From positions 1-62,902 of the forward strand of contig DASTCX010000015.1 in the NCBI GenBank assembly GCA_035710745.1: a stretch of 62,902 bases of DNA, written 5' to 3'. The stretch comes from Candidatus Eremiobacteraceae bacterium. GTDB taxonomy: Bacteria > Vulcanimicrobiota > Vulcanimicrobiia > Eremiobacterales > Eremiobacteraceae. Below, piece by piece: positions 1 to 62,902 of the stretch. The notes under the pieces are model-generated. The model searched no databases. It worked only from the letters and a program-made list of their open reading frames with translations, and was not told the origin of the DNA. The position numbers were made by a program, and so were the translations under genes. The number at the start of each line of letters is the position of its first letter. The first letter of the stretch is position 1.

Positions 1-68
1 TTCGCGCCGCGTTCTGATTCGCCGAGAATAGCAACGATCTGCGATTCGCTAAAACGAGACTTTCGCAC
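1..68 (-). CDS. Transposase OrfA, N-terminal fragment (partial at window edge)
   Basis: Minus-strand reading frame starting with GTG at 68 and preceded by a strong ribosome binding site (CAGGAGG at 74-80 on the complementary strand). The first residues read MRKSRFSESQIVAILGESE, the classic N-terminal helix-turn-helix opening of IS3-family OrfA proteins. It runs off the window edge after 22 codons. OrfA binds the IS ends and is normally fused by frameshifting to OrfB, the DDE integrase. Nothing can be said about its completeness. Confidence 0.75.
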   Translation of the reverse strand, partial: MRKSRFSESQIVAILGESERGA

Positions 69-140
69 GGTAGCCTCCTGGATGGCGGTACGCCTCCAGG
101 TTGCCCATCTCCGCTGGGATAACTCCGTGGGGCCAGGTCA
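1..140 (-). mobile_element. IS3-family-like insertion sequence, left (orfA-side) end
   Basis: The window opens inside an insertion sequence read on the minus strand. The start of an OrfA-like gene lies at 1-68. The outer boundary is placed at 140 because, on the minus strand, the sequence reads TGACCTGGCCCC, which resembles terminal inverted repeats of many IS3-family elements. Between gene and end lies a hairpin at 77-100 (CCTGGA and GGCG arms around GTA). The rest of the element is outside the window, so family and intactness cannot be confirmed. Just beyond position 140 lies the 3' part of a tRNA-like sequence, which suggests that the IS inserted into an RNA gene. Confidence 0.6.
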
Positions 141-195
141 GGCCGACAGTGGTCCGTCAAACCGCCTGTCGCGGGTTCGATTCCCGTCGCTTCCA
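141..195 (+). pseudogene. tRNA-like 3' half, truncated by the IS
   Basis: Positions 171-187 fold as a T-arm (GCGGG, loop TTCGATT, CCCGT). They are followed by a possible acceptor 3' strand CGCTTCC at 188-194, then A. Upstream, 149-165 can form a 5-bp stem around a 7-base loop like an anticodon arm. No matching acceptor 5' strand or D-arm exists, because the IS end lies at 140; no CCA is encoded. It could be the remnant of a tRNA, or of a tmRNA 3' domain, interrupted by the IS. Identity of the original RNA is not resolved. Confidence 0.4.
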
Positions 196-242
196 GCCCC
201 GGGCGACGGAATGCTCATGGCGTCGGACCTCTTGAGCATCTG

Positions 243-271
243 TTGCAAAGACCGCGCGCGCATGGTATCAT
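243..271 (+). promoter_or_regulatory. Sigma70-like promoter for a short RNA
   Basis: TTGCAA at 243-248 and TATCAT at 266-271 are separated by 17 bases, a near-consensus housekeeping promoter. Expected transcription start is about 278, directly at the beginning of a sequence complementary to the tRNA-like fragment and shortly before an intrinsic terminator. Confidence 0.45.
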
Positions 272-277
272 TCCCGT

Positions 278-325
278 GACGGACCACTGCCGGCACCACC
301 CCACGGGTGGTGTTTCTTTTCTCTT
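278..325 (+). ncRNA. Candidate tiny RNA, antisense-like to the tRNA remnant
   Basis: Between a good promoter (243-271) and a terminator (294-325) only about 48 bases are transcribed, with no room for a gene. Positions 277-294 are the reverse complement of 142-159 with one mismatch in 18, so the RNA could pair with the tRNA-like fragment, or the two could form one long hairpin in a longer transcript. Function unknown; the alternative is a terminator hairpin of an IS-split RNA gene. Confidence 0.3.
294..325 (+). terminator. Intrinsic terminator
   Basis: Perfect 7-bp stem CACCACC (294-300) and GGTGGTG (306-312) with a short loop, followed by a T-rich tract TTTCTTTTCTCTT. Typical rho-independent terminator. 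Confidence 0.75.
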
Positions 326-632
326 AGCGCACAGCGGCGGTCGACCGTGAAGCTCAACCGCTCCAACTCAATCGGGTTTCGCGTTTCGCAAGTCCCGAAT
401 GCGCAATTCCTTCAACTCTGAGTACCATACAGAATCGCCATACTATTTGGTGTTTTTAGGTCATATTTTTCCGTTGTCCTCATTATGTCCTCACTACGCA
501 GCGCGTCTAGATCCGTGGTACCACTTAGCTAGTCGAGGTCACGCCAGCTTATCGGCTGCCCCACTGGGGGCTATGCTCTCGACGCGTCTAGCCGATACCT
601 AGAATGCAACGACTTGAAGGGGCTGGCAACGT
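326..632. other. Non-coding stretch upstream of the first gene
   Basis: Apart from the degenerate palindromic element at 337-361, no recognisable gene is seen. Base composition is more AT-rich than the rest of the window (for example around 430-490). The one open frame (399-602) has no ribosome binding site and no recognisable sequence. It looks like IS-associated remnant DNA. Confidence 0.5.
337..361. repeat. Degenerate copy of the GCGGTCGA palindromic element
   Basis: GCGGTCGACC opens the element, but the right arm reads CTCAACCGC instead of CTCGACCGC, and the central arms no longer pair. Outer arms GCGGT (337-341) and ACCGC (357-361) still match. Probably a decayed member of the family found intact at 4884, 11111 and elsewhere. 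Confidence 0.35.
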
Positions 633-1524
633 ATGCGCTTGGTATTTGTCGGCACGCTTGTAGCCGCACTAGTCGCGAGTAGCGGCTACCGTTATTTCAT
701 TCTACCGGCACTCGCGTTAACGCAGCCGGTATCTCCGCAGGACATGGAGCGCGAGATCAAAGAGCACGCCTCCGACAACGCACTGATCACCAAATACGTT
801 GAACAATGCCCCGGAAGTTGCACGCTTCCCATTCCGCTCCGGCACGAAGGTCTACCGATTCTCGCCAGATTGGGAAATCGACGCGTACAACGAGATGCCC
901 GACGGCACACTGTATATCTCTTACGAACCGCCACTTCCGCCGCCAATGTCCGCCGGTGACATTCCCGAAAAAGTCGGACTGCTCCAGGCCGGCGTCTTTA
1001 CGCCTATCGACCTCGGAGTGTCGCCTATCTATGTGGCGTTCATGGGCACGCTTGCGGGTGAGCCCGTGATCGATGTTGGGCCGCCGACAAAGCGGTTCGT
1101 TCTAGATGGACGACAAGCCCGATCGGTCCCTAGCGATACGAAACTCGAAGGAGTCGGGATAGGAACCAACTTTCAACTGCATGACGGAAGCACTTGCTCA
1201 CTGGCAGACTCCCCTGATTCAGGCGTTGAGGTCTATGCGAACCACGATGGCAAACAAAGGATCCTGCTCACCACTTCGACTGTTGACAGAACCTTTGGAG
1301 GCCATGTCTACGGAATCCAGACGTTCTCGTGCGCCACATTCGATGGGGACGACTACCTCGACATGAACGGATGGCTGATCTTTCGGATCCAGAACGGAGA
1401 CCTTCACTTGATGGTTCGTGGGCGACTGTGGGCTGCAGGACCTCACCACATCCTAATGACGGAAGAGAACCTGCAAGCCCCACAAGATCATCCTTCATAC
1501 TATCTCGAAGGAATCGCGCCTTGA
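633..1524 (+). pseudogene. Unknown exported protein, split by an apparent frameshift
   Basis: An ORF starting at 633 encodes a signal-peptide-like N-terminus (MRLVFVGTLVAALVASS...), but its frame decays into arginine-rich sequence after about residue 65. A second frame, open from about 799 to 1524, continues with well-behaved protein sequence (241 residues, starting only from a TTG without a ribosome binding site). Reading frame 1 up to about 800-860 and then frame 2 gives one plausible secreted protein of about 290 residues. I recognise no family. Codon use and base composition are less GC-rich than its neighbours, suggesting transfer with the adjacent IS. A sequencing error rather than a real mutation is possible. 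Confidence 0.5.
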
Positions 1525-1543
1525 AACACGAGCCCCGCGTCTG

Positions 1544-3053
1544 TTAACCATTAGTCGCCGCCGCTCGAAGGTCCCTAATTCTCCATTCCTTCATCTGTGT
1601 GTCCAACCCCAGATTCTCTGTCAGCTGCGCGAGCGGCAGAACTTCGATGACGTTTGGCGCGACTTCCATCTCGGCGAGCAGCCTCGCCGTGATCTTTCGC
1701 TTGACAGCCTCGGGATCGACGTCGTCGCGCAGCGCGACCGAGAGCACGATCTCATCGAGGCCGAGCGCTTCGCCATCCTTCTTGCGCACGACGACTTGCC
1801 ACTCGACGACTTCGTCGATCGAAGCCATCGCCGGCAAGAAATTGTTCAGGTCGACGAGCGTGCCGCGGATCTTCGTCAGCTGGAACTCGCCCACGTCGGA
1901 ACGTCGCGAAAGCGTCGTCGACACACGCGGCACGATGCGGCCGCAGCCCGGGCACGGATCGTAGACGATCCCGTTCTCTGCGATGTCGCCCGTTTTGTAT
2001 CTGATGACGCAAGAACCGCGGCCTTCGAGCGCGGTGTAGACGAGTTCGCCGCGCTCGCCCGGGCCGACGAGTTCATCGGTGTCGGGATCGACGCACTCGA
2101 AGATCTCGAGATCTGGATACGTGTGGAACCCGTACGACGTCTCGTGATCCGGCGGCATGCATTCCGCCCAGCAATGCCGCGCTTCGGTGAAGCCGAGAAC
2201 GCTCTGCACGCGGACGTCCGGCGCGCCCATCTGGGCGCATAACTCGCCGATCTTCGAACGCAAGCCAAGCGGAACTCGCTCGCCGCCGAGCGCGACCTTC
2301 ACGAGCTTCGTCAAACGAACGCCTTCGCTCGCAGCTTGTCGCAGCATGTGATAGACAAAGCCCGGAACGCCGATGAGGACGTCGGGCTGCATGCGCCCGA
2401 GCGCCGACGTTACCCGACGTGCCGAGCACCTTGCCTCCGCCGGTGTGGACGATGAGCGTCGGCACGCTTTGACCGACGGCGTACGTCTGCCAGAACGCGA
2501 GATGCGGCGCGAACGGGAACACGTTGAGCGAGCGCATCGTGCCCTCGATGCCGCCGACTTGCGCCACCCGACGGCCGACAAGGTGAAGCCGCTCGAAATC
2601 GAGCGGCGAGTAGACGAACTGTGTCGGTAACGCGCTTCGGCCGGTCGTGAAGATGACATGGACCGGTCCGTATTCGCGCCGCACCTCTTCGCGTACGGTC
2701 GCCTCGTCATGGAGCATGCGCACCAACAACAGCCGCGCGAGCACGCTCTTCGATGCGTACTGTCGCATTTTTTCGGCATCTGGTTGGAGGACGATGTCGA
2801 GATGGCGCGACGGATTATCTGCGGTCGGCGCGATGTCGTGCTTTGTCGTGAACGGTATGCGCCGCAAATCGTCGATCGTGCGGATCGAGCGCGGGTCGAT
2901 CTTGTGCGTGTCGAAGAGGCGTCTGTAGAACGGGCTGTACGGATACAGCTGCTCGTTGACGAAGCGGCGAAGGCGCGCGCCGCGTTCCGCGTGCCAATCC
3001 GCCCATGGCCTCATCGGCTTCCAGTACGGAGAGCGCTGGACGTCTTCGAGCAT
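1544..3053 (-). pseudogene. Phenylacetate-CoA ligase-like adenylate-forming enzyme, frameshifted
   Basis: Two overlapping minus-strand frames together make one PaaK-like acyl-CoA synthetase. The N-terminal part (start ATG at 3053) carries a TTG-rich phosphate-binding loop variant (TTGRSALPT). The C-terminal part has the PaaK-type IRYKTGD motif, a CPGCGRIVPRV motif and the small C-terminal domain, ending at 1544. The frame changes by one base near 2400-2415, between VLGTSGN and GRMQPDVL. PaaK-family enzymes activate aromatic or other carboxylates to CoA thioesters with ATP. The divergent neighbour is an acyl-CoA dehydrogenase, so the pair may once have served one degradation route. It is either a pseudogene or an assembly error; the coding sequence is otherwise well conserved, which favours a recent lesion. 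Confidence 0.7.
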
Positions 3054-3144
3054 GACGACCGTCCCAATTGGCCTCGCGGCGCGGATTCACCCTCGCCCGG
3101 AGCGAATGCCGCCGCGACGCTTTCGCTCGGAAAGGATCGCGACG

Positions 3145-4314
3145 ATGGCCACGACGCTTGCGCCTTCGGGACTCAACTTCGAACTCTCCGACGATCTCAA
3201 GCTGCTCAAACGATCGATCCGCGAGTTCGTCGAGAACGAGCTATGGCCGCTCACCGACGAGCTGGAAGAGAGCGACGATATCCCGCGATCCGCGATCGAC
3301 AAGATGAAGGAGATGGGTCTGTTCGGTCTGCCGTTCTCGGAAGAGTACGGCGGCGCCGGCATCGGCGAACTCGGCTACTGTGTCGCTCTTGAGGAGCTCG
3401 GTCGCGCCAATGCAGCGTTTTCAAACCTCATCGGAGCGCACTGCAGCATCGGCGCGATGGCCTTCTATCTCGACGCGAGCAAAGATCTCAAGTCGAAATA
3501 TATGGAGCAGCTGTGCGCGGGCGATAAGCTGGCCTGTTTCGCGCTGTCCGAGCCGAACGCCGGCTCCGACGCGGCGAATATCCAGACCAGCGCGCGGATC
3601 GACGGCGACACCTACGTCCTCAACGGCGTCAAGCACTTCATCACGAGCGGCGATCTCGCCGATTTCGCGACCGTCTTCGCGGTCACCGACAAGAGTCTGG
3701 GCGCGCGCGGTGGCATCACCGCGTTCTGGGTCGACCTCAACCAGCCCGGCGTCAAGCGCGGCCCCAACGACAAGAAGATGGGGCTGCGCGGATCGCACAC
3801 CTGCGAGCTCGTCTTTCAGGACGCGAAGGTGCCCGCCGACCACGTCATCGGCAAAGTCGGCATGGGATTCATCACCGCGATGAAGACGCTCGACCTAGGC
3901 CGCTTGTCGCTCGGCGCCGGCTGCGTCGGCGGCTCGCAGATACTCCTCGAGAAAGCGATCGCCTATGCGAAGGAGCGCATACAGTTCGGAAAGCCCATCG
4001 CGAAACAGCAGGCGGTTCAGTTCATGCTCGCCGACATCGCGACGAAGATATTCGCCGCGCGCAACATGGTCTATCACGGCGCGTGGAAAGCGGACCGCGG
4101 CGATCGCTTCTCGCTCGAAGCCGCGATGGTGAAGCGCTACTGCTCTGACATGTCGATCTATGTGGTCGATCGAGTGCTCCAGATCCACGGCGGCATGGGC
4201 TTCATGAAAGAGACGGGCATCGAGCGTGCGTATCGCGACGCGCGAATCTTGGCGATCTACGAAGGCACGAATGAGATCCAACGCCAGATCATCGCAGAAG
4301 AACTGCTGAAGTAG
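3145..4314 (+). CDS. Acyl-CoA dehydrogenase
   Basis: 389-residue flavoprotein of the acyl-CoA dehydrogenase family, which oxidises acyl-CoA to trans-2-enoyl-CoA and passes electrons to an electron transfer flavoprotein. Seen: N-terminal helical domain, the LSEPNAGSD flavin/substrate signature in the middle, FGKPIAKQQAVQ in the third domain, and the C-terminal IYEGTNEIQ motif. The glutamate in this EGTNEI region is the usual catalytic base of many family members. The start at ATG 3145 is chosen because AAAGGA lies at 3131-3136 and the protein then begins at the usual length; the frame stays open upstream to 2956 but that part is arginine-rich shadow sequence. Divergent from the ligase gene at 3053. 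Confidence 0.9.
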   Translation: MATTLAPSGLNFELSDDLKLLKRSIREFVENELWPLTDELEESDDIPRSAIDKMKEMGLFGLPFSEEYGGAGIGELGYCVALEELGRANAAFSNLIGAHCSIGAMAFYLDASKDLKSKYMEQLCAGDKLACFALSEPNAGSDAANIQTSARIDGDTYVLNGVKHFITSGDLADFATVFAVTDKSLGARGGITAFWVDLNQPGVKRGPNDKKMGLRGSHTCELVFQDAKVPADHVIGKVGMGFITAMKTLDLGRLSLGAGCVGGSQILLEKAIAYAKERIQFGKPIAKQQAVQFMLADIATKIFAARNMVYHGAWKADRGDRFSLEAAMVKRYCSDMSIYVVDRVLQIHGGMGFMKETGIERAYRDARILAIYEGTNEIQRQIIAEELLK

Positions 4315-4319
4315 CCGCG

Positions 4320-4868
4320 ATGACGTGGGAGGCGCTCACCGCGATCGCGTCGCTCGTGACGACGCTTGTCATCGCCGTCACGGCGATCGTCGCGATCGTC
4401 CAGATCCGTCACTTGCGCGCCGCCAACCAGCTCGCGGCGGCGATGGCTCTTATGGGTGAATTGGAGACTCTCGTCGACGTCCGGACGTTTGTCGCGACTA
4501 CGCTCGAGCTAAAGCTCAAAGATCCTGCGTTTCGGGAGTCGCTCTCCACCAACAGATTCGACCGGCACGAGCACCTCGAAATCATCCTCGGCAACTACTG
4601 GGAGAAGTTTGGCATCTTGCTTCGCCAAGGGCTGCTCGATAGGCAGCTCTTCCTCGACTGGGGCGCACAAGGGTGTCTTCGTGATTGGAGGCAGCTGCGC
4701 GAGGTGACGGCCCTGATCCGCGGACCCTCGCCCCAAGTGTGGCGCGACTTCGAATACCTGGCGCACATGGCCGCGATCCACTTGGACGACCTCTACCGTC
4801 ATCCGCTCAAACACCCGGAGTGGCGAGAAAGCCTCGACGCGGTGCCGGAGACCGGCGCCGCCGACTAG
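4320..4868 (+). CDS. Membrane-anchored protein of unknown function
   Basis: 182 residues. A single N-terminal transmembrane segment (about residues 7-28, TAIASLVTTLVIAVTAIVAI) is followed by a cytosolic-looking helical domain with several conserved-looking aromatic and charged residues. The layout resembles small DUF4760-like proteins, but I cannot assign a family firmly. It starts five bases after the acyl-CoA dehydrogenase stop, so the two are probably cotranscribed. A palindromic repeat follows its stop codon. Confidence 0.7.
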   Translation: MTWEALTAIASLVTTLVIAVTAIVAIVQIRHLRAANQLAAAMALMGELETLVDVRTFVATTLELKLKDPAFRESLSTNRFDRHEHLEIILGNYWEKFGILLRQGLLDRQLFLDWGAQGCLRDWRQLREVTALIRGPSPQVWRDFEYLAHMAAIHLDDLYRHPLKHPEWRESLDAVPETGAAD

Positions 4869-4883
4869 CTGCGCGGTCGTTAA

Positions 4884-4905
4884 CGGTCGAGCTAAAGCTC
4901 GACCG
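4884..4905. repeat. GCGGTCGA palindromic element
   Basis: Perfect inverted repeat CGGTCGAGCT / AGCTCGACCG with an AA loop, lying between convergent genes. Intact member of the dispersed family; the variable inner arms pair perfectly. Confidence 0.85.
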
Positions 4906-4991
4906 CTACATATAAGTCCGGCAGGGACACGCAGGTGACGGGAGCGATGTCCCTGCCTTGCATCGCATACCGAGCAGGAACCGATGGTGTT

Positions 4992-5132
4992 TCAGTGCCC
5001 GGGCGGGTTCGCCGGCTGGGTCAGCATGATGATCGACGCCGCCGCCACCGAGAAGACGAAAACGACGAGAAATATCCATACGAACGAGCGATAGATCTTT
5101 TCGCGCTGTTTGCGCTTCATCTTCGACAGCAT
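4992..5132 (-). CDS. 46-residue single-pass membrane protein coupled to rsfS
   Basis: Small ORF starting with ATG at 5132, whose first bases overlap the rsfS stop codon in a TGATG-type junction. The product has a basic N-terminus (MLSKMKRKQREKIYRS), one hydrophobic segment (about residues 17-38) and a short proline-rich tail ending NPPGH. The tight coupling and the clear positive-inside membrane topology argue that it is real. Function unknown; it may anchor or accompany the last product of the operon. Confidence 0.65.
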   Translation of the reverse strand: MLSKMKRKQREKIYRSFVWIFLVVFVFSVAAASIIMLTQPANPPGH

Positions 5133-5710
5133 CAGGACCGCCGTTTCGACGCGCTCGGGGCCTTACCCCACAGCCGCTCGAGGTTGTAGAACTCGCGAGC
5201 CTGCGGCGTGAAGACGTGGACGATGACCGCCCCGTAGTCGACGAGGATCCAGGTCGCGTCGTTATACCCCTCGGTACGCAGCGGGGATCCCCATTCGTCC
5301 TCGCCGGCCTCGACGACCGCGTCCGCTATCGCTCTCGCCTGTATGGCCGAACGTCCGGTCGCGAGGATGAAGAAGTCTGCGAAGGCCGCTTTGTCGCGGA
5401 TATCGAGCATCAGGACTTCTTCCGCCTTTTTCGCCGATGCCGCATCGCGGCACGTGAGCGCGAGCGATCGCGCTTGTTCGTCGTCGAGCTTTGCGACGTG
5501 CTCTTTCGTCGACGCGATTCCGGCGCGGTCGGACTCTATTGCCTGCGCCCCGTCGAGAACGCGAGAGCGCCCGGAGTTCGCCGGCGGACGCTTCACGGCG
5601 CGCTTCGCAGTGCCCGCGCGAGAAGCGCGCGCTTTCTTCGGAGCCGCCGCAGAGGGCCGCACAGCGGTCCGCCCGCGCGGCTTCGACGGCCGCTTACGAC
5701 GCGTCGCCAT
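5132..5710 (-). CDS. rsfS: Ribosomal silencing factor RsfS
   Basis: RsfS binds ribosomal protein uL14 and prevents joining of the 30S and 50S subunits in starved cells. The C-terminal 110 residues are a standard RsfS domain: alternation around VLMLDIRDKAAFADFFILATG, then DEWGSPLRTEGYNDATWILVD split by short loops, and a VIVHVFTPQAREFYNLERLWG end. About 75 residues at the N-terminus are an unusual lysine/arginine/alanine-rich extension that may bind RNA or may indicate a later start. It overlaps the yqeK end by 17 bases and is the usual partner of yqeK in bacterial genomes. Confidence 0.9.
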   Translation of the reverse strand: MATRRKRPSKPRGRTAVRPSAAAPKKARASRAGTAKRAVKRPPANSGRSRVLDGAQAIESDRAGIASTKEHVAKLDDEQARSLALTCRDAASAKKAEEVLMLDIRDKAAFADFFILATGRSAIQARAIADAVVEAGEDEWGSPLRTEGYNDATWILVDYGAVIVHVFTPQAREFYNLERLWGKAPSASKRRS

Positions 5711-6377
5711 AGCGCTTCATCATGTCTTCGTACAATTCCAATGTCTCCTGTGCGACCGCGACTCGTCTCGCGGTAAGGTGATCCATCGATGCTCGCACGC
5801 TCGCGTAGAGGCCCTCGTCGAGCGAGCGAAACGCGGCTGCCTCGAGCTCTGCTCGTTGCGGAAACTTCCGTCCGGGCTCGATCGAGTCCGCGACGTACAC
5901 GATTTTCTCGAGATCGGACATCCCCATTTCCGCGACCGTGTGGTGCGCGATCGCACCGAGCACGTCGCGATCCTCGATCCCGAACTCGCAGCGCGCGATC
6001 TCCGCACCGATCGCCGCGTGCATGAGCACCGGCGCGGCGCGAGCGACATCGCTCACCGGCAAGCCGTGGCTCTGCGCATACGCGAACGCCGCCTGCGGCT
6101 TCCACAATCGTGCGACGTCGTGCAGAACGCCGGCGACGCGCGCTTTGAGCGTCGACACGCCGTAGAGCGAGGCGAGCCGCTCGGCCATCCGAGCGACCCG
6201 AATGGCGTGCGCAAAACGGTGCTCGTCAGTGCGGGCGCGGACATCCTTGCACAGCTTGATGAAATCGGAGCCCGAGAGCGTGAGCGGCGCGTCCGTCGCC
6301 AGAGGGTTCAGTCGAGCCCCGCTTTCAAGGCGTTGAGCCTGTTCTGGAAGACGGCGCCTTTGAGGTTGCCGGCCCAC
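5694..6377 (-). CDS. yqeK: YqeK-type HD-domain dinucleoside tetraphosphatase
   Basis: HD-superfamily phosphohydrolase of the YqeK family, which symmetrically hydrolyses Ap4A to ADP. Visible metal ligands are H in RFAHAIRVA, HD in GVLHDVARL, HAAIGAE, the IAHHTVAEMGMS block and D in YVADSIEPGR, the last being the family signature. The first ATG is at 6377, within the end of rimI; about 25 residues there look non-conserved, so translation may begin later, but no in-frame GTG or TTG is obvious. It sits immediately before rsfS, the conserved arrangement. Confidence 0.88.
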   Translation of the reverse strand: MGRQPQRRRLPEQAQRLESGARLNPLATDAPLTLSGSDFIKLCKDVRARTDEHRFAHAIRVARMAERLASLYGVSTLKARVAGVLHDVARLWKPQAAFAYAQSHGLPVSDVARAAPVLMHAAIGAEIARCEFGIEDRDVLGAIAHHTVAEMGMSDLEKIVYVADSIEPGRKFPQRAELEAAAFRSLDEGLYASVRASMDHLTARRVAVAQETLELYEDMMKRYGDAS

Positions 6378-6820
6378 ATGACGAGCGCGTTCTCATCGTT
6401 GTCGGAGTAGTAGCCGCGCCGCGTATTGACGACCGTGAAGCCGTACTTGCGGTAGAGCTCCTGCGCCGCGGTGTTCGACTCTCGCACCTCGAGCGTCACC
6501 CAGCACGCACCGCGCTCGATCGCTTCGTCGAGCAGATGGACGAGGATCCTTTCACCGAGCCGCTGACGCTGATGCGAAGGCCTCACCGCGACGGTCGTGA
6601 TGTGCGCGTCTTCGAGGATGACCCAAAGCCCGCCGTAGGCGACGATCTCGTCGTCGGACCGGCCGACGAAGTAGTGCGCAAGCTTGTTCTCGGTCAATTC
6701 GTTCTGGAACGCGTTGCGAGGCCACGGCGTCGAGAAACAGAGCGCCTCGACGCGCAGCACTTCTGGGATGTCCTCGATGTTCATCGGCCCGATGTCGAGG
6801 GTGCGGGGGAGCGACTTCAT
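6308..6820 (-). CDS. rimI: Ribosomal protein S18 alanine N-acetyltransferase RimI
   Basis: GNAT acetyltransferase of the RimI type, 170 residues. Acetyl-CoA-binding motif is the R-x-x-G-x-G/A-like stretch HQRQRLGERIL, followed by LEVRESNTAAQELYRKYGF and a RRGYYSDNDENALVM end, all typical of RimI. The start ATG at 6820 overlaps the tsaB stop as ATGA, which fixes the start despite an open frame upstream. RimI is often fused to or next to tsaB in bacteria. Confidence 0.9.
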   Translation of the reverse strand: MKSLPRTLDIGPMNIEDIPEVLRVEALCFSTPWPRNAFQNELTENKLAHYFVGRSDDEIVAYGGLWVILEDAHITTVAVRPSHQRQRLGERILVHLLDEAIERGACWVTLEVRESNTAAQELYRKYGFTVVNTRRGYYSDNDENALVMWAGNLKGAVFQNRLNALKAGLD

Positions 6821-7476
6821 CTGGGCTTCAAATTCGAGGCGTTCGGAGCGACGCCCCTCTCCTGCGCGCCCCGCCGTCGTTCCCAATTGACCACGGCATT
6901 GGGCCTACCGCCGTAGTCGATATCGACGGCCTGCCAACCGCCCGGGGCTCCGCCCGCAGAACGTCGCCTAGCGATGCGCGCGATCCGCAGCGCTTGCTCG
7001 CCGGCCGGGATGTCCGCGAGATCGCGTACGTCCACGCCCGCGAGTTGCGCGCCCAGCTCTTCGCGCGTGCCGCTCGTGAAGTGCGGTGTCGCGGCTGCAT
7101 CGCCGATGGTCCGCGTATAGTAGAAATCGCGCTTGCCTTCGACGAGCGAGGTGCGCGGAAATGTCGTACCAGCACCTTCGTCGACGACATCGTATGAGGA
7201 GACGCCGATCACCGGCAAATCGCGCGCCTGCGCGATGCTCTTCGCAAGCGCGACGCCGATGCGCAATCCGGTGAACGAACCGGGTCCGGTGCACGCGGCG
7301 ACAAGCGCGATATCGTCGATCGTCAGATCCGCCGCGCGGAGGACTTGGCGCACGCAGCGCAATGCGCCGCTCAGCGCTTGTTCGTGGGTCGTCGTCGCAT
7401 GCTCGGCGTCGTCCGAAACGATCGCCACCCCGACCGGGCCGGCTGTCGCGATCGCAAGCGTCGTCACGCCTTTCAC
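6817..7476 (-). CDS. tsaB: tRNA threonylcarbamoyladenosine biosynthesis protein TsaB
   Basis: TsaB is the non-catalytic ASKHA-fold partner of TsaD in the complex that makes t6A37 on ANN-decoding tRNAs. The motif CTGPGSFTGLRIGV near residues 60-75 and the following AKSIAQARDLPVIGVSSYD are diagnostic. The start is GTG at 7476, which overlaps the tsaE stop as GTGA; the frame is open further upstream but that region is tsaE shadow. At about 219 residues it has the normal length. tsaD and tsaC are not in this window. Confidence 0.9.
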   Translation of the reverse strand: MKGVTTLAIATAGPVGVAIVSDDAEHATTTHEQALSGALRCVRQVLRAADLTIDDIALVAACTGPGSFTGLRIGVALAKSIAQARDLPVIGVSSYDVVDEGAGTTFPRTSLVEGKRDFYYTRTIGDAAATPHFTSGTREELGAQLAGVDVRDLADIPAGEQALRIARIARRRSAGGAPGGWQAVDIDYGGRPNAVVNWERRRGAQERGVAPNASNLKPR

Positions 7477-7970
7477 ATCGTCCTCAGCGCTTCGAGCGTC
7501 TGCAGCGCGATGCGGGAGCCCACATCGATGCACCCGATGTTCGCGATCCGTCCGGACGGCGCGAGATCGAGCCTGATCGTCAGTGAGTCGGACGGCCACC
7601 GACGGGCATGCGCACGTTCCGCCCACTCGACGAGCATGACGCCGTCTCGCGGCATGTAGAGGTCGAGATCGAGGTCGTCTATTTCCGACTCAGTTTCGAT
7701 GCGGTAAAGGTCGAGATGCCACACCGGCAGCCGGCCGCCCGGGTAGCTATGCGCCAAGACGAATGACGGACTCGCCGCAGGCTTGTGAGCCCCGATTCCA
7801 GCGGCGAAACCTTGGACGAGTGTCGTCTTGCCCGCGCCGAGTGGACCGTCGAGCAAGACGACAAGCCCTGGACGCGCCGCGCGCGCGAGCTGCTCGCCGA
7901 GTCGCACCGTCGCGGTCGCATCGGGCAGCAGCCTCGTCGTCACGTGGAAGTCGGCTTTGGACGGTGACAT
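7473..7970 (-). CDS. tsaE: tRNA threonylcarbamoyladenosine biosynthesis ATPase TsaE
   Basis: P-loop ATPase required for turnover of the TsaBD complex. The Walker A motif is GPLGAGKTTLVQG; SPSFVLAHSYPG and HLDLYRIE follow as in all TsaE proteins, and VEWAERA is present. ATG at 7970 is chosen as the start because the protein then has the usual length of about 165 residues; the frame is open to 8060 with a GTG, but those 30 residues are not family-like. First gene of the operon tsaE-tsaB-rimI-yqeK-rsfS-small membrane protein, in which each junction overlaps. Confidence 0.9.
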   Translation of the reverse strand: MSPSKADFHVTTRLLPDATATVRLGEQLARAARPGLVVLLDGPLGAGKTTLVQGFAAGIGAHKPAASPSFVLAHSYPGGRLPVWHLDLYRIETESEIDDLDLDLYMPRDGVMLVEWAERAHARRWPSDSLTIRLDLAPSGRIANIGCIDVGSRIALQTLEALRTM

Positions 7971-8072
7971 TGACTGCGCATACCCGCGATTTTTCAGCGG
8001 TTCCTGCGTCTTCGAACGGCGTCTGGGCGGGAGAGCGAAAGCGCAGGCTCGAAACTTCACGTGTTGCGACCT

Positions 8073-8156
8073 TACGCATGCGTAGCGACCATATGTGCGG
8101 TCGAATTTGTGGTAAGCCGAGCGATGCTCGGCCCCGATATCTTACCGCTTTTTGAC
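8073..8156. promoter_or_regulatory. Nested palindromes between the tsaE operon and gyrA
   Basis: TACGCATGCGTA at 8073-8084 is a perfect 12-bp palindrome, a possible operator between the divergent units. Downstream, GGTAAG (8111-8116) pairs with CTTACC (8141-8146) around an inner hairpin CCGAGC-GAT-GCTCGG (8117-8131), and is followed by GCTTTTTG. The arrangement looks like an attenuator or weak terminator in the gyrA leader. Supercoiling-responsive control of gyrA is common, but no direct evidence for a mechanism is visible. Confidence 0.4.
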
Positions 8157-8260
8157 CAGGCCGAGAACACGTTGTGAGAGGACCCGGCGGCCCTAAAGAA
8201 CCGGGCGACGGCGGCAAGAAAACGCCGCGCGAGATAAGCTTCGAGGAATACCGACACGCT

Positions 8261-10702
8261 ATGCCATCCGATCGAATCCTAACCGTCAACATCGAAGACG
8301 AGATGCGGCGGTCCTACATCGATTACGCGATGAGCGTGATCGTGGCCCGAGCGCTCCCCGACGTCCGCGACGGTCTCAAGCCCGTCCACCGGCGCATCCT
8401 GTACGCCATGTCGCAGCTCGGCCTCAACCCTGACAAGGCGCACCGCAAGTGCGCCGGCACGGTCGGTGAGGTCCTGAAGAACTACCATCCGCACGGCGAC
8501 GTGTCGGTCTACGACGCGCTCGTCCGCATGGCCCAGGATTTCAGCCTCCGCTACCCGCTCGTCGACGGCCACGGCAACTTCGGTTCGGTCGACGGCGATC
8601 CGCCCGCGGCGATGCGCTACACGGAAGCGCGGCTAGCGGCGCTGTCGCTCGAAATGCTCGCCGACATCGACAAAGAGACGGTCGATTTCGTCCCCAACTA
8701 CGACGCATCGTCGCGCGAGCCGGCGCTCTTGCCGTCACGCGTGCCGAACTTGCTCGTCAACGGATCGTCGGGCATCGCGGTCGGCATGGCGACGAACATC
8801 CCGCCGCACAACATGACCGAAGTGTGCGATGCGCTCATCGCGCTCATCGACGATCGCGATCTCAAGGACGAGGAACTGCTGAAGATCGTCACCGGCCCGG
8901 ACTTCCCGACCGGCGGCCTCATCCTCGGGCGCGAAGGCATCCGTCAGAGCTATCTCACCGGCCGTGGCTCGATCGTCATGCGCTCGAAGCACGAGTTCGA
9001 GGAGCTGCGCGGCGGTCGCCAGGCGATCATCGTCACCGAGATCCCGTTCCAGGTCAACAAAGCGCGCCTCATCGAGTCGATCGCACAGCTCGTCCAGGAC
9101 AAGAAGACCGCCGGCATCGCCGATCTGCGCGACGAGAGCGACCGCAAGGGCATGCGCATCGTCATCGAGCTCAAGCGCGACGGGCAGGCGCAGCTCGTCC
9201 TCAACCAGCTGTACAAACACACGCCGCTCCAGACGTCGTTCGGCGTCAACTGCGTCGCCCTGGTCGATGGCCAACCGCGAACGCTGAGCCTGCGCGAGAT
9301 GCTCGTCGAGTACATCGAGCATCGCAAAGAAGTGACGACGCGGCGCTGCCGCTTCGACCTGCGCAAGGCGAAAGAACGCGCCCACATCCTCGAGGGCTAC
9401 CGTATAGCCCTCGACCACATCGACGCGATCATCAAGCTCATCCGCGGATCGCAGACCACCGACGACGCGCGCTCGGGCTTGATGAAGAAGTTCGAGCTGA
9501 GCGAGATCCAGGCGAACGCGATCCTCGACCTCCGCCTGCAGCGCCTTGTCGCTCTCGAGCGCCAGAAGATCGAAGACGAATACGTCGCGCTGCTCAAGAC
9601 GATCGCGAACCTCGAGGACATCCTCAAGAGCCAGCGGCGCATCTACGGGCTCGTCAAAGACGACGTCAACGCGCTCAAGAAGAAGTTCGGCGACAAGCGG
9701 CGCACGCAGATCGTCGAAGCCGAAGGCGAGTTCGCCGTCGAGGACCTCATCGCGGACACGAACGTCGTCGTCACGGTCACCGCGGGCGGCTACATCAAGC
9801 GGCAGATCGTCGACGCCTTCCGCGCGCAAAATCGCGGCGGGCGGGGCATCACGGGCGTCAACCTCAAGAAGGAAGACGTGCCGCGCCATCTGTTCCCGGC
9901 GACGACGCACCAGCACGTGCTCTTCTTCACCAACCGCGGCCGGGTCTACCGGTTGCGCGCGCACGAGATACCGGACGCGTCGCGCCAAGCGCGCGGTACC
10001 GCGCTCGTCAATCTGCTGACGCTCCCGCCCGGCGAGACCGTCACGGCCGTGCTTCCCATCCGAACGCTCGGCACCGAAGAATTCCTCGTCATGGTGACGC
10101 GCCGCGGCTACATCAAGAAGACGACGCTCTCCGACTTCGGCGGCGTACGCCGCTCCGGACTCATCGCCATCAACCTCATGCAAGGGGACGAGCTGCTCAA
10201 CGTCCAGCTGACGGACGGCACAGCCGAACTCGTGCTCGCGACATCGGATGGTTACGCGATCCGCTTCGACGAGAAGACCGTGCGGCCGATGGGCCGCGCG
10301 AGCCGCGGCGTGCGCGCCGTGCGCCTTACCGGTCGCGCGAACGTCGTGGCGATGGACGTCGTCGGCAAGGATCGGCGAGAGGTCCTCGTCATCACGCGCA
10401 ACGGTTACGGCAAGCGGACGCCGATCGACGACTATCGCAAGACGAATCGCGGCGGCAAGGGCATCAAAGCGTTCAACCGTACCGAGAAGAACGGCGACAT
10501 CATCGAGCAGCTGCTCGTGAAGCCCGATGACGAGATCATGGTCATTTCGTCGAAGGGCATCGTCATCCGCACCCGCGTCTTCGAGATCCGCGAGACGGGC
10601 CGGGCGGCGCAGGGCGTGCGCGTCATGAAACTCGAGGAGGGTGACGCCGTCATCGACGCCGCGAACATCGGCCATCGTGCGGAGGAGGCGGAACGGATAT
10701 GA
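8261..10702 (+). CDS. gyrA: DNA gyrase subunit A
   Basis: Catalytic subunit of DNA gyrase; breaks and rejoins DNA through a tyrosine, here Y120 in [10 protein letters not shown]. The N-terminal breakage-reunion domain and six-bladed C-terminal domain are complete. A GyrA-box variant (QNRGGRG) lies at the start of the C-terminal domain, supporting GyrA over ParC. With the ATG at 8261 the numbering lags E. coli by two residues; a GTG at 8174 would add 29 residues. At the main quinolone-contact site the sequence is [10 protein letters not shown], so valine (V81) replaces serine/alanine. gyrB is not in the window. GAGGAA at 8244-8249 can serve as ribosome binding site. Confidence 0.95.
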
Positions 10703-10751
10703 CGCGAAGTCCGTCCGCCCTCGAACCGTCGCAGTCGCATAGGAGATCCTC

Positions 10752-11087
10752 GTGAGCGATCCGGTCACCGTCAGCCAAAGTTCTTTCCAATCTGAAGTGC
10801 TTCAGTCGGGTTCGCCCGTGCTCGTCGACTTCTGGGCGACCTGGTGCTCGCCGTGCCTCGCCATCGCGCCGCTCGTCAAACGGCTGGCGGCCACGTATCA
10901 AGGCCGCCTCAAGGTCGCCAAGGTCGATACCGACGAGAACCAAGACCTCGCTGCGCGCTACGACGTGACCGGCATCCCGTGTCTCATCCTTTTCAAGAAC
11001 GGCGAACCCGTCGACCGGATCGTCGGTTACGTGCCTGAGAAGATGCTCGTCGCGATGGTCGAGAAGCACCTCACCCCGGCCGCTTAG
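10752..11087 (+). CDS. trxA: Thioredoxin
   Basis: 111-residue thioredoxin with fold landmarks FWATWCSPC, DTDENQDLAARYDVTGIPCLILF and the cis-proline. The redox motif is WCSPC, not the usual WCGPC; this may change its redox potential. The start is GTG at 10752, preceded by TAGGAGATC. No signal peptide, so cytosolic. It follows gyrA by 50 bases and precedes selA; a palindromic element separates it from selA. Confidence 0.93.
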   Translation: MSDPVTVSQSSFQSEVLQSGSPVLVDFWATWCSPCLAIAPLVKRLAATYQGRLKVAKVDTDENQDLAARYDVTGIPCLILFKNGEPVDRIVGYVPEKMLVAMVEKHLTPAA

Positions 11088-11110
11088 TCGTATCATCAAA
11101 GATCCCGTAG

Positions 11111-11132
11111 CGGTCGAGCTTTAGCTCGACCG
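11111..11132. repeat. GCGGTCGA palindromic element
   Basis: CGGTCGAGCT / AGCTCGACCG with TT loop, followed by CGCGG. It lies between trxA and selA. Compared with 4884 the loop differs but the arms pair perfectly. Confidence 0.85.
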
Positions 11133-11161
11133 CCGCGGTCTTCCCAAGCGCCAAACAAATC

Positions 11162-12541
11162 ATGGACACCGACTCGCTGCGATCCGTCCCCGCCGTCCAC
11201 CGTTTCACCGACGACGCGGCGATCGCGGCCTACCGTCCATTGCTCGGGGCGTCAGCGGTCAAGACGTGCGTCAATGAAGTCCTCGAAGGAGCGCGCGCGG
11301 CCGCCAGCGCGGGCGATCCGTTAACGTTTGACCTGTTGCGCGAGCGCGTGCTGAGCGCGCTTGCCGCGCGCGAGGCCGACGGCCTCATCGGCGTCGTCAA
11401 CGCCACCGGCGTCCTGCTCCACACGAACTTCGGCCGAGCGCCGCTCGCTGACGCGGCGATCGATGCCGTCGCAAGACTCGGTCCGGGCTATACGAACCTC
11501 GAATTCGATCTCGAGAGCGGCGATCGCGGCAGCCGTTACGATCGCGTCGCGTCGCAGCTGTGCGAACTCTCGGGCGCGCAAGCGGCGCTCGTCGTCAACA
11601 ATTGCGCCGCCGCCGTCCTGATCGTGCTCGACACGTTCGCGCGCGGCCGCGAAGTCGTCGTCAGCCGCGGCCAGCTCATCGAGATCGGCGGCGCGTTCCG
11701 CCTTCCCGACGTCCTTAGGAAGAGCGGCGCGACGCTCGTCGAGGTCGGCACGACCAACCGCACGTACGGCGCGGATTACCGCGACGCGTGGTCGGAGCGG
11801 ACTGCGATCTTCATGCGTTCGCATCCGAGCAACTACCGTGTCGAGGGCTTCACCGCCGAAGTCGACGCGGGCTCGATGGCGGCGATGGCGCGCGAACTCG
11901 GCGTCTTGTCGTTCGAGGATCTCGGCTCCGGCGCGCTCGTCGATCTGTCGCGTTTCGGGTTGCCCCGCGAGCCGACGCTTGCGGACGAGATCGCCGCCGG
12001 CGTCGACCTCGTCGCGGTCTCCGGCGACAAGCTGCTCGGCGGACCTCAGTGCGGCATCATCGCCGGGCGCGGCGGGCTCATCGACGCGCTGCGACGCAAC
12101 CCGTTGCTTCGTGCCCTACGCGTCGATAAGATGACGCTCGCCTCGCTCTCGGCGACGCTCGCGCTTTACATCGAGCCGGGGCGCTTGCGCGACATCCCCT
12201 TCTTCGCGATGCTGACGACGCCGCTTGACGATCTTCGAGCGCGCGCCGACGCGATCTGCAAGGCGACGAGCGGCGCGCGATCGATCGACGTCAGCACCCG
12301 CGACACGCTGTCCGCGATAGGCGGCGGCAGCCTGCCTACTTCGACGATCGCTTCCGCGGGCATCGCTCTCATCTCGCGCGAGACGAGCGTCGACGACTTA
12401 GCGGCGCATCTGCGACGTCGGCGGCCGCCGATCGTCGGACGCGCGGACGGCGACTGCGTCGTCCTCGACCTTCGCACGGTGCGACCCGCCGAGGACGCCG
12501 CCATCGTCGCGGCCGTCATGTCCGCCCCGGCATGCGTATAG
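11162..12541 (+). CDS. selA: L-seryl-tRNA(Sec) selenium transferase SelA
   Basis: PLP enzyme that converts seryl-tRNA(Sec) to selenocysteyl-tRNA(Sec) using selenophosphate. At 459 residues it has full length. Seen: N-terminal tRNA-binding helices with NATGVLLHTNFGRAPL, the substrate-binding region VGTTNRTYGADY, and the PLP lysine in VSGDKLLGGPQ (about residue 290). The matching tRNA-Sec gene is at 47023-47116. selB overlaps its end by 10 bases, so the two are translated together. No selD in the window. Confidence 0.96.
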   Translation: MDTDSLRSVPAVHRFTDDAAIAAYRPLLGASAVKTCVNEVLEGARAAASAGDPLTFDLLRERVLSALAAREADGLIGVVNATGVLLHTNFGRAPLADAAIDAVARLGPGYTNLEFDLESGDRGSRYDRVASQLCELSGAQAALVVNNCAAAVLIVLDTFARGREVVVSRGQLIEIGGAFRLPDVLRKSGATLVEVGTTNRTYGADYRDAWSERTAIFMRSHPSNYRVEGFTAEVDAGSMAAMARELGVLSFEDLGSGALVDLSRFGLPREPTLADEIAAGVDLVAVSGDKLLGGPQCGIIAGRGGLIDALRRNPLLRALRVDKMTLASLSATLALYIEPGRLRDIPFFAMLTTPLDDLRARADAICKATSGARSIDVSTRDTLSAIGGGSLPTSTIASAGIALISRETSVDDLAAHLRRRRPPIVGRADGDCVVLDLRTVRPAEDAAIVAAVMSAPACV

Positions 12542-14445
12542 TCGGGACCGCCGGGCACGTCGATCACGGCAAGAGCTCTCTCGTCATCTCGCTGACCGGC
12601 CACAATCCCGACCGCTGGGTCGAGGAGCTCGAGCGCGGCATGACCCTCGACCTCGGGTTCGCGCCTTTGCGCTTTTCCGACGGCGTCGAGGCGGGCATCA
12701 TCGACGTGCCCGGCCACGAGCGTTTCATCCATAATATGCTCGCCGGCGCGGCCGGCATCGACGTGCTCCTGCTCGTCGTCGACGCGCTCGAAGGCCCGCG
12801 GGCGCAGACCCGTGAGCACCTTCAGATACTCGGCTTCCTCAATGTCGCGCGCTCGATCGTCGTGCTCACGAAGATCGATATCGCAGACGAGGCGGCGGTC
12901 TCGCGCTCGACCGCGGCGGTGCGCGATACGATCGTGGGAACCGTAGCCGCCGATGCTGCGATCATGGCCGTGTCGAACGCGACCGGCCAAGGTATCGAGG
13001 AGCTGAAATCGGCGATCCACGATGCGCTCGTCGCGCTTCCGCCGCGGCGCGAGGACGCGCCGGCGTTCTTGCCGATCGATCGCGTCTTCGCTCTGCCCGG
13101 TCACGGCACGATCGTCACGGGCACGCTCATGCAAGGGATGATCCGCGCGGGTGACACGCTGACGCTCCAGCCTGCGGACCGGCCGGCGCGCGTGCGCAGC
13201 CTTCAGATCTTCGGACGCAAGACCGGCAGCGCTCACGCCGGCTCCCGATTGGCGATCAACGTGCCCGGCATCGATGCCTCGACGACACGGCGCGGAGACG
13301 TCCTCGCCGCAACTCGCGAGTTCGAGCCGTCGTCGATGTTGTCTGTCGAGTTCACGCCGCTCGAAGGGGCATTGCCCCTCTTGCGCCGGCGCACCGCGGT
13401 GCGCGTCCACATCGGCTCGGCGGAGATCGAAGGACGCCTCGTGTTCGACGAGCGGCCGACGACGGCAGAGCCGGTGCAGGGGCTCGTCGAACTGGCGCGC
13501 CCGACGGTGACGTATCGCGGCGCTCGATTCATCGTACGTCGTTTGAGTCCGAAGGATCTCCTCGGCGGCGGCACCGTCGTGTACAGCGATCTTGGGGAGC
13601 GGTCGAGATTCATCTCGACCGCCGCGGCCGGTCCAGACGATACGAACCGAGACGACGCGCTCTGCCTTGAGGCGATCGAATCCGTCGGCATTGCAACCGT
13701 CGAGCTTCTTAAGATCGCCTCTGCTGCGAATATCCTCGAGGCCGCGGCACGCTCGGCGGTCGGTCGCCTTGTCGAAGAAGGCCGCGTCGTCGCGCTTGCA
13801 AAGCCGGTCTCGTACCTCACGCGTGAAGCGTACGAAACGGCTTTCGAGCGATGCGCCGCTGCTTTGCGCGAACGTCACGCGCGCGCGCCGTGGCGCTTAG
13901 GCTGCTCGGCTTCGGAGATCGCCTCCGCTCTCGGCATCGACGATATGCTATGCACGCGCCTGCTCGTCGCGTGGCACGACGACGGTCGCATCGCGGTGAA
14001 ATCGCGGTGCTGGCGATTACCGGAGTTCACACCGACGCTCGCACCCGAACAGCAGGCGTTCTTCGCAGAAGCGTTTCGCGTCGACGCTACCGCGCCGCTC
14101 GTGCCGGCATCGTATGCGAGCGCGATGAGCGGTGCCGACGACCGTCGCATCTCGGGCACACGCGAAGCGTTCGAATCGCTCGTCGCCGCGGGCCAACTGG
14201 TCCGTATCGGCGACGACGTCTACCGTCGAAATCAATTCGACCGCGCGCGCCTCACGGTGGAAAACGCGCTTGCGAACGGCGACAGTGCGACGACATCACA
14301 GCTGCGTGTCGCGCTTGGAATATCGCGCAAGTACGCGTTGCCGCTTTTAGAACACTTCGACTCGCTCGGCATCACCGTGCGCGACGGAGACCTCAGGCGA
14401 CTGCGTGCAAGCGCGGGAAATACCGGGTCTCGCGTACAAGTGTGA
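12532..14445 (+). CDS. selB: Selenocysteine-specific elongation factor SelB
   Basis: GTPase that carries Sec-tRNA(Sec) to UGA codons marked by a SECIS hairpin. G-domain motifs: GHVDHGKSSLV (P-loop), DVPGHERFI (G3) and TKID (G4). Domains II-III follow, then C-terminal winged helices that bind SECIS RNA. At 637 residues it is normal length. A complete GCGGTCGA palindromic element (13599-13622 plus a GC-rich tail) lies inside the gene and is translated in frame as about eleven residues, ERSRFISTAAA, in the linker between domain III and the winged helices. The GTPase core is not affected. Confidence 0.95.
   Translation: MRIVGTAGHVDHGKSSLVISLTGHNPDRWVEELERGMTLDLGFAPLRFSDGVEAGIIDVPGHERFIHNMLAGAAGIDVLLLVVDALEGPRAQTREHLQILGFLNVARSIVVLTKIDIADEAAVSRSTAAVRDTIVGTVAADAAIMAVSNATGQGIEELKSAIHDALVALPPRREDAPAFLPIDRVFALPGHGTIVTGTLMQGMIRAGDTLTLQPADRPARVRSLQIFGRKTGSAHAGSRLAINVPGIDASTTRRGDVLAATREFEPSSMLSVEFTPLEGALPLLRRRTAVRVHIGSAEIEGRLVFDERPTTAEPVQGLVELARPTVTYRGARFIVRRLSPKDLLGGGTVVYSDLGERSRFISTAAAGPDDTNRDDALCLEAIESVGIATVELLKIASAANILEAAARSAVGRLVEEGRVVALAKPVSYLTREAYETAFERCAAALRERHARAPWRLGCSASEIASALGIDDMLCTRLLVAWHDDGRIAVKSRCWRLPEFTPTLAPEQQAFFAEAFRVDATAPLVPASYASAMSGADDRRISGTREAFESLVAAGQLVRIGDDVYRRNQFDRARLTVENALANGDSATTSQLRVALGISRKYALPLLEHFDSLGITVRDGDLRRLRASAGNTGSRVQV
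13599..13622. repeat. GCGGTCGA palindromic element inside selB
   Basis: GCGGTCGAGAT / ATCTCGACCGC with TC loop, followed by CGCGGCC, identical in its core to the copy at 62650. Unlike most other copies it lies within a coding sequence and keeps the reading frame. This resembles palindromic elements known to insert into protein genes in Rickettsia. Confidence 0.88.
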
Positions 14446-14495
14446 ATGCGATGGTAACTCCGCGTCATTTAAATGGAAACGGCCTTAGGAGGATA

Positions 14496-16763
14496 ATGCT
14501 CGCCCTGACCGCGGCCCTCGTCGCATGGTCCGCGTCCGCGACACTCGCGCTCGCCGTCGATACCGGTACGCTGCGCGGCTTCGTCACGGACACGAACGGC
14601 CGCGCGATCGCCGGCGCCCACGTCACAGCCTCGATCGCTCGCTCGTCTTTCGGAGCCGTGAGCACCGCTGACGGTTCGTTCACGATCTCATCGATGCCGC
14701 AGGGCGTTTACAGCATCGACGTCACCGCTCGCGGCTTCCAGCGCCTCAGCGACCAGATCGTCGAAGTGAACGCCGGCGAGACATCGGACGTGAACCTCAC
14801 CCTCTCGCAGCAGTCGGCTTCTGCGATGGCGACCATAGGCCGCGTCACGGTCAACGGATCTAATGCGCTCTCGACCGCGTCGGCGCCGACGACCGACCTC
14901 GCCCCTCAAGATCTCGCCGGCCGCGGAGTCGAGCAGCTCTCGCAGATACTCGGCGATCAGATCGCGCTGACATTGACGCGCCAGATGGGCGGCGCCCCAG
15001 GTCTGCCGGAATCGGCGAGCATCCGCGGCCCGGATCCGTCGGAGACGGTCGTCGACATCGACGGGCATCAAGTGAACAACTCGAACACCGGCGATTTCGA
15101 TCTCGAGCTCATGGATCCGGCGGAATACTCGAGCGTCCAGGTCGTCTATGGGATCGGCCCGTCATCGCTCGTCGGCGCGAACACGCAAGGCGGAGCGATC
15201 AATTTCCGCACGATCGAACCCACGACCGAAGACCACGGACTGCTGCGCTTCACAGCCGGCAGTTTCGGCACGTTCGGGGAGACCGCGCAAGCGACTGGCA
15301 CTGACGGTCAGTTCGGCTATGCGCTCTCGTGGCATCACTACACGACGCAGGGCGAGACGCGCGATTTCTCGGTCATCGATTCGAACACCGGCCTTCCCGT
15401 CGAGCTCGGCAGCGGTGTCAACGGCGTTTCGACGCTCGCGAAGCTGCGCTACACGCTCGACGGCGGCCTCGGTTTCGCCGAGGTGACGTATAGGAACACT
15501 GCCGCCTCGCGCGATCTTTCCGCCGGCTTGAGCACGCCGGTCAACCCGGCGAACGCAGGAGAAGGCGCGGTGTTCGATACCGCGCAGGGCGCGTCGGATG
15601 AGACGAATGCTCCCGCATTCGGCGTCGATCTCTCCTTGCCGGTCGGTGCGCTCGACGCGTCGGGTGCGGTGACGGCGTCTCTGGTCGCTCGACATCTCAC
15701 GAGCACGTCCGACGAATCGACGCCGAACGTCGACCCGGCGCTCAATCCCTACCTCATCGACCAGCGCGACCAGCTGAGCGACGACTCGCTCGAGTACGAC
15801 CGCTATGCCGGCGACTCGACATTCACCCTCGAAGGCGACATCCGGCACGAGCAATTGACCGCGCCGGTCGTGCTCGCGCCAGGCCCGGGCACCCAATCTC
15901 AGACGCAGCGTTCGTTCGTCGCGCGCGATGAGTGGAGTCCGACGTCGCACCTCCACTACACGCTCGCCGCGTATGCGAGCCGCTACGACACCTTCGGTTC
16001 GTCGATCGATCCGCGCGTCGCGATCGTGTGGACGCCTTCGGCCGATGCCATCTTCAGAGCTTCCGTCGGTTCCGGCTTCCGCGCTCCTCTGCTCGCGGAG
16101 CGCGCGTTCAATCCAAATCTGACCGCCGAACGCACGACCGAGTACGAGCTGGGCTACCAGGCGCGCCTTGGCGACGGCGAGCGGCCGGTGAGCGGCGAGC
16201 TCAACCTCTACCGCACGAACTTGCGCGACCCGATCTTCTTCACGGTCAACCCCGACGGCAGTTTGGCGTTCTTGGAGAACCTCGGTTTCGTCGTCTATCA
16301 GGGCGCGGAGCTGCGGTTCGACGCGCCGCTAGCCGGCGGGACCGAACTGCAAGCCGCATACGGTGTCGACATCGCATATCCGGTCGACAATCCGTTCGCG
16401 TTCGACCCCGCGGCGCCAAACGTCGTCGCAGGCGAGCAGTTCCAGAGCATCCCGCCGCGCAAGGCGACGCTTAGCGCTATCCACGACCAGGGCGGATTGC
16501 TCGAACGTCTCGACGCGACGTACGAAAGCTCGAACAACGAATTGAACCGGCCGGCGTACGCGCTGTTCAACGCGACGGTCGCGAAGACGTTCGGCCAGAC
16601 GCAGATCGCGCTCTCGGCGCTCAATCTGACAAATCAGTTCGACGACCGCTTCACCCTACCGGGCGCGGGCGTGCCTTATCCGACGCCCGGTGGCCTGGCG
16701 CCGACCGATGCGTTCTCGCTGCAGGGCCAGAGCGTCTCGGTCACGATCACGCGCCGGCTCTAG
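14496..16763 (+). CDS. TonB-dependent receptor with carboxypeptidase-like N-domain
   Basis: 755-residue outer membrane receptor. Start ATG 14496 has a strong AGGAGG at 14487-14492 and gives a clear signal peptide (MLALTAALVAWSASATLALA). Residues about 25-110 form a carboxypeptidase-regulatory-like beta-sandwich (GTLRGFVTDTNGRAIAGAHV); then a plug domain with SASIRGPDPSETVVDIDG, and a C-terminal beta barrel ending in an aromatic/charged strand (SVTITRRL). Such receptors import siderophores, cobalamin or other large solutes using TonB energy. Substrate is not evident. It starts 50 bases after selB. No TonB/ExbBD in the window. Confidence 0.88.
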   Translation: MLALTAALVAWSASATLALAVDTGTLRGFVTDTNGRAIAGAHVTASIARSSFGAVSTADGSFTISSMPQGVYSIDVTARGFQRLSDQIVEVNAGETSDVNLTLSQQSASAMATIGRVTVNGSNALSTASAPTTDLAPQDLAGRGVEQLSQILGDQIALTLTRQMGGAPGLPESASIRGPDPSETVVDIDGHQVNNSNTGDFDLELMDPAEYSSVQVVYGIGPSSLVGANTQGGAINFRTIEPTTEDHGLLRFTAGSFGTFGETAQATGTDGQFGYALSWHHYTTQGETRDFSVIDSNTGLPVELGSGVNGVSTLAKLRYTLDGGLGFAEVTYRNTAASRDLSAGLSTPVNPANAGEGAVFDTAQGASDETNAPAFGVDLSLPVGALDASGAVTASLVARHLTSTSDESTPNVDPALNPYLIDQRDQLSDDSLEYDRYAGDSTFTLEGDIRHEQLTAPVVLAPGPGTQSQTQRSFVARDEWSPTSHLHYTLAAYASRYDTFGSSIDPRVAIVWTPSADAIFRASVGSGFRAPLLAERAFNPNLTAERTTEYELGYQARLGDGERPVSGELNLYRTNLRDPIFFTVNPDGSLAFLENLGFVVYQGAELRFDAPLAGGTELQAAYGVDIAYPVDNPFAFDPAAPNVVAGEQFQSIPPRKATLSAIHDQGGLLERLDATYESSNNELNRPAYALFNATVAKTFGQTQIALSALNLTNQFDDRFTLPGAGVPYPTPGGLAPTDAFSLQGQSVSVTITRRL

Positions 16764-16776
16764 GCAACCTGACGCA

Positions 16777-16808
16777 GGGAGCGGTCGAGATTTATGTCGA
16801 CCGCTCCC
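16777..16808. repeat. GCGGTCGA palindromic element, possible terminator
   Basis: GGGAGCGGTCGA / TCGACCGCTCCC, 12-bp arms with an 8-base loop, just after the TonB receptor stop. A decayed second half-copy follows (about 16818-16845, ending GTCGACCGCTCC). Could help end transcription between convergent genes. Confidence 0.8.
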
Positions 16809-16867
16809 TACTCTATGCGACGACCCTAAGCGTCGACCGCTCCATCTTTTCGGGTTCGTCATCGAAA

Positions 16868-16903
16868 TGGAAGTGGCCGGCGATCGCGCGCCGGCCACTT
16901 TCC
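16868..16903 (-). terminator. Strong hairpin terminator of the PstS-like gene
   Basis: Arms GTGGCCGGCG (16873-16882) and CGCCGGCCAC (16889-16898) with a 6-base loop, flanked by short AAG/CTTT tracts. It lies 20-50 bases past the minus-strand stop and may act in both directions between convergent genes. The T tract is short. Confidence 0.6.
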
Positions 16904-16924
16904 TGTCGCGGGTGACTTCGTAGC

Positions 16925-18310
16925 CTAGATCGTGCAGACGCCCGATATCGGACCCGGCTTGATGTTCGGCGAGATATGCCGCACCGCGTTCTTCCACTTG
17001 GTGTTGAGCGGCGCGAGGCCTTGTTGTGCGAGGATCATGTCGGGCGCGGTTGTTCCGGTCGTGCCCGGCTGCGCATACCAGTTGATGAAGCCGCGAATGC
17101 CGGTAGCTTCCCTGCTCTTGTTGTAGCACTCGTACGCGAGGAACCACGTGAACCCGACGACCGGATAGGCCTTCTTCTGGATCGGATCGGGGATCAAGAG
17201 CGCGAGATCGAACGGATCGGGATTCGACGGCGGCGCGACGCCGGTGAACGCGGCGAGCGTCGAGCTGATGCTCTGCGCGACGAACGTCTTCACGTTGCCA
17301 TGGTTGAACCAGTAGTTGTTCTGGAGCAGCGCGGTCGGAAGGCCGCCCGAGACGATCGGAGCGACGAACGACGGACCGACATAGCCGATGGCGCCGGGTG
17401 TCGAACCGACGACGCTGACCACGCCGTTGCTGCCGGTACCCGATTGAACCGCGCCGCCCGGCCACGTGACAGTGCCGCCGACGCCGCCCGTCCAGTCGTA
17501 TGCGGGATTCGACAGGTTTTGGCATGCCGTGTTGAGGTGGTTCGTGAGCAAGAACGTCGTGCCGCTGCTGTCGGCGCGGACGACACGCACGATCGGCTGC
17601 GTGCTCACCTGCACGCCGTTGTTGTCCGACGTGATGGTCGGGTCGCCCCAGTTCGTGATCGCGCCTTCCCAGATGCCGCAGTAGGTCTCACGCGACAGCT
17701 GAAGGCCGGCGTTCGGCACGGTCTGGCCGCTCGGATTGTAGAACTGCGTGATGTCGGTGGCGAGCGTCGGGATCTGGACATATTGCCCGCGCTCAGGCTG
17801 GACCGGGTTCGGATAGGTCGAGCATCCGAACTGGTAACACCCGATCTCGGTCGAGCTCAGGTTCGCGTCGCTGCCCGAGAAATGCCACAGCGGGTACGGG
17901 TAGCACGTCGTCGCACCGTTCGGACAGTAGATCGGGGGAACGCTGGGCGGCAGGTTCGACGGCGTTTGGCTCAAGAACGCCGCGCGTCCGCCGCCACTGC
18001 CGATCGATGCGTAGTAGAACTCAAAGTTTCCGTTGATGGGAAGGCCGTTCGGCGCGCCTTGCGGATCCGGCGGCATCGCGACGCCGTAGTAGTCCATCCA
18101 TTGGCGATAGAGCAGCGATGCGAGCGACGAGCCGCCGCCGTATAGCGGAAGGACGCTGCTGTCCGGGCTCGCGGCGCGGCCGGCGGCCGACGGCAATACG
18201 CTGGTCGAGGTGCTGCCGCTGTGGCTGCTGCAAGCGGCGATGAGCATCGACGCGACGATCGCCAGCGCCGTCGCCGCCGTGCGCACGCGGCTCCGCTCGA
18301 TAAGGGTCAT
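16925..18310 (-). CDS. PstS-family substrate-binding lipoprotein
   Basis: 461-residue exported binding protein. The signal peptide ends at a lipobox (ASMLIAACSSHS), so it is lipid-anchored. PstS-like features: YGGGSSLASLLYRQW near the N-terminus, an ITNWGDPTIT segment, and RADSSGTTFLLTNHL, the anion-binding loop of phosphate-binding proteins. Start ATG 18310 is supported by GAGGAGA upstream. It is longer than typical PstS, with extra cysteine-bearing loops (for example STEIGCYQFGCSTYP). No pstCAB genes are adjacent, so it may bind phosphate for another system or bind a different oxyanion. Confidence 0.8.
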   Translation of the reverse strand: MTLIERSRVRTAATALAIVASMLIAACSSHSGSTSTSVLPSAAGRAASPDSSVLPLYGGGSSLASLLYRQWMDYYGVAMPPDPQGAPNGLPINGNFEFYYASIGSGGGRAAFLSQTPSNLPPSVPPIYCPNGATTCYPYPLWHFSGSDANLSSTEIGCYQFGCSTYPNPVQPERGQYVQIPTLATDITQFYNPSGQTVPNAGLQLSRETYCGIWEGAITNWGDPTITSDNNGVQVSTQPIVRVVRADSSGTTFLLTNHLNTACQNLSNPAYDWTGGVGGTVTWPGGAVQSGTGSNGVVSVVGSTPGAIGYVGPSFVAPIVSGGLPTALLQNNYWFNHGNVKTFVAQSISSTLAAFTGVAPPSNPDPFDLALLIPDPIQKKAYPVVGFTWFLAYECYNKSREATGIRGFINWYAQPGTTGTTAPDMILAQQGLAPLNTKWKNAVRHISPNIKPGPISGVCTI

Positions 18311-18491
18311 CACGCTAATATTCTCCTCACAGGGGGGAACCGTAATGCAAAGATGCGTCGGGCGTGGACGTGGACCACGCCCGGACGACACGTCTCAACC
18401 CTACGCTCGGTACGTTAGCCGTTCATTATGCGCGGTTTAAGGCTGTTCGCGCTTCATATGGCGCGCGTACGGTCGGGCGCGTACGATGCGC

Positions 18492-20345
18492 CTAGAACTG
18501 GACGAGGCCGATGCGCGCGATGGGTGAGGTCTGATCGGTGACCCATAGGTTGCAGTCAGGACCGGTGACGAGCGCCGCCGGCGCCTTGAATCCGAGCGAG
18601 AACTCTTGCGGCGTCGTCCCAGGCGCGGCGTTCAATGCGATGCGTCCGAGCAGCTTGCTATGGAACTCCGCGAACCACATCGCGCCGTCAGGTCCGACGC
18701 CGATCGCAGTCGGCTGCGATTTGGCGGTCGGCACCGCGAACTCGTCGATCGTGATCGGCACGGCGTTGACGTTCACGCGGCCGACGATGTTGCTCGTGGG
18801 CTCGGTGAACCAGATGTTCCCGTCCGGCGACGCGGCGATGTTCCGCATTTCATTCTTCTGAGCCGACGGCGGCTGGATCTCGGTCAGCGCGTTCACCGTG
18901 CCCAGCTGCAGGGACGAGATCTGGACCATCGCGAGCTTCGCGAGACCCGCTTCGACGAACCACAGCTCGCCGTTCGGCAACACGATGACGCCCTGCGCTA
19001 GTCTCGTCGTGCTCGGCGCGATCGGGAACTGCGACATCGTGCCGATGAGCGGCGTGATGTTCCCGAGATACGCGTTCGAGCGATCGGTGAACCACATGTT
19101 CCCGTCAGGTCCGGCCGCGATCGCTGCGGGCTGCGTTGAGGTCGGCGGCGAATACTGCGGCACCGGGAAGACGGTGATCGTCGGCGGGCTGCCGACCGTC
19201 ACGCGACCGACGGACTGCGTGGTCACGTTTGCGAACCAGACGCTGTTGCCGCCCGCCGGCCCGGACGTCACCGTTGCGATCAACGATCCGGCGCCCGCAC
19301 CCGGCACGTCGAACGACTTGATCTTTCCCTTGGTCGTCGACTGGTAGATGCGTCGCGAGCCGTCGCTCGACCACAGGTCGCCGTCGGGTCCGGCTGCGAT
19401 GCTGTCGCCAATGGTGGCGAACGGGTCGCCGGGCGGCGTCGGCACGGCGAAGAACTGCGCGGGCTGCGGCGTCGCGTTGACGGTGCAGCCGGTAGGCGTC
19501 GGGGACGGGCTCGCCGCGACGGTGAGGACGGCGGGCGTGATCGAGCCGTTGATCGGCACTGTCGTCGTCGCGTTGATCGTCGTCTGCGCGAGATTCGGAT
19601 TGCCGTCGTACGATAGCGTGACTTGAGTGGGACCGCTCGCCGGCGGGCCGTTCAGGCTCGTCGACGACAGCGTCGTCGAATGCCCTCTGTGGCCGTTGAG
19701 GAGCAAGTCGAAGGTCGAGAGATCGATTGTCAACGCTGCGCCTGCGGAGTTGACGTACGTGCCGGGGCCGACGATCGATGCTCCTGTCGCGTCAACCGCA
19801 TTGACGCCGACCGTCGCGTTGGCGGGCGTACCCGGCGGCAAGATCGAGGGCGTCACGGAAAGGATGATGCTCGAGACGACCGGATCGAACGTGACGTTGA
19901 CGATGTTCTCGATGCCGGGTAGGATGGTCGCTTCCGTCGACCCGGTCGACAAGAGGGTGTCTTGCGAGATGCGATTACCCCCGTAGAGCGACACGAGGAA
20001 CGTGTCGGGTCCGACCGGCGCAGGAACCGTTCCCGCGCATGAGGCCGAGGTGCAGGGGAAGACGACGGTTGGATATGGAGCTCCGCCTTGCGGCGTCACG
20101 GTCACGGCGGCTTGCGTCGTATTGCCGGACACGTAATGCCGATTGACGTGCGGTACGAAAAGGATGGGTGTTGGGCTCGGGCTCGGCGCGGGGACGATTA
20201 TATGGAACGAGACCTGCTCGACGTTGCGGCCATGGCTCACCTGCGCGACGCTTGAACCGCCGTGTCCACATGACGAAGCGATCGCAGCAGCCGCGAGAAC
20301 AGCAGCACCGACGATACCGGCGCGCGCGCGAAGACCGGGTTTCAC
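18492..20345 (-). CDS. Beta-propeller lipoprotein (virginiamycin B lyase/NHL-like)
   Basis: 617 residues with a lipoprotein signal (lipobox AIASSCGHG). The first 300 residues are Ser/Thr/Pro-rich Ig-like beta domains with proline spacers (PSPSPTP). The C-terminal half has repeated blades with the motif xAxGPDGxMWFTDxxxNxxGR, for example AAGPDGNMWFTD and GVGPDGAMWFAE, typical of the Vgb/streptogramin-lyase propeller family. In such proteins the propeller is more often a sugar or peptide binding module than an antibiotic lyase; the Vgb catalytic histidine cannot be confirmed by eye. Probably cell-surface exposed. It follows the Ig-like lipoprotein gene by 7 bases. Confidence 0.8.
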   Translation of the reverse strand: MKPGLRARAGIVGAAVLAAAAIASSCGHGGSSVAQVSHGRNVEQVSFHIIVPAPSPSPTPILFVPHVNRHYVSGNTTQAAVTVTPQGGAPYPTVVFPCTSASCAGTVPAPVGPDTFLVSLYGGNRISQDTLLSTGSTEATILPGIENIVNVTFDPVVSSIILSVTPSILPPGTPANATVGVNAVDATGASIVGPGTYVNSAGAALTIDLSTFDLLLNGHRGHSTTLSSTSLNGPPASGPTQVTLSYDGNPNLAQTTINATTTVPINGSITPAVLTVAASPSPTPTGCTVNATPQPAQFFAVPTPPGDPFATIGDSIAAGPDGDLWSSDGSRRIYQSTTKGKIKSFDVPGAGAGSLIATVTSGPAGGNSVWFANVTTQSVGRVTVGSPPTITVFPVPQYSPPTSTQPAAIAAGPDGNMWFTDRSNAYLGNITPLIGTMSQFPIAPSTTRLAQGVIVLPNGELWFVEAGLAKLAMVQISSLQLGTVNALTEIQPPSAQKNEMRNIAASPDGNIWFTEPTSNIVGRVNVNAVPITIDEFAVPTAKSQPTAIGVGPDGAMWFAEFHSKLLGRIALNAAPGTTPQEFSLGFKAPAALVTGPDCNLWVTDQTSPIARIGLVQF

Positions 20346-20352
20346 GCTTCGG

Positions 20353-20763
20353 TCACTGACCCCCGAGGATGACGGACTGGATAGAGACGGCGATGTCCTG
20401 CGAATTGCCGCCTTGATCGGTTATCGTGATCGTGCAAAGGCCGACCGCATTCGCGGTCACTTTGAACGTCGATCCGCCGGTCTCGACGACACTGACGATG
20501 CCAGAGCAATCATCGCTCTCGGAAAAGGTGCCTTGGTAGCCCTTTTCGCTCACCGTGAGGGTCGTGACTTGCGTGGGGCTCATAGAGATGCTCTGGGGCG
20601 AGACGACGAGGCCGGAAGATCCGACCTGTCTCGGCGGAGGTATGGGGACCGGCTGTCCGTAGCCGCAGCCGGAGAGCCCGGTGATCGTCGCGGACATCGC
20701 AAGACAGAGCGCGAGCACCGCGAGACGACGGGCTCGCAAACCGAGCGCGCCAAAGAGCGTCAT
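20353..20763 (-). CDS. Small Ig-like (BIG-type) lipoprotein
   Basis: 136 residues from ATG 20763. Signal peptide with lipobox (ITGLSGCGYG), short proline linker, then one bacterial Ig-like domain (LVVSPQSISMSPTQVTTLTVSEKGYQG split by turns) with two cysteines that could form a disulfide. Directly upstream of and cotranscribed with the propeller lipoprotein. Function unknown; likely surface adhesion or scaffold. Confidence 0.7.
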   Translation of the reverse strand: MTLFGALGLRARRLAVLALCLAMSATITGLSGCGYGQPVPIPPPRQVGSSGLVVSPQSISMSPTQVTTLTVSEKGYQGTFSESDDCSGIVSVVETGGSTFKVTANAVGLCTITITDQGGNSQDIAVSIQSVILGGQ

Positions 20764-20939
20764 AGTCCGGCATGCTAGCACAAAAAACTTATCGAGCGGT
20801 TAACCTCGCCACGCCTCCTTCCACGGGTGTTCCTTCAGCATTTGTTAATATCGCCTTAAACTTCTTTTGATACACCGGAGCGGTCGCCGTCAATTCGTGC
20901 CGCGTCTATCGCGGCCGGGAGAAACATCATCTGATTACC

Positions 20940-23900
20940 ATGGTTTTGAGGCGGCGGATCATCGCGTTCGCGATATCCGCTGCCGTCGTGTGCTCGCCGC
21001 TCGCCGCACGGGCGGCCACGACGGGTCAGATCTCAGGCATCGTGACCGATGCTGCGACGAAAGCGCCGATCGCCGGTGCGACGGTCGAAGCCGTCGCGCC
21101 GAGCGGGAAGTACACCGCGACGACCGATGCCAAAGGTACCTACGGCATCGTCGGCATCACGCCGGACACGTATCGAGTCGTCGTGTCGAAGACGGGCTAT
21201 CAGCCGCAGGACGTCGAGGGCATCACGGTCCTGCCCGATGACACGAAGATCGTCTCGGTCGCGCTCGATCGTTCGCTGAAGACGCTCGCGAACGTCTCGA
21301 TCAGGTCGGCGTCGAGCGCGTATCAGCCGAACGCGACCGAAGACAGCTACGCGGTCACGAGCCGCTCGCTCCAGACGCAGCTCGGCAAGACGTTCAATAC
21401 CGATGAGAAGGCGCTGCTCGCGAGCCTCCCCAGCATCACCGTCGACACGCAGGGGACGATCAAGATCCGCGGCGGCTTCGATTTCCAGACCGCGTACACG
21501 TATGAAGGGATCGACTACACGCAGCCGACGCGATCGATAGCGAACCGCTCCGAGAACGTCGCGAACTTCAACTCGCTCAACGGCATCGGTTCGGTCCAGC
21601 TCATACCCGGGGGCGGCGATGCTTCGCACGGCGGCACGGGCACCGGTCTCGTCGCGCTTCAGGCGAAGCGTGGCGTCTATCCGGGTTCGGGCACGATCGA
21701 CCTCGAGACGACGGCATATCCGTTCCTCCATCAAGTCGGCCTCGAGTACGGGCTCGCGACCCCCGACAACCGTTTTTCGAACTACATCGGCTACACGGGC
21801 GTCCGCGAAGATCTTCAATACGGCAAACCGGGGTTCAACAACCAAGCGTTCTTCGTTCTCGCTTCCGGCAGCGGCACGCTCGAGACGGTGCCGGCCGACC
21901 AGCAACAGAACGATCTCGTCGAGAACTTCGTCTACAAGTTCGGCAAGTCGAACTCGCGCCAGCTGCAGTTCTTCTTCCAGACGCAAGCGGTCCATCAGGA
22001 CCTCGCCTACGTCGACACGCAAGCCATCCAGACCGCGAACAACATCGGTCATCCGGGGCCGAGCGTTTTGACGCTTCAGCAGGCTGCGCAGATCGAGCCG
22101 ATCTGGCCCGGTCAGCGGTTGCCGGGCGTCTTCGCGGGCCCGAACACCGTCACGAGCCCGTTCGACGCGTACAAATTCGAGTATTCGGCGACGCTCAACC
22201 CGACGACGTTCGCGACGATCCGCTTCTATCGCACCTTCAGCGATCAGTCCGAGACGCTGCCGACCGCAGGCACGTTCACGCCTGACAACGGCGGCCGCCG
22301 CACCGCGCTCGCCGGCGAGATCACGAAACAGCTCAGCGGCAAGCACTATCTCGAAGGCGGCGCGAACTACGAGTTCGCGCGTCCGCTCGGCACGACCGTC
22401 GACTTCACGCAATCGGCGGCGTTCTCAGGCGGGTTCGCCGACTTCACGAAGATCGGCAGCACGCTCAACGTGCTGCAGCCCGTGCCGGGCTTCGATTTCT
22501 TGCCGCCGTCGTTCGCCGGATGCCCGGCGATGTTCCAACCGGCGGGTTCGAACCGGATCATCACCGTGCCGTGCGGTTACCTCGCGCAGTTCTTCCCGCG
22601 CGGCATCCCGCGCATCCCTGCTACCGTGTACGGACCAACGGTGTCCCAACAGGTCTATGGCGGATTCATCCAAGACACGGTCGCGATGAGCAATCGTTGG
22701 AAGGCGCAGCTCGGGTTGCGGCTCGACGGCTACAACTTCCTCGTCCCATCCGACCCGAACAATCCGCCCGCGATCGACGCCATCCGCCACCAGCGCCTTT
22801 TCGAACCGCACATCGGATTGACCGACGTCTTGTCGCCGCGCGATTCGGTGCGCGTCACGTACGGTCGAACGCTCTCGATCCCGCTCCCGAGCTTCCTCGG
22901 CAACAACGTCGACCGCAGCGCTTTCGCGCAGTTCGCCGGCATCCCGTCGTTCGACAACACGACCGGCAAGCCGGCGACCTATTGCGGACTCACGCTCAAC
23001 CAACCGTGCAAGGACTACGCCGACCAGCTCTACTGGCTCGCGCGCGACGTCCTCTACACGAACACATCGCGGACATTCCTCGGCCTGCCGTCGGTCAGCG
23101 CGCCGCTCACGGCGCCGCTGAAAGGAGCGACGTTCTCGAACTACGATCTCACCTATCAGCACGATTTCACGCATGGTTATGCGATGCGCCTGACGCCGTT
23201 CTATCGCCGCGGGTACGACATCGTCGAACAGTCGGCCGACATCGTCGGGTATCAGCCGTTCAACGGCCTGCCGATCATCGGTCCTGTCTTCGAATCGAAC
23301 CTCGGCATCCAGAAGGCGACCGGCATCGAGTTCGACCTCACCAAGGACGCGCAGTACGGCTTCTCCGGACAGATCACGGGGACGTACATCAACCAGATAG
23401 GAAACGATCCGCCCGGCCAATACCTGCCGTCCGCGTCGCTGTTGCTCGGCACGCTCTACCACTCGCCGAACCTCGCGCCGCTGCAAGGTTCGCTCGCGGT
23501 GACGTACCGGTCGCACGCAGGTTGGAAATACAACTTGGTGACGACGGTCGACCGCGGTTATCCGATGGGCGCCGGATTGCTCACCGCTGCGTTCGTCAAC
23601 GGTCTGCCCTACGAGCTGCCGAACACCGACGGCTTGAATCAGAACGTCAACGGTTCGCCGGAATACATCGACCCACAGAACCCGGGCTCGCTCTTCAACC
23701 CGAACATCGTCGCGACGCGCGGCGTGCTCGCGGAGCAAGCGCTCGCCGGCGGCTTCTACTCGCGGCCTCGATCGAACACGAACGTCACGCTCGAATACAA
23801 CGCGCCGGGTTCGCCGAGCACCTACGGGCTCGCGATCACCAACGTGTTCGACCAGATCTACGGCGTGCCGCTCGTCAACCTGCAATACTTCGAGCCGGTC

Positions 23901-24029
23901 GCGACGGGCATTTCGGGCGGCGCGAACCCGAACGGCTATCCGGGCGAGGCCTTCCCGACGAGCCCGTTCGTCATACTTCCCGATCGAACGCCGCTGACGT
24001 TGCGCTTCTACTGGCAGATAAAGGTATGA
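20940..24029 (+). CDS. TonB-dependent receptor, large, with CarboxypepD-like N-domain
   Basis: 1029-residue outer membrane receptor. Signal peptide about residues 1-26 (ends AARAATTG), then a carboxypeptidase-regulatory-like domain (GQISGIVTDAATKAPIAGATV), a plug domain (IKIRGGFDFQTAYTYEG; IGSVQLIPGGGDASHGG) and a long barrel ending LTLRFYWQIKV. The overall form matches the CarboxypepD_reg/TonB receptors of Acidobacteria and allied phyla. Its stop codon overlaps the start of a lipoprotein gene (ATGA), a SusC/SusD-like arrangement. Substrate unknown. Confidence 0.9.
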   Translation: MVLRRRIIAFAISAAVVCSPLAARAATTGQISGIVTDAATKAPIAGATVEAVAPSGKYTATTDAKGTYGIVGITPDTYRVVVSKTGYQPQDVEGITVLPDDTKIVSVALDRSLKTLANVSIRSASSAYQPNATEDSYAVTSRSLQTQLGKTFNTDEKALLASLPSITVDTQGTIKIRGGFDFQTAYTYEGIDYTQPTRSIANRSENVANFNSLNGIGSVQLIPGGGDASHGGTGTGLVALQAKRGVYPGSGTIDLETTAYPFLHQVGLEYGLATPDNRFSNYIGYTGVREDLQYGKPGFNNQAFFVLASGSGTLETVPADQQQNDLVENFVYKFGKSNSRQLQFFFQTQAVHQDLAYVDTQAIQTANNIGHPGPSVLTLQQAAQIEPIWPGQRLPGVFAGPNTVTSPFDAYKFEYSATLNPTTFATIRFYRTFSDQSETLPTAGTFTPDNGGRRTALAGEITKQLSGKHYLEGGANYEFARPLGTTVDFTQSAAFSGGFADFTKIGSTLNVLQPVPGFDFLPPSFAGCPAMFQPAGSNRIITVPCGYLAQFFPRGIPRIPATVYGPTVSQQVYGGFIQDTVAMSNRWKAQLGLRLDGYNFLVPSDPNNPPAIDAIRHQRLFEPHIGLTDVLSPRDSVRVTYGRTLSIPLPSFLGNNVDRSAFAQFAGIPSFDNTTGKPATYCGLTLNQPCKDYADQLYWLARDVLYTNTSRTFLGLPSVSAPLTAPLKGATFSNYDLTYQHDFTHGYAMRLTPFYRRGYDIVEQSADIVGYQPFNGLPIIGPVFESNLGIQKATGIEFDLTKDAQYGFSGQITGTYINQIGNDPPGQYLPSASLLLGTLYHSPNLAPLQGSLAVTYRSHAGWKYNLVTTVDRGYPMGAGLLTAAFVNGLPYELPNTDGLNQNVNGSPEYIDPQNPGSLFNPNIVATRGVLAEQALAGGFYSRPRSNTNVTLEYNAPGSPSTYGLAITNVFDQIYGVPLVNLQYFEPVATGISGGANPNGYPGEAFPTSPFVILPDRTPLTLRFYWQIKV

Positions 24030-25192
24030 CGATGGATATTCGTTTTGTCAGGCGCGCCATCCGTGCGTCGATTCTCGCAGCGGCCGTCATCGCGTCGGGC
24101 TGCGGCTCGGGCAATGTCGGTGTCGAACCCGCAATCGGTTCGGTCAACCCGATCGCCGGGAGCAAGCTGCAGTTCGCGGTCGGCATCGCGACGATCAACG
24201 ACGTCGCGCACAGCAAAGTCGTCGAGACGCTCAACACCGTCGAGACGCTGCGACAGTCCAACGGCCTGTCGGCAGTGCTCTACAGCATTCCGTACATCAC
24301 GGGACCGCCGGGATTCATCGGTCAGCCGGATCCGATACTCGGCACGCCGACCACCATAATCTCCGGCAGCGGCCCGAAGATCCCGTGCAACAAGACGACG
24401 CTTCAATGCACGGGCGGCGCATTCGGCTACGGCTTCGCGCCGGACAACACCGTGCCGGGTCAACAAGCTGTCTCGTTCGCGGAGTACTTCCAGCCGGTCG
24501 CGGTCGGCAATCAAGATCAGTTGCCGATCTTGCCCTACTACGGCGGCGAACCGCTATTCCCGACGTTCAACAACGGCACGTTCCCGGCCGGATTCCAAGG
24601 CTACTCGGCGGGATTCGTCTCGTTCCAAAGTCCCGCGGTCCTCGGCGACTATCATCTGGAAGTCGACATCCCCACCGGTCCGGGTACGTTCGGCAAGAAG
24701 ACCGCTGATGCGACGCTTACGACGCTGACGGGACTGCCGGCGATCCAAGCGCCGAACTCGTTCCCCGATCCGGCAAATCCGGGCGGTCTTCTCATCGATA
24801 TAGTCGTCCCCGCCGGCGTCACCGAAACGTGGGTGTTCGTCCAAGATGCCGGCGCGTGCTATCCGCATTCGCAAGGCAACTCGACCAACATCCAATACTA
24901 CTCGCTGCGTTCGACGCAGACCGGCCCGCAGCAGTTGACGATGCCGCCGAATCTCGGACCGACGAACGGCTCCGGATCGACGCCGACGATCTGCTCGTCG
25001 CAAGACAATCAGCAGGCCACGGGCAATCCGAACGCCCCCGGCGATACGTATTCGGTATATGCGGTCGGATTCGACTACCCGGCGTTCAGCGCGGCATATC
25101 CATTCAATCTCAAACAGACTCCCCCGTTCGTCGGCGCGAATGGGCAAGTCGACGTCACGCTGTCGCCATCCGCGAGCTTCACGGAACCGTAA
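24026..25192 (+). CDS. Lipoprotein translationally coupled to the TonB receptor
   Basis: 388 residues. Start ATG 24026 overlaps the receptor stop. Lipobox ASGCGSGN places it in the outer or inner membrane leaflet; the rest is a beta-rich exported domain with many Gly/Pro/Asn turns and several cysteines. I recognise no family. Its position fits a surface lid or solute-binding partner for the receptor, analogous to but not homologous with SusD. A hairpin-like C-rich/G-rich stretch (25200-25240) follows the stop. Confidence 0.75.
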   Translation: MTMDIRFVRRAIRASILAAAVIASGCGSGNVGVEPAIGSVNPIAGSKLQFAVGIATINDVAHSKVVETLNTVETLRQSNGLSAVLYSIPYITGPPGFIGQPDPILGTPTTIISGSGPKIPCNKTTLQCTGGAFGYGFAPDNTVPGQQAVSFAEYFQPVAVGNQDQLPILPYYGGEPLFPTFNNGTFPAGFQGYSAGFVSFQSPAVLGDYHLEVDIPTGPGTFGKKTADATLTTLTGLPAIQAPNSFPDPANPGGLLIDIVVPAGVTETWVFVQDAGACYPHSQGNSTNIQYYSLRSTQTGPQQLTMPPNLGPTNGSGSTPTICSSQDNQQATGNPNAPGDTYSVYAVGFDYPAFSAAYPFNLKQTPPFVGANGQVDVTLSPSASFTEP

Positions 25193-25255
25193 CAGGACCG
25201 CTCCCCCCTTTTTGCAATGGAGGGGTGGGGTTTGGGGGCGACGCACTACGACCGC

Positions 25256-26263
25256 ATGCCCGATCCCCCAGCCGCCGAACCTCGTCCTTGCGTCCGTTGC
25301 ACCGTCTTCAAGGACGGCAGCCCCGAGCGCGAGCCGCGCGAGCTCGGCGAGATCAGCGAAATCCTCAAGGAACCGGGGACGCTCGTGTGGCTCGACGTCG
25401 TCGGGCCCGACAGCACGTCGATGACGGTGCTGCAGAACGAGTTCGGCCTGCATCCGCTCGCGATCGAAGATGCGATGACCGCGCACGAACGGCCGAAGAT
25501 CGACGGTTACGGCGACTACTGGTTCCTCGTCGTGTACGGCGTATCGACCACGGACAAGGCCGTCACCGTCAACGAGCTTTCGATCTTCTCGGGCAAGAAC
25601 TACCTCATCACCGTCAGGCGCGAACCGGCATTCCCGATAGCGGAGATCGAGCGGCGCTGGCGGACTCGTTCGGACATGTCGTCGCGCGACAGCGGGGCAC
25701 TCCTTTTCACGGTGCTCGACACGATCGTCGACGGCTATTTCGATGCTGTCGAGTCGCTCGACGAGCAGATCAACGCGCTCGAAGGCGGTCTGCTTCGGGG
25801 CGGGATGACCGGTAACGATCTGCCGCTGCGGATCTTCGCGCTCAAGCGCGACCTGCAGCGCTTCCGCCGCGCTGCGATCCCGATGCGCGACATCCTGAAC
25901 CCGATCATCCGCGGCGATCTCGTGCTCTACAAGAGCGAAGAGATCGTCTACTTCCGCGACGTGTACGACCACGCGATCCGCGTCATCGACCAGCTCGACG
26001 CCGCGCGCGATCTCGTCAACAACGCGCTCGAGATCAATCTGTCGATCGTCGCGAACCGTCAGAACGCTATCGTCAAACAGCTGACGGTCATCGCGACGAT
26101 CTTCCTTCCGCTGACCTTCATCACGGGGTTCTTCGGGCAGAACTTCGGTTTTCTCGTGAGCCGTATCGGGAGCACGGCGTCGTTCTGGCTCTTGGGCATC
26201 GGCGCGCAGGTCTTCGCGCTGGTCGCATTGCTCTGGTTCTTCAAAGCGAAAAGGTGGTTTTAG
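25256..26263 (+). CDS. CorA-family divalent cation transporter with GQN motif
   Basis: 335-residue 2-TM-GxN channel. Long N-terminal cytoplasmic alpha/beta domain (AIEDAMTAHERPKIDGYGDYWFLVVYG is shared with CorA), stalk helix, and two C-terminal membrane segments with the pore signature GFFGQNFG between them. The usual selectivity triplet GMN is replaced by GQN, as in some CorA-like relatives, so ion preference may differ from Mg2+. ATG 25256 chosen; an upstream ATG at 25217 lies in a G-rich stretch. msrA begins directly after the stop codon. Confidence 0.87.
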   Translation: MPDPPAAEPRPCVRCTVFKDGSPEREPRELGEISEILKEPGTLVWLDVVGPDSTSMTVLQNEFGLHPLAIEDAMTAHERPKIDGYGDYWFLVVYGVSTTDKAVTVNELSIFSGKNYLITVRREPAFPIAEIERRWRTRSDMSSRDSGALLFTVLDTIVDGYFDAVESLDEQINALEGGLLRGGMTGNDLPLRIFALKRDLQRFRRAAIPMRDILNPIIRGDLVLYKSEEIVYFRDVYDHAIRVIDQLDAARDLVNNALEINLSIVANRQNAIVKQLTVIATIFLPLTFITGFFGQNFGFLVSRIGSTASFWLLGIGAQVFALVALLWFFKAKRWF

Positions 26264-26734
26264 ATGACGACGAAAGCGACGTTCGCAGCCGGTTGTTTCT
26301 GGGGTGTCGAGGCCGAATTCCGCGAGATCCCGGGCGTCGTCGACACGGCGGTCGGATTCATGGGCGGTCATACGGTGAACCCCACGTATCACGATGTCTG
26401 CGCCGGCGATACCGGGCATGCCGAAGTGTGCGAGGTGACGTTCGATCCGAGCGTCGTCACGTACTCACGGCTGCTCGACGCGTTCTGGAACATGCACGAC
26501 CCCACGACACGTAATCGCCAAGGTGCCGACTTCGGCTCGCAGTACAGATCGGCGATCTTCTACTACGACGACGCGCAGCGGGCGGAGGCCGAGGCGTCGA
26601 AGGCGGCGCTCGAAGCATCCGGGCGCTTCAAGCGCCCCATCGTCACGGAGATCGTCCCCGCCGGTCCGTTCTATCGCGCTGAAGACTACCATCAGCGCTA
26701 CCTCGAGAAGCAGGGCCGGCTCCACACCCACTAG
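26264..26734 (+). CDS. msrA: Peptide-methionine (S)-S-oxide reductase MsrA
   Basis: 156 residues. Catalytic cysteine in [13 protein letters not shown]; family motifs GYxGG-like [21 protein letters not shown], and [11 protein letters not shown] are present. Repairs oxidised methionine residues. Starts immediately after corA-like stop, so the two are probably cotranscribed. A cysteine, not a UGA codon, occupies the active site, so it is not a selenoprotein. No signal peptide; cytosolic. Confidence 0.94.
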
Positions 26735-26766
26735 AGCGCGGCGACTCGAAAAACTCGCCTTAATTA

Positions 26767-26799
26767 TACTTGAAACGACTGTTTCAAGTATGCTATGAT
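26767..26799 (+). promoter_or_regulatory. Promoter with overlapping palindromic operator, MATE gene
   Basis: Palindrome TACTTGAAAC-GACT-GTTTCAAGTA (26767-26790) overlaps a -35-like TTGAAA (26770-26775); a -10 TATGAT lies at 26794-26799 with 18-base spacing. Predicted transcription start is within a few bases of the ATG at 26809, so the mRNA would be leaderless. The same TTGAAA/TTTCAA ends occur in the promoter at 31159-31196. Confidence 0.6.
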
Positions 26800-26808
26800 C
26801 GGTCGGAC

Positions 26809-28209
26809 ATGACTAGTCCGACCGTGCGGTCCCCCTCGAGGACGTTCGGCGTCAACCTGTTCGAGAGCAGCCGGCCCGTGTGGCAGCTGTTCGTCGTGTT
26901 CCTGATCCCGCTCATGATCAGCAACATCTTGCAGGCGGCGTCGCAGACCTTCAGCCTCATGTTCCTCGGCCGTCTCATCGGCGTCGGGGCGCTCGCATCG
27001 GTCTCGGCCGTCTTCCCGATCGTCTTCTTGCTCTTCTCGTTCCTCATCGGACTCGGCTCGGGCAGCTCCGTGCTCATCGGCCAAGCGCACGGAGCGGGCG
27101 ACGCTCATCGCGTCAAACTGGTCGCCGGCACGGTGCTCGGCGCGACGCTCGCATTCGGCATCTTCACGGCGATCGTCGGCCCGATCATCGCGCCGCCGCT
27201 GCTCGCGTTCCTGCGCACGCCGGCCAATATCATGCCTGAGGCGGTGACGTACGCGCGCGCGGTGTTCCTCATATCACCGCTCGTGTTCCCGTATATCATC
27301 TACACGTCGATCCTGCGGGGCACGGGCGACTCGACGACGCCGCTTTACTCGCTCGTGTTGAGCACCGTGCTGACGATCGTCATCACGCCGGCGTTCATCG
27401 AGGGCTGGCTCGGCTTGCCGCAGCTGGGCGTCGTCAGCGTCGTGGTCGGTGCAGCGATAAGCAACCTCATCGCGTTCGCGGCGTTCCTCATCTATCTCGC
27501 TCGCATGGGCCATCCGCTGCGCTTCGACAGCGAGATCGCGCGCGACATGATCGTCGATCCGCACATCCTCGGGCTCGTCCTCAAGATCGGCATTCCGACC
27601 GGTCTTCAGGTCATCATGGTGTCGCTCGCGGAGATCGCGGTCCTGTCGTTCGTCAACCGTTTCGGTTCGAGCGCGACGGCGGCGTACGGCGCGGTGAACC
27701 AGATCGTCAGCTACGTCCAATTCCCTGCGATTTCGGTCGGCATCGCAGCGTCCATCCTCGCCGCGCAGGCGATCGGCGCCCGCCGCGAAGACCTGCTGTC
27801 GAAAGTCGTCCGAAGCGCGGTCGCGTTGAACTACATCATCGGCGGCGCGATCATCGCCGCATGCTACATCTTCGCGTGGACGATACTCGGCTGGTTCATC
27901 AACGATCCCGCGACGCTCACCATAGCGCACACGCTGCTCATGATCACGCTCTGGTCGTACCTCATCTTCGGCAACAGCGCAGCGATAAGCTGGGTCGTCC
28001 GCGGCAGCGGCGACGTCCTCGTGCCGATGATCAACGGCATAATCGGCATCTGGGGCGTCGAAGTCCCAGCCGCGTATCTGCTCATGGGCAAGTTCGGACT
28101 CAACGGGGTTTGGCTCGGCTATCCGATATCGTTCTTCGCGGTGCTCGGGCTGCAATACGGCTACTACACGTTCTTCTGGAAGAAGCGGACGCACGCGCGG
28201 CTCGTCTAG
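26809..28209 (+). CDS. MATE-family multidrug/cation antiporter
   Basis: 466 residues, about 12 membrane segments, pseudo-twofold repeat characteristic of MATE exporters (PLMISNILQAASQTFSLMFLG; a second repeat from about residue 240). Such proteins expel cationic drugs or dyes with H+ or Na+. ATG 26809 chosen because the promoter -10 (26794-26799) lies just upstream; the frame is open to 26770, but this would include the operator. Regulated by a repressor is likely from the palindrome overlapping the promoter; no repressor gene is adjacent. Confidence 0.9.
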   Translation: MTSPTVRSPSRTFGVNLFESSRPVWQLFVVFLIPLMISNILQAASQTFSLMFLGRLIGVGALASVSAVFPIVFLLFSFLIGLGSGSSVLIGQAHGAGDAHRVKLVAGTVLGATLAFGIFTAIVGPIIAPPLLAFLRTPANIMPEAVTYARAVFLISPLVFPYIIYTSILRGTGDSTTPLYSLVLSTVLTIVITPAFIEGWLGLPQLGVVSVVVGAAISNLIAFAAFLIYLARMGHPLRFDSEIARDMIVDPHILGLVLKIGIPTGLQVIMVSLAEIAVLSFVNRFGSSATAAYGAVNQIVSYVQFPAISVGIAASILAAQAIGARREDLLSKVVRSAVALNYIIGGAIIAACYIFAWTILGWFINDPATLTIAHTLLMITLWSYLIFGNSAAISWVVRGSGDVLVPMINGIIGIWGVEVPAAYLLMGKFGLNGVWLGYPISFFAVLGLQYGYYTFFWKKRTHARLV

Positions 28210-28349
28210 ACATGAACGTCGTATGAGCGACGCGGTGTCTCCTACTGCGTCAAAGACTCACGCGAGCGCGTAACGAACTGGCGCGCGTACGCTCTTATCA
28301 AGGCACGCGTACGACGCGATCATTCCTTTTCCTAGAGGTTCCGACCACA

Positions 28350-28448
28350 ATGCAAGACCGCCGGCTCCTTTTCAACGTGGGTGCGCTCCTGTTCTTCGCG
28401 GCGCTCGTGATCCTCGCCGTGTGCGTCATCCGCATTCCGCAGCACTAG
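28350..28448 (+). CDS. 32-residue membrane peptide
   Basis: Short ORF: MQDRRLLFNVG, then a hydrophobic helix (about residues 12-27, ALLFFAALVILAVCVI) and RIPQH. Preceded by AGAGG at 28335-28339. It has classic small transmembrane protein composition and stands alone between the MATE exporter and the GGDEF-EAL gene. Function unknown. Confidence 0.5.
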   Translation: MQDRRLLFNVGALLFFAALVILAVCVIRIPQH

Positions 28449-28556
28449 GCGGATCCGCCCGGGTGTGACGCGCGTCACGTCCGGTTTTGAGCCGCGCCGC
28501 TCAAGTCGCTTCATAGCGAATCACCATCGGGGCCTCGCGAACCGATACTCACTATA

Positions 28557-31115
28557 ATGTCGATCTCGCGCCGCCTCTACACGATCTTGGGCGTCATGGT
28601 GCTCCTCATAAGCGTCGAGCTGACGGCGCTTTGGTTCACGATCAACACGCTGTCGAGCGTCCGCGCGTACGTCGGCGGCGAAGGCTTGTGGTCGAAGGCG
28701 GAAAAGGACGCCGCGTTCGAGCTCGAGGCGTACGGACGCACGCGCAACGAACGCGACTACCGCGCGTATATCAACTACCTCGGCGTTCCGATCGGCGATC
28801 GCAAGGCTCGTCTCGAGATGGCGAAGCCGGATCCCGACTACAACACCGAGTGGCAAGGCCTGCTGCAAGGCCGCAATCAGCCGAGCGACATCCCGGGGAT
28901 GATCTCGCTGTTCCGGCGCTTCAGCTGGATCGGCTACATCCGCGATGCGATCTCGGATTGGCAGCAGGGCGATGCCCAAATGCTCGCGCTGCAGCAGCTC
29001 GGTGCGCGCTTGCATGACGAGGTCCTGGCGCACGCCTCGCAGGCGACCATCGAGCGGACACTCCGCCAGCTCGAGGACATCGACCAGCGGCTTACGACGA
29101 TCGAGGATCGCTTCTCGTACACGCTCGGCGAAGGATCGCGCTGGCTCACTGGCATCGTGCTCTCGATCTTGGTCGGCGCCGCGCTTTCGGTCGAACTGAG
29201 CGGCCTATTGTTGACGGCGTCGGTGACGCGTGGTATCTCGCGGCGTCTCACCTCGATGCTCGACGCGACGGACCGGATCTCGAAGGGCGACTTCGACATC
29301 ACGCTCGAGCGAGGCTCGACCGACGAGATCGGGCGGCTCGCCGACGCGCTCAACCGGATGACCGGCGATCTATCCGGCGAGCGGTCGCGCGCGGAATCCG
29401 CACTGCTCACCGCGCAGGAAGCGCTGCGCGAGGCCCAGCGAGTCGCGCACGTCGGCAGCTGGGAATGGGATGTCCGCCGCGACGATGTGACGTGTTCGAG
29501 AGAACTGCTTCGGCTCTGCTCGTCGGCCGGGGACGACTTCGCACCCACCTATGCGGGCTTTATCGCGCTGTTCCATCCGGCCGATCACGAGGCGCTTGAT
29601 TCGGCGATCCGCTCGGCGCACGCGTTCACGGTCGACTGCCGCATCGGCCCCCTTGCGAGCGGCGAACGCTGGCTATGCGTTCAGGGAGACGTCGAGTGCG
29701 ACGCGGCCGGCGCCCAGACGCGAGTATTCGGCACCGTCCTCGACATCACCGATAGAAAGCTCTCCGAAGAGCGGCTCGAGTTTCTCGCCCAGCACGACCC
29801 GCTGACGGGTTTGCCGAATCGGGCTCTGCTCATGGATCGCCTCGGGCAAGCGACCGCCTTAGCGCAACGCAATAGAAGCGCCGGTGCGCTCCTGTTCTTG
29901 GACCTCGACAATTTCAAGGCGTTCAACGACACGCTAGGGCATGGGACCGGCGACCAACTCCTCGTCGCGGTCGGCGAACGTCTGAAGGCGCACGTGCGCG
30001 AAGTCGACACGGTCGCGAGGTCCGGCGGCGACGAGTTCATGATCGTCCTCACGGACGTGTCATCGCCGGATGGCGCGACGACCGTCGCTCGCAACATCGT
30101 GAACGCTCTCGACCATCCCTTCGTCGTCGACGGACACGAGATGTTCGTCACGGCGAGCATCGGCATCATCGTCTTCCCCGACGACGGACTCGACGTCGAG
30201 ACGCTCATCCGCGACGCCGACACGGCGATGTATCAGGCGAAACGTCACGGCCGCAACAAGTTCCAGTTCTACAGCCCGCATATGCACGATCAGGCCGTTC
30301 GCACGCTCGCGATGCAGAACGATCTGCGCCGCGGTCTCGAGCGCAAGGAGTTCGTCCTCCACTATCAGCCGATGGTCGAGCTTTCTTCGGAGTCGATCAT
30401 CGCCGCCGAAGCGCTCGTCCGCTGGCAGCATCCGATCGACGGCCTTCGTCCGCCCGGCGACTTCATCGGCGTCGCCGAGGAGAGCGGGCTCATCGTGCCG
30501 CTCGGCGAGTGGGTCTTGCGCGAGGCGTGCGCTCAGTGCCGCCGCTGGCGCGACTCGGGCTTCGATAATATCCGCGTCACCGTCAACGTCTCGCCGATGC
30601 AACTAGGCCAGGTAGATTTCCCGGCCACGATCGCAAGCGCCCTGCGCGACGCGGGTCTCGAGGCCGAAGCGCTCGACATCGAGATCACCGAGACCGCGCT
30701 TTTCGCCGAGCCCGATCGCGCTGCGAACGCCCTCGAGGACCTCCACCGCATCGGCGTCGGTATCTTGCTCGACGATTTCGGCACCGGCTATAGCTCCTTG
30801 AACTACGTCAAACGCATGCCCATCGACGCGCTCAAGATCGACCGCTCGTTCGTCAAGGACATCACAGCGGATCCATTCGACAAGGCGATCGCCGAGTCGA
30901 TCGTGACGCTCTGCGAGAGCGTCGGGCTGCGCGCGATCGCCGAGGGTGTCGAGACGCGCTCTCAACTTGACCTCTTGCGCGGTCTCGGCTGCGATGAGAT
31001 CCAAGGCTTTTGCTTCAGCGCGGCGATCGAGGCTAGCCAGTTCGAAGAGCTCATGCGATTCTGGAAACGCACGGGCCACGCTGCCGCACGCGGTACCGCA
31101 CAAGCCAACGGCTGA
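28557..31115 (+). CDS. Membrane-bound GGDEF-EAL cyclic-di-GMP enzyme with HAMP and PAS
   Basis: 852 residues. TM1 at about 8-30, periplasmic helical sensor to about 195, TM2 about 197-222, HAMP to about 275, PAS/PAC (about 300-390), GGDEF and EAL. The GGDEF active site is intact (SGGDEF at about 488-493) with an RxxD inhibitory site just before it (REVD). The EAL domain has EALVRW (about 619) and DDFGTGYSSL, consistent with an active phosphodiesterase. It could be bifunctional. No ribosome binding site is evident; a TATAAT overlaps the ATG. Confidence 0.92.
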   Translation: MSISRRLYTILGVMVLLISVELTALWFTINTLSSVRAYVGGEGLWSKAEKDAAFELEAYGRTRNERDYRAYINYLGVPIGDRKARLEMAKPDPDYNTEWQGLLQGRNQPSDIPGMISLFRRFSWIGYIRDAISDWQQGDAQMLALQQLGARLHDEVLAHASQATIERTLRQLEDIDQRLTTIEDRFSYTLGEGSRWLTGIVLSILVGAALSVELSGLLLTASVTRGISRRLTSMLDATDRISKGDFDITLERGSTDEIGRLADALNRMTGDLSGERSRAESALLTAQEALREAQRVAHVGSWEWDVRRDDVTCSRELLRLCSSAGDDFAPTYAGFIALFHPADHEALDSAIRSAHAFTVDCRIGPLASGERWLCVQGDVECDAAGAQTRVFGTVLDITDRKLSEERLEFLAQHDPLTGLPNRALLMDRLGQATALAQRNRSAGALLFLDLDNFKAFNDTLGHGTGDQLLVAVGERLKAHVREVDTVARSGGDEFMIVLTDVSSPDGATTVARNIVNALDHPFVVDGHEMFVTASIGIIVFPDDGLDVETLIRDADTAMYQAKRHGRNKFQFYSPHMHDQAVRTLAMQNDLRRGLERKEFVLHYQPMVELSSESIIAAEALVRWQHPIDGLRPPGDFIGVAEESGLIVPLGEWVLREACAQCRRWRDSGFDNIRVTVNVSPMQLGQVDFPATIASALRDAGLEAEALDIEITETALFAEPDRAANALEDLHRIGVGILLDDFGTGYSSLNYVKRMPIDALKIDRSFVKDITADPFDKAIAESIVTLCESVGLRAIAEGVETRSQLDLLRGLGCDEIQGFCFSAAIEASQFEELMRFWKRTGHAAARGTAQANG

Positions 31116-31158
31116 CCGCTCCCCGTCGACTTCGCCTTAATTTTCTCTGGATTTATTG

Positions 31159-31196
31159 TTGAAATATTTGACAATATTTCAATAGCATGCTACCAT
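31159..31196 (+). promoter_or_regulatory. Consensus promoter with palindromic operator, ArsR-like gene
   Basis: TTGACA (31168-31173), 17-base spacer, TACCAT (31191-31196). A perfect palindrome TTGAAATATT-TGAC-AATATTTCAA (31159-31182) covers the -35 box. The predicted start site is at about 31203, one base before ATG 31204, so the transcript is probably leaderless. The regulator just downstream is the obvious candidate to bind this site. Confidence 0.7.
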
Positions 31197-31203
31197 CGCG
31201 ACT

Positions 31204-31788
31204 ATGACACGTGCGCGGAAAGGCATCGTCAAGGACAAGCCGCAGCTGGCGGCGCTCGCATCGGGTGCACGGCAGGAGATCGTCGACGTGCTGCCGCGGC
31301 TTGGGACCGCCTCCGTCGCGGACCTCGCGCGCGCGCTCGACCGTCCGCCGGATACGCTTTACTACCATATCCGCGCGCTCCAGCGGGTGGGCCTGATCCT
31401 GCCCGCCGGGCACCGTCGCACCGAGCGCCGGTCGGAAGCGCTCTACCGGGCGGTCGCGCCCCAAATCGAGCTGCGCTTGGAACCCCGAACGCCGACTCGG
31501 GTGAAAGGGGCCGGTGCGATCGTGTCGTCGGCGATGCGGATGGGGATCCGCGACTACAAGCGCGCGCTCGCCCAACGGGAGGTCGTCGCGACCGGTCCTA
31601 CGCGGGAAGTGTGGGCGCTGCGCACGACCGGCTGGCTGACTCAAGCGCAGATCGCTAAGGTCGTCGAGCTCATCGGGCGTTTGGCCGGCGACGTTTCCAG
31701 ACCGAGGGGCGAGGGACGGCTTTTCGGTCTGACCCTCGTCTTCGCGCCGCTGCATCAACGTGGGCGCGAAAGGATACGACAAACATGA
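31204..31788 (+). CDS. ArsR-like winged-helix transcriptional regulator
   Basis: 194 residues. N-terminal winged helix-turn-helix: ALASGARQEIVDVLPRLGTASVADLARAL (shown here only as landmarks ARQEIVDVL and ASVADLARALDRPPDTLYYH) with recognition helix DTLYYHIRALQ, as in ArsR/PadR-like dearomatised repressors. The C-terminal half is an all-helical effector or dimer domain with no recognised motif and no metal-binding ELCVCDL. Its start is next to the promoter palindrome, so autoregulation is likely. Its end overlaps the hydrolase start (ATGA). Confidence 0.8.
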   Translation: MTRARKGIVKDKPQLAALASGARQEIVDVLPRLGTASVADLARALDRPPDTLYYHIRALQRVGLILPAGHRRTERRSEALYRAVAPQIELRLEPRTPTRVKGAGAIVSSAMRMGIRDYKRALAQREVVATGPTREVWALRTTGWLTQAQIAKVVELIGRLAGDVSRPRGEGRLFGLTLVFAPLHQRGRERIRQT

Positions 31789-33254
31789 AAATCCTCGCCG
31801 CGCTCATCATAAGCATGGGCTGCCTGTATACCGCCGCACTCGCCTCGCCATGCCCATCTTCCGTTTTGCTCACCTACGAGCAAGGAACGCTCGCCGGAGT
31901 CGACTGGGTGGACGAGTCGGCGACGCGATCGCACTCGCGCAGCGAGCTGACGCGCTCCGCCGTCATCGATTCGACGATCAACCTTCGCGACGACCGATCA
32001 ACGGCGAACTCCTCGACGACCCTGACGATGGCGGGCTCCCCGACATCGAAACCCGTCGTGCGCGATTTCCCGCCGGGCACGATCGCCTGGTCCGACATGG
32101 TCCCGAGTTCGATACAGCAGGCGATCGAACGAGCTCTCGTGCTACACCAGCCTTCCGTCGAGGTGCCGGCGGCTTCGCTCTTCAGCACCGCGTCGGGCGG
32201 CGTCGCCGTCGATCGCATCGACGCGACCGATTGGACCGTCGCCTACCACAGCAAGAAGTATCTCGTGCTCACCGACGCGGCCGGATGCGTCGTTTCCGCG
32301 AGCCTGGCCGACTTCGGGGTCACGATCGAACGCCGCTCGTCGTTCGCGCCGAGCGAGTATACGCTGTGGCCGCCGTACGCCGCTCCACCCGATCGCGCAT
32401 ACGGTGTTTCGAGCGTGACGATTCCGGCCTCCGGAGGCGCCACGCTCGCCGGCACGCTGACGAGACCGCTCCACGCGAGGCTCGTACCGGGCGCCGTCCT
32501 CATCACGGGATTGTCACCCCACGAGCGCAACAACGGCGAGCCGCCGTGGATGCCGTTGCGCGACATCGCCGACGCTCTCACGCGCGCGGGCTTCGCGGTG
32601 TTGCGCGTCGACGATCGCGGGGTCGGCGAGTCTACCGGCGATAACAAATCGTGGACGACCTTCAAGAAGGCCGCCGACGTCCGCACCGAAGCGCACTGGC
32701 TCGCGTCGCAGCGCGGCATCGACCCGAAGCGGATCATGCTCGTCGGATATAGCGAAGGCGGTTTGATCGCGCCGATGGTCGCTGCGGACGATCCTTCGAT
32801 CGCTGCGATCGTAACGCTCGCCGGTCCGGGCGTCAGCGGTATGGATGTCGCGCGATATCAGACCGAGGCCAGGGTAGACGCAGATCCGACGATAGCGGCT
32901 GCCGATCGCGAGCGGCAGATCGAAGCGCAGTTAGCCGAACCGCTTTCGCCTCACGAGAGCTCGTACATGAGCATCGACCCGCTCACGTATGCGCATCGTG
33001 TGCGGTGTCCGGCGCTGATAATCCAAGGGAGTACCGATCTCGACGTACCCGTGCGATCGGCGGAACGGATAGCAGCGGCGATGCGCGCGAATGGCGACGC
33101 AGACGTCACCGTCCGGCTGTTTCCGGACATAAGCCATTCGCTGCTCCCCGACGTTGCAGGCGTCGATACCGGTTGGGCGACGTTGCCTGCGTTCCTCACC
33201 TCACCACAGATCTTGCAGACCGTGTCCGCCTGGGCCGTTAAGCACCTCAAGTAG
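31785..33254 (+). CDS. Exported alpha/beta hydrolase
   Basis: 489 residues with a signal peptide (MKILAALIISMGCLYTAALA). The first 200 residues are a variable N-domain; the C-terminal 280 residues are a serine alpha/beta hydrolase: nucleophile GYSEGG (G-x-S-x-G), acidic residue in DLDVPV, and histidine in DISHSLLPD. The fold matches prolyl-oligopeptidase/DLH-like lipases or esterases; exact substrate unknown. Translationally coupled to the ArsR-like regulator, so substrate or product may be its effector. Confidence 0.83.
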   Translation: MKILAALIISMGCLYTAALASPCPSSVLLTYEQGTLAGVDWVDESATRSHSRSELTRSAVIDSTINLRDDRSTANSSTTLTMAGSPTSKPVVRDFPPGTIAWSDMVPSSIQQAIERALVLHQPSVEVPAASLFSTASGGVAVDRIDATDWTVAYHSKKYLVLTDAAGCVVSASLADFGVTIERRSSFAPSEYTLWPPYAAPPDRAYGVSSVTIPASGGATLAGTLTRPLHARLVPGAVLITGLSPHERNNGEPPWMPLRDIADALTRAGFAVLRVDDRGVGESTGDNKSWTTFKKAADVRTEAHWLASQRGIDPKRIMLVGYSEGGLIAPMVAADDPSIAAIVTLAGPGVSGMDVARYQTEARVDADPTIAAADRERQIEAQLAEPLSPHESSYMSIDPLTYAHRVRCPALIIQGSTDLDVPVRSAERIAAAMRANGDADVTVRLFPDISHSLLPDVAGVDTGWATLPAFLTSPQILQTVSAWAVKHLK

Positions 33255-33285
33255 AAGCGAGCGATCCTTAGACGAAAAAAAGGGA

Positions 33286-33310
33286 GCGATCGACCATTAC
33301 GGTCGACCGC
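33286..33310. repeat. GCGGTCGA palindromic element (first of a tandem pair)
   Basis: GCGATCGACC ... GGTCGACCGC followed by CGCGG, with one arm mismatch. Preceded by an A-rich tract and GGG, as at 62640-62700. Confidence 0.75.
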
Positions 33311-33338
33311 CGCGGCTTGTCAAACTGCAAGGTCGTCA

Positions 33339-33362
33339 GCGGTCGAGGTAAACCTCGACCGC
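33339..33362. repeat. GCGGTCGA palindromic element (second of a tandem pair)
   Basis: GCGGTCGAGGT / ACCTCGACCGC with AA loop. The spacer from the first copy (about 28 bases, ending AAGGTCGTC) is nearly the same as the spacer before the truncated copy at 62751, so the pair forms a composite unit. Confidence 0.8.
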
Positions 33363-33378
33363 TACACCTAGGTTGACG

Positions 33379-34050
33379 TCAGGGTCGCGGGCGACCCATC
33401 GGCCGGCTGCCGTGGCTGACGGATGCGACGCGGCCCGTCTGGAAACGGCGTGCCCCTGCGAAGTGCGCCGGACCCATGTGCCGGTCGTCGCGCCGGTCGT
33501 CAGCGCGAAGCCGATTGACCAGTCGATCGTCGCGGTCGGCCGGAACCGGAGCGCTGAAGCGCCGGTCGTCGCGTCGATCGTCTGCGCGGAGCCGCTGGAT
33601 CACCCGATCATCGCGTACGTCGGTCGGGCGAACAGCGTTGAAGCGCCTGTCGTCTGCGTCGCGGAACTGACCGAGCGCGAGGTGACGCCCTCTGTCGAAG
33701 TGCATCCTCTCGCACTCCGCTTGACGCTGCTCGATGATACCTGCGAGGATCGCCGGGTCGAGATCGGGCCGATCGCGCATGACCATCGCGCAGTCCTCGT
33801 GGTTTATCCGATTGATCCGCGCGAGCAGCACATCGTCGGATACGTCCGGGTTGACACGCGGGTTCACGCGCTGCACGACGGGCCGCGGTGCGACCGCGAC
33901 GGGGTGCCGGACCAAAGCCACCGGATGCCGGACCGGCGCGACCGGTCGCACGGCACCGATGTCGTTCGGGGTCGGACCCGCCGAAGCGATTGCAGTCGTG
34001 GCGAGCACCGCGAGGGCCGCAGCCGTCGAGAAGATTCGGAAATGCACCAT
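33379..34050 (-). CDS. Secreted basic protein with RADDRRDDRR repeats
   Basis: 223 residues from ATG 34050, with GGTGGTG upstream. Signal peptide MVHFRIFSTAAALAVLATTAIASAG, then a proline-valine-rich segment (RPVAPVRHPVALV), a helical middle with a possible conserved C, and a C-terminal third made of Arg/Asp repeats (LRADDRRDDRRF, LRADDRRDDRHM). No family recognised. The acidic/basic alternating repeats suggest an extended or calcium/polymer-binding tail. Frame is intact and codon use is native. Confidence 0.65.
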   Translation of the reverse strand: MVHFRIFSTAAALAVLATTAIASAGPTPNDIGAVRPVAPVRHPVALVRHPVAVAPRPVVQRVNPRVNPDVSDDVLLARINRINHEDCAMVMRDRPDLDPAILAGIIEQRQAECERMHFDRGRHLALGQFRDADDRRFNAVRPTDVRDDRVIQRLRADDRRDDRRFSAPVPADRDDRLVNRLRADDRRDDRHMGPAHFAGARRFQTGRVASVSHGSRPMGRPRP

Positions 34051-34274
34051 TGTTGTGCACCACCTTTCGTGGGAAATGCGTCGCCCTCGAGCGAGCGCAC
34101 TTCGATACAACGAAAACGATCTCTGCCTCGTGCGCAAACAGGGGCTCGTTCGCTCGGCTTGGATCCACACGGTGCACGAGCAAGGAGGCGCCCGCCGTGC
34201 ACATGAAAGTACGGTTCTCTGTAATCCGCGGCGAGCAAGACGCTCGTCGTGAAGTCGTTAGCGTCGAGGCCCGA

Positions 34275-36056
34275 ATGTCGAACGAAGTTCAGGGAATAGG
34301 GCACGCGCGGTCGATAGTCCGCGTTGTCGTCGTCGTCGCGCTGGCGACGTTCGCGCTCGGGTCGACGCTGCCGAATCTCTTCACGGATAGCGTTGGGCTT
34401 CCGTTTAGCACGGACGAGCACAACCGGGTTGTGGCCGTTTTTGCGGACAACTCGCCGGTCCGCTTGGGCGACGTCGTCGACTGGCAGGCTTGCGATCTCA
34501 CCCAGAAGCTGGCCGTGGGCGACCAGTACTTCTTCGAGCCGGGCACGTTCATGTCGATACCGCTCATCCGAGGCAGCCGCCATTTCGTCGCGACGTTTCG
34601 CGCGGAGCCGCAACCGTCGGTTATTTGGCTCACCGCCATAAAGCGAGGTAGCGCCACCGTCTTCGTCATTATCGCGGCCGTGTTGCTCCTGCGCAAGCCG
34701 AGCAAGATGCTCTGGGGGTTTTTCCTCTACGCGCTCGGCAGCGTGAACGGCGACCCGCTTGCTTTCGAATGGGAACCTATCGGCATCTACGCGGCGCATG
34801 CGATGCTCATGTTGGGACTGAGCAATGTCGCCGGGCCGGTCGGGCTCTGGATGTTCGCATCGCGTTTTCCGCAAGATCGAGCGACCGGTTGGCGTACGTA
34901 CGTCGATAAGGGGATCCTACCTGGCGCCGTGGTGCTGGCGCTCACGGCCATGTTCCCGTTTCTCGCGTCGACGTTTGGCCGGACGTATTGGACCGAGTCG
35001 GTGTGGCCCGAAGTCATCGCCCTGACGATCGGGTTACTGTGCATCCTGGATGCCTTCACTCATCTACGAGCTGGCGACCGACAGCGCCTCAAGTGGGTGA
35101 CGGCGGGGTTCGTCACGTTTTACGTGGCCGATGGCTATTCACTACTCGCAAGCTATCTTCCGTCGGGCGGCTGGCCGACGACATGGTCAAACGCCGGCTG
35201 GACCGTCGACGTCCTTTCCGGCGTGCAGATCGTCATCCCGATAACGGTCGCGTATGCCGTGCTCAAGCATCGCGTCCTCGACGTTAACTTCGTCATGAGC
35301 CGTGCGCTCGTCTACGGCATCATCACGACGATCGTCATCGGCGTCTTCGCCCTCGTCGACTGGTTCTTCTCGCGATTCCTGGCACAGCGACAGCTCGCGG
35401 CGGTCGCCGAGATCATCGCCGCGCTCGGCATGGGTTTCGGCATCAATGGTATGCACCGGCTCATCGATCGCACGATCGACAAGATCCTATTCAGGCGGCG
35501 CCACCTCGCCGAGGTTCGCCTAACACGCGCGACATCCGGGATCCATCACGTGACCGAAGCGAGTGCGATCGACGAGACGCTCACGGATGAGCCGGTCGAC
35601 GCTCTCGGCCTCTCGTCTGCGGCAGTATTCCGTCGATCTCGAGACGGCTCGTTCAAGCGGGCACGAGCTATCGGATGGGAAGGTGGCGCAACGGCTGTCA
35701 TAACCGCGAATGATTCGCTCGTGCAGAACATCCAGGGCGAGCGCGGGCTCATCAGACTACGCGACGTGCGAAGGCCTGACGCCCAGCTGCCGGACGGTCA
35801 TGGATCGCCTACGATCGCTGTTCCGTTATTCGTCCGTCACGAGCTTGACGGCTTCGTGCTGTTCGGCTCACACGTCAGTGGCGAGGACTTCGATCCCGTC
35901 GAGATCGTCCTGCTCGAGCGGCTCGCGAATGCCGCTGCATCGACGTACGATCACCTCGAAGCGGAGGCGGCCATGGCCGAGGCCGACCGTCTCGGACGCG
36001 AGCTCAGCGAAGCGAAATCGGTCATCGCCTCGCTCCGCGCTCAGCCAGCCCTCTGA
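34275..36056 (+). CDS. 7TM-type membrane sensor with C-terminal GAF-like domain
   Basis: 593 residues. N-terminal TM, a periplasmic domain of about 130 residues, a cluster of six to seven membrane segments (about 115-390), then a cytosolic GAF-like domain (about 430-560) and a short coiled coil (AEAAMAEADRLGRELSEAK). It looks like the sensory half of a histidine kinase or cyclase but has no kinase, GGDEF or phosphatase output domain. ATG 34275 is preceded by CGAGGC; an upstream ATG at 34203 with AAGGAGG is possible. Ends 9 bases from the convergent cytochrome gene. Confidence 0.7.
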   Translation: MSNEVQGIGHARSIVRVVVVVALATFALGSTLPNLFTDSVGLPFSTDEHNRVVAVFADNSPVRLGDVVDWQACDLTQKLAVGDQYFFEPGTFMSIPLIRGSRHFVATFRAEPQPSVIWLTAIKRGSATVFVIIAAVLLLRKPSKMLWGFFLYALGSVNGDPLAFEWEPIGIYAAHAMLMLGLSNVAGPVGLWMFASRFPQDRATGWRTYVDKGILPGAVVLALTAMFPFLASTFGRTYWTESVWPEVIALTIGLLCILDAFTHLRAGDRQRLKWVTAGFVTFYVADGYSLLASYLPSGGWPTTWSNAGWTVDVLSGVQIVIPITVAYAVLKHRVLDVNFVMSRALVYGIITTIVIGVFALVDWFFSRFLAQRQLAAVAEIIAALGMGFGINGMHRLIDRTIDKILFRRRHLAEVRLTRATSGIHHVTEASAIDETLTDEPVDALGLSSAAVFRRSRDGSFKRARAIGWEGGATAVITANDSLVQNIQGERGLIRLRDVRRPDAQLPDGHGSPTIAVPLFVRHELDGFVLFGSHVSGEDFDPVEIVLLERLANAAASTYDHLEAEAAMAEADRLGRELSEAKSVIASLRAQPAL

Positions 36057-36065
36057 GGGCCGGAG

Positions 36066-36545
36066 TCACTTCAGACCGAAAAGCACGTACTGCGCGACGT
36101 CGTGGAGATCGCGCTTCGACAGCCGCCAGTGCGGCATGACCTTGTCGAGCGGCTTGCCTTCGTTGTCGGTGCCCGTCGAGATCGCTCGTTCGAGAAGCGC
36201 TAGATCATAGGGGTGCTTCTGTTGGACGACGAGCGCATCGTGGCGTAGATCCGCGCTGATGGCGCCGTCCGAGAAATGACGTCCACCCGAACCGTCGGCC
36301 CGATGACACGCTTCGCAGCTGTTGAAAAGCGGCGTAGCCTGTGCGACGATCTTCACCCCATCCAGGTCCTTACCGGTGTCGAAGATCGTGCGCCCGTTGG
36401 CGATCGAGGAGTACATAAGCGTCGGCCTGGGCATCGGAGTTGCAGCAGAAGCCGGCTTCGACGATTGGCCCGAACAAGCCATGACGATAGTGGAAAGGAC
36501 GAAAGCCGAAACGACGGCGAAGACGATCGATGCAATCTTGAGCAT
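36066..36545 (-). CDS. Monohaem c-type cytochrome lipoprotein
   Basis: 159 residues. Signal peptide with lipobox (IVMACSGQ); one haem attachment motif CEACH; a downstream methionine in VMPHWRLS is a likely sixth ligand. Fold is that of small periplasmic electron carriers. It is divergent from a PQQ-type dehydrogenase, for which it is a natural electron acceptor. The stop is close to the end of the convergent sensor gene. Confidence 0.85.
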   Translation of the reverse strand: MLKIASIVFAVVSAFVLSTIVMACSGQSSKPASAATPMPRPTLMYSSIANGRTIFDTGKDLDGVKIVAQATPLFNSCEACHRADGSGGRHFSDGAISADLRHDALVVQQKHPYDLALLERAISTGTDNEGKPLDKVMPHWRLSKRDLHDVAQYVLFGLK

Positions 36546-36665
36546 ATCCGGCCTTTCTTCGTGTGCTCGATCCCGCTATAAGCCTTTCAACGAATCCGCG
36601 AGCGAAACAGTGCGCCGCTTCGCGCGCGGAACATTCGACGCCGGCGCACAAGGGCAGTTCGTGAC

Positions 36666-38243
36666 GTGAGCTACCGATTCATGAGCGCGCTGATGGCCGC
36701 CGCGATCGCCGCTACGACCATGTTATATGCGTGCAGTCAGAAACCCCAGGCGGCGCCGACCAGCACGGCACTGGGGTTCTCCTGGCCGATGTACGACGGC
36801 ACGTATGCCGGCGACCGGTGGTCGACGCTCGATGCGATCACCGCGGCAAACGCCAAGTCGATGAAAGTCGTTTGTAGTCTAGCGCTCGGCGAGACCGGTG
36901 CCTTCCAGGCCGGCCCGGTCATCGTGGCCGACACGATTTACGTCACGTCGATGAACGACACGTATGCGATCGATGCGACGACTTGCCGGCTGAAGTGGAA
37001 GTCGGAATACAAGCCGACGGGCCCAGTAGTCTTCAATACGAATCGTGGTGTCGCGTACGATGACGGAACGCTCTTCCGCGATACCGAGGACGCGCACTTG
37101 ATCGCGCTCGATGCGATCACGGGCGCGACGAAATGGGACGTCAAGGTCGCCGACTCATCGAAAGGCATCTTCCTGAGTTCCGCGCCGATCGTCTGGAACG
37201 GCAAGATCTATGCCGGACTCGCCGGCGCCGATTGGGGCGTTCGGGGGCGCATGCTCGCATTCGACGAGACGGACGGCCACACGGTATGGTCGTTCGATCT
37301 CATCCCCGAGGGTGCGGAAGCGGGCGCTTCGAGTTGGGGAAGGGCGTCGACCGCAGCCACCGGCGGCGGGTCGACGTGGACGTCGTACGCGCTCGATACG
37401 CAGACGAACGAAGTCTTCGTGCCGGTCGGCAACCCGGCGCCGGATTTCTCGGGCGACTATCGGCCCGGCTCGAACCTCTACACCGATTCGCTCGTCGTCC
37501 TGGACGCGAACACCGGCGCGCTCAAATGGTACTTTCAGCTCGTGCCGCATGACATCCACGACTACGATCTTGGCGCGCCGCCGATCCTCGTCACGACGAA
37601 GGCGAGCAAGCACCTCGCGGTCGTGTCCGGGAAGAACGGCTACCTTTATGCGATCGATCGCGCGACGCACGCGGCCGACTATAAGGTAGCGGTGACGACG
37701 ATCCGCGGCGAGTCTGCGGCGCCGACGCCGCAAGGCACCCAAGTCTGTCCCGGCTGGACCGGCGGATCCGAATGGAATTCGCCGGCGTACGATAGTGAAG
37801 ACAACACGATCATCGTCGGAACCGATGACTGGTGCGGCACGTATATGCTGGCACCGCCGCGTTACGTCGCCGGGAAGTACTTCCTCGGCGGTTCCGCGAT
37901 CCCGGCCCCGTGGCAGCAGGCGCACGGATGGGTGACGGCGATCGATGCGGACAGCGGTAAGGTCGTTTGGAAATACCACACCCCGGGCCCGGCGCTCGCG
38001 GCAGTTTCGCCGACGGCAGGCGGTCTGACGTTCACCGGAGACATGGCGGGCAATTTCTACGCGCTCGAGTCGAAGACGGGCCGAGTCATCTATCGTTATA
38101 AGACGGCAGGCGCGATCGCCGGCGGCATCGTCGCGTACCAGGAGAACGGGCACGAATACGTCGTTTCGACATCCGGCAACGTGTCGCGGTCCGTGTGGCC
38201 GGGCGCGAGCGGCGGCATGCGCATCTACGTGTTCTCGATCTGA
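36666..38243 (+). CDS. PQQ-dependent dehydrogenase-like beta-propeller lipoprotein
   Basis: 525 residues, eight-bladed quinoprotein propeller. Lipobox MLYACSQ. Quinoprotein landmarks: PMYDGTYAGDRWSTLDAIT at the start, repeated blade motifs (VVLDANTGALKWYFQLVPHDIHDYDLGAPPIL in pieces: DANTGALKWYFQ, HDIHDYD), and WKYHTPGPALAAVSPTAGG. These match alcohol/methanol dehydrogenase-like PQQ enzymes that oxidise substrates in the periplasm and pass electrons to cytochrome c. The vicinal-cysteine ring of methanol dehydrogenase is not obvious. GTG 36666; ATG 36681 is alternative. The following ORF begins one base after the stop. Confidence 0.85.
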   Translation: MSYRFMSALMAAAIAATTMLYACSQKPQAAPTSTALGFSWPMYDGTYAGDRWSTLDAITAANAKSMKVVCSLALGETGAFQAGPVIVADTIYVTSMNDTYAIDATTCRLKWKSEYKPTGPVVFNTNRGVAYDDGTLFRDTEDAHLIALDAITGATKWDVKVADSSKGIFLSSAPIVWNGKIYAGLAGADWGVRGRMLAFDETDGHTVWSFDLIPEGAEAGASSWGRASTAATGGGSTWTSYALDTQTNEVFVPVGNPAPDFSGDYRPGSNLYTDSLVVLDANTGALKWYFQLVPHDIHDYDLGAPPILVTTKASKHLAVVSGKNGYLYAIDRATHAADYKVAVTTIRGESAAPTPQGTQVCPGWTGGSEWNSPAYDSEDNTIIVGTDDWCGTYMLAPPRYVAGKYFLGGSAIPAPWQQAHGWVTAIDADSGKVVWKYHTPGPALAAVSPTAGGLTFTGDMAGNFYALESKTGRVIYRYKTAGAIAGGIVAYQENGHEYVVSTSGNVSRSVWPGASGGMRIYVFSI

Positions 38244-38244
38244 C

Positions 38245-38883
38245 GTGCGGCGGTTCGCTCGCGCCGCGGCAGCCGCCGCCTTCCTCTATGCGTGCATGCC
38301 TCTCGCGGCCGGTGCGTATGTGCCGTCGCTCTCGGCGGCGCAGCTCAAGTCCGCGATCGACGCAGGTCGCGCCGCCGCCAAATCACATGAGGGCCTTTCA
38401 GCGCAGTTCTATACTGCGTTCGCGACGAGGGATGCGCTCGCTGCGTCACCCGATGCGGGCTCGGTCGACGCTGTCGTCGTCGGTACGCCTTTCGAGCGCG
38501 TCGAGTATGCTGCATACGTCGCCGGGTTCGAGGGCCGGACCGCGACGGTCGCCGAGATCGCGGACGCGTCAACGCCGCAGACTCTCGACGTCATCGTCTT
38601 CGCGCACTCGCGCGATCCGTTGGATCAAGCCTTCTTGGGACATTTCCGCGGTGCGAGACTGACGATCGGGACCGTGAAGCGCAATCCCATATCGATATCG
38701 TCCACGCAGCCCGCGAAGGACTTCTTCAATACACCGGTCGGTCGGCAGCTCTTGTGGCTTGGCACCGTCACATATCGCTTTGACCTGCGTGGCGTCGCCG
38801 CGGATTCGATCGCGACGTACACGGTATCGGATCCGTACGGTCGTGCATATGAAGTACGCATAGACCTTTCCAAGTATAGATAG
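38245..38883 (+). CDS. Exported protein of unknown function
   Basis: 212 residues, GTG start one base after the quinoprotein stop, so same operon. A signal peptide (RRFARAAAAAAFLYACMPLAAGA) is followed by helix (LSAAQLKSAIDAGRAAA) and beta-rich sequence; no recognised motif. Could be an accessory subunit or periplasmic chaperone for the quinoprotein. Confidence 0.7.
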   Translation: MRRFARAAAAAAFLYACMPLAAGAYVPSLSAAQLKSAIDAGRAAAKSHEGLSAQFYTAFATRDALAASPDAGSVDAVVVGTPFERVEYAAYVAGFEGRTATVAEIADASTPQTLDVIVFAHSRDPLDQAFLGHFRGARLTIGTVKRNPISISSTQPAKDFFNTPVGRQLLWLGTVTYRFDLRGVAADSIATYTVSDPYGRAYEVRIDLSKYR

Positions 38884-38924
38884 GACTCGCGGGAAAACAC
38901 CGGATGGTCGAGAAACGCCGGGCC

Positions 38925-39914
38925 ATGAAACGCCTGCTGATTGTTCTGTCATTGAGCGCGTGCGCGGCTATCGCGAGCGCCTGCGCGGGTTCGGCCATCG
39001 CGCCGACACCGCTGCTGCATCCCGGAGTGGCGCCCGCTCGGATCGGCTCGATCGCCGCTTCGAAGCGCGTCATCTACTATTACCAGACGCAGTATAGCAA
39101 CAATGTCTACGTCTCGCTCGCGCCGATATGGAAGACGAAGAACCCGAACACCGGCTTGCCGTACACGACGGACGTCATCATCGCGGCGTTTCATCTCGGC
39201 TACGACTCGAACAATCAGCCGTATATCCACTTGAACGATAACGTCCCCGGCGACCCGATGTTCGACGTCATGTGGCCCCAGGTGCGCCACCTACGAAGTC
39301 TCGGCATCACGACCCGCATGATGCTCGGCGGCGCCGCTCAGGGATCGTACGCCGACCTGTTCTCGAACTGGTCGACGTTCTATCCGATCTTGAAGCAGAC
39401 GTTGCGACACTATCATCTGAACGGCATCGACCTCGACGTCGAAGAGAACGTCTCGCTCGCGAACATCGAGAAGCTCATCAAGCGGCTGAACACAGACTTC
39501 GGACCATCGTTCGACATCACGCTCGCGCCCGTCGCGACGGCGCTGACGAACGGTCCGAACCTGTCCGGCTTCAACTACCCGGCGCTGTACGCGAGTAGCG
39601 TCGGCCCCGACATCGCATGGTTCGATACGCAGTTCTATAGCGGCTTCGGCTCGCTCGGAAGTGTCGCCAGCTACGAGAACGTCATCAATTTCGGCTACCC
39701 GCCGGACATCATCGTCGCGGGCATGATCGCGAATCCGCAAGACGGCAGCGGCTTCGTCTCGATGACGACGGTCGCGAACACGGTGAGTCAGCTCGTATCG
39801 ACGTACCCGACCTTCGGCGGCGTCTTCGCGTGGGAGTACTTCAACGCGCTTCCCGGTGGACCGGCGGCGCCGGCTCAGTGGTCGCAGTTGATGGGTCAGG
39901 CGATGGGCCTCTGA
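38925..39914 (+). CDS. Glycoside hydrolase family 18-like lipoprotein
   Basis: 329 residues. Start at ATG 38925 chosen for the signal peptide MKRLLIVLSLSACAAIASAC, with lipobox; a GH18 TIM barrel follows. The diagnostic catalytic strand is LNGIDLDVEENVS (DxxDxDxE-like, with the final Glu as acid). This is the endo-beta-N-acetylglucosaminidase/chitinase type; substrate could be chitin or peptidoglycan glycans. The 3' end overlaps the convergent PepSY gene by 19 bases. Confidence 0.82.
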   Translation: MKRLLIVLSLSACAAIASACAGSAIAPTPLLHPGVAPARIGSIAASKRVIYYYQTQYSNNVYVSLAPIWKTKNPNTGLPYTTDVIIAAFHLGYDSNNQPYIHLNDNVPGDPMFDVMWPQVRHLRSLGITTRMMLGGAAQGSYADLFSNWSTFYPILKQTLRHYHLNGIDLDVEENVSLANIEKLIKRLNTDFGPSFDITLAPVATALTNGPNLSGFNYPALYASSVGPDIAWFDTQFYSGFGSLGSVASYENVINFGYPPDIIVAGMIANPQDGSGFVSMTTVANTVSQLVSTYPTFGGVFAWEYFNALPGGPAAPAQWSQLMGQAMGL

Positions 39915-40945
39915 GGCTCGAGGCGCTTCAGCCACATGAGAAACGCCGTTAGGTAAAGGACCACCGGAGCAAACGCGACCAGGACGTAGACGAAGCGCAA
40001 AGCGTAGCCGCCGGCCGATCCGATATGCAGCGGATAGAGCCACATGTACGCGCGCCACGCGAGCGGCCACTTCGTCGCGTCGTTCATCGCGACGACGCGC
40101 CCAGTGAATCTATCGACCGAGACGTAGCTCCACCCATATGGATCCGGGTCGCCGGCGACGATCTCTCTGACCACCACCGTCGAGTCGGCAGTCGCCGGCG
40201 GATAGACCATAGTGATCGTTCCCGGCAGTGCTTCGTTCGCATCGGCGACCAGTTGATCGAGCAAGAGCGAACGATTGCCGTGAGCCGGCGTGGACGAGCT
40301 TTGCGTCACGGGCGGCTCCTGCACGAATACACCCCCGATCCCGCTCGCGATGATGAGCACCAAGAACGCGACGCTGACTATGCCGACGATTTTGTGGATA
40401 TCGAAGTTCACACGCCATCGGCCGCCTGTCCACTTGACGGAGAATCCACGCGACGGACGCTTCCATCCGGGCCACATGTAGGCGCCCGTGAGCACGAGGA
40501 GCAGCGCGACTGATCCGATCGCCGAGTTGATGAGCGAACCCTCGTCGCCCGCGAACAGGTTCGCGTGAAATTCGTAAAGCCGTCCGATCGCTGTCCGGCT
40601 GCGTAGCACGCTTCCGACGATGTGCGCTGTGTATGGATCGACGAGCACGTCGAGCCTGCCGCCGTCCGGCTGAGCGAAGCTCACGTCGTATGTGCAACCG
40701 CTGTCGCACGACTCGAGGATGTGCGTGACGTGGGAGGCCGGATAAGCCCGATCTGCGGTCGCTAGAATAGCATCGAGGCTCTGCATCTTTGGGCGCGCCT
40801 GGACGTGCTTCATCGGGAAGTCGCGGAAATCCGAGATCTGATTTTCGAGAAAGACGAGCGCCGCGCCGGTCGCGCAGATCACGATCAGGTATGCGCCGAC
40901 GGTGAACCCGAGATACTTGTGGATCGTGAATATCGCTTGCCGCAT
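39896..40945 (-). CDS. PepSY-associated transmembrane protein
   Basis: 349 residues, four membrane segments: TM1 near residues 10-35 (HKYLGFTVGAYLIVICATGAAL as a long helix), a periplasmic PepSY-type region to about 175, TM2 (SVALLLVLTGAYMWPGW), TM3 (VGIVSVAFLVLIIASGIGG), second periplasmic part and TM4. The histidine in HKYLG and the second HKIVG are typical of the iron-regulated or flavin-reductase-like PepSY_TM family. ATG at 40945. It is separated by 5 bases from the FAD oxidase stop and is probably cotranscribed with it. Confidence 0.85.
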   Translation of the reverse strand: MRQAIFTIHKYLGFTVGAYLIVICATGAALVFLENQISDFRDFPMKHVQARPKMQSLDAILATADRAYPASHVTHILESCDSGCTYDVSFAQPDGGRLDVLVDPYTAHIVGSVLRSRTAIGRLYEFHANLFAGDEGSLINSAIGSVALLLVLTGAYMWPGWKRPSRGFSVKWTGGRWRVNFDIHKIVGIVSVAFLVLIIASGIGGVFVQEPPVTQSSSTPAHGNRSLLLDQLVADANEALPGTITMVYPPATADSTVVVREIVAGDPDPYGWSYVSVDRFTGRVVAMNDATKWPLAWRAYMWLYPLHIGSAGGYALRFVYVLVAFAPVVLYLTAFLMWLKRLEPQRPIA

Positions 40946-40950
40946 GCTGC

Positions 40951-42393
40951 CTACGTCGCCGGCAGCTCGATGCTTTGCGGAAATCGGAAGACGTCGTGCG
41001 GGTCGAGCATTTTCTTGATCTGCTGCAATCTCGCATAGTTGCCTGCGAAATAGCGGCGCTGCCAGTCTTTCAAGTCTAGGTCGGCATAGTTCCGATAGCT
41101 CCGCTGCGCGGTATGCGGATCGATGGCATCGAAAGCGCTGCGCACCCACGCGTATGCGTCACGCGACGCATCCTGTCGATCCCAGTACGTCTGATATTGG
41201 AGCAAGTAGCTCATGTCTCGATGCGGGAAGCTCGTCTTATCCGGTCCGACGTCGTTGGCTGCGCCGCCGAAGCTGTCGAACGAGAGCACGCAGGTCGCCG
41301 ATCGCGGTGCCGCCTCGAGGATGCCGACGGCGGTCGTAATCGCGGTCGCCGTCAGCGGATCGGCGCCGAAGCTCGACTTGTTCTTCCACGATTGGCGCGG
41401 TGACGCCGAGCCGGCGAATGCGTTCACCGCGTCCATGAAGGGCATCGACGTCACGACGAGTTGCGTCGGCTTCGTCTCCTTCGTGAAGGCGGCGACCATT
41501 TCTGCGAGCTCTCGCTCGTCGCCGAGGAACTGCCCGGTGAGGTGGACGCTGCGCCCGGCACCCGTTTGCAGCGTCAAGGCGCTCGTAAGGGCGCGGCGAT
41601 CGTCGTTCGTCCACTCCATCCAACGCCCGAGCAGTGCCTCGACGGTCGACGCTTCCCATTTCCAACGAACGGAGAAGTACCCGACATCAGGCGGAGCCGC
41701 GATCGTCTCGAATTCGAAATCGGTGATGACGCCGAAGCTGCCGCCGCCGGCACCGCGAGCGGCCCAGAGGATGTCGGCGCCGCTGCGGTCCGATGCGGAG
41801 TCGCGCACGACTCCGTCTTTGTCGACGAGCGTGACGCGTCGCAGCCAGTCGCACGTGAGGCCGAATCGCCGGACGAGCATACCGTAACCGCCCCCGGTGA
41901 CTAGCCCGGCGATGCCGACGGTTGGGCACGTGCCCGCGGGCAGCGTCCGATTCGATTTCGCGAGCACGCGGTACAGATCGCCGAGCTGCGCACCGGCACC
42001 GACGGTCGCTCGCCTCCCGTCGGCGTGCAGCGTGACGCCGTCGTGGCCGCTTAGATCGATGACGAAACCGTGGTCGTTGAGCGAGTAGCCCTCGTAGTCA
42101 TGGCCTCCGCTGCGGATGGCCACCGCTTTGTCGTGATCGGTCGCCCACCGAATGCTTTGGACGACGTCGTCGCGCGTGTCGCAATAGGCGATCACATCGG
42201 GCGTAAAAGCGAGCCTCGCGTTTTTATCGGCGCGTGCGGCATCGTAGTCAAGGTCACCGGGGCGGACGACTCGACCGCCTGGTGCTCCCGGCGAGCACGC
42301 GGTGACGGCAGGATAGGTCATGCAAAGCACGCCCGTGCCGATGAAGCCTAAGAATTCACCGCGTCCTAAGGCGCGCCGTCCTCTGGCCAGCAT
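40951..42393 (-). CDS. BBE-like FAD-linked oxidase with bicovalent flavin motif
   Basis: 480 residues. PCMH-type FAD-binding domain with the histidine anchor RSGGHDYEGYS and the second cysteine anchor AGTCPTVGIAGLVTGGGYG, so the flavin is probably attached at two points as in berberine-bridge-like enzymes. The C-terminal BBE motif (YRNYADLDLKDWQRRYF; NYARLQQIKKMLDPHDVF) is present. N-terminus contains twin arginines (RRALGRGEFLGF) and a lipobox-like VTAC, indicating Tat export. Such oxidases act on sugars, alcohols or cannabinoid-like alkaloids with O2. Followed by the PepSY protein, which may shuttle electrons. Confidence 0.9.
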   Translation of the reverse strand: MLARGRRALGRGEFLGFIGTGVLCMTYPAVTACSPGAPGGRVVRPGDLDYDAARADKNARLAFTPDVIAYCDTRDDVVQSIRWATDHDKAVAIRSGGHDYEGYSLNDHGFVIDLSGHDGVTLHADGRRATVGAGAQLGDLYRVLAKSNRTLPAGTCPTVGIAGLVTGGGYGMLVRRFGLTCDWLRRVTLVDKDGVVRDSASDRSGADILWAARGAGGGSFGVITDFEFETIAAPPDVGYFSVRWKWEASTVEALLGRWMEWTNDDRRALTSALTLQTGAGRSVHLTGQFLGDERELAEMVAAFTKETKPTQLVVTSMPFMDAVNAFAGSASPRQSWKNKSSFGADPLTATAITTAVGILEAAPRSATCVLSFDSFGGAANDVGPDKTSFPHRDMSYLLQYQTYWDRQDASRDAYAWVRSAFDAIDPHTAQRSYRNYADLDLKDWQRRYFAGNYARLQQIKKMLDPHDVFRFPQSIELPAT

Positions 42394-42449
42394 GTTGTAG
42401 CGATTTCGTTTCGACGGCGCTCAGTCGCTGACCCACGCCCTAGCAGACC

Positions 42450-42489
42450 TCCAAGAAAAGAGAAACGGCGGGCTCGGAATCCCGCCGTT
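42450..42489 (-). terminator. Intrinsic terminator
   Basis: Minus-strand hairpin AACGGCGGG (42464-42472) and CCCGCCGTT (42481-42489) followed, in that direction, by TCTCTTTTCTT. It closes the lipoprotein gene at 42508. Strong, textbook form. Confidence 0.8.
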
Positions 42490-42507
42490 CATTTTCGATC
42501 TTCGTTC

Positions 42508-42981
42508 TTACGGACGAGCGATGTGCCAGATACCTCCGAATGCGTCTAGGTTGTCGCCGTTCGTCTGGCCGGGAGCACCATCTCCCGTGAACGTGTAAAG
42601 CGGACGTCCTTTGTAGGCGAGCTGGCTGCGACCGTCTTGGCGGGCGATCGCGGAGTACGGAGACGGCAGGTTGCCCGACGGTGCGATGAGCGGCGGCCAG
42701 TTCTGCGAGCATTGGCCGTTGCATGAAGACTGGCCCGGCGATTGGAGGTCGAGGTCGAAGACGTAGACGGTGAAGTTCGCGTTATTGACGAGACCCGGAG
42801 CGCCCTTGAGCGTCATCGTCGAAAGGGGCACGCTTTGAGGGCTCGGACTCGGGTTCGGATTATTGACGGGTCCCCCATAGAGGGCCGACGATCCGCTGCC
42901 ACCACCACCGCATCCGGCGAGAAGCGCGGCTGCGACAGCGATCGCGGTCAGGGTTGAAGTCAGCGGAGCGAATTTGGGCAT
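42508..42981 (-). CDS. Secreted-repeat (COG4315-type) lipoprotein
   Basis: 157 residues from ATG 42981, AAGGAG upstream. Lipobox LLAGCGGGG, proline-rich spacer, then the secreted-repeat domain: VYVFDLDL, CSQNWPPL, YSAIARQDGRSQLAYKGRPLYTFTGD (recognisable as QLAYKGRPLYTF). Family function unknown; members are often near redox genes. Ends before a good terminator. Confidence 0.82.
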   Translation of the reverse strand: MPKFAPLTSTLTAIAVAAALLAGCGGGGSGSSALYGGPVNNPNPSPSPQSVPLSTMTLKGAPGLVNNANFTVYVFDLDLQSPGQSSCNGQCSQNWPPLIAPSGNLPSPYSAIARQDGRSQLAYKGRPLYTFTGDGAPGQTNGDNLDAFGGIWHIARP

Positions 42982-43134
42982 GTTGGTCACGTTTGTCTCC
43001 TTGATGAACGGCAACGTGACCACAATACGGCTTAGCACTGAAACGCCTGTGAAGCGACGTGCGATGCGCTTCAGTCCTGTTTCAGTGCGCGCGGCCTCGC
43101 GGGTCTCAGCGCGATTCCTCTCGAACGACGTTTC

Positions 43135-43323
43135 ATGCATTTAGAGCCCGCGGACCGCACGGCCGCCATAATGGGTATCATCTTCGCCCTTTGGTTCATG
43201 GGGCTGCTCTATCTATTGGTCAATGCGATGTGGATCGCGATCGCGCCGGCGGTCGTCGTCGGCATCATCATCTTGTTCGTCGCGCGCTCGAAGAGCCGCG
43301 GTGGGCCGATGATGCGCCCTTAG
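43135..43323 (+). CDS. Small membrane protein
   Basis: 62 residues, two hydrophobic stretches (about 12-33, IMGIIFALWFMGLLYLLVNA; and 35-50, IAIAPAVVVGIIILFV) and a basic tail (RSKSRGG). Divergent from the secreted-repeat lipoprotein. No homologue recognised. The 3' end meets the truncated methyltransferase fragment. Confidence 0.6.
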   Translation: MHLEPADRTAAIMGIIFALWFMGLLYLLVNAMWIAIAPAVVVGIIILFVARSKSRGGPMMRP

Positions 43324-43329
43324 AACCAC

Positions 43330-43579
43330 CGAACACGTAGATCGGGTTACGGATCTTCGAATAGAGGCCGGTCGTGACGAGAGCCGTCGCTCGCGCTTTG
43401 CCGCTGAACGACATGCCGGCCTGGAGCCGCGCGAGTGCCCAGAGGCAAAAAGCGGGCACCATGATCGAGAGCCCTATGAGCTGGTGGACCTTCCACCTGC
43501 GGTCGAACTCGCCGACAAGCGCGACATAGAGACCGATGCCGATCACGGCGACCAACACGACGGTCAGCCAGGTCCTCAC
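43330..43579 (-). pseudogene. Truncated isoprenylcysteine methyltransferase-like membrane protein
   Basis: Begins at 43579 with TM segments (MRTWLTVVLVAVIGIGLYVALVG; LSIMVPAFCLWALARL) and the family motif GLYSKIRNPIYVFG, but then departs at about 43330 into a Ser/Arg tail from another frame. In intact ICMT/PEMT relatives this motif is followed by two further helices and the SAM-binding region, which are missing. The open frame itself runs to a stop at 43268, antisense to the small membrane protein. A deletion has probably fused it to neighbouring DNA. Confidence 0.6.
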
Positions 43580-43591
43580 GATTTACACTGG

Positions 43592-44479
43592 TTAAGTCGT
43601 TGAATGCCCGATGACCTTGGTCCCACCGGTCACGATTTTCGCTGAGCGCAGCATCGCAACAGCCGTGTATGTCACGACGATCACCACGAGCCATCGCAGC
43701 GTCGTCAAGGGCAAGGATTTCACGAGAAACGCCGCGATGAGCACCGCGGGAACGCCGGCGAGCGCCAAACCTAGCGATGCGCGCAGCGCATAGCGATCGA
43801 ACTTGATGAAGCGCGTGCTCGCGACCGGCATGAGGAATGCCGTTGATGACATCATGATCGGGAACGCGGCGATCGGGTTCATCCCGAGCAGGCTCACGAC
43901 GATCATGCACGGCGCGAATAACCCGATGCCGAGCGTCATGAGCGCACCCAGGCAGAAATTCGCGCCCACCGCACTCCACAGTCGGACGCCATCCAACCCG
44001 AGCGCGGTGCCACCGCCGGGGAATAGCTTTAAGTTGCTCAGAGTGAATAAGGTGGCCGCCACGAGCAAGGCTGTACCCATTCCGACTTGGATATTTCGAC
44101 GTGGCCAGTGTGCGACGACGCCGGAGCCGAGCCACGCGCCGGCGACCGCAGCGGCGATCAAGAGCACGAGCGTCGTGGGATCCACGTTGACGATCGAGAT
44201 GAAGATGAACGCTTCGATAACGCCCGGTATGGTAAGGCCGACGTTGAGCGTGCCGGGGATGTTCTCATCCGGAACGACATGCCACAACTTGAACAGGGAC
44301 GTGGTCGTGGCGAACGACCCGATACCCAGCGCATCGAAGAAGTTCGTCACGAATCCGATCGCGAGTTCTTTCGCGCTTGGGAAACCAGGCTTTCGATTAC
44401 GGGCCGCCGCCACCCAAATCGCGATGAAGGCGACTGCGAAAATACCCAAGATCGCGAGCAATAGCTTCGAGATCGCCAT
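43592..44479 (-). CDS. TauE/SafE-family anion exporter
   Basis: 295 residues, about eight membrane helices arranged in two halves, with the family glycines/asparagine patterns FVTNFFDALGIGSFA and a second repeat around GANFCLGALMTLGIGLFAPCMIV. TauE/SafE proteins export sulfite, sulfoacetate or related organic anions; closer assignment is impossible here. 12 bases upstream of the truncated methyltransferase, probably cotranscribed. Confidence 0.85.
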   Translation of the reverse strand: MAISKLLLAILGIFAVAFIAIWVAAARNRKPGFPSAKELAIGFVTNFFDALGIGSFATTTSLFKLWHVVPDENIPGTLNVGLTIPGVIEAFIFISIVNVDPTTLVLLIAAAVAGAWLGSGVVAHWPRRNIQVGMGTALLVAATLFTLSNLKLFPGGGTALGLDGVRLWSAVGANFCLGALMTLGIGLFAPCMIVVSLLGMNPIAAFPIMMSSTAFLMPVASTRFIKFDRYALRASLGLALAGVPAVLIAAFLVKSLPLTTLRWLVVIVVTYTAVAMLRSAKIVTGGTKVIGHSTT

Positions 44480-44602
44480 CGGAGCCTCTGTTTAGACTTT
44501 CAGCGTCGCTTTGGTGGCGTTTGTTCGCCTGTTGTCACACGCTCGAGCATATACTCCTCCTTGAGCCCGTTGGTTTACGGGCCTGTCGGCGCGGGAGCCA
44601 GC

Positions 44603-44764
44603 ATGAGCGCGGGACCATCGAAACAACGCTGCGGGGTTTGTGGGGAGCGGCGCCCATCCGTCCGCATCGAGGGTGAGCTGATATGCCTCGAGTGTGCCGC
44701 CCGTTTGGGGCTTGTCGAGAAGCCGACCGACTCCTCAGATGCTGAAGGGGTGCCGGAGGAATGA
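44603..44764 (+). CDS. Small zinc-ribbon protein
   Basis: 53 residues from ATG 44603. Two CxxC knuckles, CGVCG and CLECAARLGL, around a basic-acidic linker, the usual pattern of a zinc ribbon. Function unknown; similar small proteins often act with transcription or with RNA. An in-frame TTG at 44561 adds 14 residues. Confidence 0.5.
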   Translation: MSAGPSKQRCGVCGERRPSVRIEGELICLECAARLGLVEKPTDSSDAEGVPEE

Positions 44765-45095
44765 GCGTCCGCTAAATCCGCATCGCTTCTTCGACCGCCC
44801 GATCTTCCGACCAAGATGCGCCGACTGCGGCATGCGTCTGGATCTCAGCGTCGCCAATAAGGACCAGTCGTATGGTGACTTTAGCCCACGCCGCCCCGTC
44901 TTGTACATTCCCGAACAATGTGGGCAGAATGCGGCCAAAAAACTTGCGCACCGTATCATTGCAGGACGCGCAAAGCTTTATGGCATAAGGCTGGGACCCG
45001 TTACAGGAGAAGCCCGCGGCCGACAGCTGCTAGTCTTCAAATTTGTGCGTGATTCCGTCAATTGGCGCGCTCTCGTTCGCGTCGGAGCAGACTAG
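44739..45095 (+). CDS. Hypothetical protein with one CxxC knuckle
   Basis: Open frame of about 118 residues overlapping the zinc-ribbon gene by 26 bases. The middle contains CADCGMRLDL and a plausible alpha/beta stretch. No ribosome binding site at ATG 44739 and no recognised family; it may be a real partner of the zinc-ribbon protein or just an open frame. Confidence 0.35.
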   Translation: MLKGCRRNERPLNPHRFFDRPIFRPRCADCGMRLDLSVANKDQSYGDFSPRRPVLYIPEQCGQNAAKKLAHRIIAGRAKLYGIRLGPVTGEARGRQLLVFKFVRDSVNWRALVRVGAD

Positions 45096-45124
45096 GCTAA
45101 ATGCTACGATGGAGGATAGGCGGC

Positions 45125-45730
45125 ATGAGGAACCTCGATCGGACTTGGTTTGCGGTTCTCGTGATCTCGCAGCTCGTCGGATGCTCTCACGGCTCCACCG
45201 ACTATCGAGGGGGTTTCGCCGCGCAAGCGGGTGCCGCGGAGGCGACCACTTCGGAGCGTCCCCTCATCATCGCTGAAGCGGCAGGCGAGGTCCGTCATTG
45301 GCGACCATTGACCGGCATGCCGGTAAAGCGAACGCTCAGCTCATTCACTATTAAGATCGACGAGAAGAACGGAGGCTCGCCCGGTCTTTGGGTCGGAACC
45401 TCGAGCATGCCGGTCGGCGGAGCAATACGGCTGCACCGGCATCTCCACGAAGACGAGGTGTTGTACATCAGATCGGGCACCGCACACGTGCGGGTAGGCA
45501 GCCTTCAAGGCAATGCGGGTGCCGGAGCGCTGGTTTTCATTCCGAGAAATACGTGGGTGTCGGTGAATAACGTCGGCAAGACGCCAGTCTTCTTGTTGTT
45601 CGAATTCAACGCCCCCGGTTTTGATCGCTACATGCGATGCGAATCGGTACCGGCGGGCGAGCTCGTGATGCCGGTAGGCCCATCTGAAGACAAACGTTGT
45701 GCGCAGCTCGGAGATGTCGAGTATCGTTGA
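45125..45730 (+). CDS. Cupin-domain lipoprotein
   Basis: 201 residues. Signal peptide with lipobox (SQLVGCSHGS). The C-terminal half is a cupin beta-barrel: HRHLHEDEVLYIRSG (metal-binding histidines and glutamate of motif 1) and a second motif GALVFIPRNTWVSVNNVGK, missing its histidine. Likely periplasmic small-molecule binding or enzyme. GGAGG lies upstream. Confidence 0.78.
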   Translation: MRNLDRTWFAVLVISQLVGCSHGSTDYRGGFAAQAGAAEATTSERPLIIAEAAGEVRHWRPLTGMPVKRTLSSFTIKIDEKNGGSPGLWVGTSSMPVGGAIRLHRHLHEDEVLYIRSGTAHVRVGSLQGNAGAGALVFIPRNTWVSVNNVGKTPVFLLFEFNAPGFDRYMRCESVPAGELVMPVGPSEDKRCAQLGDVEYR

Positions 45731-45797
45731 GGTTTGTTCCGGCACTCGCGGGCATATTGGATTCAGCACGGCAGTCCGCCAAACTCCGCAATGGCGC

Positions 45798-45850
45798 AAA
45801 GCCCGTCAAATGGCGCGTTCCGTCGTTACGAGAGAAGTCTGGGGCTGGTG
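45798..45850 (+). pseudogene. Partial duplicate of tRNA-Sec upstream region and 5' end
   Basis: This segment matches 46990-47043, which holds the immediate upstream region and first 21 bases of tRNA-Sec (GAGAAGTCTGGGGCTGGTG shared). Only a few differences occur over about 53 bases. The duplicate stops in the D-arm and cannot form a tRNA. Confidence 0.75.
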
Positions 45851-45896
45851 CCGATCCAGCACAACGTCAGCGCCGATAAGACGGACAACCTCTCCG

Positions 45897-46085
45897 CTAA
45901 TGATCCTCGAGTAGCCGCTCTTTCGTGGTCGGGATCCGTTCGACGTCCTCGGGGTCGAAATTGTGATCCCTGAGATCGCCCTCGTGCAGGTAGCGCACGA
46001 CCACCGTCCTTATCTTCTGTTCGATTACTGTGCCCTCGAGCCGGAGCTTCGTGATATAGACCTTGTCGCCGCGTCGGTATTTCAT
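45897..46085 (-). CDS. Small KOW-like beta protein
   Basis: 62 residues. Sequence pattern KYRRGDKVYITKLRLEGTVIEQ with alternating charged and hydrophobic residues resembles KOW/SH3-like small barrels. Start overlaps the stop of the upstream 46082-46270 ORF (ATGA), suggesting an operon. Function unknown. Confidence 0.5.
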   Translation of the reverse strand: MKYRRGDKVYITKLRLEGTVIEQKIRTVVVRYLHEGDLRDHNFDPEDVERIPTTKERLLEDH

Positions 46086-46270
46086 GACGTTACGGCTCTT
46101 TCGTCGGCGACGAAGTCACCTTCGGTCCGGGTCCGCTTGCGGGTTTTTCGGATACCTTCAAGGCCGAAGCGGATGGGTCGCATTTTGATGTCATCTCCAC
46201 TGTGTATGGTCGCTAGAGTGAGGCTGCCCTCACGGAAGAAGCTATTCGGGCCCAGACGTTCCCGCCTCAA
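46082..46270 (-). CDS. Small hypothetical protein
   Basis: 62 residues, coupled to the KOW-like gene by an ATGA overlap. Basic, no recognised motif. A direct repeat shared with 46927-46980 lies upstream of it (46341-46395). Real existence is moderately supported by coupling and native composition. Confidence 0.4.
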   Translation of the reverse strand: MRRERLGPNSFFREGSLTLATIHSGDDIKMRPIRFGLEGIRKTRKRTRTEGDFVADERAVTS

Positions 46271-46340
46271 ACGCGCAAGCGCCTTCGAGCGATTGCGCTG
46301 CCGGCCACTGCTGTCTAATGCCGTCTAGTATCGCTGAGTG

Positions 46341-46395
46341 CATTAGCAATCCATTAGCAGAACGCCGATTCTCGGCCTTTTCGCGCTACTGCGGG
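46341..46395. repeat. Direct repeat, copy 1, upstream of small minus-strand genes
   Basis: Begins with a 19-base exact match CATTAGCAATCCATTAGCA to 46927-46945 and continues with about 80 percent identity through CCTTTTCG. Both copies lie just upstream of minus-strand genes (46270 and 46935), suggesting a duplicated promoter region. Confidence 0.7.
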
Positions 46396-46452
46396 GGAAG
46401 GCACGAATACCCAGCGCGAAACCGATTGGGAGTACCTCGCTTCCCTTCGCTG

Positions 46453-46935
46453 TTACCCACCAGGAACAGGGACTACCTCGCAGTCTTCCGAGTCGACAAC
46501 CGCATTCGTGTTGAGGACCGGCCAATACGCGTCCTTTGGGCCTTCGATAAAGATGGTAAGCCGGCGAGCCCACCCCTCGCGCATCCATCGAACGTCGGGG
46601 ACCTGAGCAGCTGACGGCAACGAGGCGAAGCGAGAATACGTCTTCGCGAGGCGCAGCCGCGCTGGCGTACTTGGCGACGCGAAGAGCTCGATCTCACGGC
46701 GGCTCTCCGGGGAGACGTGCTGTGCGTCGAACGCCTCGTTTGTCGCCGGAAACATCTCGTCATAGATCCAGCATGTCGACGGAGAAGGCTCTGGGCTGGG
46801 TGATGGAGTGTTTGACGCGCTTGCGCTCTGGTGCCCACACCCCGCAGCGAAGACGGCGATCAGGAGCGCCCAAATGGTCGGCAGCCATGTCGATTTGGTT
46901 CTTGTGCCGCTTGGTATCGCCAATAGCATTAGCAA
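46453..46935 (-). CDS. Lipoprotein of unknown function
   Basis: 160 residues. Lipobox VFAAGCGHQ and a PSPSPEPSPS linker, then a soluble domain (about residues 54-150) without a known motif, containing a Cys pair. Surface or periplasmic location. Upstream region is shared with the previous small operon through the direct repeat. Frame intact. Confidence 0.6.
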   Translation of the reverse strand: MLMLLAIPSGTRTKSTWLPTIWALLIAVFAAGCGHQSASASNTPSPSPEPSPSTCWIYDEMFPATNEAFDAQHVSPESRREIELFASPSTPARLRLAKTYSRFASLPSAAQVPDVRWMREGWARRLTIFIEGPKDAYWPVLNTNAVVDSEDCEVVPVPGG

Positions 46936-46980
46936 TCCATTAGCAAGTCGCCATTTCCCAGCCTTTTCGTCGACTCACGG
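46927..46980. repeat. Direct repeat, copy 2, leading into tRNA-Sec upstream region
   Basis: CATTAGCAATCCATTAGCA plus about 35 further bases similar to 46341-46395. The lipoprotein start at 46935 and the tRNA-Sec upstream region flank it. Confidence 0.7.
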
Positions 46981-47022
46981 GATTCGCGGAAAGCCCCGTC
47001 AAATGGCGCGTTCCGCGTTTAC

Positions 47023-47116
47023 GGGAGAAGTCTGGGGCTGGTGCTCCTGCTGGTCTTCAAAACCAGTTGGTCTTCGCAAGGGGACTGGTAGGTTCGATTC
47101 CTATCTTCTCCCGCCA
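47023..47116 (+). tRNA. selC: tRNA-Sec (anticodon TCA)
   Basis: 94 bases. An 8-bp acceptor stem GGGAGAAG / CTTCTCCC, discriminator G and encoded CCA. Anticodon stem CTGGT / ACCAG holds loop CTTCAAA with anticodon TCA, reading UGA. A long variable arm follows (GTCTT...GGGGAC region) and the T-arm GTAGG-TTCGATT-CCTAT. The extended acceptor and long variable arm distinguish it from serine tRNAs. It fits selA and selB in the window. The GNAT gene on the other strand overlaps its 3' end by 16 bases. Confidence 0.96.
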
Positions 47117-47625
47117 CGTTTGGCAATCCAATCGCGCTTCAGGATCGCCATCCATACAAGGTCGCGCCACGAGCCTTCGTGATGGATATAGCGTCGCAGC
47201 AGAGCCTCGCGTGTGAAACCGCACTTCTCATAGACATGAATCGCGGCCGCGTTGTCCGGATAGGCGCCGAGCTCGACACGGTGCGTTCCCAGCGTGACGA
47301 ACGCGACCTCGCACATCTTCTCGACGGCAAAAGTACCCGCTCCGCGTCCGCGCTCTTCGGGATCAAAAATCGCGATCGCGAGTTCGAGTCCGGCGTACTG
47401 CGGCTTCCATAGCCGGCACGTGCCGATGACCCGCTCTCCTCGCATGATCGCGTAGCGACGCATCCCTTTAGGATTTATCGCCGACATCGGACGTGGAAGA
47501 TGCCAGCGCGTCGACGGCGCCGCCGCGCCTGAATTGAACCCGTCTTGCAGGGCCGCGGCATGCTTGGATCCCGGGTGCTCGAGGCGGACGCCGTCCGGGC
47601 CCCCCGTCAGTGTCACTCTAGCCAC
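47101..47625 (-). CDS. GNAT N-acetyltransferase (RimJ-like)
   Basis: 174 residues, GTG start at 47625. Acetyl-CoA binding motif in EERGRGAGTFAVEKM (R/Q-x-x-G-x-G/A) and C-terminal YPDNAAAIHVYEKCGFTREALLRRY, as in spermidine/protein acetyltransferases of the RimJ/RimL type. Target unknown. Its start overlaps the stop of the second GNAT gene by 8 bases. The 3' end overlaps tRNA-Sec on the opposite strand. Confidence 0.85.
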   Translation of the reverse strand: MARVTLTGGPDGVRLEHPGSKHAAALQDGFNSGAAAPSTRWHLPRPMSAINPKGMRRYAIMRGERVIGTCRLWKPQYAGLELAIAIFDPEERGRGAGTFAVEKMCEVAFVTLGTHRVELGAYPDNAAAIHVYEKCGFTREALLRRYIHHEGSWRDLVWMAILKRDWIAKRGGRR

Positions 47626-48073
47626 CGACGAGCACGCTCATGATGACGGCATCGCGATACGCATTGCTCTCGAGAAGCACTTCGCGGAGCACGCCTTCTT
47701 GCTGGAATCCCGCTTTGCGATGCGCGCTTATCGAACTCGATGCTGCCGCGTCGACGAGCGCCTCGATCCGCTGGACCGGCATGGCGTGGGGCAACCCGCG
47801 GCAGATCACGCGAAGCGCGTCGGCGGCAGACCCGTCAGCGTAGCGGACGTCATCGACGAAGCCGATCGCGACCGCCGCATGCGGCCCGTCGACGAGCACG
47901 CCGAGAACGCCGAGGTCGACCCCGTCGAGCGCCTGGATGACGAACCCCCACGCTTGCGGATCGATCGCGAGCCGGCACCGCTTGAAGAACGGCACATCCT
48001 CGGCCTCGAGCGCGCGCAGGCGCGTCTTCTTGCCGACGAGCCACGTCGGCGCCAACATGACGTACCTTTTCAT
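47618..48073 (-). CDS. GNAT-like acetyltransferase
   Basis: 151 residues with the same GNAT fold: variable N-terminus KKTRLRALEAEDVPFF, and C-terminal ISAHRKAGFQQEGVLRE. The acetyl-CoA loop is less canonical than in the partner gene. The pair is translationally coupled and may act together or be paralogous. Start ATG 48073. Confidence 0.75.
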   Translation of the reverse strand: MKRYVMLAPTWLVGKKTRLRALEAEDVPFFKRCRLAIDPQAWGFVIQALDGVDLGVLGVLVDGPHAAVAIGFVDDVRYADGSAADALRVICRGLPHAMPVQRIEALVDAAASSSISAHRKAGFQQEGVLREVLLESNAYRDAVIMSVLVGG

Positions 48074-48109
48074 AGAGCGTCCGAACGCTCTCCATCGAAC
48101 TCGTCGCTC

Positions 48110-49597
48110 ATGCTCATCGCCCTCGTCGCGGCGCTTCTCGCGAACACGGCGTCACCCACGCCGACGATCGCCGAACTCGCGAAACTCCATCGCCAGGCGA
48201 TGGGGCCAATGCCGGCGTCGACCGCGCGTTGGACGGGATCGATCACGCGCGGCGATGTCGTCCAGCCGTTCACGGTCAACGCGGATTCAACCGGCCGCTA
48301 TCGCGGCTCCTGGCAGACCGCTCTCGGCTCGACGCTCGTCGGCTCCGATGGCACTGTCGATTGGACGCAAGATGAGTCGGGCGCGGTCGAGTCGCAGCCG
48401 TCGAACCATAGCTTCTCGCTCGGCTACGAAATCGCGCGTCTCGATGCCTACGATTTCTCCGATAAGCACGCGACCGTCAGCGGTCCGTCGGCGCTCGACG
48501 ATCGTCAAGTCTACGCGTTGAAGATCGCCGATCCAGACAATCCGATGACGCTCTACATCGACGCGAAGACGTATCTAGTCGACGGCGCCGATACGTCCAA
48601 CTCGACGATCCGCTACCGGACGCACAAGCGCTTCAACGGGTTCGAGGTGCCGACGCAGATCGATGATACGTCGGGCGATCAGACGACGACGCGCACGATC
48701 GACAGCGTCACCTTCGGCGTCGACGTCGCGCGTCTGTTCGCGCCGCCTGCTTCGCGCGAACCTGCGTTCCCAAAGGGGTCGACCGACGTCTCGCTCACGT
48801 TCGACGATCGACTTCCGCCGTTCATCCTTATCCCCGTGTCGATCGACGGCAAGACCGTCCACATGCTTATCGACTCGGGAAGCTCGACGTCGGTCATCGA
48901 CGCCGATGTGGCAAAGCGACTCGGCCTGCCGACAGCCGGCGTCGCACAGATAGAAGGCGCGAACCTCATCACCGGCACGTACGCGCGTGCCGATACGCTT
49001 GACGTCGGCGGTATTGAATTCGATCCATTCATCTTAGAAGCCGTGCCGCTCGACCTTCCGCAGCCGCTCAAGCGCGACGGCATCGACGGCGTCCTCGGCT
49101 ACGATTTCCTCGAGCATGTCGTCGCTCGGATCGCGTACTATCCGCGCGAACTCCAGCTCATCCAACCGTCCGCGTTCACGTACAGCGGCACGGGCGCAGT
49201 CATGAGCATCGACCTCACTCGTCGGGTGCCGACCGTGACGGCGGCGATGAGCGGCAACGACAGCGCGACCTTCACCGTCGATACGGGCACCGATCAAGGC
49301 CTCGTGCTCTACGACACCTTTGCGAATTCGCACCCGAAGGATTTCACGCACTCGCTCGACATCCACCCGAACGAGTCGGCAGGCGTCGGCGGAGAAGTGG
49401 CGGCACGGTCTGTCCTCGTCGTCCAGATAAGTCTCGGTCAGTTCACCGTGAACGACGTGCAGGCCATGGTTCTCCTCAGATCCACTGGCGCGTTCGCGCC
49501 CGGTCTGTCGGATGGCTTGCTGGGCGGAGGTCTCCTCCAAGCGTTCCGCGCGGTGTTCCTCGACTACCGCGGGAAGCGGTTGATCCTGGAGAAATGA
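48110..49597 (+). CDS. Exported two-lobed retropepsin-like aspartyl protease
   Basis: 495 residues from ATG 48110, signal-like N-terminus (MLIALVAALLANTA). The N-terminal 200 residues are a LolA-like beta domain; then two retropepsin-like lobes. Active-site candidates are DSGSS in HMLIDSGSSTSVID and DTGTD in FTVDTGTDQGLVL, one per lobe, so a single chain may carry both catalytic aspartates as in pepsin. It ends FLDYRGKRLILEK, as in other COG3577-like bacterial proteases. Likely acts outside the cytoplasm. Confidence 0.8.
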   Translation: MLIALVAALLANTASPTPTIAELAKLHRQAMGPMPASTARWTGSITRGDVVQPFTVNADSTGRYRGSWQTALGSTLVGSDGTVDWTQDESGAVESQPSNHSFSLGYEIARLDAYDFSDKHATVSGPSALDDRQVYALKIADPDNPMTLYIDAKTYLVDGADTSNSTIRYRTHKRFNGFEVPTQIDDTSGDQTTTRTIDSVTFGVDVARLFAPPASREPAFPKGSTDVSLTFDDRLPPFILIPVSIDGKTVHMLIDSGSSTSVIDADVAKRLGLPTAGVAQIEGANLITGTYARADTLDVGGIEFDPFILEAVPLDLPQPLKRDGIDGVLGYDFLEHVVARIAYYPRELQLIQPSAFTYSGTGAVMSIDLTRRVPTVTAAMSGNDSATFTVDTGTDQGLVLYDTFANSHPKDFTHSLDIHPNESAGVGGEVAARSVLVVQISLGQFTVNDVQAMVLLRSTGAFAPGLSDGLLGGGLLQAFRAVFLDYRGKRLILEK

Positions 49598-49610
49598 GGC
49601 AAGGCCGCGA

Positions 49611-49633
49611 CGGTCGACCGTAACGGTCGACCG
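49611..49633. repeat. GCGGTCGA palindromic element
   Basis: CGGTCGACCGT / ACGGTCGACCG with a single A loop. The inner arms (CCGT/ACGG) differ from the copies with GAGCT arms but still pair. Confidence 0.85.
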
Positions 49634-49654
49634 CTCCATCGTCTTCTAAAAGCG

Positions 49655-50002
49655 TTACGTCCTATTGGAGCGGGCTTCGAAGAATTCGCCCAGCCGATCG
49701 AGCTCTTCGTCCGTCAGCGAGACGAACACGACGCCGAATTCGCCGAGATCGCTCGAATGGACAAGCGATGCTTCGATCCGCATCGACATGTCGGCGGCGA
49801 TCGGCAAGTCGATGAACAACCGGCTTCCCGCCGCTAGACGCTCGTCGAGCAATAAGAGCACGCCGCCAAGGCTGATGTTGTCGACGGTCGCAGCGAACGC
49901 GCGACCGGTGACCGCGTCGTACACGGTCACCGGCATCGATATGTTGAAACGAGGGGCTCGCCGCCGGTCGTCGGTGGGCGGCGTCGCGAAATCCGGGGCC
50001 AT
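49655..50002 (-). CDS. PilZ-domain protein (c-di-GMP effector)
   Basis: 115 residues. The two c-di-GMP contact motifs are present: RRAPR (RxxxR) near residue 14 and DNISLGG (D/NxSxxG) about residue 40. The fold is a single PilZ barrel with C-terminal helix. It is a good candidate effector for the GGDEF-EAL protein in this window. Directly follows the Tim44-like gene. Confidence 0.88.
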   Translation of the reverse strand: MAPDFATPPTDDRRRAPRFNISMPVTVYDAVTGRAFAATVDNISLGGVLLLLDERLAAGSRLFIDLPIAADMSMRIEASLVHSSDLGEFGVVFVSLTDEELDRLGEFFEARSNRT

Positions 50003-50953
50003 CTACGGTTGCTCGATCGTGTCGACGACCCAATCCGACGATGTCGAATGGGCGAACGCGCCGCAGTAGTCGCAGCGGCCATTCGTCAACTTGAGCGGCG
50101 CGCCGCACGATTGACAGGTCGTCGCAAGCGTCGTGTCGCCGGCCGACGAATGCACGCCCGCTTTCCTGATGAAGGTCCAGAACTCGGTGAACGTCTGGCG
50201 GAATTGGTTGCCGCTGACGACTTGGCGCGTGTTCTCGTCGACCGTGTAGTCCGTCATGCTCGCGGTGAACGCGACGACGATCGAGTCGTAGGCGTTGCCG
50301 GCACTCGCGCTCATGATGTGCGCGTTGCCGATGACGATGTTCTCGAGGACGTCGACTTGATGATTCGCGATCAGCTGATCCGTCTGCATCTTGTGGCGCT
50401 CGTACAGCGCATCGCTCATGCACTCGCGCGCGAGGTCCTGATTGCGGGCGGCCCATGCCTGCTGGACCTTGAAGAACGACGTCTGCGCGCGATCGAGAAA
50501 GGCGCGCTCGTCGAAATTCGGATCTTTCGCCTTGATCGCAGCGATGCCGTCTTTCGCATCTGCTTCGTCGAAATGGCGCGAGGGGATCGCGGGCGCTTCG
50601 GTCGGCGCCCAGCCTGGCTGCGGTGGATCTGATTCCATGATATCGCCGACGAGCGTCGTGCCGCCGCCGAACCCGCCGCGCATGCCGCGCGCACCGCGCC
50701 GCATCTGTCGGAACACGTAGAGCACGACGAATAGCGCGATGAGGCCGCCCCAGCTGCCGTGTGTGAAGAACAGCAGCGGCACGAGGCCCCACAGCCCGTC
50801 ACCGCCATCGCCGCCAAAATCGCCTCCGCCACCACCGCCGCCGTAGCTTTGACCGCCGCCGGCGCGCGCCAACGCGATGGCAGGCGCGATCAAAAACGGC
50901 AGCGCGATGAACGCGGCCTGCGATCTGATGTAGAGACGTGTCGGGTGCTTCAT
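50003..50953 (-). CDS. Tim44-like membrane protein with zinc ribbon
   Basis: 316 residues from ATG 50953. Signal/TM region, glycine-rich stretch (GGGQSYGGGGGGG), a TM (LIALFVVLYVFRQM), then a Tim44/TIM44-like lipid-binding domain (FFKVQQAWAARNQDLARECM..., with QFRQTFTEFWTF) and a C-terminal zinc ribbon CQSCGAPLKLTNGRCDYCG. Similar bacterial proteins are of unknown role in membrane biogenesis. Adjacent to the PilZ gene. Confidence 0.8.
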   Translation of the reverse strand: MKHPTRLYIRSQAAFIALPFLIAPAIALARAGGGQSYGGGGGGGDFGGDGGDGLWGLVPLLFFTHGSWGGLIALFVVLYVFRQMRRGARGMRGGFGGGTTLVGDIMESDPPQPGWAPTEAPAIPSRHFDEADAKDGIAAIKAKDPNFDERAFLDRAQTSFFKVQQAWAARNQDLARECMSDALYERHKMQTDQLIANHQVDVLENIVIGNAHIMSASAGNAYDSIVVAFTASMTDYTVDENTRQVVSGNQFRQTFTEFWTFIRKAGVHSSAGDTTLATTCQSCGAPLKLTNGRCDYCGAFAHSTSSDWVVDTIEQP

Positions 50954-50981
50954 GCTCCAGTTTCTCACGCGCGACTTCGCG

Positions 50982-51884
50982 TCAGTGGCGTTTCCTACCG
51001 CCCTTCGCGCCGGAAAGTTCCGCCTTAACACGCTTTGACGGCGCGGCCGTCCCGCTGCCCGCGAAGCGCCGAATCGCTGCGACATTCTTCTTGTCGTGTG
51101 AGGATTCGGGCGTCTCACAAATGGCCGCCACGTGTTGGAAACCGGGCGCCGTGAGGATCGCCTTGAAACCGGAGGGCCCGATATTCCCTTCGCCGATGTG
51201 CCAGTGAAGGTCGCGTTTCGCCCCGAGCTCGACGCGCGTGTCGTTCGTATGCAATGCGCGAACGCGCTTGAGGCCGATGTGTTTCTTCACCTCGCGCACG
51301 AACGCATCGACACCTTTTTGCGACGCGATGTCGTAGCCGCTCGCCCACGAGTGAGCTGTGTCGAGACACACGCCGACGCGCGGCGATCCGACCGCGCGCA
51401 ATATCTCGCCTAGCTCATCGATGCGTCCGCCGCATGCGTTACCCGCACCGGCCGAATTCTCCAACAATAACATCGGGCCGGCTGATGCGCTCGCGATGAG
51501 CGTCTTGAGCGTCGCGACAACGCGCTCGAAACCGGCCTCGCGGTCTTCGGTACCGTAGCTGCCGAGGTGCGTGTTGACGTACTCGATGCCTGCGCGCGAC
51601 GCGAGCTCGAGGTCGTGAGCGACGAGGATCGTGCTCAACCGCTGCAATTCTTTTTTCGACGTGACGAGGTTGACCAGGTACGACGTGTGTATGACGGTCG
51701 GTTTGATGTCGTGCTTCTTGCGAAGCGCTTTGAACTCGTCCCATGCGGCGGCGTCGTACGGCGTACGCCGAAACGCACGCGGGTTGCCGGCGAAGATCTG
51801 GATCGTGTCGCAACCTTTCTCGAGCGCCTCGGCGACGGTCGCTTTGAAGCCCTTGCCGATGCCGACGTGTACGCCGAATCTCAT
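50982..51884 (-). CDS. nfo: Deoxyribonuclease IV (endonuclease IV)
   Basis: 300 residues. AP endonuclease with the xylose-isomerase-like barrel: FGVHVGIGKGF, HTSYLVN, LENSAG, GVCLDTAHSWASGYD and ALHTNDTRVELGAKRDLHWHIGEGNIG. These carry the zinc-binding His/Glu/Asp residues. Acts in base excision repair. Start ATG 51884 overlaps the methyltransferase stop as ATGA. Confidence 0.93.
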   Translation of the reverse strand: MRFGVHVGIGKGFKATVAEALEKGCDTIQIFAGNPRAFRRTPYDAAAWDEFKALRKKHDIKPTVIHTSYLVNLVTSKKELQRLSTILVAHDLELASRAGIEYVNTHLGSYGTEDREAGFERVVATLKTLIASASAGPMLLLENSAGAGNACGGRIDELGEILRAVGSPRVGVCLDTAHSWASGYDIASQKGVDAFVREVKKHIGLKRVRALHTNDTRVELGAKRDLHWHIGEGNIGPSGFKAILTAPGFQHVAAICETPESSHDKKNVAAIRRFAGSGTAAPSKRVKAELSGAKGGRKRH

Positions 51885-52651
51885 GCGCGGCGCTTTCTGC
51901 GACCGAGGTATAGATACTCTTTCCCTTTGACGGAGAACGCGCCGGTCGGTGCCCCGTGTTCGAGCAACTTTCGCAAAGCCGCGAGATACGCTGGCCGCCT
52001 CTCGCCGAGCGCGATGCGAAGCGTTTCGCGCGAACTCTCGTAGCCGACGAACGAGTCGATCGTGAACGGCAACGTGGTCTCGGACTCGCGCCGCTCTCGA
52101 TCGACGAGCCCGCACCCTTTCCACCACTCGCGCAAACTGGCCGACGAAGCGGTCCAAACGACGTTCGGATCCTGACCGGACCACGACCGCTCGAGGTCGT
52201 CCGCCGCCTTCACGAACGGATCCGAGGCATCGTAGTGCTTCCAATATTGCGCGTGGGCGCCGCCAGGCACGAGCACGCGTGCGATTTCGCTGAGCACCCG
52301 AGGTCCGTCAAACCAATGGAATGCTTGCCCGCACGTCACGAGCGCGAAGGACGCGTCAGAGAACGGCAGCGCTTCGGCGCGGCCTTCGTAGAACGTCGCG
52401 CCGGACAAGCCGGCGTGTCTCGCGACGTCGAGCATGTTCGGAGCGATGTCGATGCCGGTGACCGCGACGCCGCGAGCGACAAGGCCGCGCGTCGAAAGCC
52501 CCGTGCCGCAGGCGAGATCGAGCGCGCGCCGCTCGTGCAAAGGTCCGGCGTACGCGAGGATCGCGTCGAACAGCGCATCGGAATACGACGTCCGATAGCG
52601 TTCGTATTCGGCCGCGAGCGTGTCGAAGTCGGACCGGTACTGCAGTGTCAA
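51881..52651 (-). CDS. Class I SAM-dependent methyltransferase
   Basis: 256 residues. SAM-binding motif I LDLACGTGLSTRGL, motif II (VTGIDIAPNMLDVA) and EALPFSDASFALVTCGQAFHWF, as in UbiE/BioC-type methyltransferases. Substrate unknown. Coupled to nfo. A palindromic element precedes it. Confidence 0.85.
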   Translation of the reverse strand: MTLQYRSDFDTLAAEYERYRTSYSDALFDAILAYAGPLHERRALDLACGTGLSTRGLVARGVAVTGIDIAPNMLDVARHAGLSGATFYEGRAEALPFSDASFALVTCGQAFHWFDGPRVLSEIARVLVPGGAHAQYWKHYDASDPFVKAADDLERSWSGQDPNVVWTASSASLREWWKGCGLVDRERRESETTLPFTIDSFVGYESSRETLRIALGERRPAYLAALRKLLEHGAPTGAFSVKGKEYLYLGRRKRRA

Positions 52652-52667
52652 AGGGGTCCTCGATCTT

Positions 52668-52689
52668 CGGTCGAGCTAAGGCTCGACCG
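52668..52689. repeat. GCGGTCGA palindromic element
   Basis: CGGTCGAGCT ... GGCTCGACCG; one inner position is a G-T pair in RNA. Lies between scpB and the methyltransferase. Confidence 0.8.
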
Positions 52690-52708
52690 CTACAAAGTGA
52701 GCGCTTGG

Positions 52709-53392
52709 CTAGGCGGGTTCGCGCATCGTGCGCTCGAGCTCGTCGGAGACGCTGTGCGTCAGCTTCGCATCGCCGTGCGCCGCGATCTCGTCTTCGTGAC
52801 CCTCGACCGATTCGTGTATCTGATCCATCGCGGCCATCCGTCCTTCGCCCAGCGGCAGGGCGATGACGCGCCCCTCGACACGTTTGGGCGCGCCTTCGGG
52901 AGGCGGCGGCAGCTCGTCGAGCGAGCGCAGACCGAACGCTTCGAGGAAGTACTCGGTCGTGCCGTAGATGATCGGCCGCCCGACGACCTCCTTGCGGCCG
53001 AGCTCTTTGACGAATCGGCGCTGCTCGAGCGTCATCATGACGCCGTCGACGTTGACGCCGCGGATGCTCTCGATCTCCGCCCGCGTCACCGGCTGCAGGT
53101 ACGCGACGATCGCGAGCGTCTCCATCGACGCGGGCGACATATGCGTCTTCGGCGGCAACAGGAAGCGCTCGATGTCGTCGCGGCAATCGGGATTGCTCGT
53201 GAGCCTAAAGCCGCCGCCGACTTCGCGCAACGCGAGCCCGCTATCGGCGCGCGCCTTCCGCAACTGCTCGATCGCGTCGCGGATCTCGGGCGCTTCGGCG
53301 CCGGTGACGGCGCATAGGTCTTTTTCGCTCACCGGTTCCGACGCGACGAAGAGGATCGACTCGACGCGGCTACGCAGAGTGGGCGAGGCCAC
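52709..53392 (-). CDS. scpB: Segregation and condensation protein ScpB
   Basis: 227 residues, GTG start at 53392 with AAGGGAG upstream. ScpB is a winged-helix partner of ScpA in the SMC-ScpAB condensin. Signature stretches are VESILFVASEPVS, LAIVAYLQPVTRAEIESIRGV and GRPIIYGTTEYFLEAFGL. A C-terminal extension of about 60 residues is less conserved. Overlaps the scpA end by 23 bases. Confidence 0.93.
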   Translation of the reverse strand: MASPTLRSRVESILFVASEPVSEKDLCAVTGAEAPEIRDAIEQLRKARADSGLALREVGGGFRLTSNPDCRDDIERFLLPPKTHMSPASMETLAIVAYLQPVTRAEIESIRGVNVDGVMMTLEQRRFVKELGRKEVVGRPIIYGTTEYFLEAFGLRSLDELPPPPEGAPKRVEGRVIALPLGEGRMAAMDQIHESVEGHEDEIAAHGDAKLTHSVSDELERTMREPA

Positions 53393-54101
53393 TTGTCGCT
53401 CCCTTTGGCGCCGGCGCGAACGATATGTCGTCGAAGAGCTTGCGCTGCGAATAGACGATCTTGCGCGCGCGGATGAGCTCGAGTACCGCGAGGAACGTGA
53501 CGACGATCTCGAGCTTCTCACATCCCGCGATGAGCTCGCCGAACGTGATCTCCGGCTGCTCTCGCACTTGCCGGAGCACGTAGTTCATCTTGACGACGAC
53601 CGAGAACGCTTCGCGCTTGACGACGGCCGGTCGAGCTTCCGCGTTCGCGAGCACGCGCGCGAACGCTTCGGCGAGCGTCTTCGCATCGAGGACGAAACGC
53701 TGGACGATGCCTTCTTCGGGCGCCGGCGGCCGCGGATAGTACGAAGCGTTCTCTTCGTAGCGCTCCTTCAGGTCGGCGCCGGCTATCTTGAATTGCTTGT
53801 ACTGGAGCAGCCGCTGCCGCAGGGCTTCTTCGGCCGCCAATGCCTCTTGAGCGAGCTCGTCGACGAACGGCGGCGGAGGCGGCGGGAGCAGTTTCTTCGA
53901 TTTGATGAAGACGAGCGTCGCCGCGATGACGAGGTATTCGCTCGCGATCTCGACGTCGAGCGCTTCCATGAGCGCGATGTAGCCCAAATACTGCTCGCAG
54001 ACCGACGCGAGGCTGACGGTCGTGATGTCGAGGTCGGCGGAGACGACGAGTTGGAGCAGAAGGTCGAGGGGACCGGCGAAGACGTCGAGTTGGACGAGCA
54101 A
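53370..54101 (-). CDS. scpA: Segregation and condensation protein ScpA
   Basis: 243 residues, kleisin of the condensin complex. N-terminal LDVFAGPLDLLLQLV, YLVIAATLVFIKSKKLLP and the C-terminal winged helix VVTFLAVLELIRARKIVYSQ are diagnostic. No ATG is available after the upstream in-frame stop; TTG at 54101 is the best start. Followed by scpB in an overlapping junction. smc not in window. Confidence 0.93.
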   Translation of the reverse strand: MLVQLDVFAGPLDLLLQLVVSADLDITTVSLASVCEQYLGYIALMEALDVEIASEYLVIAATLVFIKSKKLLPPPPPPFVDELAQEALAAEEALRQRLLQYKQFKIAGADLKERYEENASYYPRPPAPEEGIVQRFVLDAKTLAEAFARVLANAEARPAVVKREAFSVVVKMNYVLRQVREQPEITFGELIAGCEKLEIVVTFLAVLELIRARKIVYSQRKLFDDISFAPAPKGATSGLAHSA

Positions 54102-54164
54102 CGGAGGCTTGCCGGTTTCGGGGGGCGCCTGAATATCGAGCGCTATCTTGGTCGGCTCCTCACG

Positions 54165-55187
54165 TTAGTATTGCCACGTCTTCTTCCCGACGGTCACACT
54201 CCCACCCTGCGGAATGATCTCGATGTAGATCTGCCCCGGCTCGAGCGGGATGTCATGCCGATCGGCGTCGACGATGCGCGGAAATTCCGTCGGGCCGTCC
54301 GCCACCCACGTGCCTTCGCTGACGACGCCGTCGCGGACGAGCACTGCCGGGAACTCGCCGTAGACGTCCATCTTCAGATCGCCTTGATCGTCGAGGACGG
54401 TCGCGGGAATCCAAACGGCGATGACGTCGGAGATGCGATACGGAGTTGGATCGCCGAGGTCGTGCTGGACCACGCCGCCGATCGTCCGCTCGTACGCGCC
54501 TTTGCTGAAGACGTAGCGCACCGAATAGTGCATCCAAAAGTCGACCGTGATCCCCGGCGCTGTCAGCACGCGAGGCGCGTCCGAAAACGTGAAGCCGGAT
54601 TCGCCGTACGGCATGTCGGGCCAGCCGTGGTTGGGACCATCTTCGCGGATGCGCGCGATCGAGGTGTAGAGGTTGTGCGGCATCTCGCGGCTGTCGTCGC
54701 GCCAGAACGCCTCCTCGGCGATCAATATCTCTTCCATGTCGGCGAAACCGCTCGCCCGCAGCTCGCGCAGCGGCTCCCAGACGTCATCGTTCTCGCCGGC
54801 GTGCGCGAGGTACGGCTGATACGGCCGCGCCAAGTCGACGAAATAGAGCCGCGTCGATCGCACCGGCCCGATCTTCGGCGGCGCGTTCTCCAAAAAGAGC
54901 GCCATGTAGCGCGTTATCCCGCCTTCCGCCTCGACCTCGTAGACGATGTCCGCACCGCGCAGACCGCTCTGCGGCCGAGTCTTGTGCGGGTAGTTGTCGA
55001 TCATGACCGCCGTGATGCGATGCATCGTCGACAGCGGGAGAACGGACAGACCGTTGAGCGGGCTTGAGACGTGGAGCGGCGTCGGCGAAACGGTCGGCGT
55101 CGGCACGGGTGCGGGTGCTTGGCGCACGCAACCGCCGAAAGCGACCGCGATAGCGGCGGCGATATAAGCGAGACGGCAGCGTAGCAC
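54165..55187 (-). CDS. DUF3048 family lipoprotein
   Basis: 340 residues from GTG 55187. Signal with lipobox (AVAFGGCVRQ), proline spacer, then the DUF3048 fold: IDNYPHKTRPQSGL, ADIVYEVEAEGGITRYMALF, IGPVRSTRLYFVDLA and the C-terminal GEFPAVLVRDG and GQIYIEIIP parts. Function unknown, but family members (YerB) are envelope proteins. Lies between the nudix and scpA genes. Confidence 0.85.
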   Translation of the reverse strand: MLRCRLAYIAAAIAVAFGGCVRQAPAPVPTPTVSPTPLHVSSPLNGLSVLPLSTMHRITAVMIDNYPHKTRPQSGLRGADIVYEVEAEGGITRYMALFLENAPPKIGPVRSTRLYFVDLARPYQPYLAHAGENDDVWEPLRELRASGFADMEEILIAEEAFWRDDSREMPHNLYTSIARIREDGPNHGWPDMPYGESGFTFSDAPRVLTAPGITVDFWMHYSVRYVFSKGAYERTIGGVVQHDLGDPTPYRISDVIAVWIPATVLDDQGDLKMDVYGEFPAVLVRDGVVSEGTWVADGPTEFPRIVDADRHDIPLEPGQIYIEIIPQGGSVTVGKKTWQY

Positions 55188-55204
55188 GCGATCGGTCGAA
55201 GCGT

Positions 55205-55699
55205 TCAGGACGAGAACCCCAACCCTTCCGGACCACGCTCCGTGACGATTCCTTGCGCCATCGTCGCGAGCCGGCGTTCGTTGAGATGCGTGAGGACGTC
55301 GAGCAGCTCTTCGAGCGGCACCCACGCGACTTCGTCGACCTCTCCCGCCTGCGGCTTCGGCATCCCGCGCAGATAGCGCATGAGGAAGAAATGGACGACT
55401 TTGCTGTGCTTGATCTTGTCGCTGTAGAACCAGTATCGGATATCCGATAGCTTCTCGATGATGACCGCCTCGATCGCGGTCTCTTCTTGGACCTCGCGGA
55501 CGGCGGCGGTCTCGATCGTCTCGGTCGGCTCTACGTGACCCTTCGGAAACGACCAGATGCGCGGGCTCGACCGCCCGATGATGAGTCCTTCGAATGCGCC
55601 GTTACGGCGCTTGAGGACAAGACCGCCCGCCGACCGCTCGTGCTTGACCCGGCGCGGACGGCGAGCCGAGCCGCCATCGTGGCGAGGCGGCTTATCCAC
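55205..55699 (-). CDS. Nudix hydrolase
   Basis: 164 residues. Nudix box GHVEPTETIETAAVREVQEET with one substitution in the last part (REVQEET retained). N-terminal SAGGLVLKRR. Hydrolyses nucleoside diphosphate derivatives, substrate unknown. GTG at 55699 overlaps the gcvPB stop by 8 bases. Confidence 0.85.
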   Translation of the reverse strand: MDKPPRHDGGSARRPRRVKHERSAGGLVLKRRNGAFEGLIIGRSSPRIWSFPKGHVEPTETIETAAVREVQEETAIEAVIIEKLSDIRYWFYSDKIKHSKVVHFFLMRYLRGMPKPQAGEVDEVAWVPLEELLDVLTHLNERRLATMAQGIVTERGPEGLGFSS

Positions 55700-57158
55700 C
55701 CGGCGTCCAGCGCAATCCGATGCCCTTGTTCGCAAGCCGTCCGACCTGCGCTTCATCGACGCGTCGCACGGCCGTGTTGCGCGGCAGTTCGCGCATCGAA
55801 TCCGGGTCAGCGTGCGCTTGCGAGACGAGGCCGCGCAAGACCTCGACGAACTCGTCGAGCGTCTCCTTCGTTTCGGTCTCGGTCGGTTCGATCATCAGGC
55901 ACTCGGGCACGACGTGCGGCCAGTACATCGTCGGCGCGTGGATGCCGGCGTCGAGCAGACCTTTCGCGATGTCGAGGGCACGCACGCCGGTCGACTTCTT
56001 GAGCTCCTCGGCCGAACAGACGAATTCGTGGCGACAGCGATCGGCGTACGGCAGCGTGAGCAGATCTTTGACGCGTTCGCGCACGTAGTTGGCGTTGAGG
56101 ACCGCGAGCTGGCTGTTACGGCGCAGGCCGTCGAGCCCGTGCACCGCGATGTACGCGTACGCGCGGACGAGCGCGATGAAGTGCGATGCGAAGACGCGCA
56201 CGGGTCCGATCGAGTTCGGCGCGGCTGAATCGAGCGCGAACTCGGCGCCCTTGCCGTCGTTGTCGCGCTTGACGACTCTCGGCACCGGCAGATACGGAGC
56301 AAGGCGCGCCGACGCGCCGACCGGCCCTGCGCCTGGACCACCGCCGCCGTGCGGCACCGAGAACGTCTTGTGCAGGTTGAGATGCATGAGGTCGAATCCC
56401 ATATCGCCGGGCCGGCACAGCCCCACGATCGCGTTCGCGTTCGCGCCGTCGTAGTACATGAGCCCGCCCGCGTCGTGGACGGCTTTCGTCATCTCGACGA
56501 TGTCGTCTTCGAACAGGCCGAGCGTGTTCGGATTCGTCATCATGCACACGGCGACCGTATCGTCGAGCACCGCGCGAAGCGCGGCGAGATCGGTGCGGCC
56601 GTGCGGCGTCGACGGAACGGAGACGACCTTGTAGCCGACCATCGCCGCGCTCGCGGGGTTCGTGCCGTGCGCGGTGTCGGGGACGATGCACGTCGCGCGT
56701 TTGTGATCGCCGCGATCGCGATGATACTTCTTCGCCATGAGCATCGCGGTGAGCTCGCCATGCGCGCCGGCGCAGGGCATGAGCGAAAACGCTTCCATGC
56801 CGAAGAGGCTCGACAGCGTGCGCTCGAGCCGCCACATCATCTGGAGCGCGCCCTGCGCGCAACCGTCGTCGACGAGCGGATGGAGGTCGGCGAAGCCGGA
56901 GAAGGCGGAGACCGCTTCGTTGAGCTTCGGATTGTATTTCATCGTGCACGAACCGAGCGGATAGAAGTTCGTGTCGACGGAGAAATTCCGGTGCGAGAGC
57001 GCGACGAAATGGCGTGTCACTTCGAACTCGGCGAGATCAGGAAGCGGCAAGTCCTTGCGCAGCAGCGACGCGTCGAGATAGTCCGCCGGCGTGCCGGCGT
57101 CGTCGACGAACGAGCTGCCTCGCCCGGGCTCGCCTTGTTCAAACAGCAGCGACGGCAT
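55692..57158 (-). CDS. gcvPB: Glycine dehydrogenase (decarboxylating) subunit 2
   Basis: 488 residues, PLP-bearing half of two-chain P-protein: NFSVDTNFYPLGSCTMKYNPKLNE, DTAHGTNPASA and the PLP lysine in LMHLNLHKTFSVPHGGGGPGAG. Decarboxylates glycine and passes aminomethyl to GcvH lipoate. Overlaps gcvPA by 20 bases. Confidence 0.95.
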   Translation of the reverse strand: MPSLLFEQGEPGRGSSFVDDAGTPADYLDASLLRKDLPLPDLAEFEVTRHFVALSHRNFSVDTNFYPLGSCTMKYNPKLNEAVSAFSGFADLHPLVDDGCAQGALQMMWRLERTLSSLFGMEAFSLMPCAGAHGELTAMLMAKKYHRDRGDHKRATCIVPDTAHGTNPASAAMVGYKVVSVPSTPHGRTDLAALRAVLDDTVAVCMMTNPNTLGLFEDDIVEMTKAVHDAGGLMYYDGANANAIVGLCRPGDMGFDLMHLNLHKTFSVPHGGGGPGAGPVGASARLAPYLPVPRVVKRDNDGKGAEFALDSAAPNSIGPVRVFASHFIALVRAYAYIAVHGLDGLRRNSQLAVLNANYVRERVKDLLTLPYADRCRHEFVCSAEELKKSTGVRALDIAKGLLDAGIHAPTMYWPHVVPECLMIEPTETETKETLDEFVEVLRGLVSQAHADPDSMRELPRNTAVRRVDEAQVGRLANKGIGLRWTPGG

Positions 57159-58488
57159 GTTCCATCACTTCTTTGAGGCGCGCTGCGAAGCGTGCGATCC
57201 CCTCTATCGACGTCGTCTCCGTCGCACAGACGAGCAGATCATTTTCGTCGCCGGATCCGAGACGCGAGAGCGGCAGCCCCGCGACGATGTCGTGCGGCTT
57301 CAACGCGTCGACGGCGCGACTGGCCGCTACCGGCAGTCTGACGGCGAACTCGTTGAAGAACGGCGCGTCGAAACGCGCGGTCACCCCGTCGAGCGACAAC
57401 AGCGCCTTGCGAAGATCGCGAGCGCGAGCCATGTTCGCCGCCGCGATCGAGCGCAGCCCGTGCGCGCCGACCGTCGCGAGGTAGATCGTCGCGAAGAGCG
57501 CGCAGAGCGCTTGATTCGTGCATATATTGGAAGAGGCGAGTTCGCGCCGGATGTGCTGCTCGCGCCCCTGCAGCGTCAAGACGTATGCTTTGCGGCCGTC
57601 GACGTCGTGCGTCTCGCCGACGAGCCGGCCCGGCAATCTTCGAACGTGCTCTTTCGTCGTCGCGACGAAGCCGACGTACGGGCCGCCGTAGCCGACGGGC
57701 AAGCCGAACGACTGCGCCTCGCCGACGGCGATGTCAGCGCCGCACTCCCCCGGGGTCTTGAGCGCGCCAAGCGACATCGCTTCGACGATCACCTCGACGC
57801 AAAGCGCCTTGGCGGCGTGCGCGGCTTTCGCGCATGCGGCGACGTCCTCGATGCAGCCGTAGAAGTTCGGGCTTTGCACGACGAACGCGGCCGCGCCGTC
57901 CATCGACGCGGGGATATCTGTCGTGCCGTTAGAGAGCAGCGGTGCGTCGACGATCTCGATGCCCATGCCGTCCGCATACGTCTTCAACACCGCGCGATAG
58001 CCGGGATGGAGCGCCGCGCTCACGACGACGCGTTTCGATCCGGTCGCTTGCGACGCCATGATGACGCCTTCGACGAGCGCGGTCGAGCCATCGTACACCG
58101 ACGCGTTGCTGACGTCGAGCCCGGTGAGCAAGCAGACGTACGTCTGCCACTCGAAGATGGCCTGAAGACTTCCCTGACTCGCCTCGGCTTGGTACGGCGT
58201 GTACGCAGTGATGAATTCGCTGCGCGTCGCGAGATACGGCACCGCGGGCGGCTGGTAGTGGCGGTATGCGCCGGCACCGAGGAACGAGGCGTCTACGTCG
58301 CCCGGCTGGTTCTTGCGCGAGAGCTCGCGCAGATGCTGGTAGGCGACGGACTCGGGCATCGCCGGCGGCACGTCGAGATCGCCCGCGATGGCAAGTCCGC
58401 GCGGCGGCGCGGCAAGCGCGTCGAGCGACGTGACGCCGATGACGTCGAGCATCTCGCGGACGTCGTGTTCCGTGTGCGGTGCGTACAT
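57139..58488 (-). CDS. gcvPA: Glycine dehydrogenase (decarboxylating) subunit 1
   Basis: 449 residues, N-terminal half of P-protein. FLGAGAYRHYQPPAVPYLATRSEF and YTPYQAEASQGSLQAIFEWQT are the landmark motifs, broken here. ATG 58488 chosen for usual length. Complements gcvPB; cotranscribed with gcvH and gcvT. Confidence 0.95.
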   Translation of the reverse strand: MYAPHTEHDVREMLDVIGVTSLDALAAPPRGLAIAGDLDVPPAMPESVAYQHLRELSRKNQPGDVDASFLGAGAYRHYQPPAVPYLATRSEFITAYTPYQAEASQGSLQAIFEWQTYVCLLTGLDVSNASVYDGSTALVEGVIMASQATGSKRVVVSAALHPGYRAVLKTYADGMGIEIVDAPLLSNGTTDIPASMDGAAAFVVQSPNFYGCIEDVAACAKAAHAAKALCVEVIVEAMSLGALKTPGECGADIAVGEAQSFGLPVGYGGPYVGFVATTKEHVRRLPGRLVGETHDVDGRKAYVLTLQGREQHIRRELASSNICTNQALCALFATIYLATVGAHGLRSIAAANMARARDLRKALLSLDGVTARFDAPFFNEFAVRLPVAASRAVDALKPHDIVAGLPLSRLGSGDENDLLVCATETTSIEGIARFAARLKEVMEHAVAAV

Positions 58489-58495
58489 CGGGCTG

Positions 58496-58885
58496 TTAGT
58501 GAGACTCCGCCTGGACGACGACGTCGTACGCGGCCGCATCGAGCAACTGCTTCGATTGGCCGGCGTCGGCGACGTCGATCTTGACGAGCCAGCCGTCGCC
58601 GAACGGATCGCCGTTCACCTTCGCCGGATCGTCGACGACCGATGAATTCACCTCGGTGACCGTGCCTGATATCGGTGCGAAGATGTCGGAGACCGCTTTC
58701 ACCGACTCGACGACGCCGATCGGCTTACCCTGTTCGAGGCTCGCGCCGATCTTAGGAAGCTCGACGTAGACGATATCGCCGAGCGCATTCTGGGCGTGCT
58801 CGGTGATGCCGATGAGGGCGCGTGCGCCGTCGATCTTCACCCACTCGTGCTCTTTCGTGTAGAACCTGTCGGTAGGCTGTGCCAA
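58496..58885 (-). CDS. gcvH: Glycine cleavage system H protein
   Basis: 129 residues, lipoyl carrier. Lipoylated lysine in VVESVKAVSDIFAP; N-terminal YTKEHEWVKIDG. Standard length. Between gcvT and gcvPA in an operon. Confidence 0.96.
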   Translation of the reverse strand: MAQPTDRFYTKEHEWVKIDGARALIGITEHAQNALGDIVYVELPKIGASLEQGKPIGVVESVKAVSDIFAPISGTVTEVNSSVVDDPAKVNGDPFGDGWLVKIDVADAGQSKQLLDAAAYDVVVQAESH

Positions 58886-58910
58886 AAAGATCGTTCTCCC
58901 GTCGCGGCCT

Positions 58911-60017
58911 TCAGCGCGACCGCTTATAGAATGGCAATGTGACGACGTGCGCCGGGTGCCGCTGACCCCGGATCTCGACCTCGATCTCCGTGCCGGGCGC
59001 GGCGGCGTCGCTGCTGACGAGCGCAGTCGCGATATTCTTGCCGCCGAGCGCCGGAGCGGGCGATCCGCTGCGTATCTCGCCGGCGGCGATATCGCCTACG
59101 AATACTTGATACCCCGCTCGAGCCGGCGCGCGCCCGTCCATGATGAGGCCCGCGATCCGGTCGTAGCCGCCGCGGCTTCGTTGATCGACGAGCGCTTGCT
59201 TTCCGACGAAGCCGGGTTTGTCGAGCTTGACCGCCCAATCGAGACCGGCTTGCAGTGGTGTGATCGTCTCATCGAGCTCGTGGCCGTATAGCGGCATCCC
59301 GGCCTCGAGCCGCAGCACGTCGCGCGCGCCGAGGCCGGCGGGGCGCAGTCCGACCCTCGGCCCTTCGGCCGTCAGCTTATCCCAAAGCCGCTCGGCGTCG
59401 CTCGCGGCGATGAAGAGCTCGAAGCCGTCCTCGCCCGTATAGCCCGTCCGCGCGATCTCGGCCTTGACTCCGTCGACGACACCGTCGACGGCGTGGTAGT
59501 ACTTGATCGACTTCAGATCGACCGACGTCAACGGCTGGAGCAGCTCGATGCTCCGCGGACCTTGGAGCGCGATGAGCGCCGAGCGCGCGGTTCGATCGTC
59601 GATCGAGATGCCGTTCGGCTTGCCGGCGCCGCCGTTCAGCCACGCCCACATCTTCGCCGAGTTCGACGCGTTGACGACGACGAGCCAGTGCGAAGGCAAG
59701 CGGTAGATGATGGTGTCGTCGAGCGCTCCGCCCGAATCGTTCGTGAAGACGTTGTAGCGGGCCTGACCCGGACGCATCGTCGCGACTTCGTTGACGGTGA
59801 GCGTGTCGAGCCATTCGGGAACGCCCTCGCCGGTCAAGACGAACTGCCCCATGTGGCTGAGATCGAACATGCCGACGGCCGTGCGCACCGCTCGGTGTTC
59901 GTCGATGATGCCGCTGTATTGGATGGGCATAAGAAAGCCCCCGAAGGGGGACATCTTGGCGCCTAGGCGGACGTGCGTTCCGTATAACGCGGTCCGTTCT
60001 TCGGTGGCGTTCGTCAC
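58911..60017 (-). CDS. gcvT: Aminomethyltransferase (glycine cleavage T protein)
   Basis: 368 residues. T-protein transfers the aminomethyl unit to tetrahydrofolate. Landmarks: MFDLSHMGQFVLTG, ARYNVFTNDSGGALDDTIIY in parts, YTGEDGFELF, GLGARDVLRLEAGMPLYGHE and CXXR-like C-terminal. First gene of a long minus-strand unit. Only 45 bases separate it from the LuxR gene; no glycine riboswitch is seen. Confidence 0.96.
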   Translation of the reverse strand: MTNATEERTALYGTHVRLGAKMSPFGGFLMPIQYSGIIDEHRAVRTAVGMFDLSHMGQFVLTGEGVPEWLDTLTVNEVATMRPGQARYNVFTNDSGGALDDTIIYRLPSHWLVVVNASNSAKMWAWLNGGAGKPNGISIDDRTARSALIALQGPRSIELLQPLTSVDLKSIKYYHAVDGVVDGVKAEIARTGYTGEDGFELFIAASDAERLWDKLTAEGPRVGLRPAGLGARDVLRLEAGMPLYGHELDETITPLQAGLDWAVKLDKPGFVGKQALVDQRSRGGYDRIAGLIMDGRAPARAGYQVFVGDIAAGEIRSGSPAPALGGKNIATALVSSDAAAPGTEIEVEIRGQRHPAHVVTLPFYKRSR

Positions 60018-60061
60018 TTTGCGGATTTCGGCGAGAGCCTAAGTGCGTCCTAGCCTTGGAG

Positions 60062-60646
60062 TCAGCTGTCTCGCCAGCCGAGGATCTTCGCGGCGAGCGC
60101 CGTCCTACTCTTGACGCCGATCTTCGCGAACACGCGCTTGAGGTGGTCTTCGATCGTGTACTCGGTGAGGACGAGCTGGTCCGCGATGCGCCGATTCGAA
60201 TAGCCGTAGAGGACGAGCATGACGACGTCGCACTCGCGCGGCGACAGCGCGAACTTCTCGATGTTCGCCGCGACCGCATCGCGTCGCTGTACGCGTTCGA
60301 GGACGAGCAAGAGATGGCGCCCGCGAGGACCGGAGATGTGGCACGCCCGCACGCAAAGATCGACGGTGAGCAGCGCGGCCGCGGTCGTATCGTGGCGATC
60401 GCGAAGACGCGCGCGCAGTTGCGGCAGCAGGCCGGCGAGGACGCGCGGGATCTGTCTCGGCTCCAGGTCGTCGTCGGCGTGCGCCGCGACTTCGCGGAGC
60501 ATCTCCGACGAGCGTCCGTTCGCGAGGATCAGCGCATCGCCGTCGTCGAGGATCATGATGCCGGGCATCTGTCGGCTTTGCGCGTGGCCGAGCAGCGCCG
60601 ATTCGATCGGTTCGGTGTTCAAGCTGTCTTCCGGGTCAGCGTTCAA
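60062..60646 (-). CDS. LuxR-type transcriptional regulator with PAS-like sensor
   Basis: 194 residues, TTG start. N-terminal PAS-like segment (IMILDDGDALILANGRSSEML) and C-terminal GerE/LuxR helix-turn-helix: LSPRECDVVMLVLYGYSNRRIADQLVLTEYTIEDHLKRVFAKIGV as split motifs. Not a receiver-type regulator. Same direction as gcvT, 45 bases upstream of it, and might be cotranscribed with or control it. Confidence 0.8.
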   Translation of the reverse strand: MNADPEDSLNTEPIESALLGHAQSRQMPGIMILDDGDALILANGRSSEMLREVAAHADDDLEPRQIPRVLAGLLPQLRARLRDRHDTTAAALLTVDLCVRACHISGPRGRHLLLVLERVQRRDAVAANIEKFALSPRECDVVMLVLYGYSNRRIADQLVLTEYTIEDHLKRVFAKIGVKSRTALAAKILGWRDS

Positions 60647-61005
60647 GCTCGTTACCCGTCACTCGTCAACCGTCATATGAAGTCCTTGGAATGGGCTCTT
60701 CGAGGCGATACCCCTCGGAGACCGGCCCTATGAGGTCTAGAGGTCCTGGTACGGGGACTCAAATTTATATGGGACTTTCCCTGATTCCCGGGGTTTAGTG
60801 GGGCGAGGTACCTATGGTATAACTCATGCACTGGACCGACCGGCATCGCTAAGACCGGGGCAATTGGGACCAATACCTTAACGCCCCGCTTCCCTCGCGT
60901 TCACCGGCCCATAAGACGGATTCGGCACAGTAGAGTGGGGAACATTTCGGGCTCGCTCTTCGCTTTGCGTCTCGGGCGGCCCCCACGGAGGACCGGTAAG
61001 TCAGG
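60647..61005. other. Non-coding stretch with GGGACT motifs, upstream of response regulator 1
   Basis: No gene. Contains GGGGACT at 60753-60759 and GGGACT at 60771-60776, 18 bases apart, beside AT-rich TTTATAT, plus a TGGGACC at 60865. The complement (AGTCCC) recurs upstream of the second regulator. Possible binding sites and promoter region. Confidence 0.4.
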
Positions 61006-61638
61006 ATGGAACGAGTGCGCATAGCTGTCATTGAGCAACAGGCCCTTTTCCGCAAATCCCTGTGCCAGTTACTCGCCAAGGACGAGCGCTTCAACGTCAT
61101 CCCCGAGTGCATCGAGCAAGGTGACGTCGCGCGCATCGCCGGCACGAAACCCGATCTCGTGCTCTTCGACGTCGACTTCCACAAAGGCGATCCCGTCGAC
61201 GCCGTCAAGTTCTTGCGCGAGGCGCATCCGAGCGTCAAGATCTGCCTGCTTTCCATGCACGCGCAGCAAGATCTGCTCGCGCGCAGCCTCATCTTCGGCG
61301 TCGAGGGCTACGTCATCAAAGACATCGGCCCGTCGGATCTGACCCGCGCATTGCTCATGATCCACTCGGGTGACGTCTATGTCGATCCCCGTCTGGCGGG
61401 CAACATGCTGCGTCGCTTGAGCACGCGCCGCTATCGCAGCGACCCGACGGAACTTTCCGAGCGCGAGACGGACGTCATCCGGCTCATCGCCCTCGGCCTC
61501 TCGAACAAGCAGATCTCGGAGAAGCTGTTCTTGAGCGAGAAGACGGTCAAGAACCACATCAGCCGGATCTTCTCGAAGCTCAACGTGACGGCACGCACGC
61601 AAGCTGCCATCCACGCGATCAAGAACGGCATCGTCTAA
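61006..61638 (+). CDS. NarL-type response regulator with degenerate receiver
   Basis: 210 residues. Receiver domain followed by Ger[47 protein letters not shown] as fragments. The acidic pair of the receiver is replaced (VIEQQALFR), but the phospho-acceptor aspartate region LFDVDF remains. The signalling lysine region VIKDI is present. Hence phosphorylation may be weak or absent. Paired with a paralogue 320 bases downstream; no kinase nearby. ATG 61006. Confidence 0.87.
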
Positions 61639-61962
61639 CCCGATCCGTCGAAGATCCCTCGCACCGCCGCTCTTAATGGAGCGGCGGTTCGCGTTTTCCC
61701 CGTTATGCACAGCGTTGAGTGGGCCCGTTGGATAGTCCCAGGGAGCGAGCGCTAAGTTACGCCTCGATAAGTCCCAGTAGAAATGGCCCCATTCCGGCCA
61801 CTTGGGGCCAAAGTCTGCCGGGGAAATAAGTCCCGCGGCGTATCGACCCGCGGGTCGGAAGCGTGGTAAGGTGATGGGCAGGGGTCGAGGCTTCACAGCC
61901 GGTGAGATCGACCACGGTCGGATTTGACGACCGGCGCATGACGGACAGCATGGTGGGGCGGC
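61639..61962. other. Non-coding stretch with repeated AGTCCC motifs
   Basis: No gene. GATAGTCCCAG (61731), GATAAGTCCCAG (61766) and AATAAGTCCCG (61825) recur, AGTCCC at 61734, 61770 and 61829. Complement of the GGGACT motif upstream of response regulator 1. Likely regulatory region of regulator 2. Confidence 0.45.
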
Positions 61963-62634
61963 ATGGCGAAAGCGATGAGAATCGCGGTCATCGTCCAGCA
62001 GGGTGTGTTCCGCGCATCTCTGTGCGCGGCGTTAGAGCATTTTCCTGATATCGACGTGTTCGGCGTACCGACCATTCCCGAGCACTCATTTCCGGTCGAA
62101 CCCGATCTCGCTATCATCGATCTCGACTTCCAGCCCGACAATCATCGAGAGCTGCTTCGCCGGCTGCTGACGATCGCGCCGAACACGAAGACGTGCATCA
62201 TCGCCTTTCGCGCGGTACCTGCGACCGTGCGTCAGTGCCTGAGCCTCGGCGCGAGCGGCTTCCTGTTGAAGGAATGCACGCTCGAGGAGCTCTACCGCGC
62301 GGCGCGCACCGTCGTCGCCGGCGAGATCGCCGTCGATCCGCGGCTCGCGGGCTCGCTGCTCAAGGGCGTCGACGCCGAACGCACGGTCGGCAAGAATCCC
62401 GCACTGTCGGAGCGCGAGATCGAGGTCATCCGCCTCATCGCGCTCGGGCTCACGAATCGCCAGATCGCGAATCAGCTGAAGCTCAGCGAAAAGACGATCA
62501 AGAACCACGTCTCGCACATCTTCCGCAAGCTCAAGATCACCGCGCGCACGCAAGCCGCGATCCATGCGATCTCGAACAACATGCTGCGCGCGACCGATCG
62601 ACCCGAGGTCCCGACCCCGACCAACCCGCTCTAG
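61963..62634 (+). CDS. NarL-type response regulator paralogue with degenerate receiver
   Basis: 223 residues. Same architecture as the 61006 protein. The acidic pocket is further lost (VIVQQGVFR), while LAIIDLDF retains the acceptor aspartate position. [38 protein letters not shown] in parts. Pro-rich C-terminal tail. ATG 61963. Tandem paralogue, with shared AGTCCC motifs in both promoter regions. Confidence 0.87.
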   Translation: MAKAMRIAVIVQQGVFRASLCAALEHFPDIDVFGVPTIPEHSFPVEPDLAIIDLDFQPDNHRELLRRLLTIAPNTKTCIIAFRAVPATVRQCLSLGASGFLLKECTLEELYRAARTVVAGEIAVDPRLAGSLLKGVDAERTVGKNPALSEREIEVIRLIALGLTNRQIANQLKLSEKTIKNHVSHIFRKLKITARTQAAIHAISNNMLRATDRPEVPTPTNPL

Positions 62635-62649
62635 TCGTAAGAAAAGGGA

Positions 62650-62673
62650 GCGGTCGAGATTCATCTCGACCGC
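62650..62673. repeat. GCGGTCGA palindromic element (tandem, first)
   Basis: GCGGTCGAGAT / ATCTCGACCGC with TC loop; core identical to the copy inside selB. Confidence 0.85.
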
Positions 62674-62697
62674 CGCGGCCTCACCCTAAGAAAGGGA

Positions 62698-62722
62698 GCG
62701 GTCGACCCTTACGGTCGACCGC
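62698..62722. repeat. GCGGTCGA palindromic element (tandem, second)
   Basis: GCGGTCGACC ... GGTCGACCGC with CTTAC-type centre, followed by CGCGG. Preceded by AAAGGG. Confidence 0.8.
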
Positions 62723-62750
62723 CGCGGACTTTCACTAGCAAGGTCGTCTC

Positions 62751-62764
62751 CGGTCGAACTAAAG
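62751..62764. repeat. GCGGTCGA palindromic element cut by IS
   Basis: CGGTCGAACTAAAG, left arm only; the right arm is replaced at 62765 by the right IS end. Spacer before it matches the pair at 33286-33362. Confidence 0.7.
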
Positions 62765-62902
62765 TGTAGGGTCTACACAGCTACGCTACACTTTGCGAGC
62801 CTGCGCGAGCTTGTGCAGGGGTGCCTTCCCGTTGAGCGCTTTGTGCGGTCGCTGGGTGTTGTAGAAGTTCGCGAAGTTGTAGATGATCGTCTCGCGCGCC
62901 TG
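62765..62902 (-). mobile_element. Insertion sequence, right end (IS481/IS3-type)
   Basis: Starts with a TGT-led end sequence (TGTAGGGTCTACACAG), followed by the 3' end of a transposase gene. It interrupts a palindromic element, so it inserted after that element arose. The rest is outside the window. Confidence 0.65.
62786..62902 (-). CDS. Transposase/integrase C-terminal fragment (partial)
   Basis: 38 codons before a stop at 62786. The sequence includes YNFANFYNTQRPHKALNGKAP, the typical end of DDE integrase-type transposases (xYNxxRPHxALxGxxP). Element family IS481 or IS3. Runs off the window edge. Confidence 0.75.
   Translation of the reverse strand, partial: QARETIIYNFANFYNTQRPHKALNGKAPLHKLAQARKV

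Follow-up and report, generated by a model that had tools for sequence, protein, structure and literature searches.

A translated REP unit in selB and the REP/RAYT system of an Eremiobacteria (Vulcanimicrobiota) lineage

In E. coli, Stenotrophomonas and Marinomonas, repetitive extragenic palindromes (REPs) are high-copy hairpins with a tetranucleotide head that lie mostly between genes, and the REPtrons of these bacteria comprise a RAYT (TnpAREP) gene flanked by inverted REPs (PMC8266576, PMC2817692). TnpAREP enzymes recognise the single-stranded REP hairpin together with its head, and the head can guide the choice of the cleavage site (PMC8266576). The insertion of a REP within a gene is a kind of event that is already known: PMC3733652 (2013) describes intragenic GTAG/CGTC REPs that are translated in frame, with repair genes hosting many of them and tRNA synthetase genes some, and its text on intragenic REPs does not name SelB. 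A second point of comparison is provided by the Rickettsia palindromic elements, which are likewise palindromic repeats read as in-frame peptides within genes.

The family described here resembles the REPtron systems in its high-copy, mostly intergenic hairpins with a tetranucleotide head and in its RAYT genes flanked by inverted REPs, and the TTTA loop of many of its copies is that of the Marinomonas REP. It differs from the systems of E. coli, Stenotrophomonas and Marinomonas in having GGAG as the main head, alongside a sister subtype headed by GTAG. In the literature library searched, no paper mentions Eremiobacter- together with repetitive extragenic palindromic.

The REP unit of selB and its host gene

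The window, meaning the whole stretch of 62,902 nucleotides that was analysed, carries selB at 12532..14445 on the plus strand (637 residues). The product scores 310.6 bits against TIGR00475 (cut-off 242.25) and contains the Pfam domains GTP_EFTU, GTP_EFTU_D2 and SelB-wing_3, the last of which (59.1 bits) is the C-terminal winged helix. An ORF that is selA-like in appearance (11162-12541) lies upstream of selB and overlaps it. A tRNA-Sec gene, found by ARAGORN and by Rfam RF01852 at 47023-47116, is about 33 kb from selA/selB, so that the core selenocysteine machinery lies within the window. This tRNA gene is located inside a segment of about 3 kb (44480-47617) in which the codon-usage gene caller placed no genes.

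Within selB, a complete REP unit of the GA-stem subtype, GGAG-CGGTCGAGATTCATCTCGACCG-CCGCGGCC, occupies 13596..13629 on the plus strand. The head GGAG (13596..13599) is followed by a hairpin (13600..13621) with a 9-bp stem, CGGTCGAGA/TCTCGACCG, and a TTCA loop, and then by the tail CCGCGGCC (13622..13629), the most frequent tail among GA-type copies; the copy is a singlet. Counted from the start of the coding sequence at 12532, codon 357 is the CGG at 13600-13602, and the unit is translated as E356 plus the ten residues RSRFISTAAA (357-366). The ORF runs unbroken across the element, with no stop inside it. The sequence-only reading had placed a palindrome at 13599-13622, read in frame as about eleven residues, and had taken it for a complete member of a dispersed family with a core identical to the copy at 62650. 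Each of these points is upheld, and the identity extends to the whole 34-mer GGAGCGGTCGAGATTCATCTCGACCGCCGCGGCC, which occurs 28 times in exact form in 2.53 Mb of the genome, within a family of about 500 copies. Judging by this exact identity to other copies, the unit is very likely an insertion.

The same reading had assigned the peptide to the linker between domain III and the winged-helix region, which agrees with the predicted structure. In an AlphaFold2 model built from 36 sequences (mean pLDDT 87.9), residues 352-369 fall below 50 and are located between a strand (343-349) and a helix (370-383). From LGGG to the first winged-helix region the linker measures 48 residues, against a median of 40 (range 35-63) in 26 relatives. 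Among relatives at 46-57% identity this segment is too variable for a clean comparison, and in two of them it equals or exceeds the length seen here with no REP present. The family hairpin was not found within selB at any of the 109 other SelB loci examined. The element is absent from the SelB of all relatives examined, within and outside the phylum, and the conservation in distant phyla that would have marked it as native sequence was not seen among these proteins.

No empty site for the insertion was seen, the contig of the congener stopping approximately where the element would begin. The last bases of that contig, read in the direction of selB, are GGAG then AGCGCCT, with no hairpin (L025 1-20, contig C155 of the congener genome G001). 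The C-terminal half of the congener gene was searched for in the congener assembly and not found, and a scan of the genome contigs for SelB returned only the congener copy cut by the contig end and distant SelBs. The position of the REP in a low-confidence, hypervariable linker suggests that it is probably tolerated rather than functional, with a neutral effect on SelB. The sequence-only reading had described a foreign peptide added to an essential-looking decoding factor; the suggestion of a burden on that factor is not supported, given this location.

A REP family of about 500 copies

Family statistics refer to 2.53 Mb of the 2.97 Mb genome (about 85%), while the strict-pattern count refers to the whole genome. 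A search for arms GGTCGA/TCGACC separated by 8 or 9 bases gives 524 matches, or about 500 copies of the family. The strict pattern GCGGTCGA-N8-TCGACCGC occurs 319 times (reversed-pattern control, 0). The congener has 195 occurrences, and 59 further genomes of the class have between 0 and 2 apiece; the few strict matches listed from these do not belong to the family type. In the window alone, GCGGTCGA is observed 34 times against 14.5 +/- 3.7 in shuffles; given this excess and the control count, the palindrome family is not a product of chance.

Both inner positions of the stem are paired in 504 of the 524 matches, as GA/TC (218), GC/GC (173), CC/GG (94) or CG/CG (16), and this co-variation identifies the hairpin as the conserved feature. 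A stable RNA hairpin of -20.8 kcal/mol is predicted for the unit, and no Rfam family matched the element. Among 472 oriented copies the head is GGAG in 294 and GTAG in 154, and a CCGCGG tail is common. Across the genome the head goes with the stem: among copies with four-base TTYA loops, 193 of 208 with GA stems have a GGAG head and 136 of 158 with GC stems a GTAG head; the copies with five-base loops mostly combine CC stems with GGAG.

Where do the copies lie? With genes called by the codon-usage script of this analysis, 84% of the sequence is coding and 503 of the 524 matches (96%) are intergenic. Convergent gaps hold 128 REP clusters (191 such gaps of at least 40 nt) and divergent gaps only 11 (289 gaps), and REPs lie a median of 25 nt from the 3' end of a gene. 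This placement agrees with that of published REPs (PMC3733652) and REPINs (PMC3116915). As in REPINs, inverted doublets are present, here as 59 neighbour pairs, all with the heads outward and none with the heads inward, at a commonest spacing of 51 nt; in a departure from REPINs, direct pairs of neighbours (114) and singlets (198 clusters) outnumber them.

On the minus strand of the window, an intergenic copy (4884..4905) lies about 15 nt past a stop codon ending at 4868, and further intergenic copies are found at 33340..33361 (with a CTAC end, the GTAG head of that strand), 49611..49633 (CC stem) and 52668..52689 (GC stem). On the plus strand lie an intergenic copy with a GTAG head and GC stem (11111..11132) and a GGAG-headed copy with one stem mismatch about 18 nt past a stop codon ending at 16763 (16782..16803). 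The intergenic copy at 62651..62672 (+) shares the 34-mer of selB and is followed 48 nt further on by a CC-stem copy at 62699..62721 (+), the two forming a direct pair.

RAYT transposases and their matched REPs

PF01797 matches two genes each in this genome and in that of the congener. Both products of this genome exceed the cut-off of the equivalog NF047646 (REP_Tyr_transpos; 94.6 and 89.3 bits against 80) and carry an HUH motif (PDHIH or FDHVH) and a tyrosine then an NP-x-R-A motif (YVLANP). The sole solved relative found for one of them, RAYT-B, is the TnpAREP structure 4er8, a weak match (E 8e-4).

The gene of RAYT-B, a Y1 transposase (C31:20771-21103), is flanked by identical REPs, with three GGAG/GATTCATC units upstream and, downstream, three more in inverted orientation, one of which has an altered loop. 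These inverted GGAG-CGGTCGAGATTCATCTCGACCG units, present on both sides, are of the selB subtype. The second gene, RAYT-A on C25, is flanked by GTAG-CGGTCGAGCTTTAGCTCGACCG units, with GTAG/GCTTTAGC on its flanks plus one extra GGAG unit downstream. Each genome holds two REPtrons, L278 (1224-2101, GGAG/GA) and L270 (1323-2056, GTAG/GC) here and L268 and L276 in the congener, with matched REP subtypes and with both pairings conserved between the two species. Orthologous RAYTs are 82 and 85% identical and the paralogues 61%. No dedicated RAYT was found for the REP subtype that combines five-base loops with CC stems (CC/GG stems, 94 copies).

In other genera of the family, RAYT genes (L269, L271, L273, L274, L277) are flanked by different inverted hairpins, with GTAG, GAAG or GTGG heads and loops that are often TTTA-like. 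One of these, the GAAG-GGGCCGA REP, occurs 223 times in the genome it comes from (G003) and is missing from the five other genomes tested; its absence from two other species of its genus indicates that REP families turn over fast.

The repeats have the properties by which REPs are recognised, namely a palindrome of 20-50 nt in high copy number (524 matches in 2.53 Mb), a conserved tetranucleotide head 5' of it (usually GTAG, here GGAG in the selB copy) and a mainly extragenic location (503 of 524), to which the selB copy is among the exceptions. Almost wholly intergenic and linked to its own transposases, the family is, by its sequence features, a REP family with a RAYT system.

In-gene copies and the origin of the selB insert

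Entry into coding sequence, proposed by the sequence-only reading, is not confined to selB. Across about 85% of the genome there are 11 genuine in-gene copies in 10 genes, selB included. Seven of the genes match named families, namely selB, gltX, phoH, mfd, the family 4 uracil-DNA glycosylase (UDG), rsmB and glcF (two copies), the best family matches of rsmB, glcF and phoH being below NCBIfam's own cut-offs. The glycosylase carries its REP in the C-terminal tail. In a nitrilase-like gene the REP precedes the conserved domain, and the start call may therefore be wrong; the remaining two hosts have no family name. Five apparent in-gene copies were rejected for unpaired inner stems, and five further ones because they only touch gene ends. 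The presence of copies in Mfd, UDG and GltX, together with SelB, recalls the intragenic REPs described in PMC3733652.

To decide which in-gene copies are shared, the positions of REP hits were compared with those of gene hits; on this basis gltX, glcF, mfd and rsmB of the congener also harbour a matching REP, and its phoH yielded none. In mfd the REP is in frame at a comparable place in both species (G000:C16:78251 and G001:C70:11024). The glcF-like gene (L166:5260-6768) contains two in-frame REPs 49 nt apart; one REP is likewise present in the corresponding gene match of the congener, which is longer.

The in-gene peptides recur. GA-type copies use one common frame and orientation, ERSR(F/S)IST, reading ERSRFIST in SelB and PhoH and ERSRSIST in Mfd, while three GC-type copies (GltX, GlcF and UDG) share the frame GRA(K/E)ARPL, as GRAKARPL or GRAEARPL. 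With small numbers and a pattern spotted after the fact, these recurrent frames are only a lead.

Such recurrence, together with the in-frame selB copy and the 11 copies in 10 genes, is what would be expected of an element of the Rickettsia type, targeted to coding sequence and spreading as translatable peptides, the likeness that the sequence-only reading had drawn. An element of that type is contradicted by a family in which 503 of 524 copies are intergenic despite 84% coding sequence, and in which a dedicated transposase is linked to the repeats. Preferential location in coding sequence is not seen, with 11 genuine in-gene copies among more than 500, and translatability is cheap, since the GA subtype leaves five of its six frames open anyway (and the GC subtype three). 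RPE-1 is moreover described as a longer palindromic insertion in genes, unlike the units of about 34 nt found here, 96% intergenic and accompanied by RAYTs. An origin of the Rickettsia kind is accordingly judged highly improbable.

The stable hairpin predicted for the RNA of the unit could instead point to a functional signal in the selB mRNA, an attenuator or recoding element recruited from the REP family. The ORF is unbroken and holds no in-frame UGA, on which ground a recoding or SECIS role was rejected; the element recurs at hundreds of unrelated sites, mostly intergenic, and in unrelated genes, and is absent from the selB of every relative examined, making such a function very unlikely. 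A native linker that became palindromic through chance or convergence is barely conceivable: so hypervariable a linker could hold any sequence, but the exact 34-mer is common to 27 other sites in 2.53 Mb and the family palindrome is present in selB at 0 of the 109 other SelB loci.

How, then, did the unit reach selB? We hold with high confidence that the 34 nt at 13596-13629 are a GGAG/GA REP that entered the selB of this Eremiobacteria lineage, probably by way of RAYT-B, and was tolerated in the linker. In the manner of TnpAREP enzymes, RAYT-B would have cleaved and rejoined REP DNA in single-stranded form, and may have spread the GGAG/GA subtype, the selB copy among them, a role suggested by published TnpAREP behaviour and by the matching flanks. 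If everything after the GGAG head was inserted, with boundaries placed on that assumption, the insert would comprise 22 + 8 = 30 nt, exactly ten codons, and the frame would thereby have been kept. Its survival may be owed to the landing site, a flexible linker joining domain III to the first winged helix that tolerates changes in length and sequence, and SelB with the insert presumably still works. Several observations count against this REP/RAYT-B origin: no empty site was seen, the linkers of relatives vary too much for a clean comparison, the search for RAYTs gave none for the CC-stem subtype, and the head is GGAG and not the canonical GTAG. In the terms of the strict GTAG REP superfamily (PMC3733652), the selB copy and its subtype (GGAG) fall outside, and GTAG is found only in the sister GC-stem subtype.

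A more tentative proposal concerns the system as a whole. The two RAYT paralogues, with separate REP specificities (GGAG/GA and GTAG/GC), might have stayed together with their REPs as matched pairs while the species diverged. With the RAYTs of other family genera flanked by their own hairpins (heads GAAG, GTAG and GTGG), they could form a natural series for the RAYT-REP recognition code. Selection among in-gene copies would perhaps favour a single hydrophilic frame, and linker peptides such as ERSRFIST and GRAKARPL would recur for that reason.

Surprise at finding a REP in SelB should be modest, since the linker accepts almost anything. The findings extend the list of proteins known to bear translated REPs to SelB and the products of several housekeeping genes. 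They also document a complete REP/RAYT system from an uncultured phylum, in which two subtypes differ together in head and stem and each flank their own RAYT.
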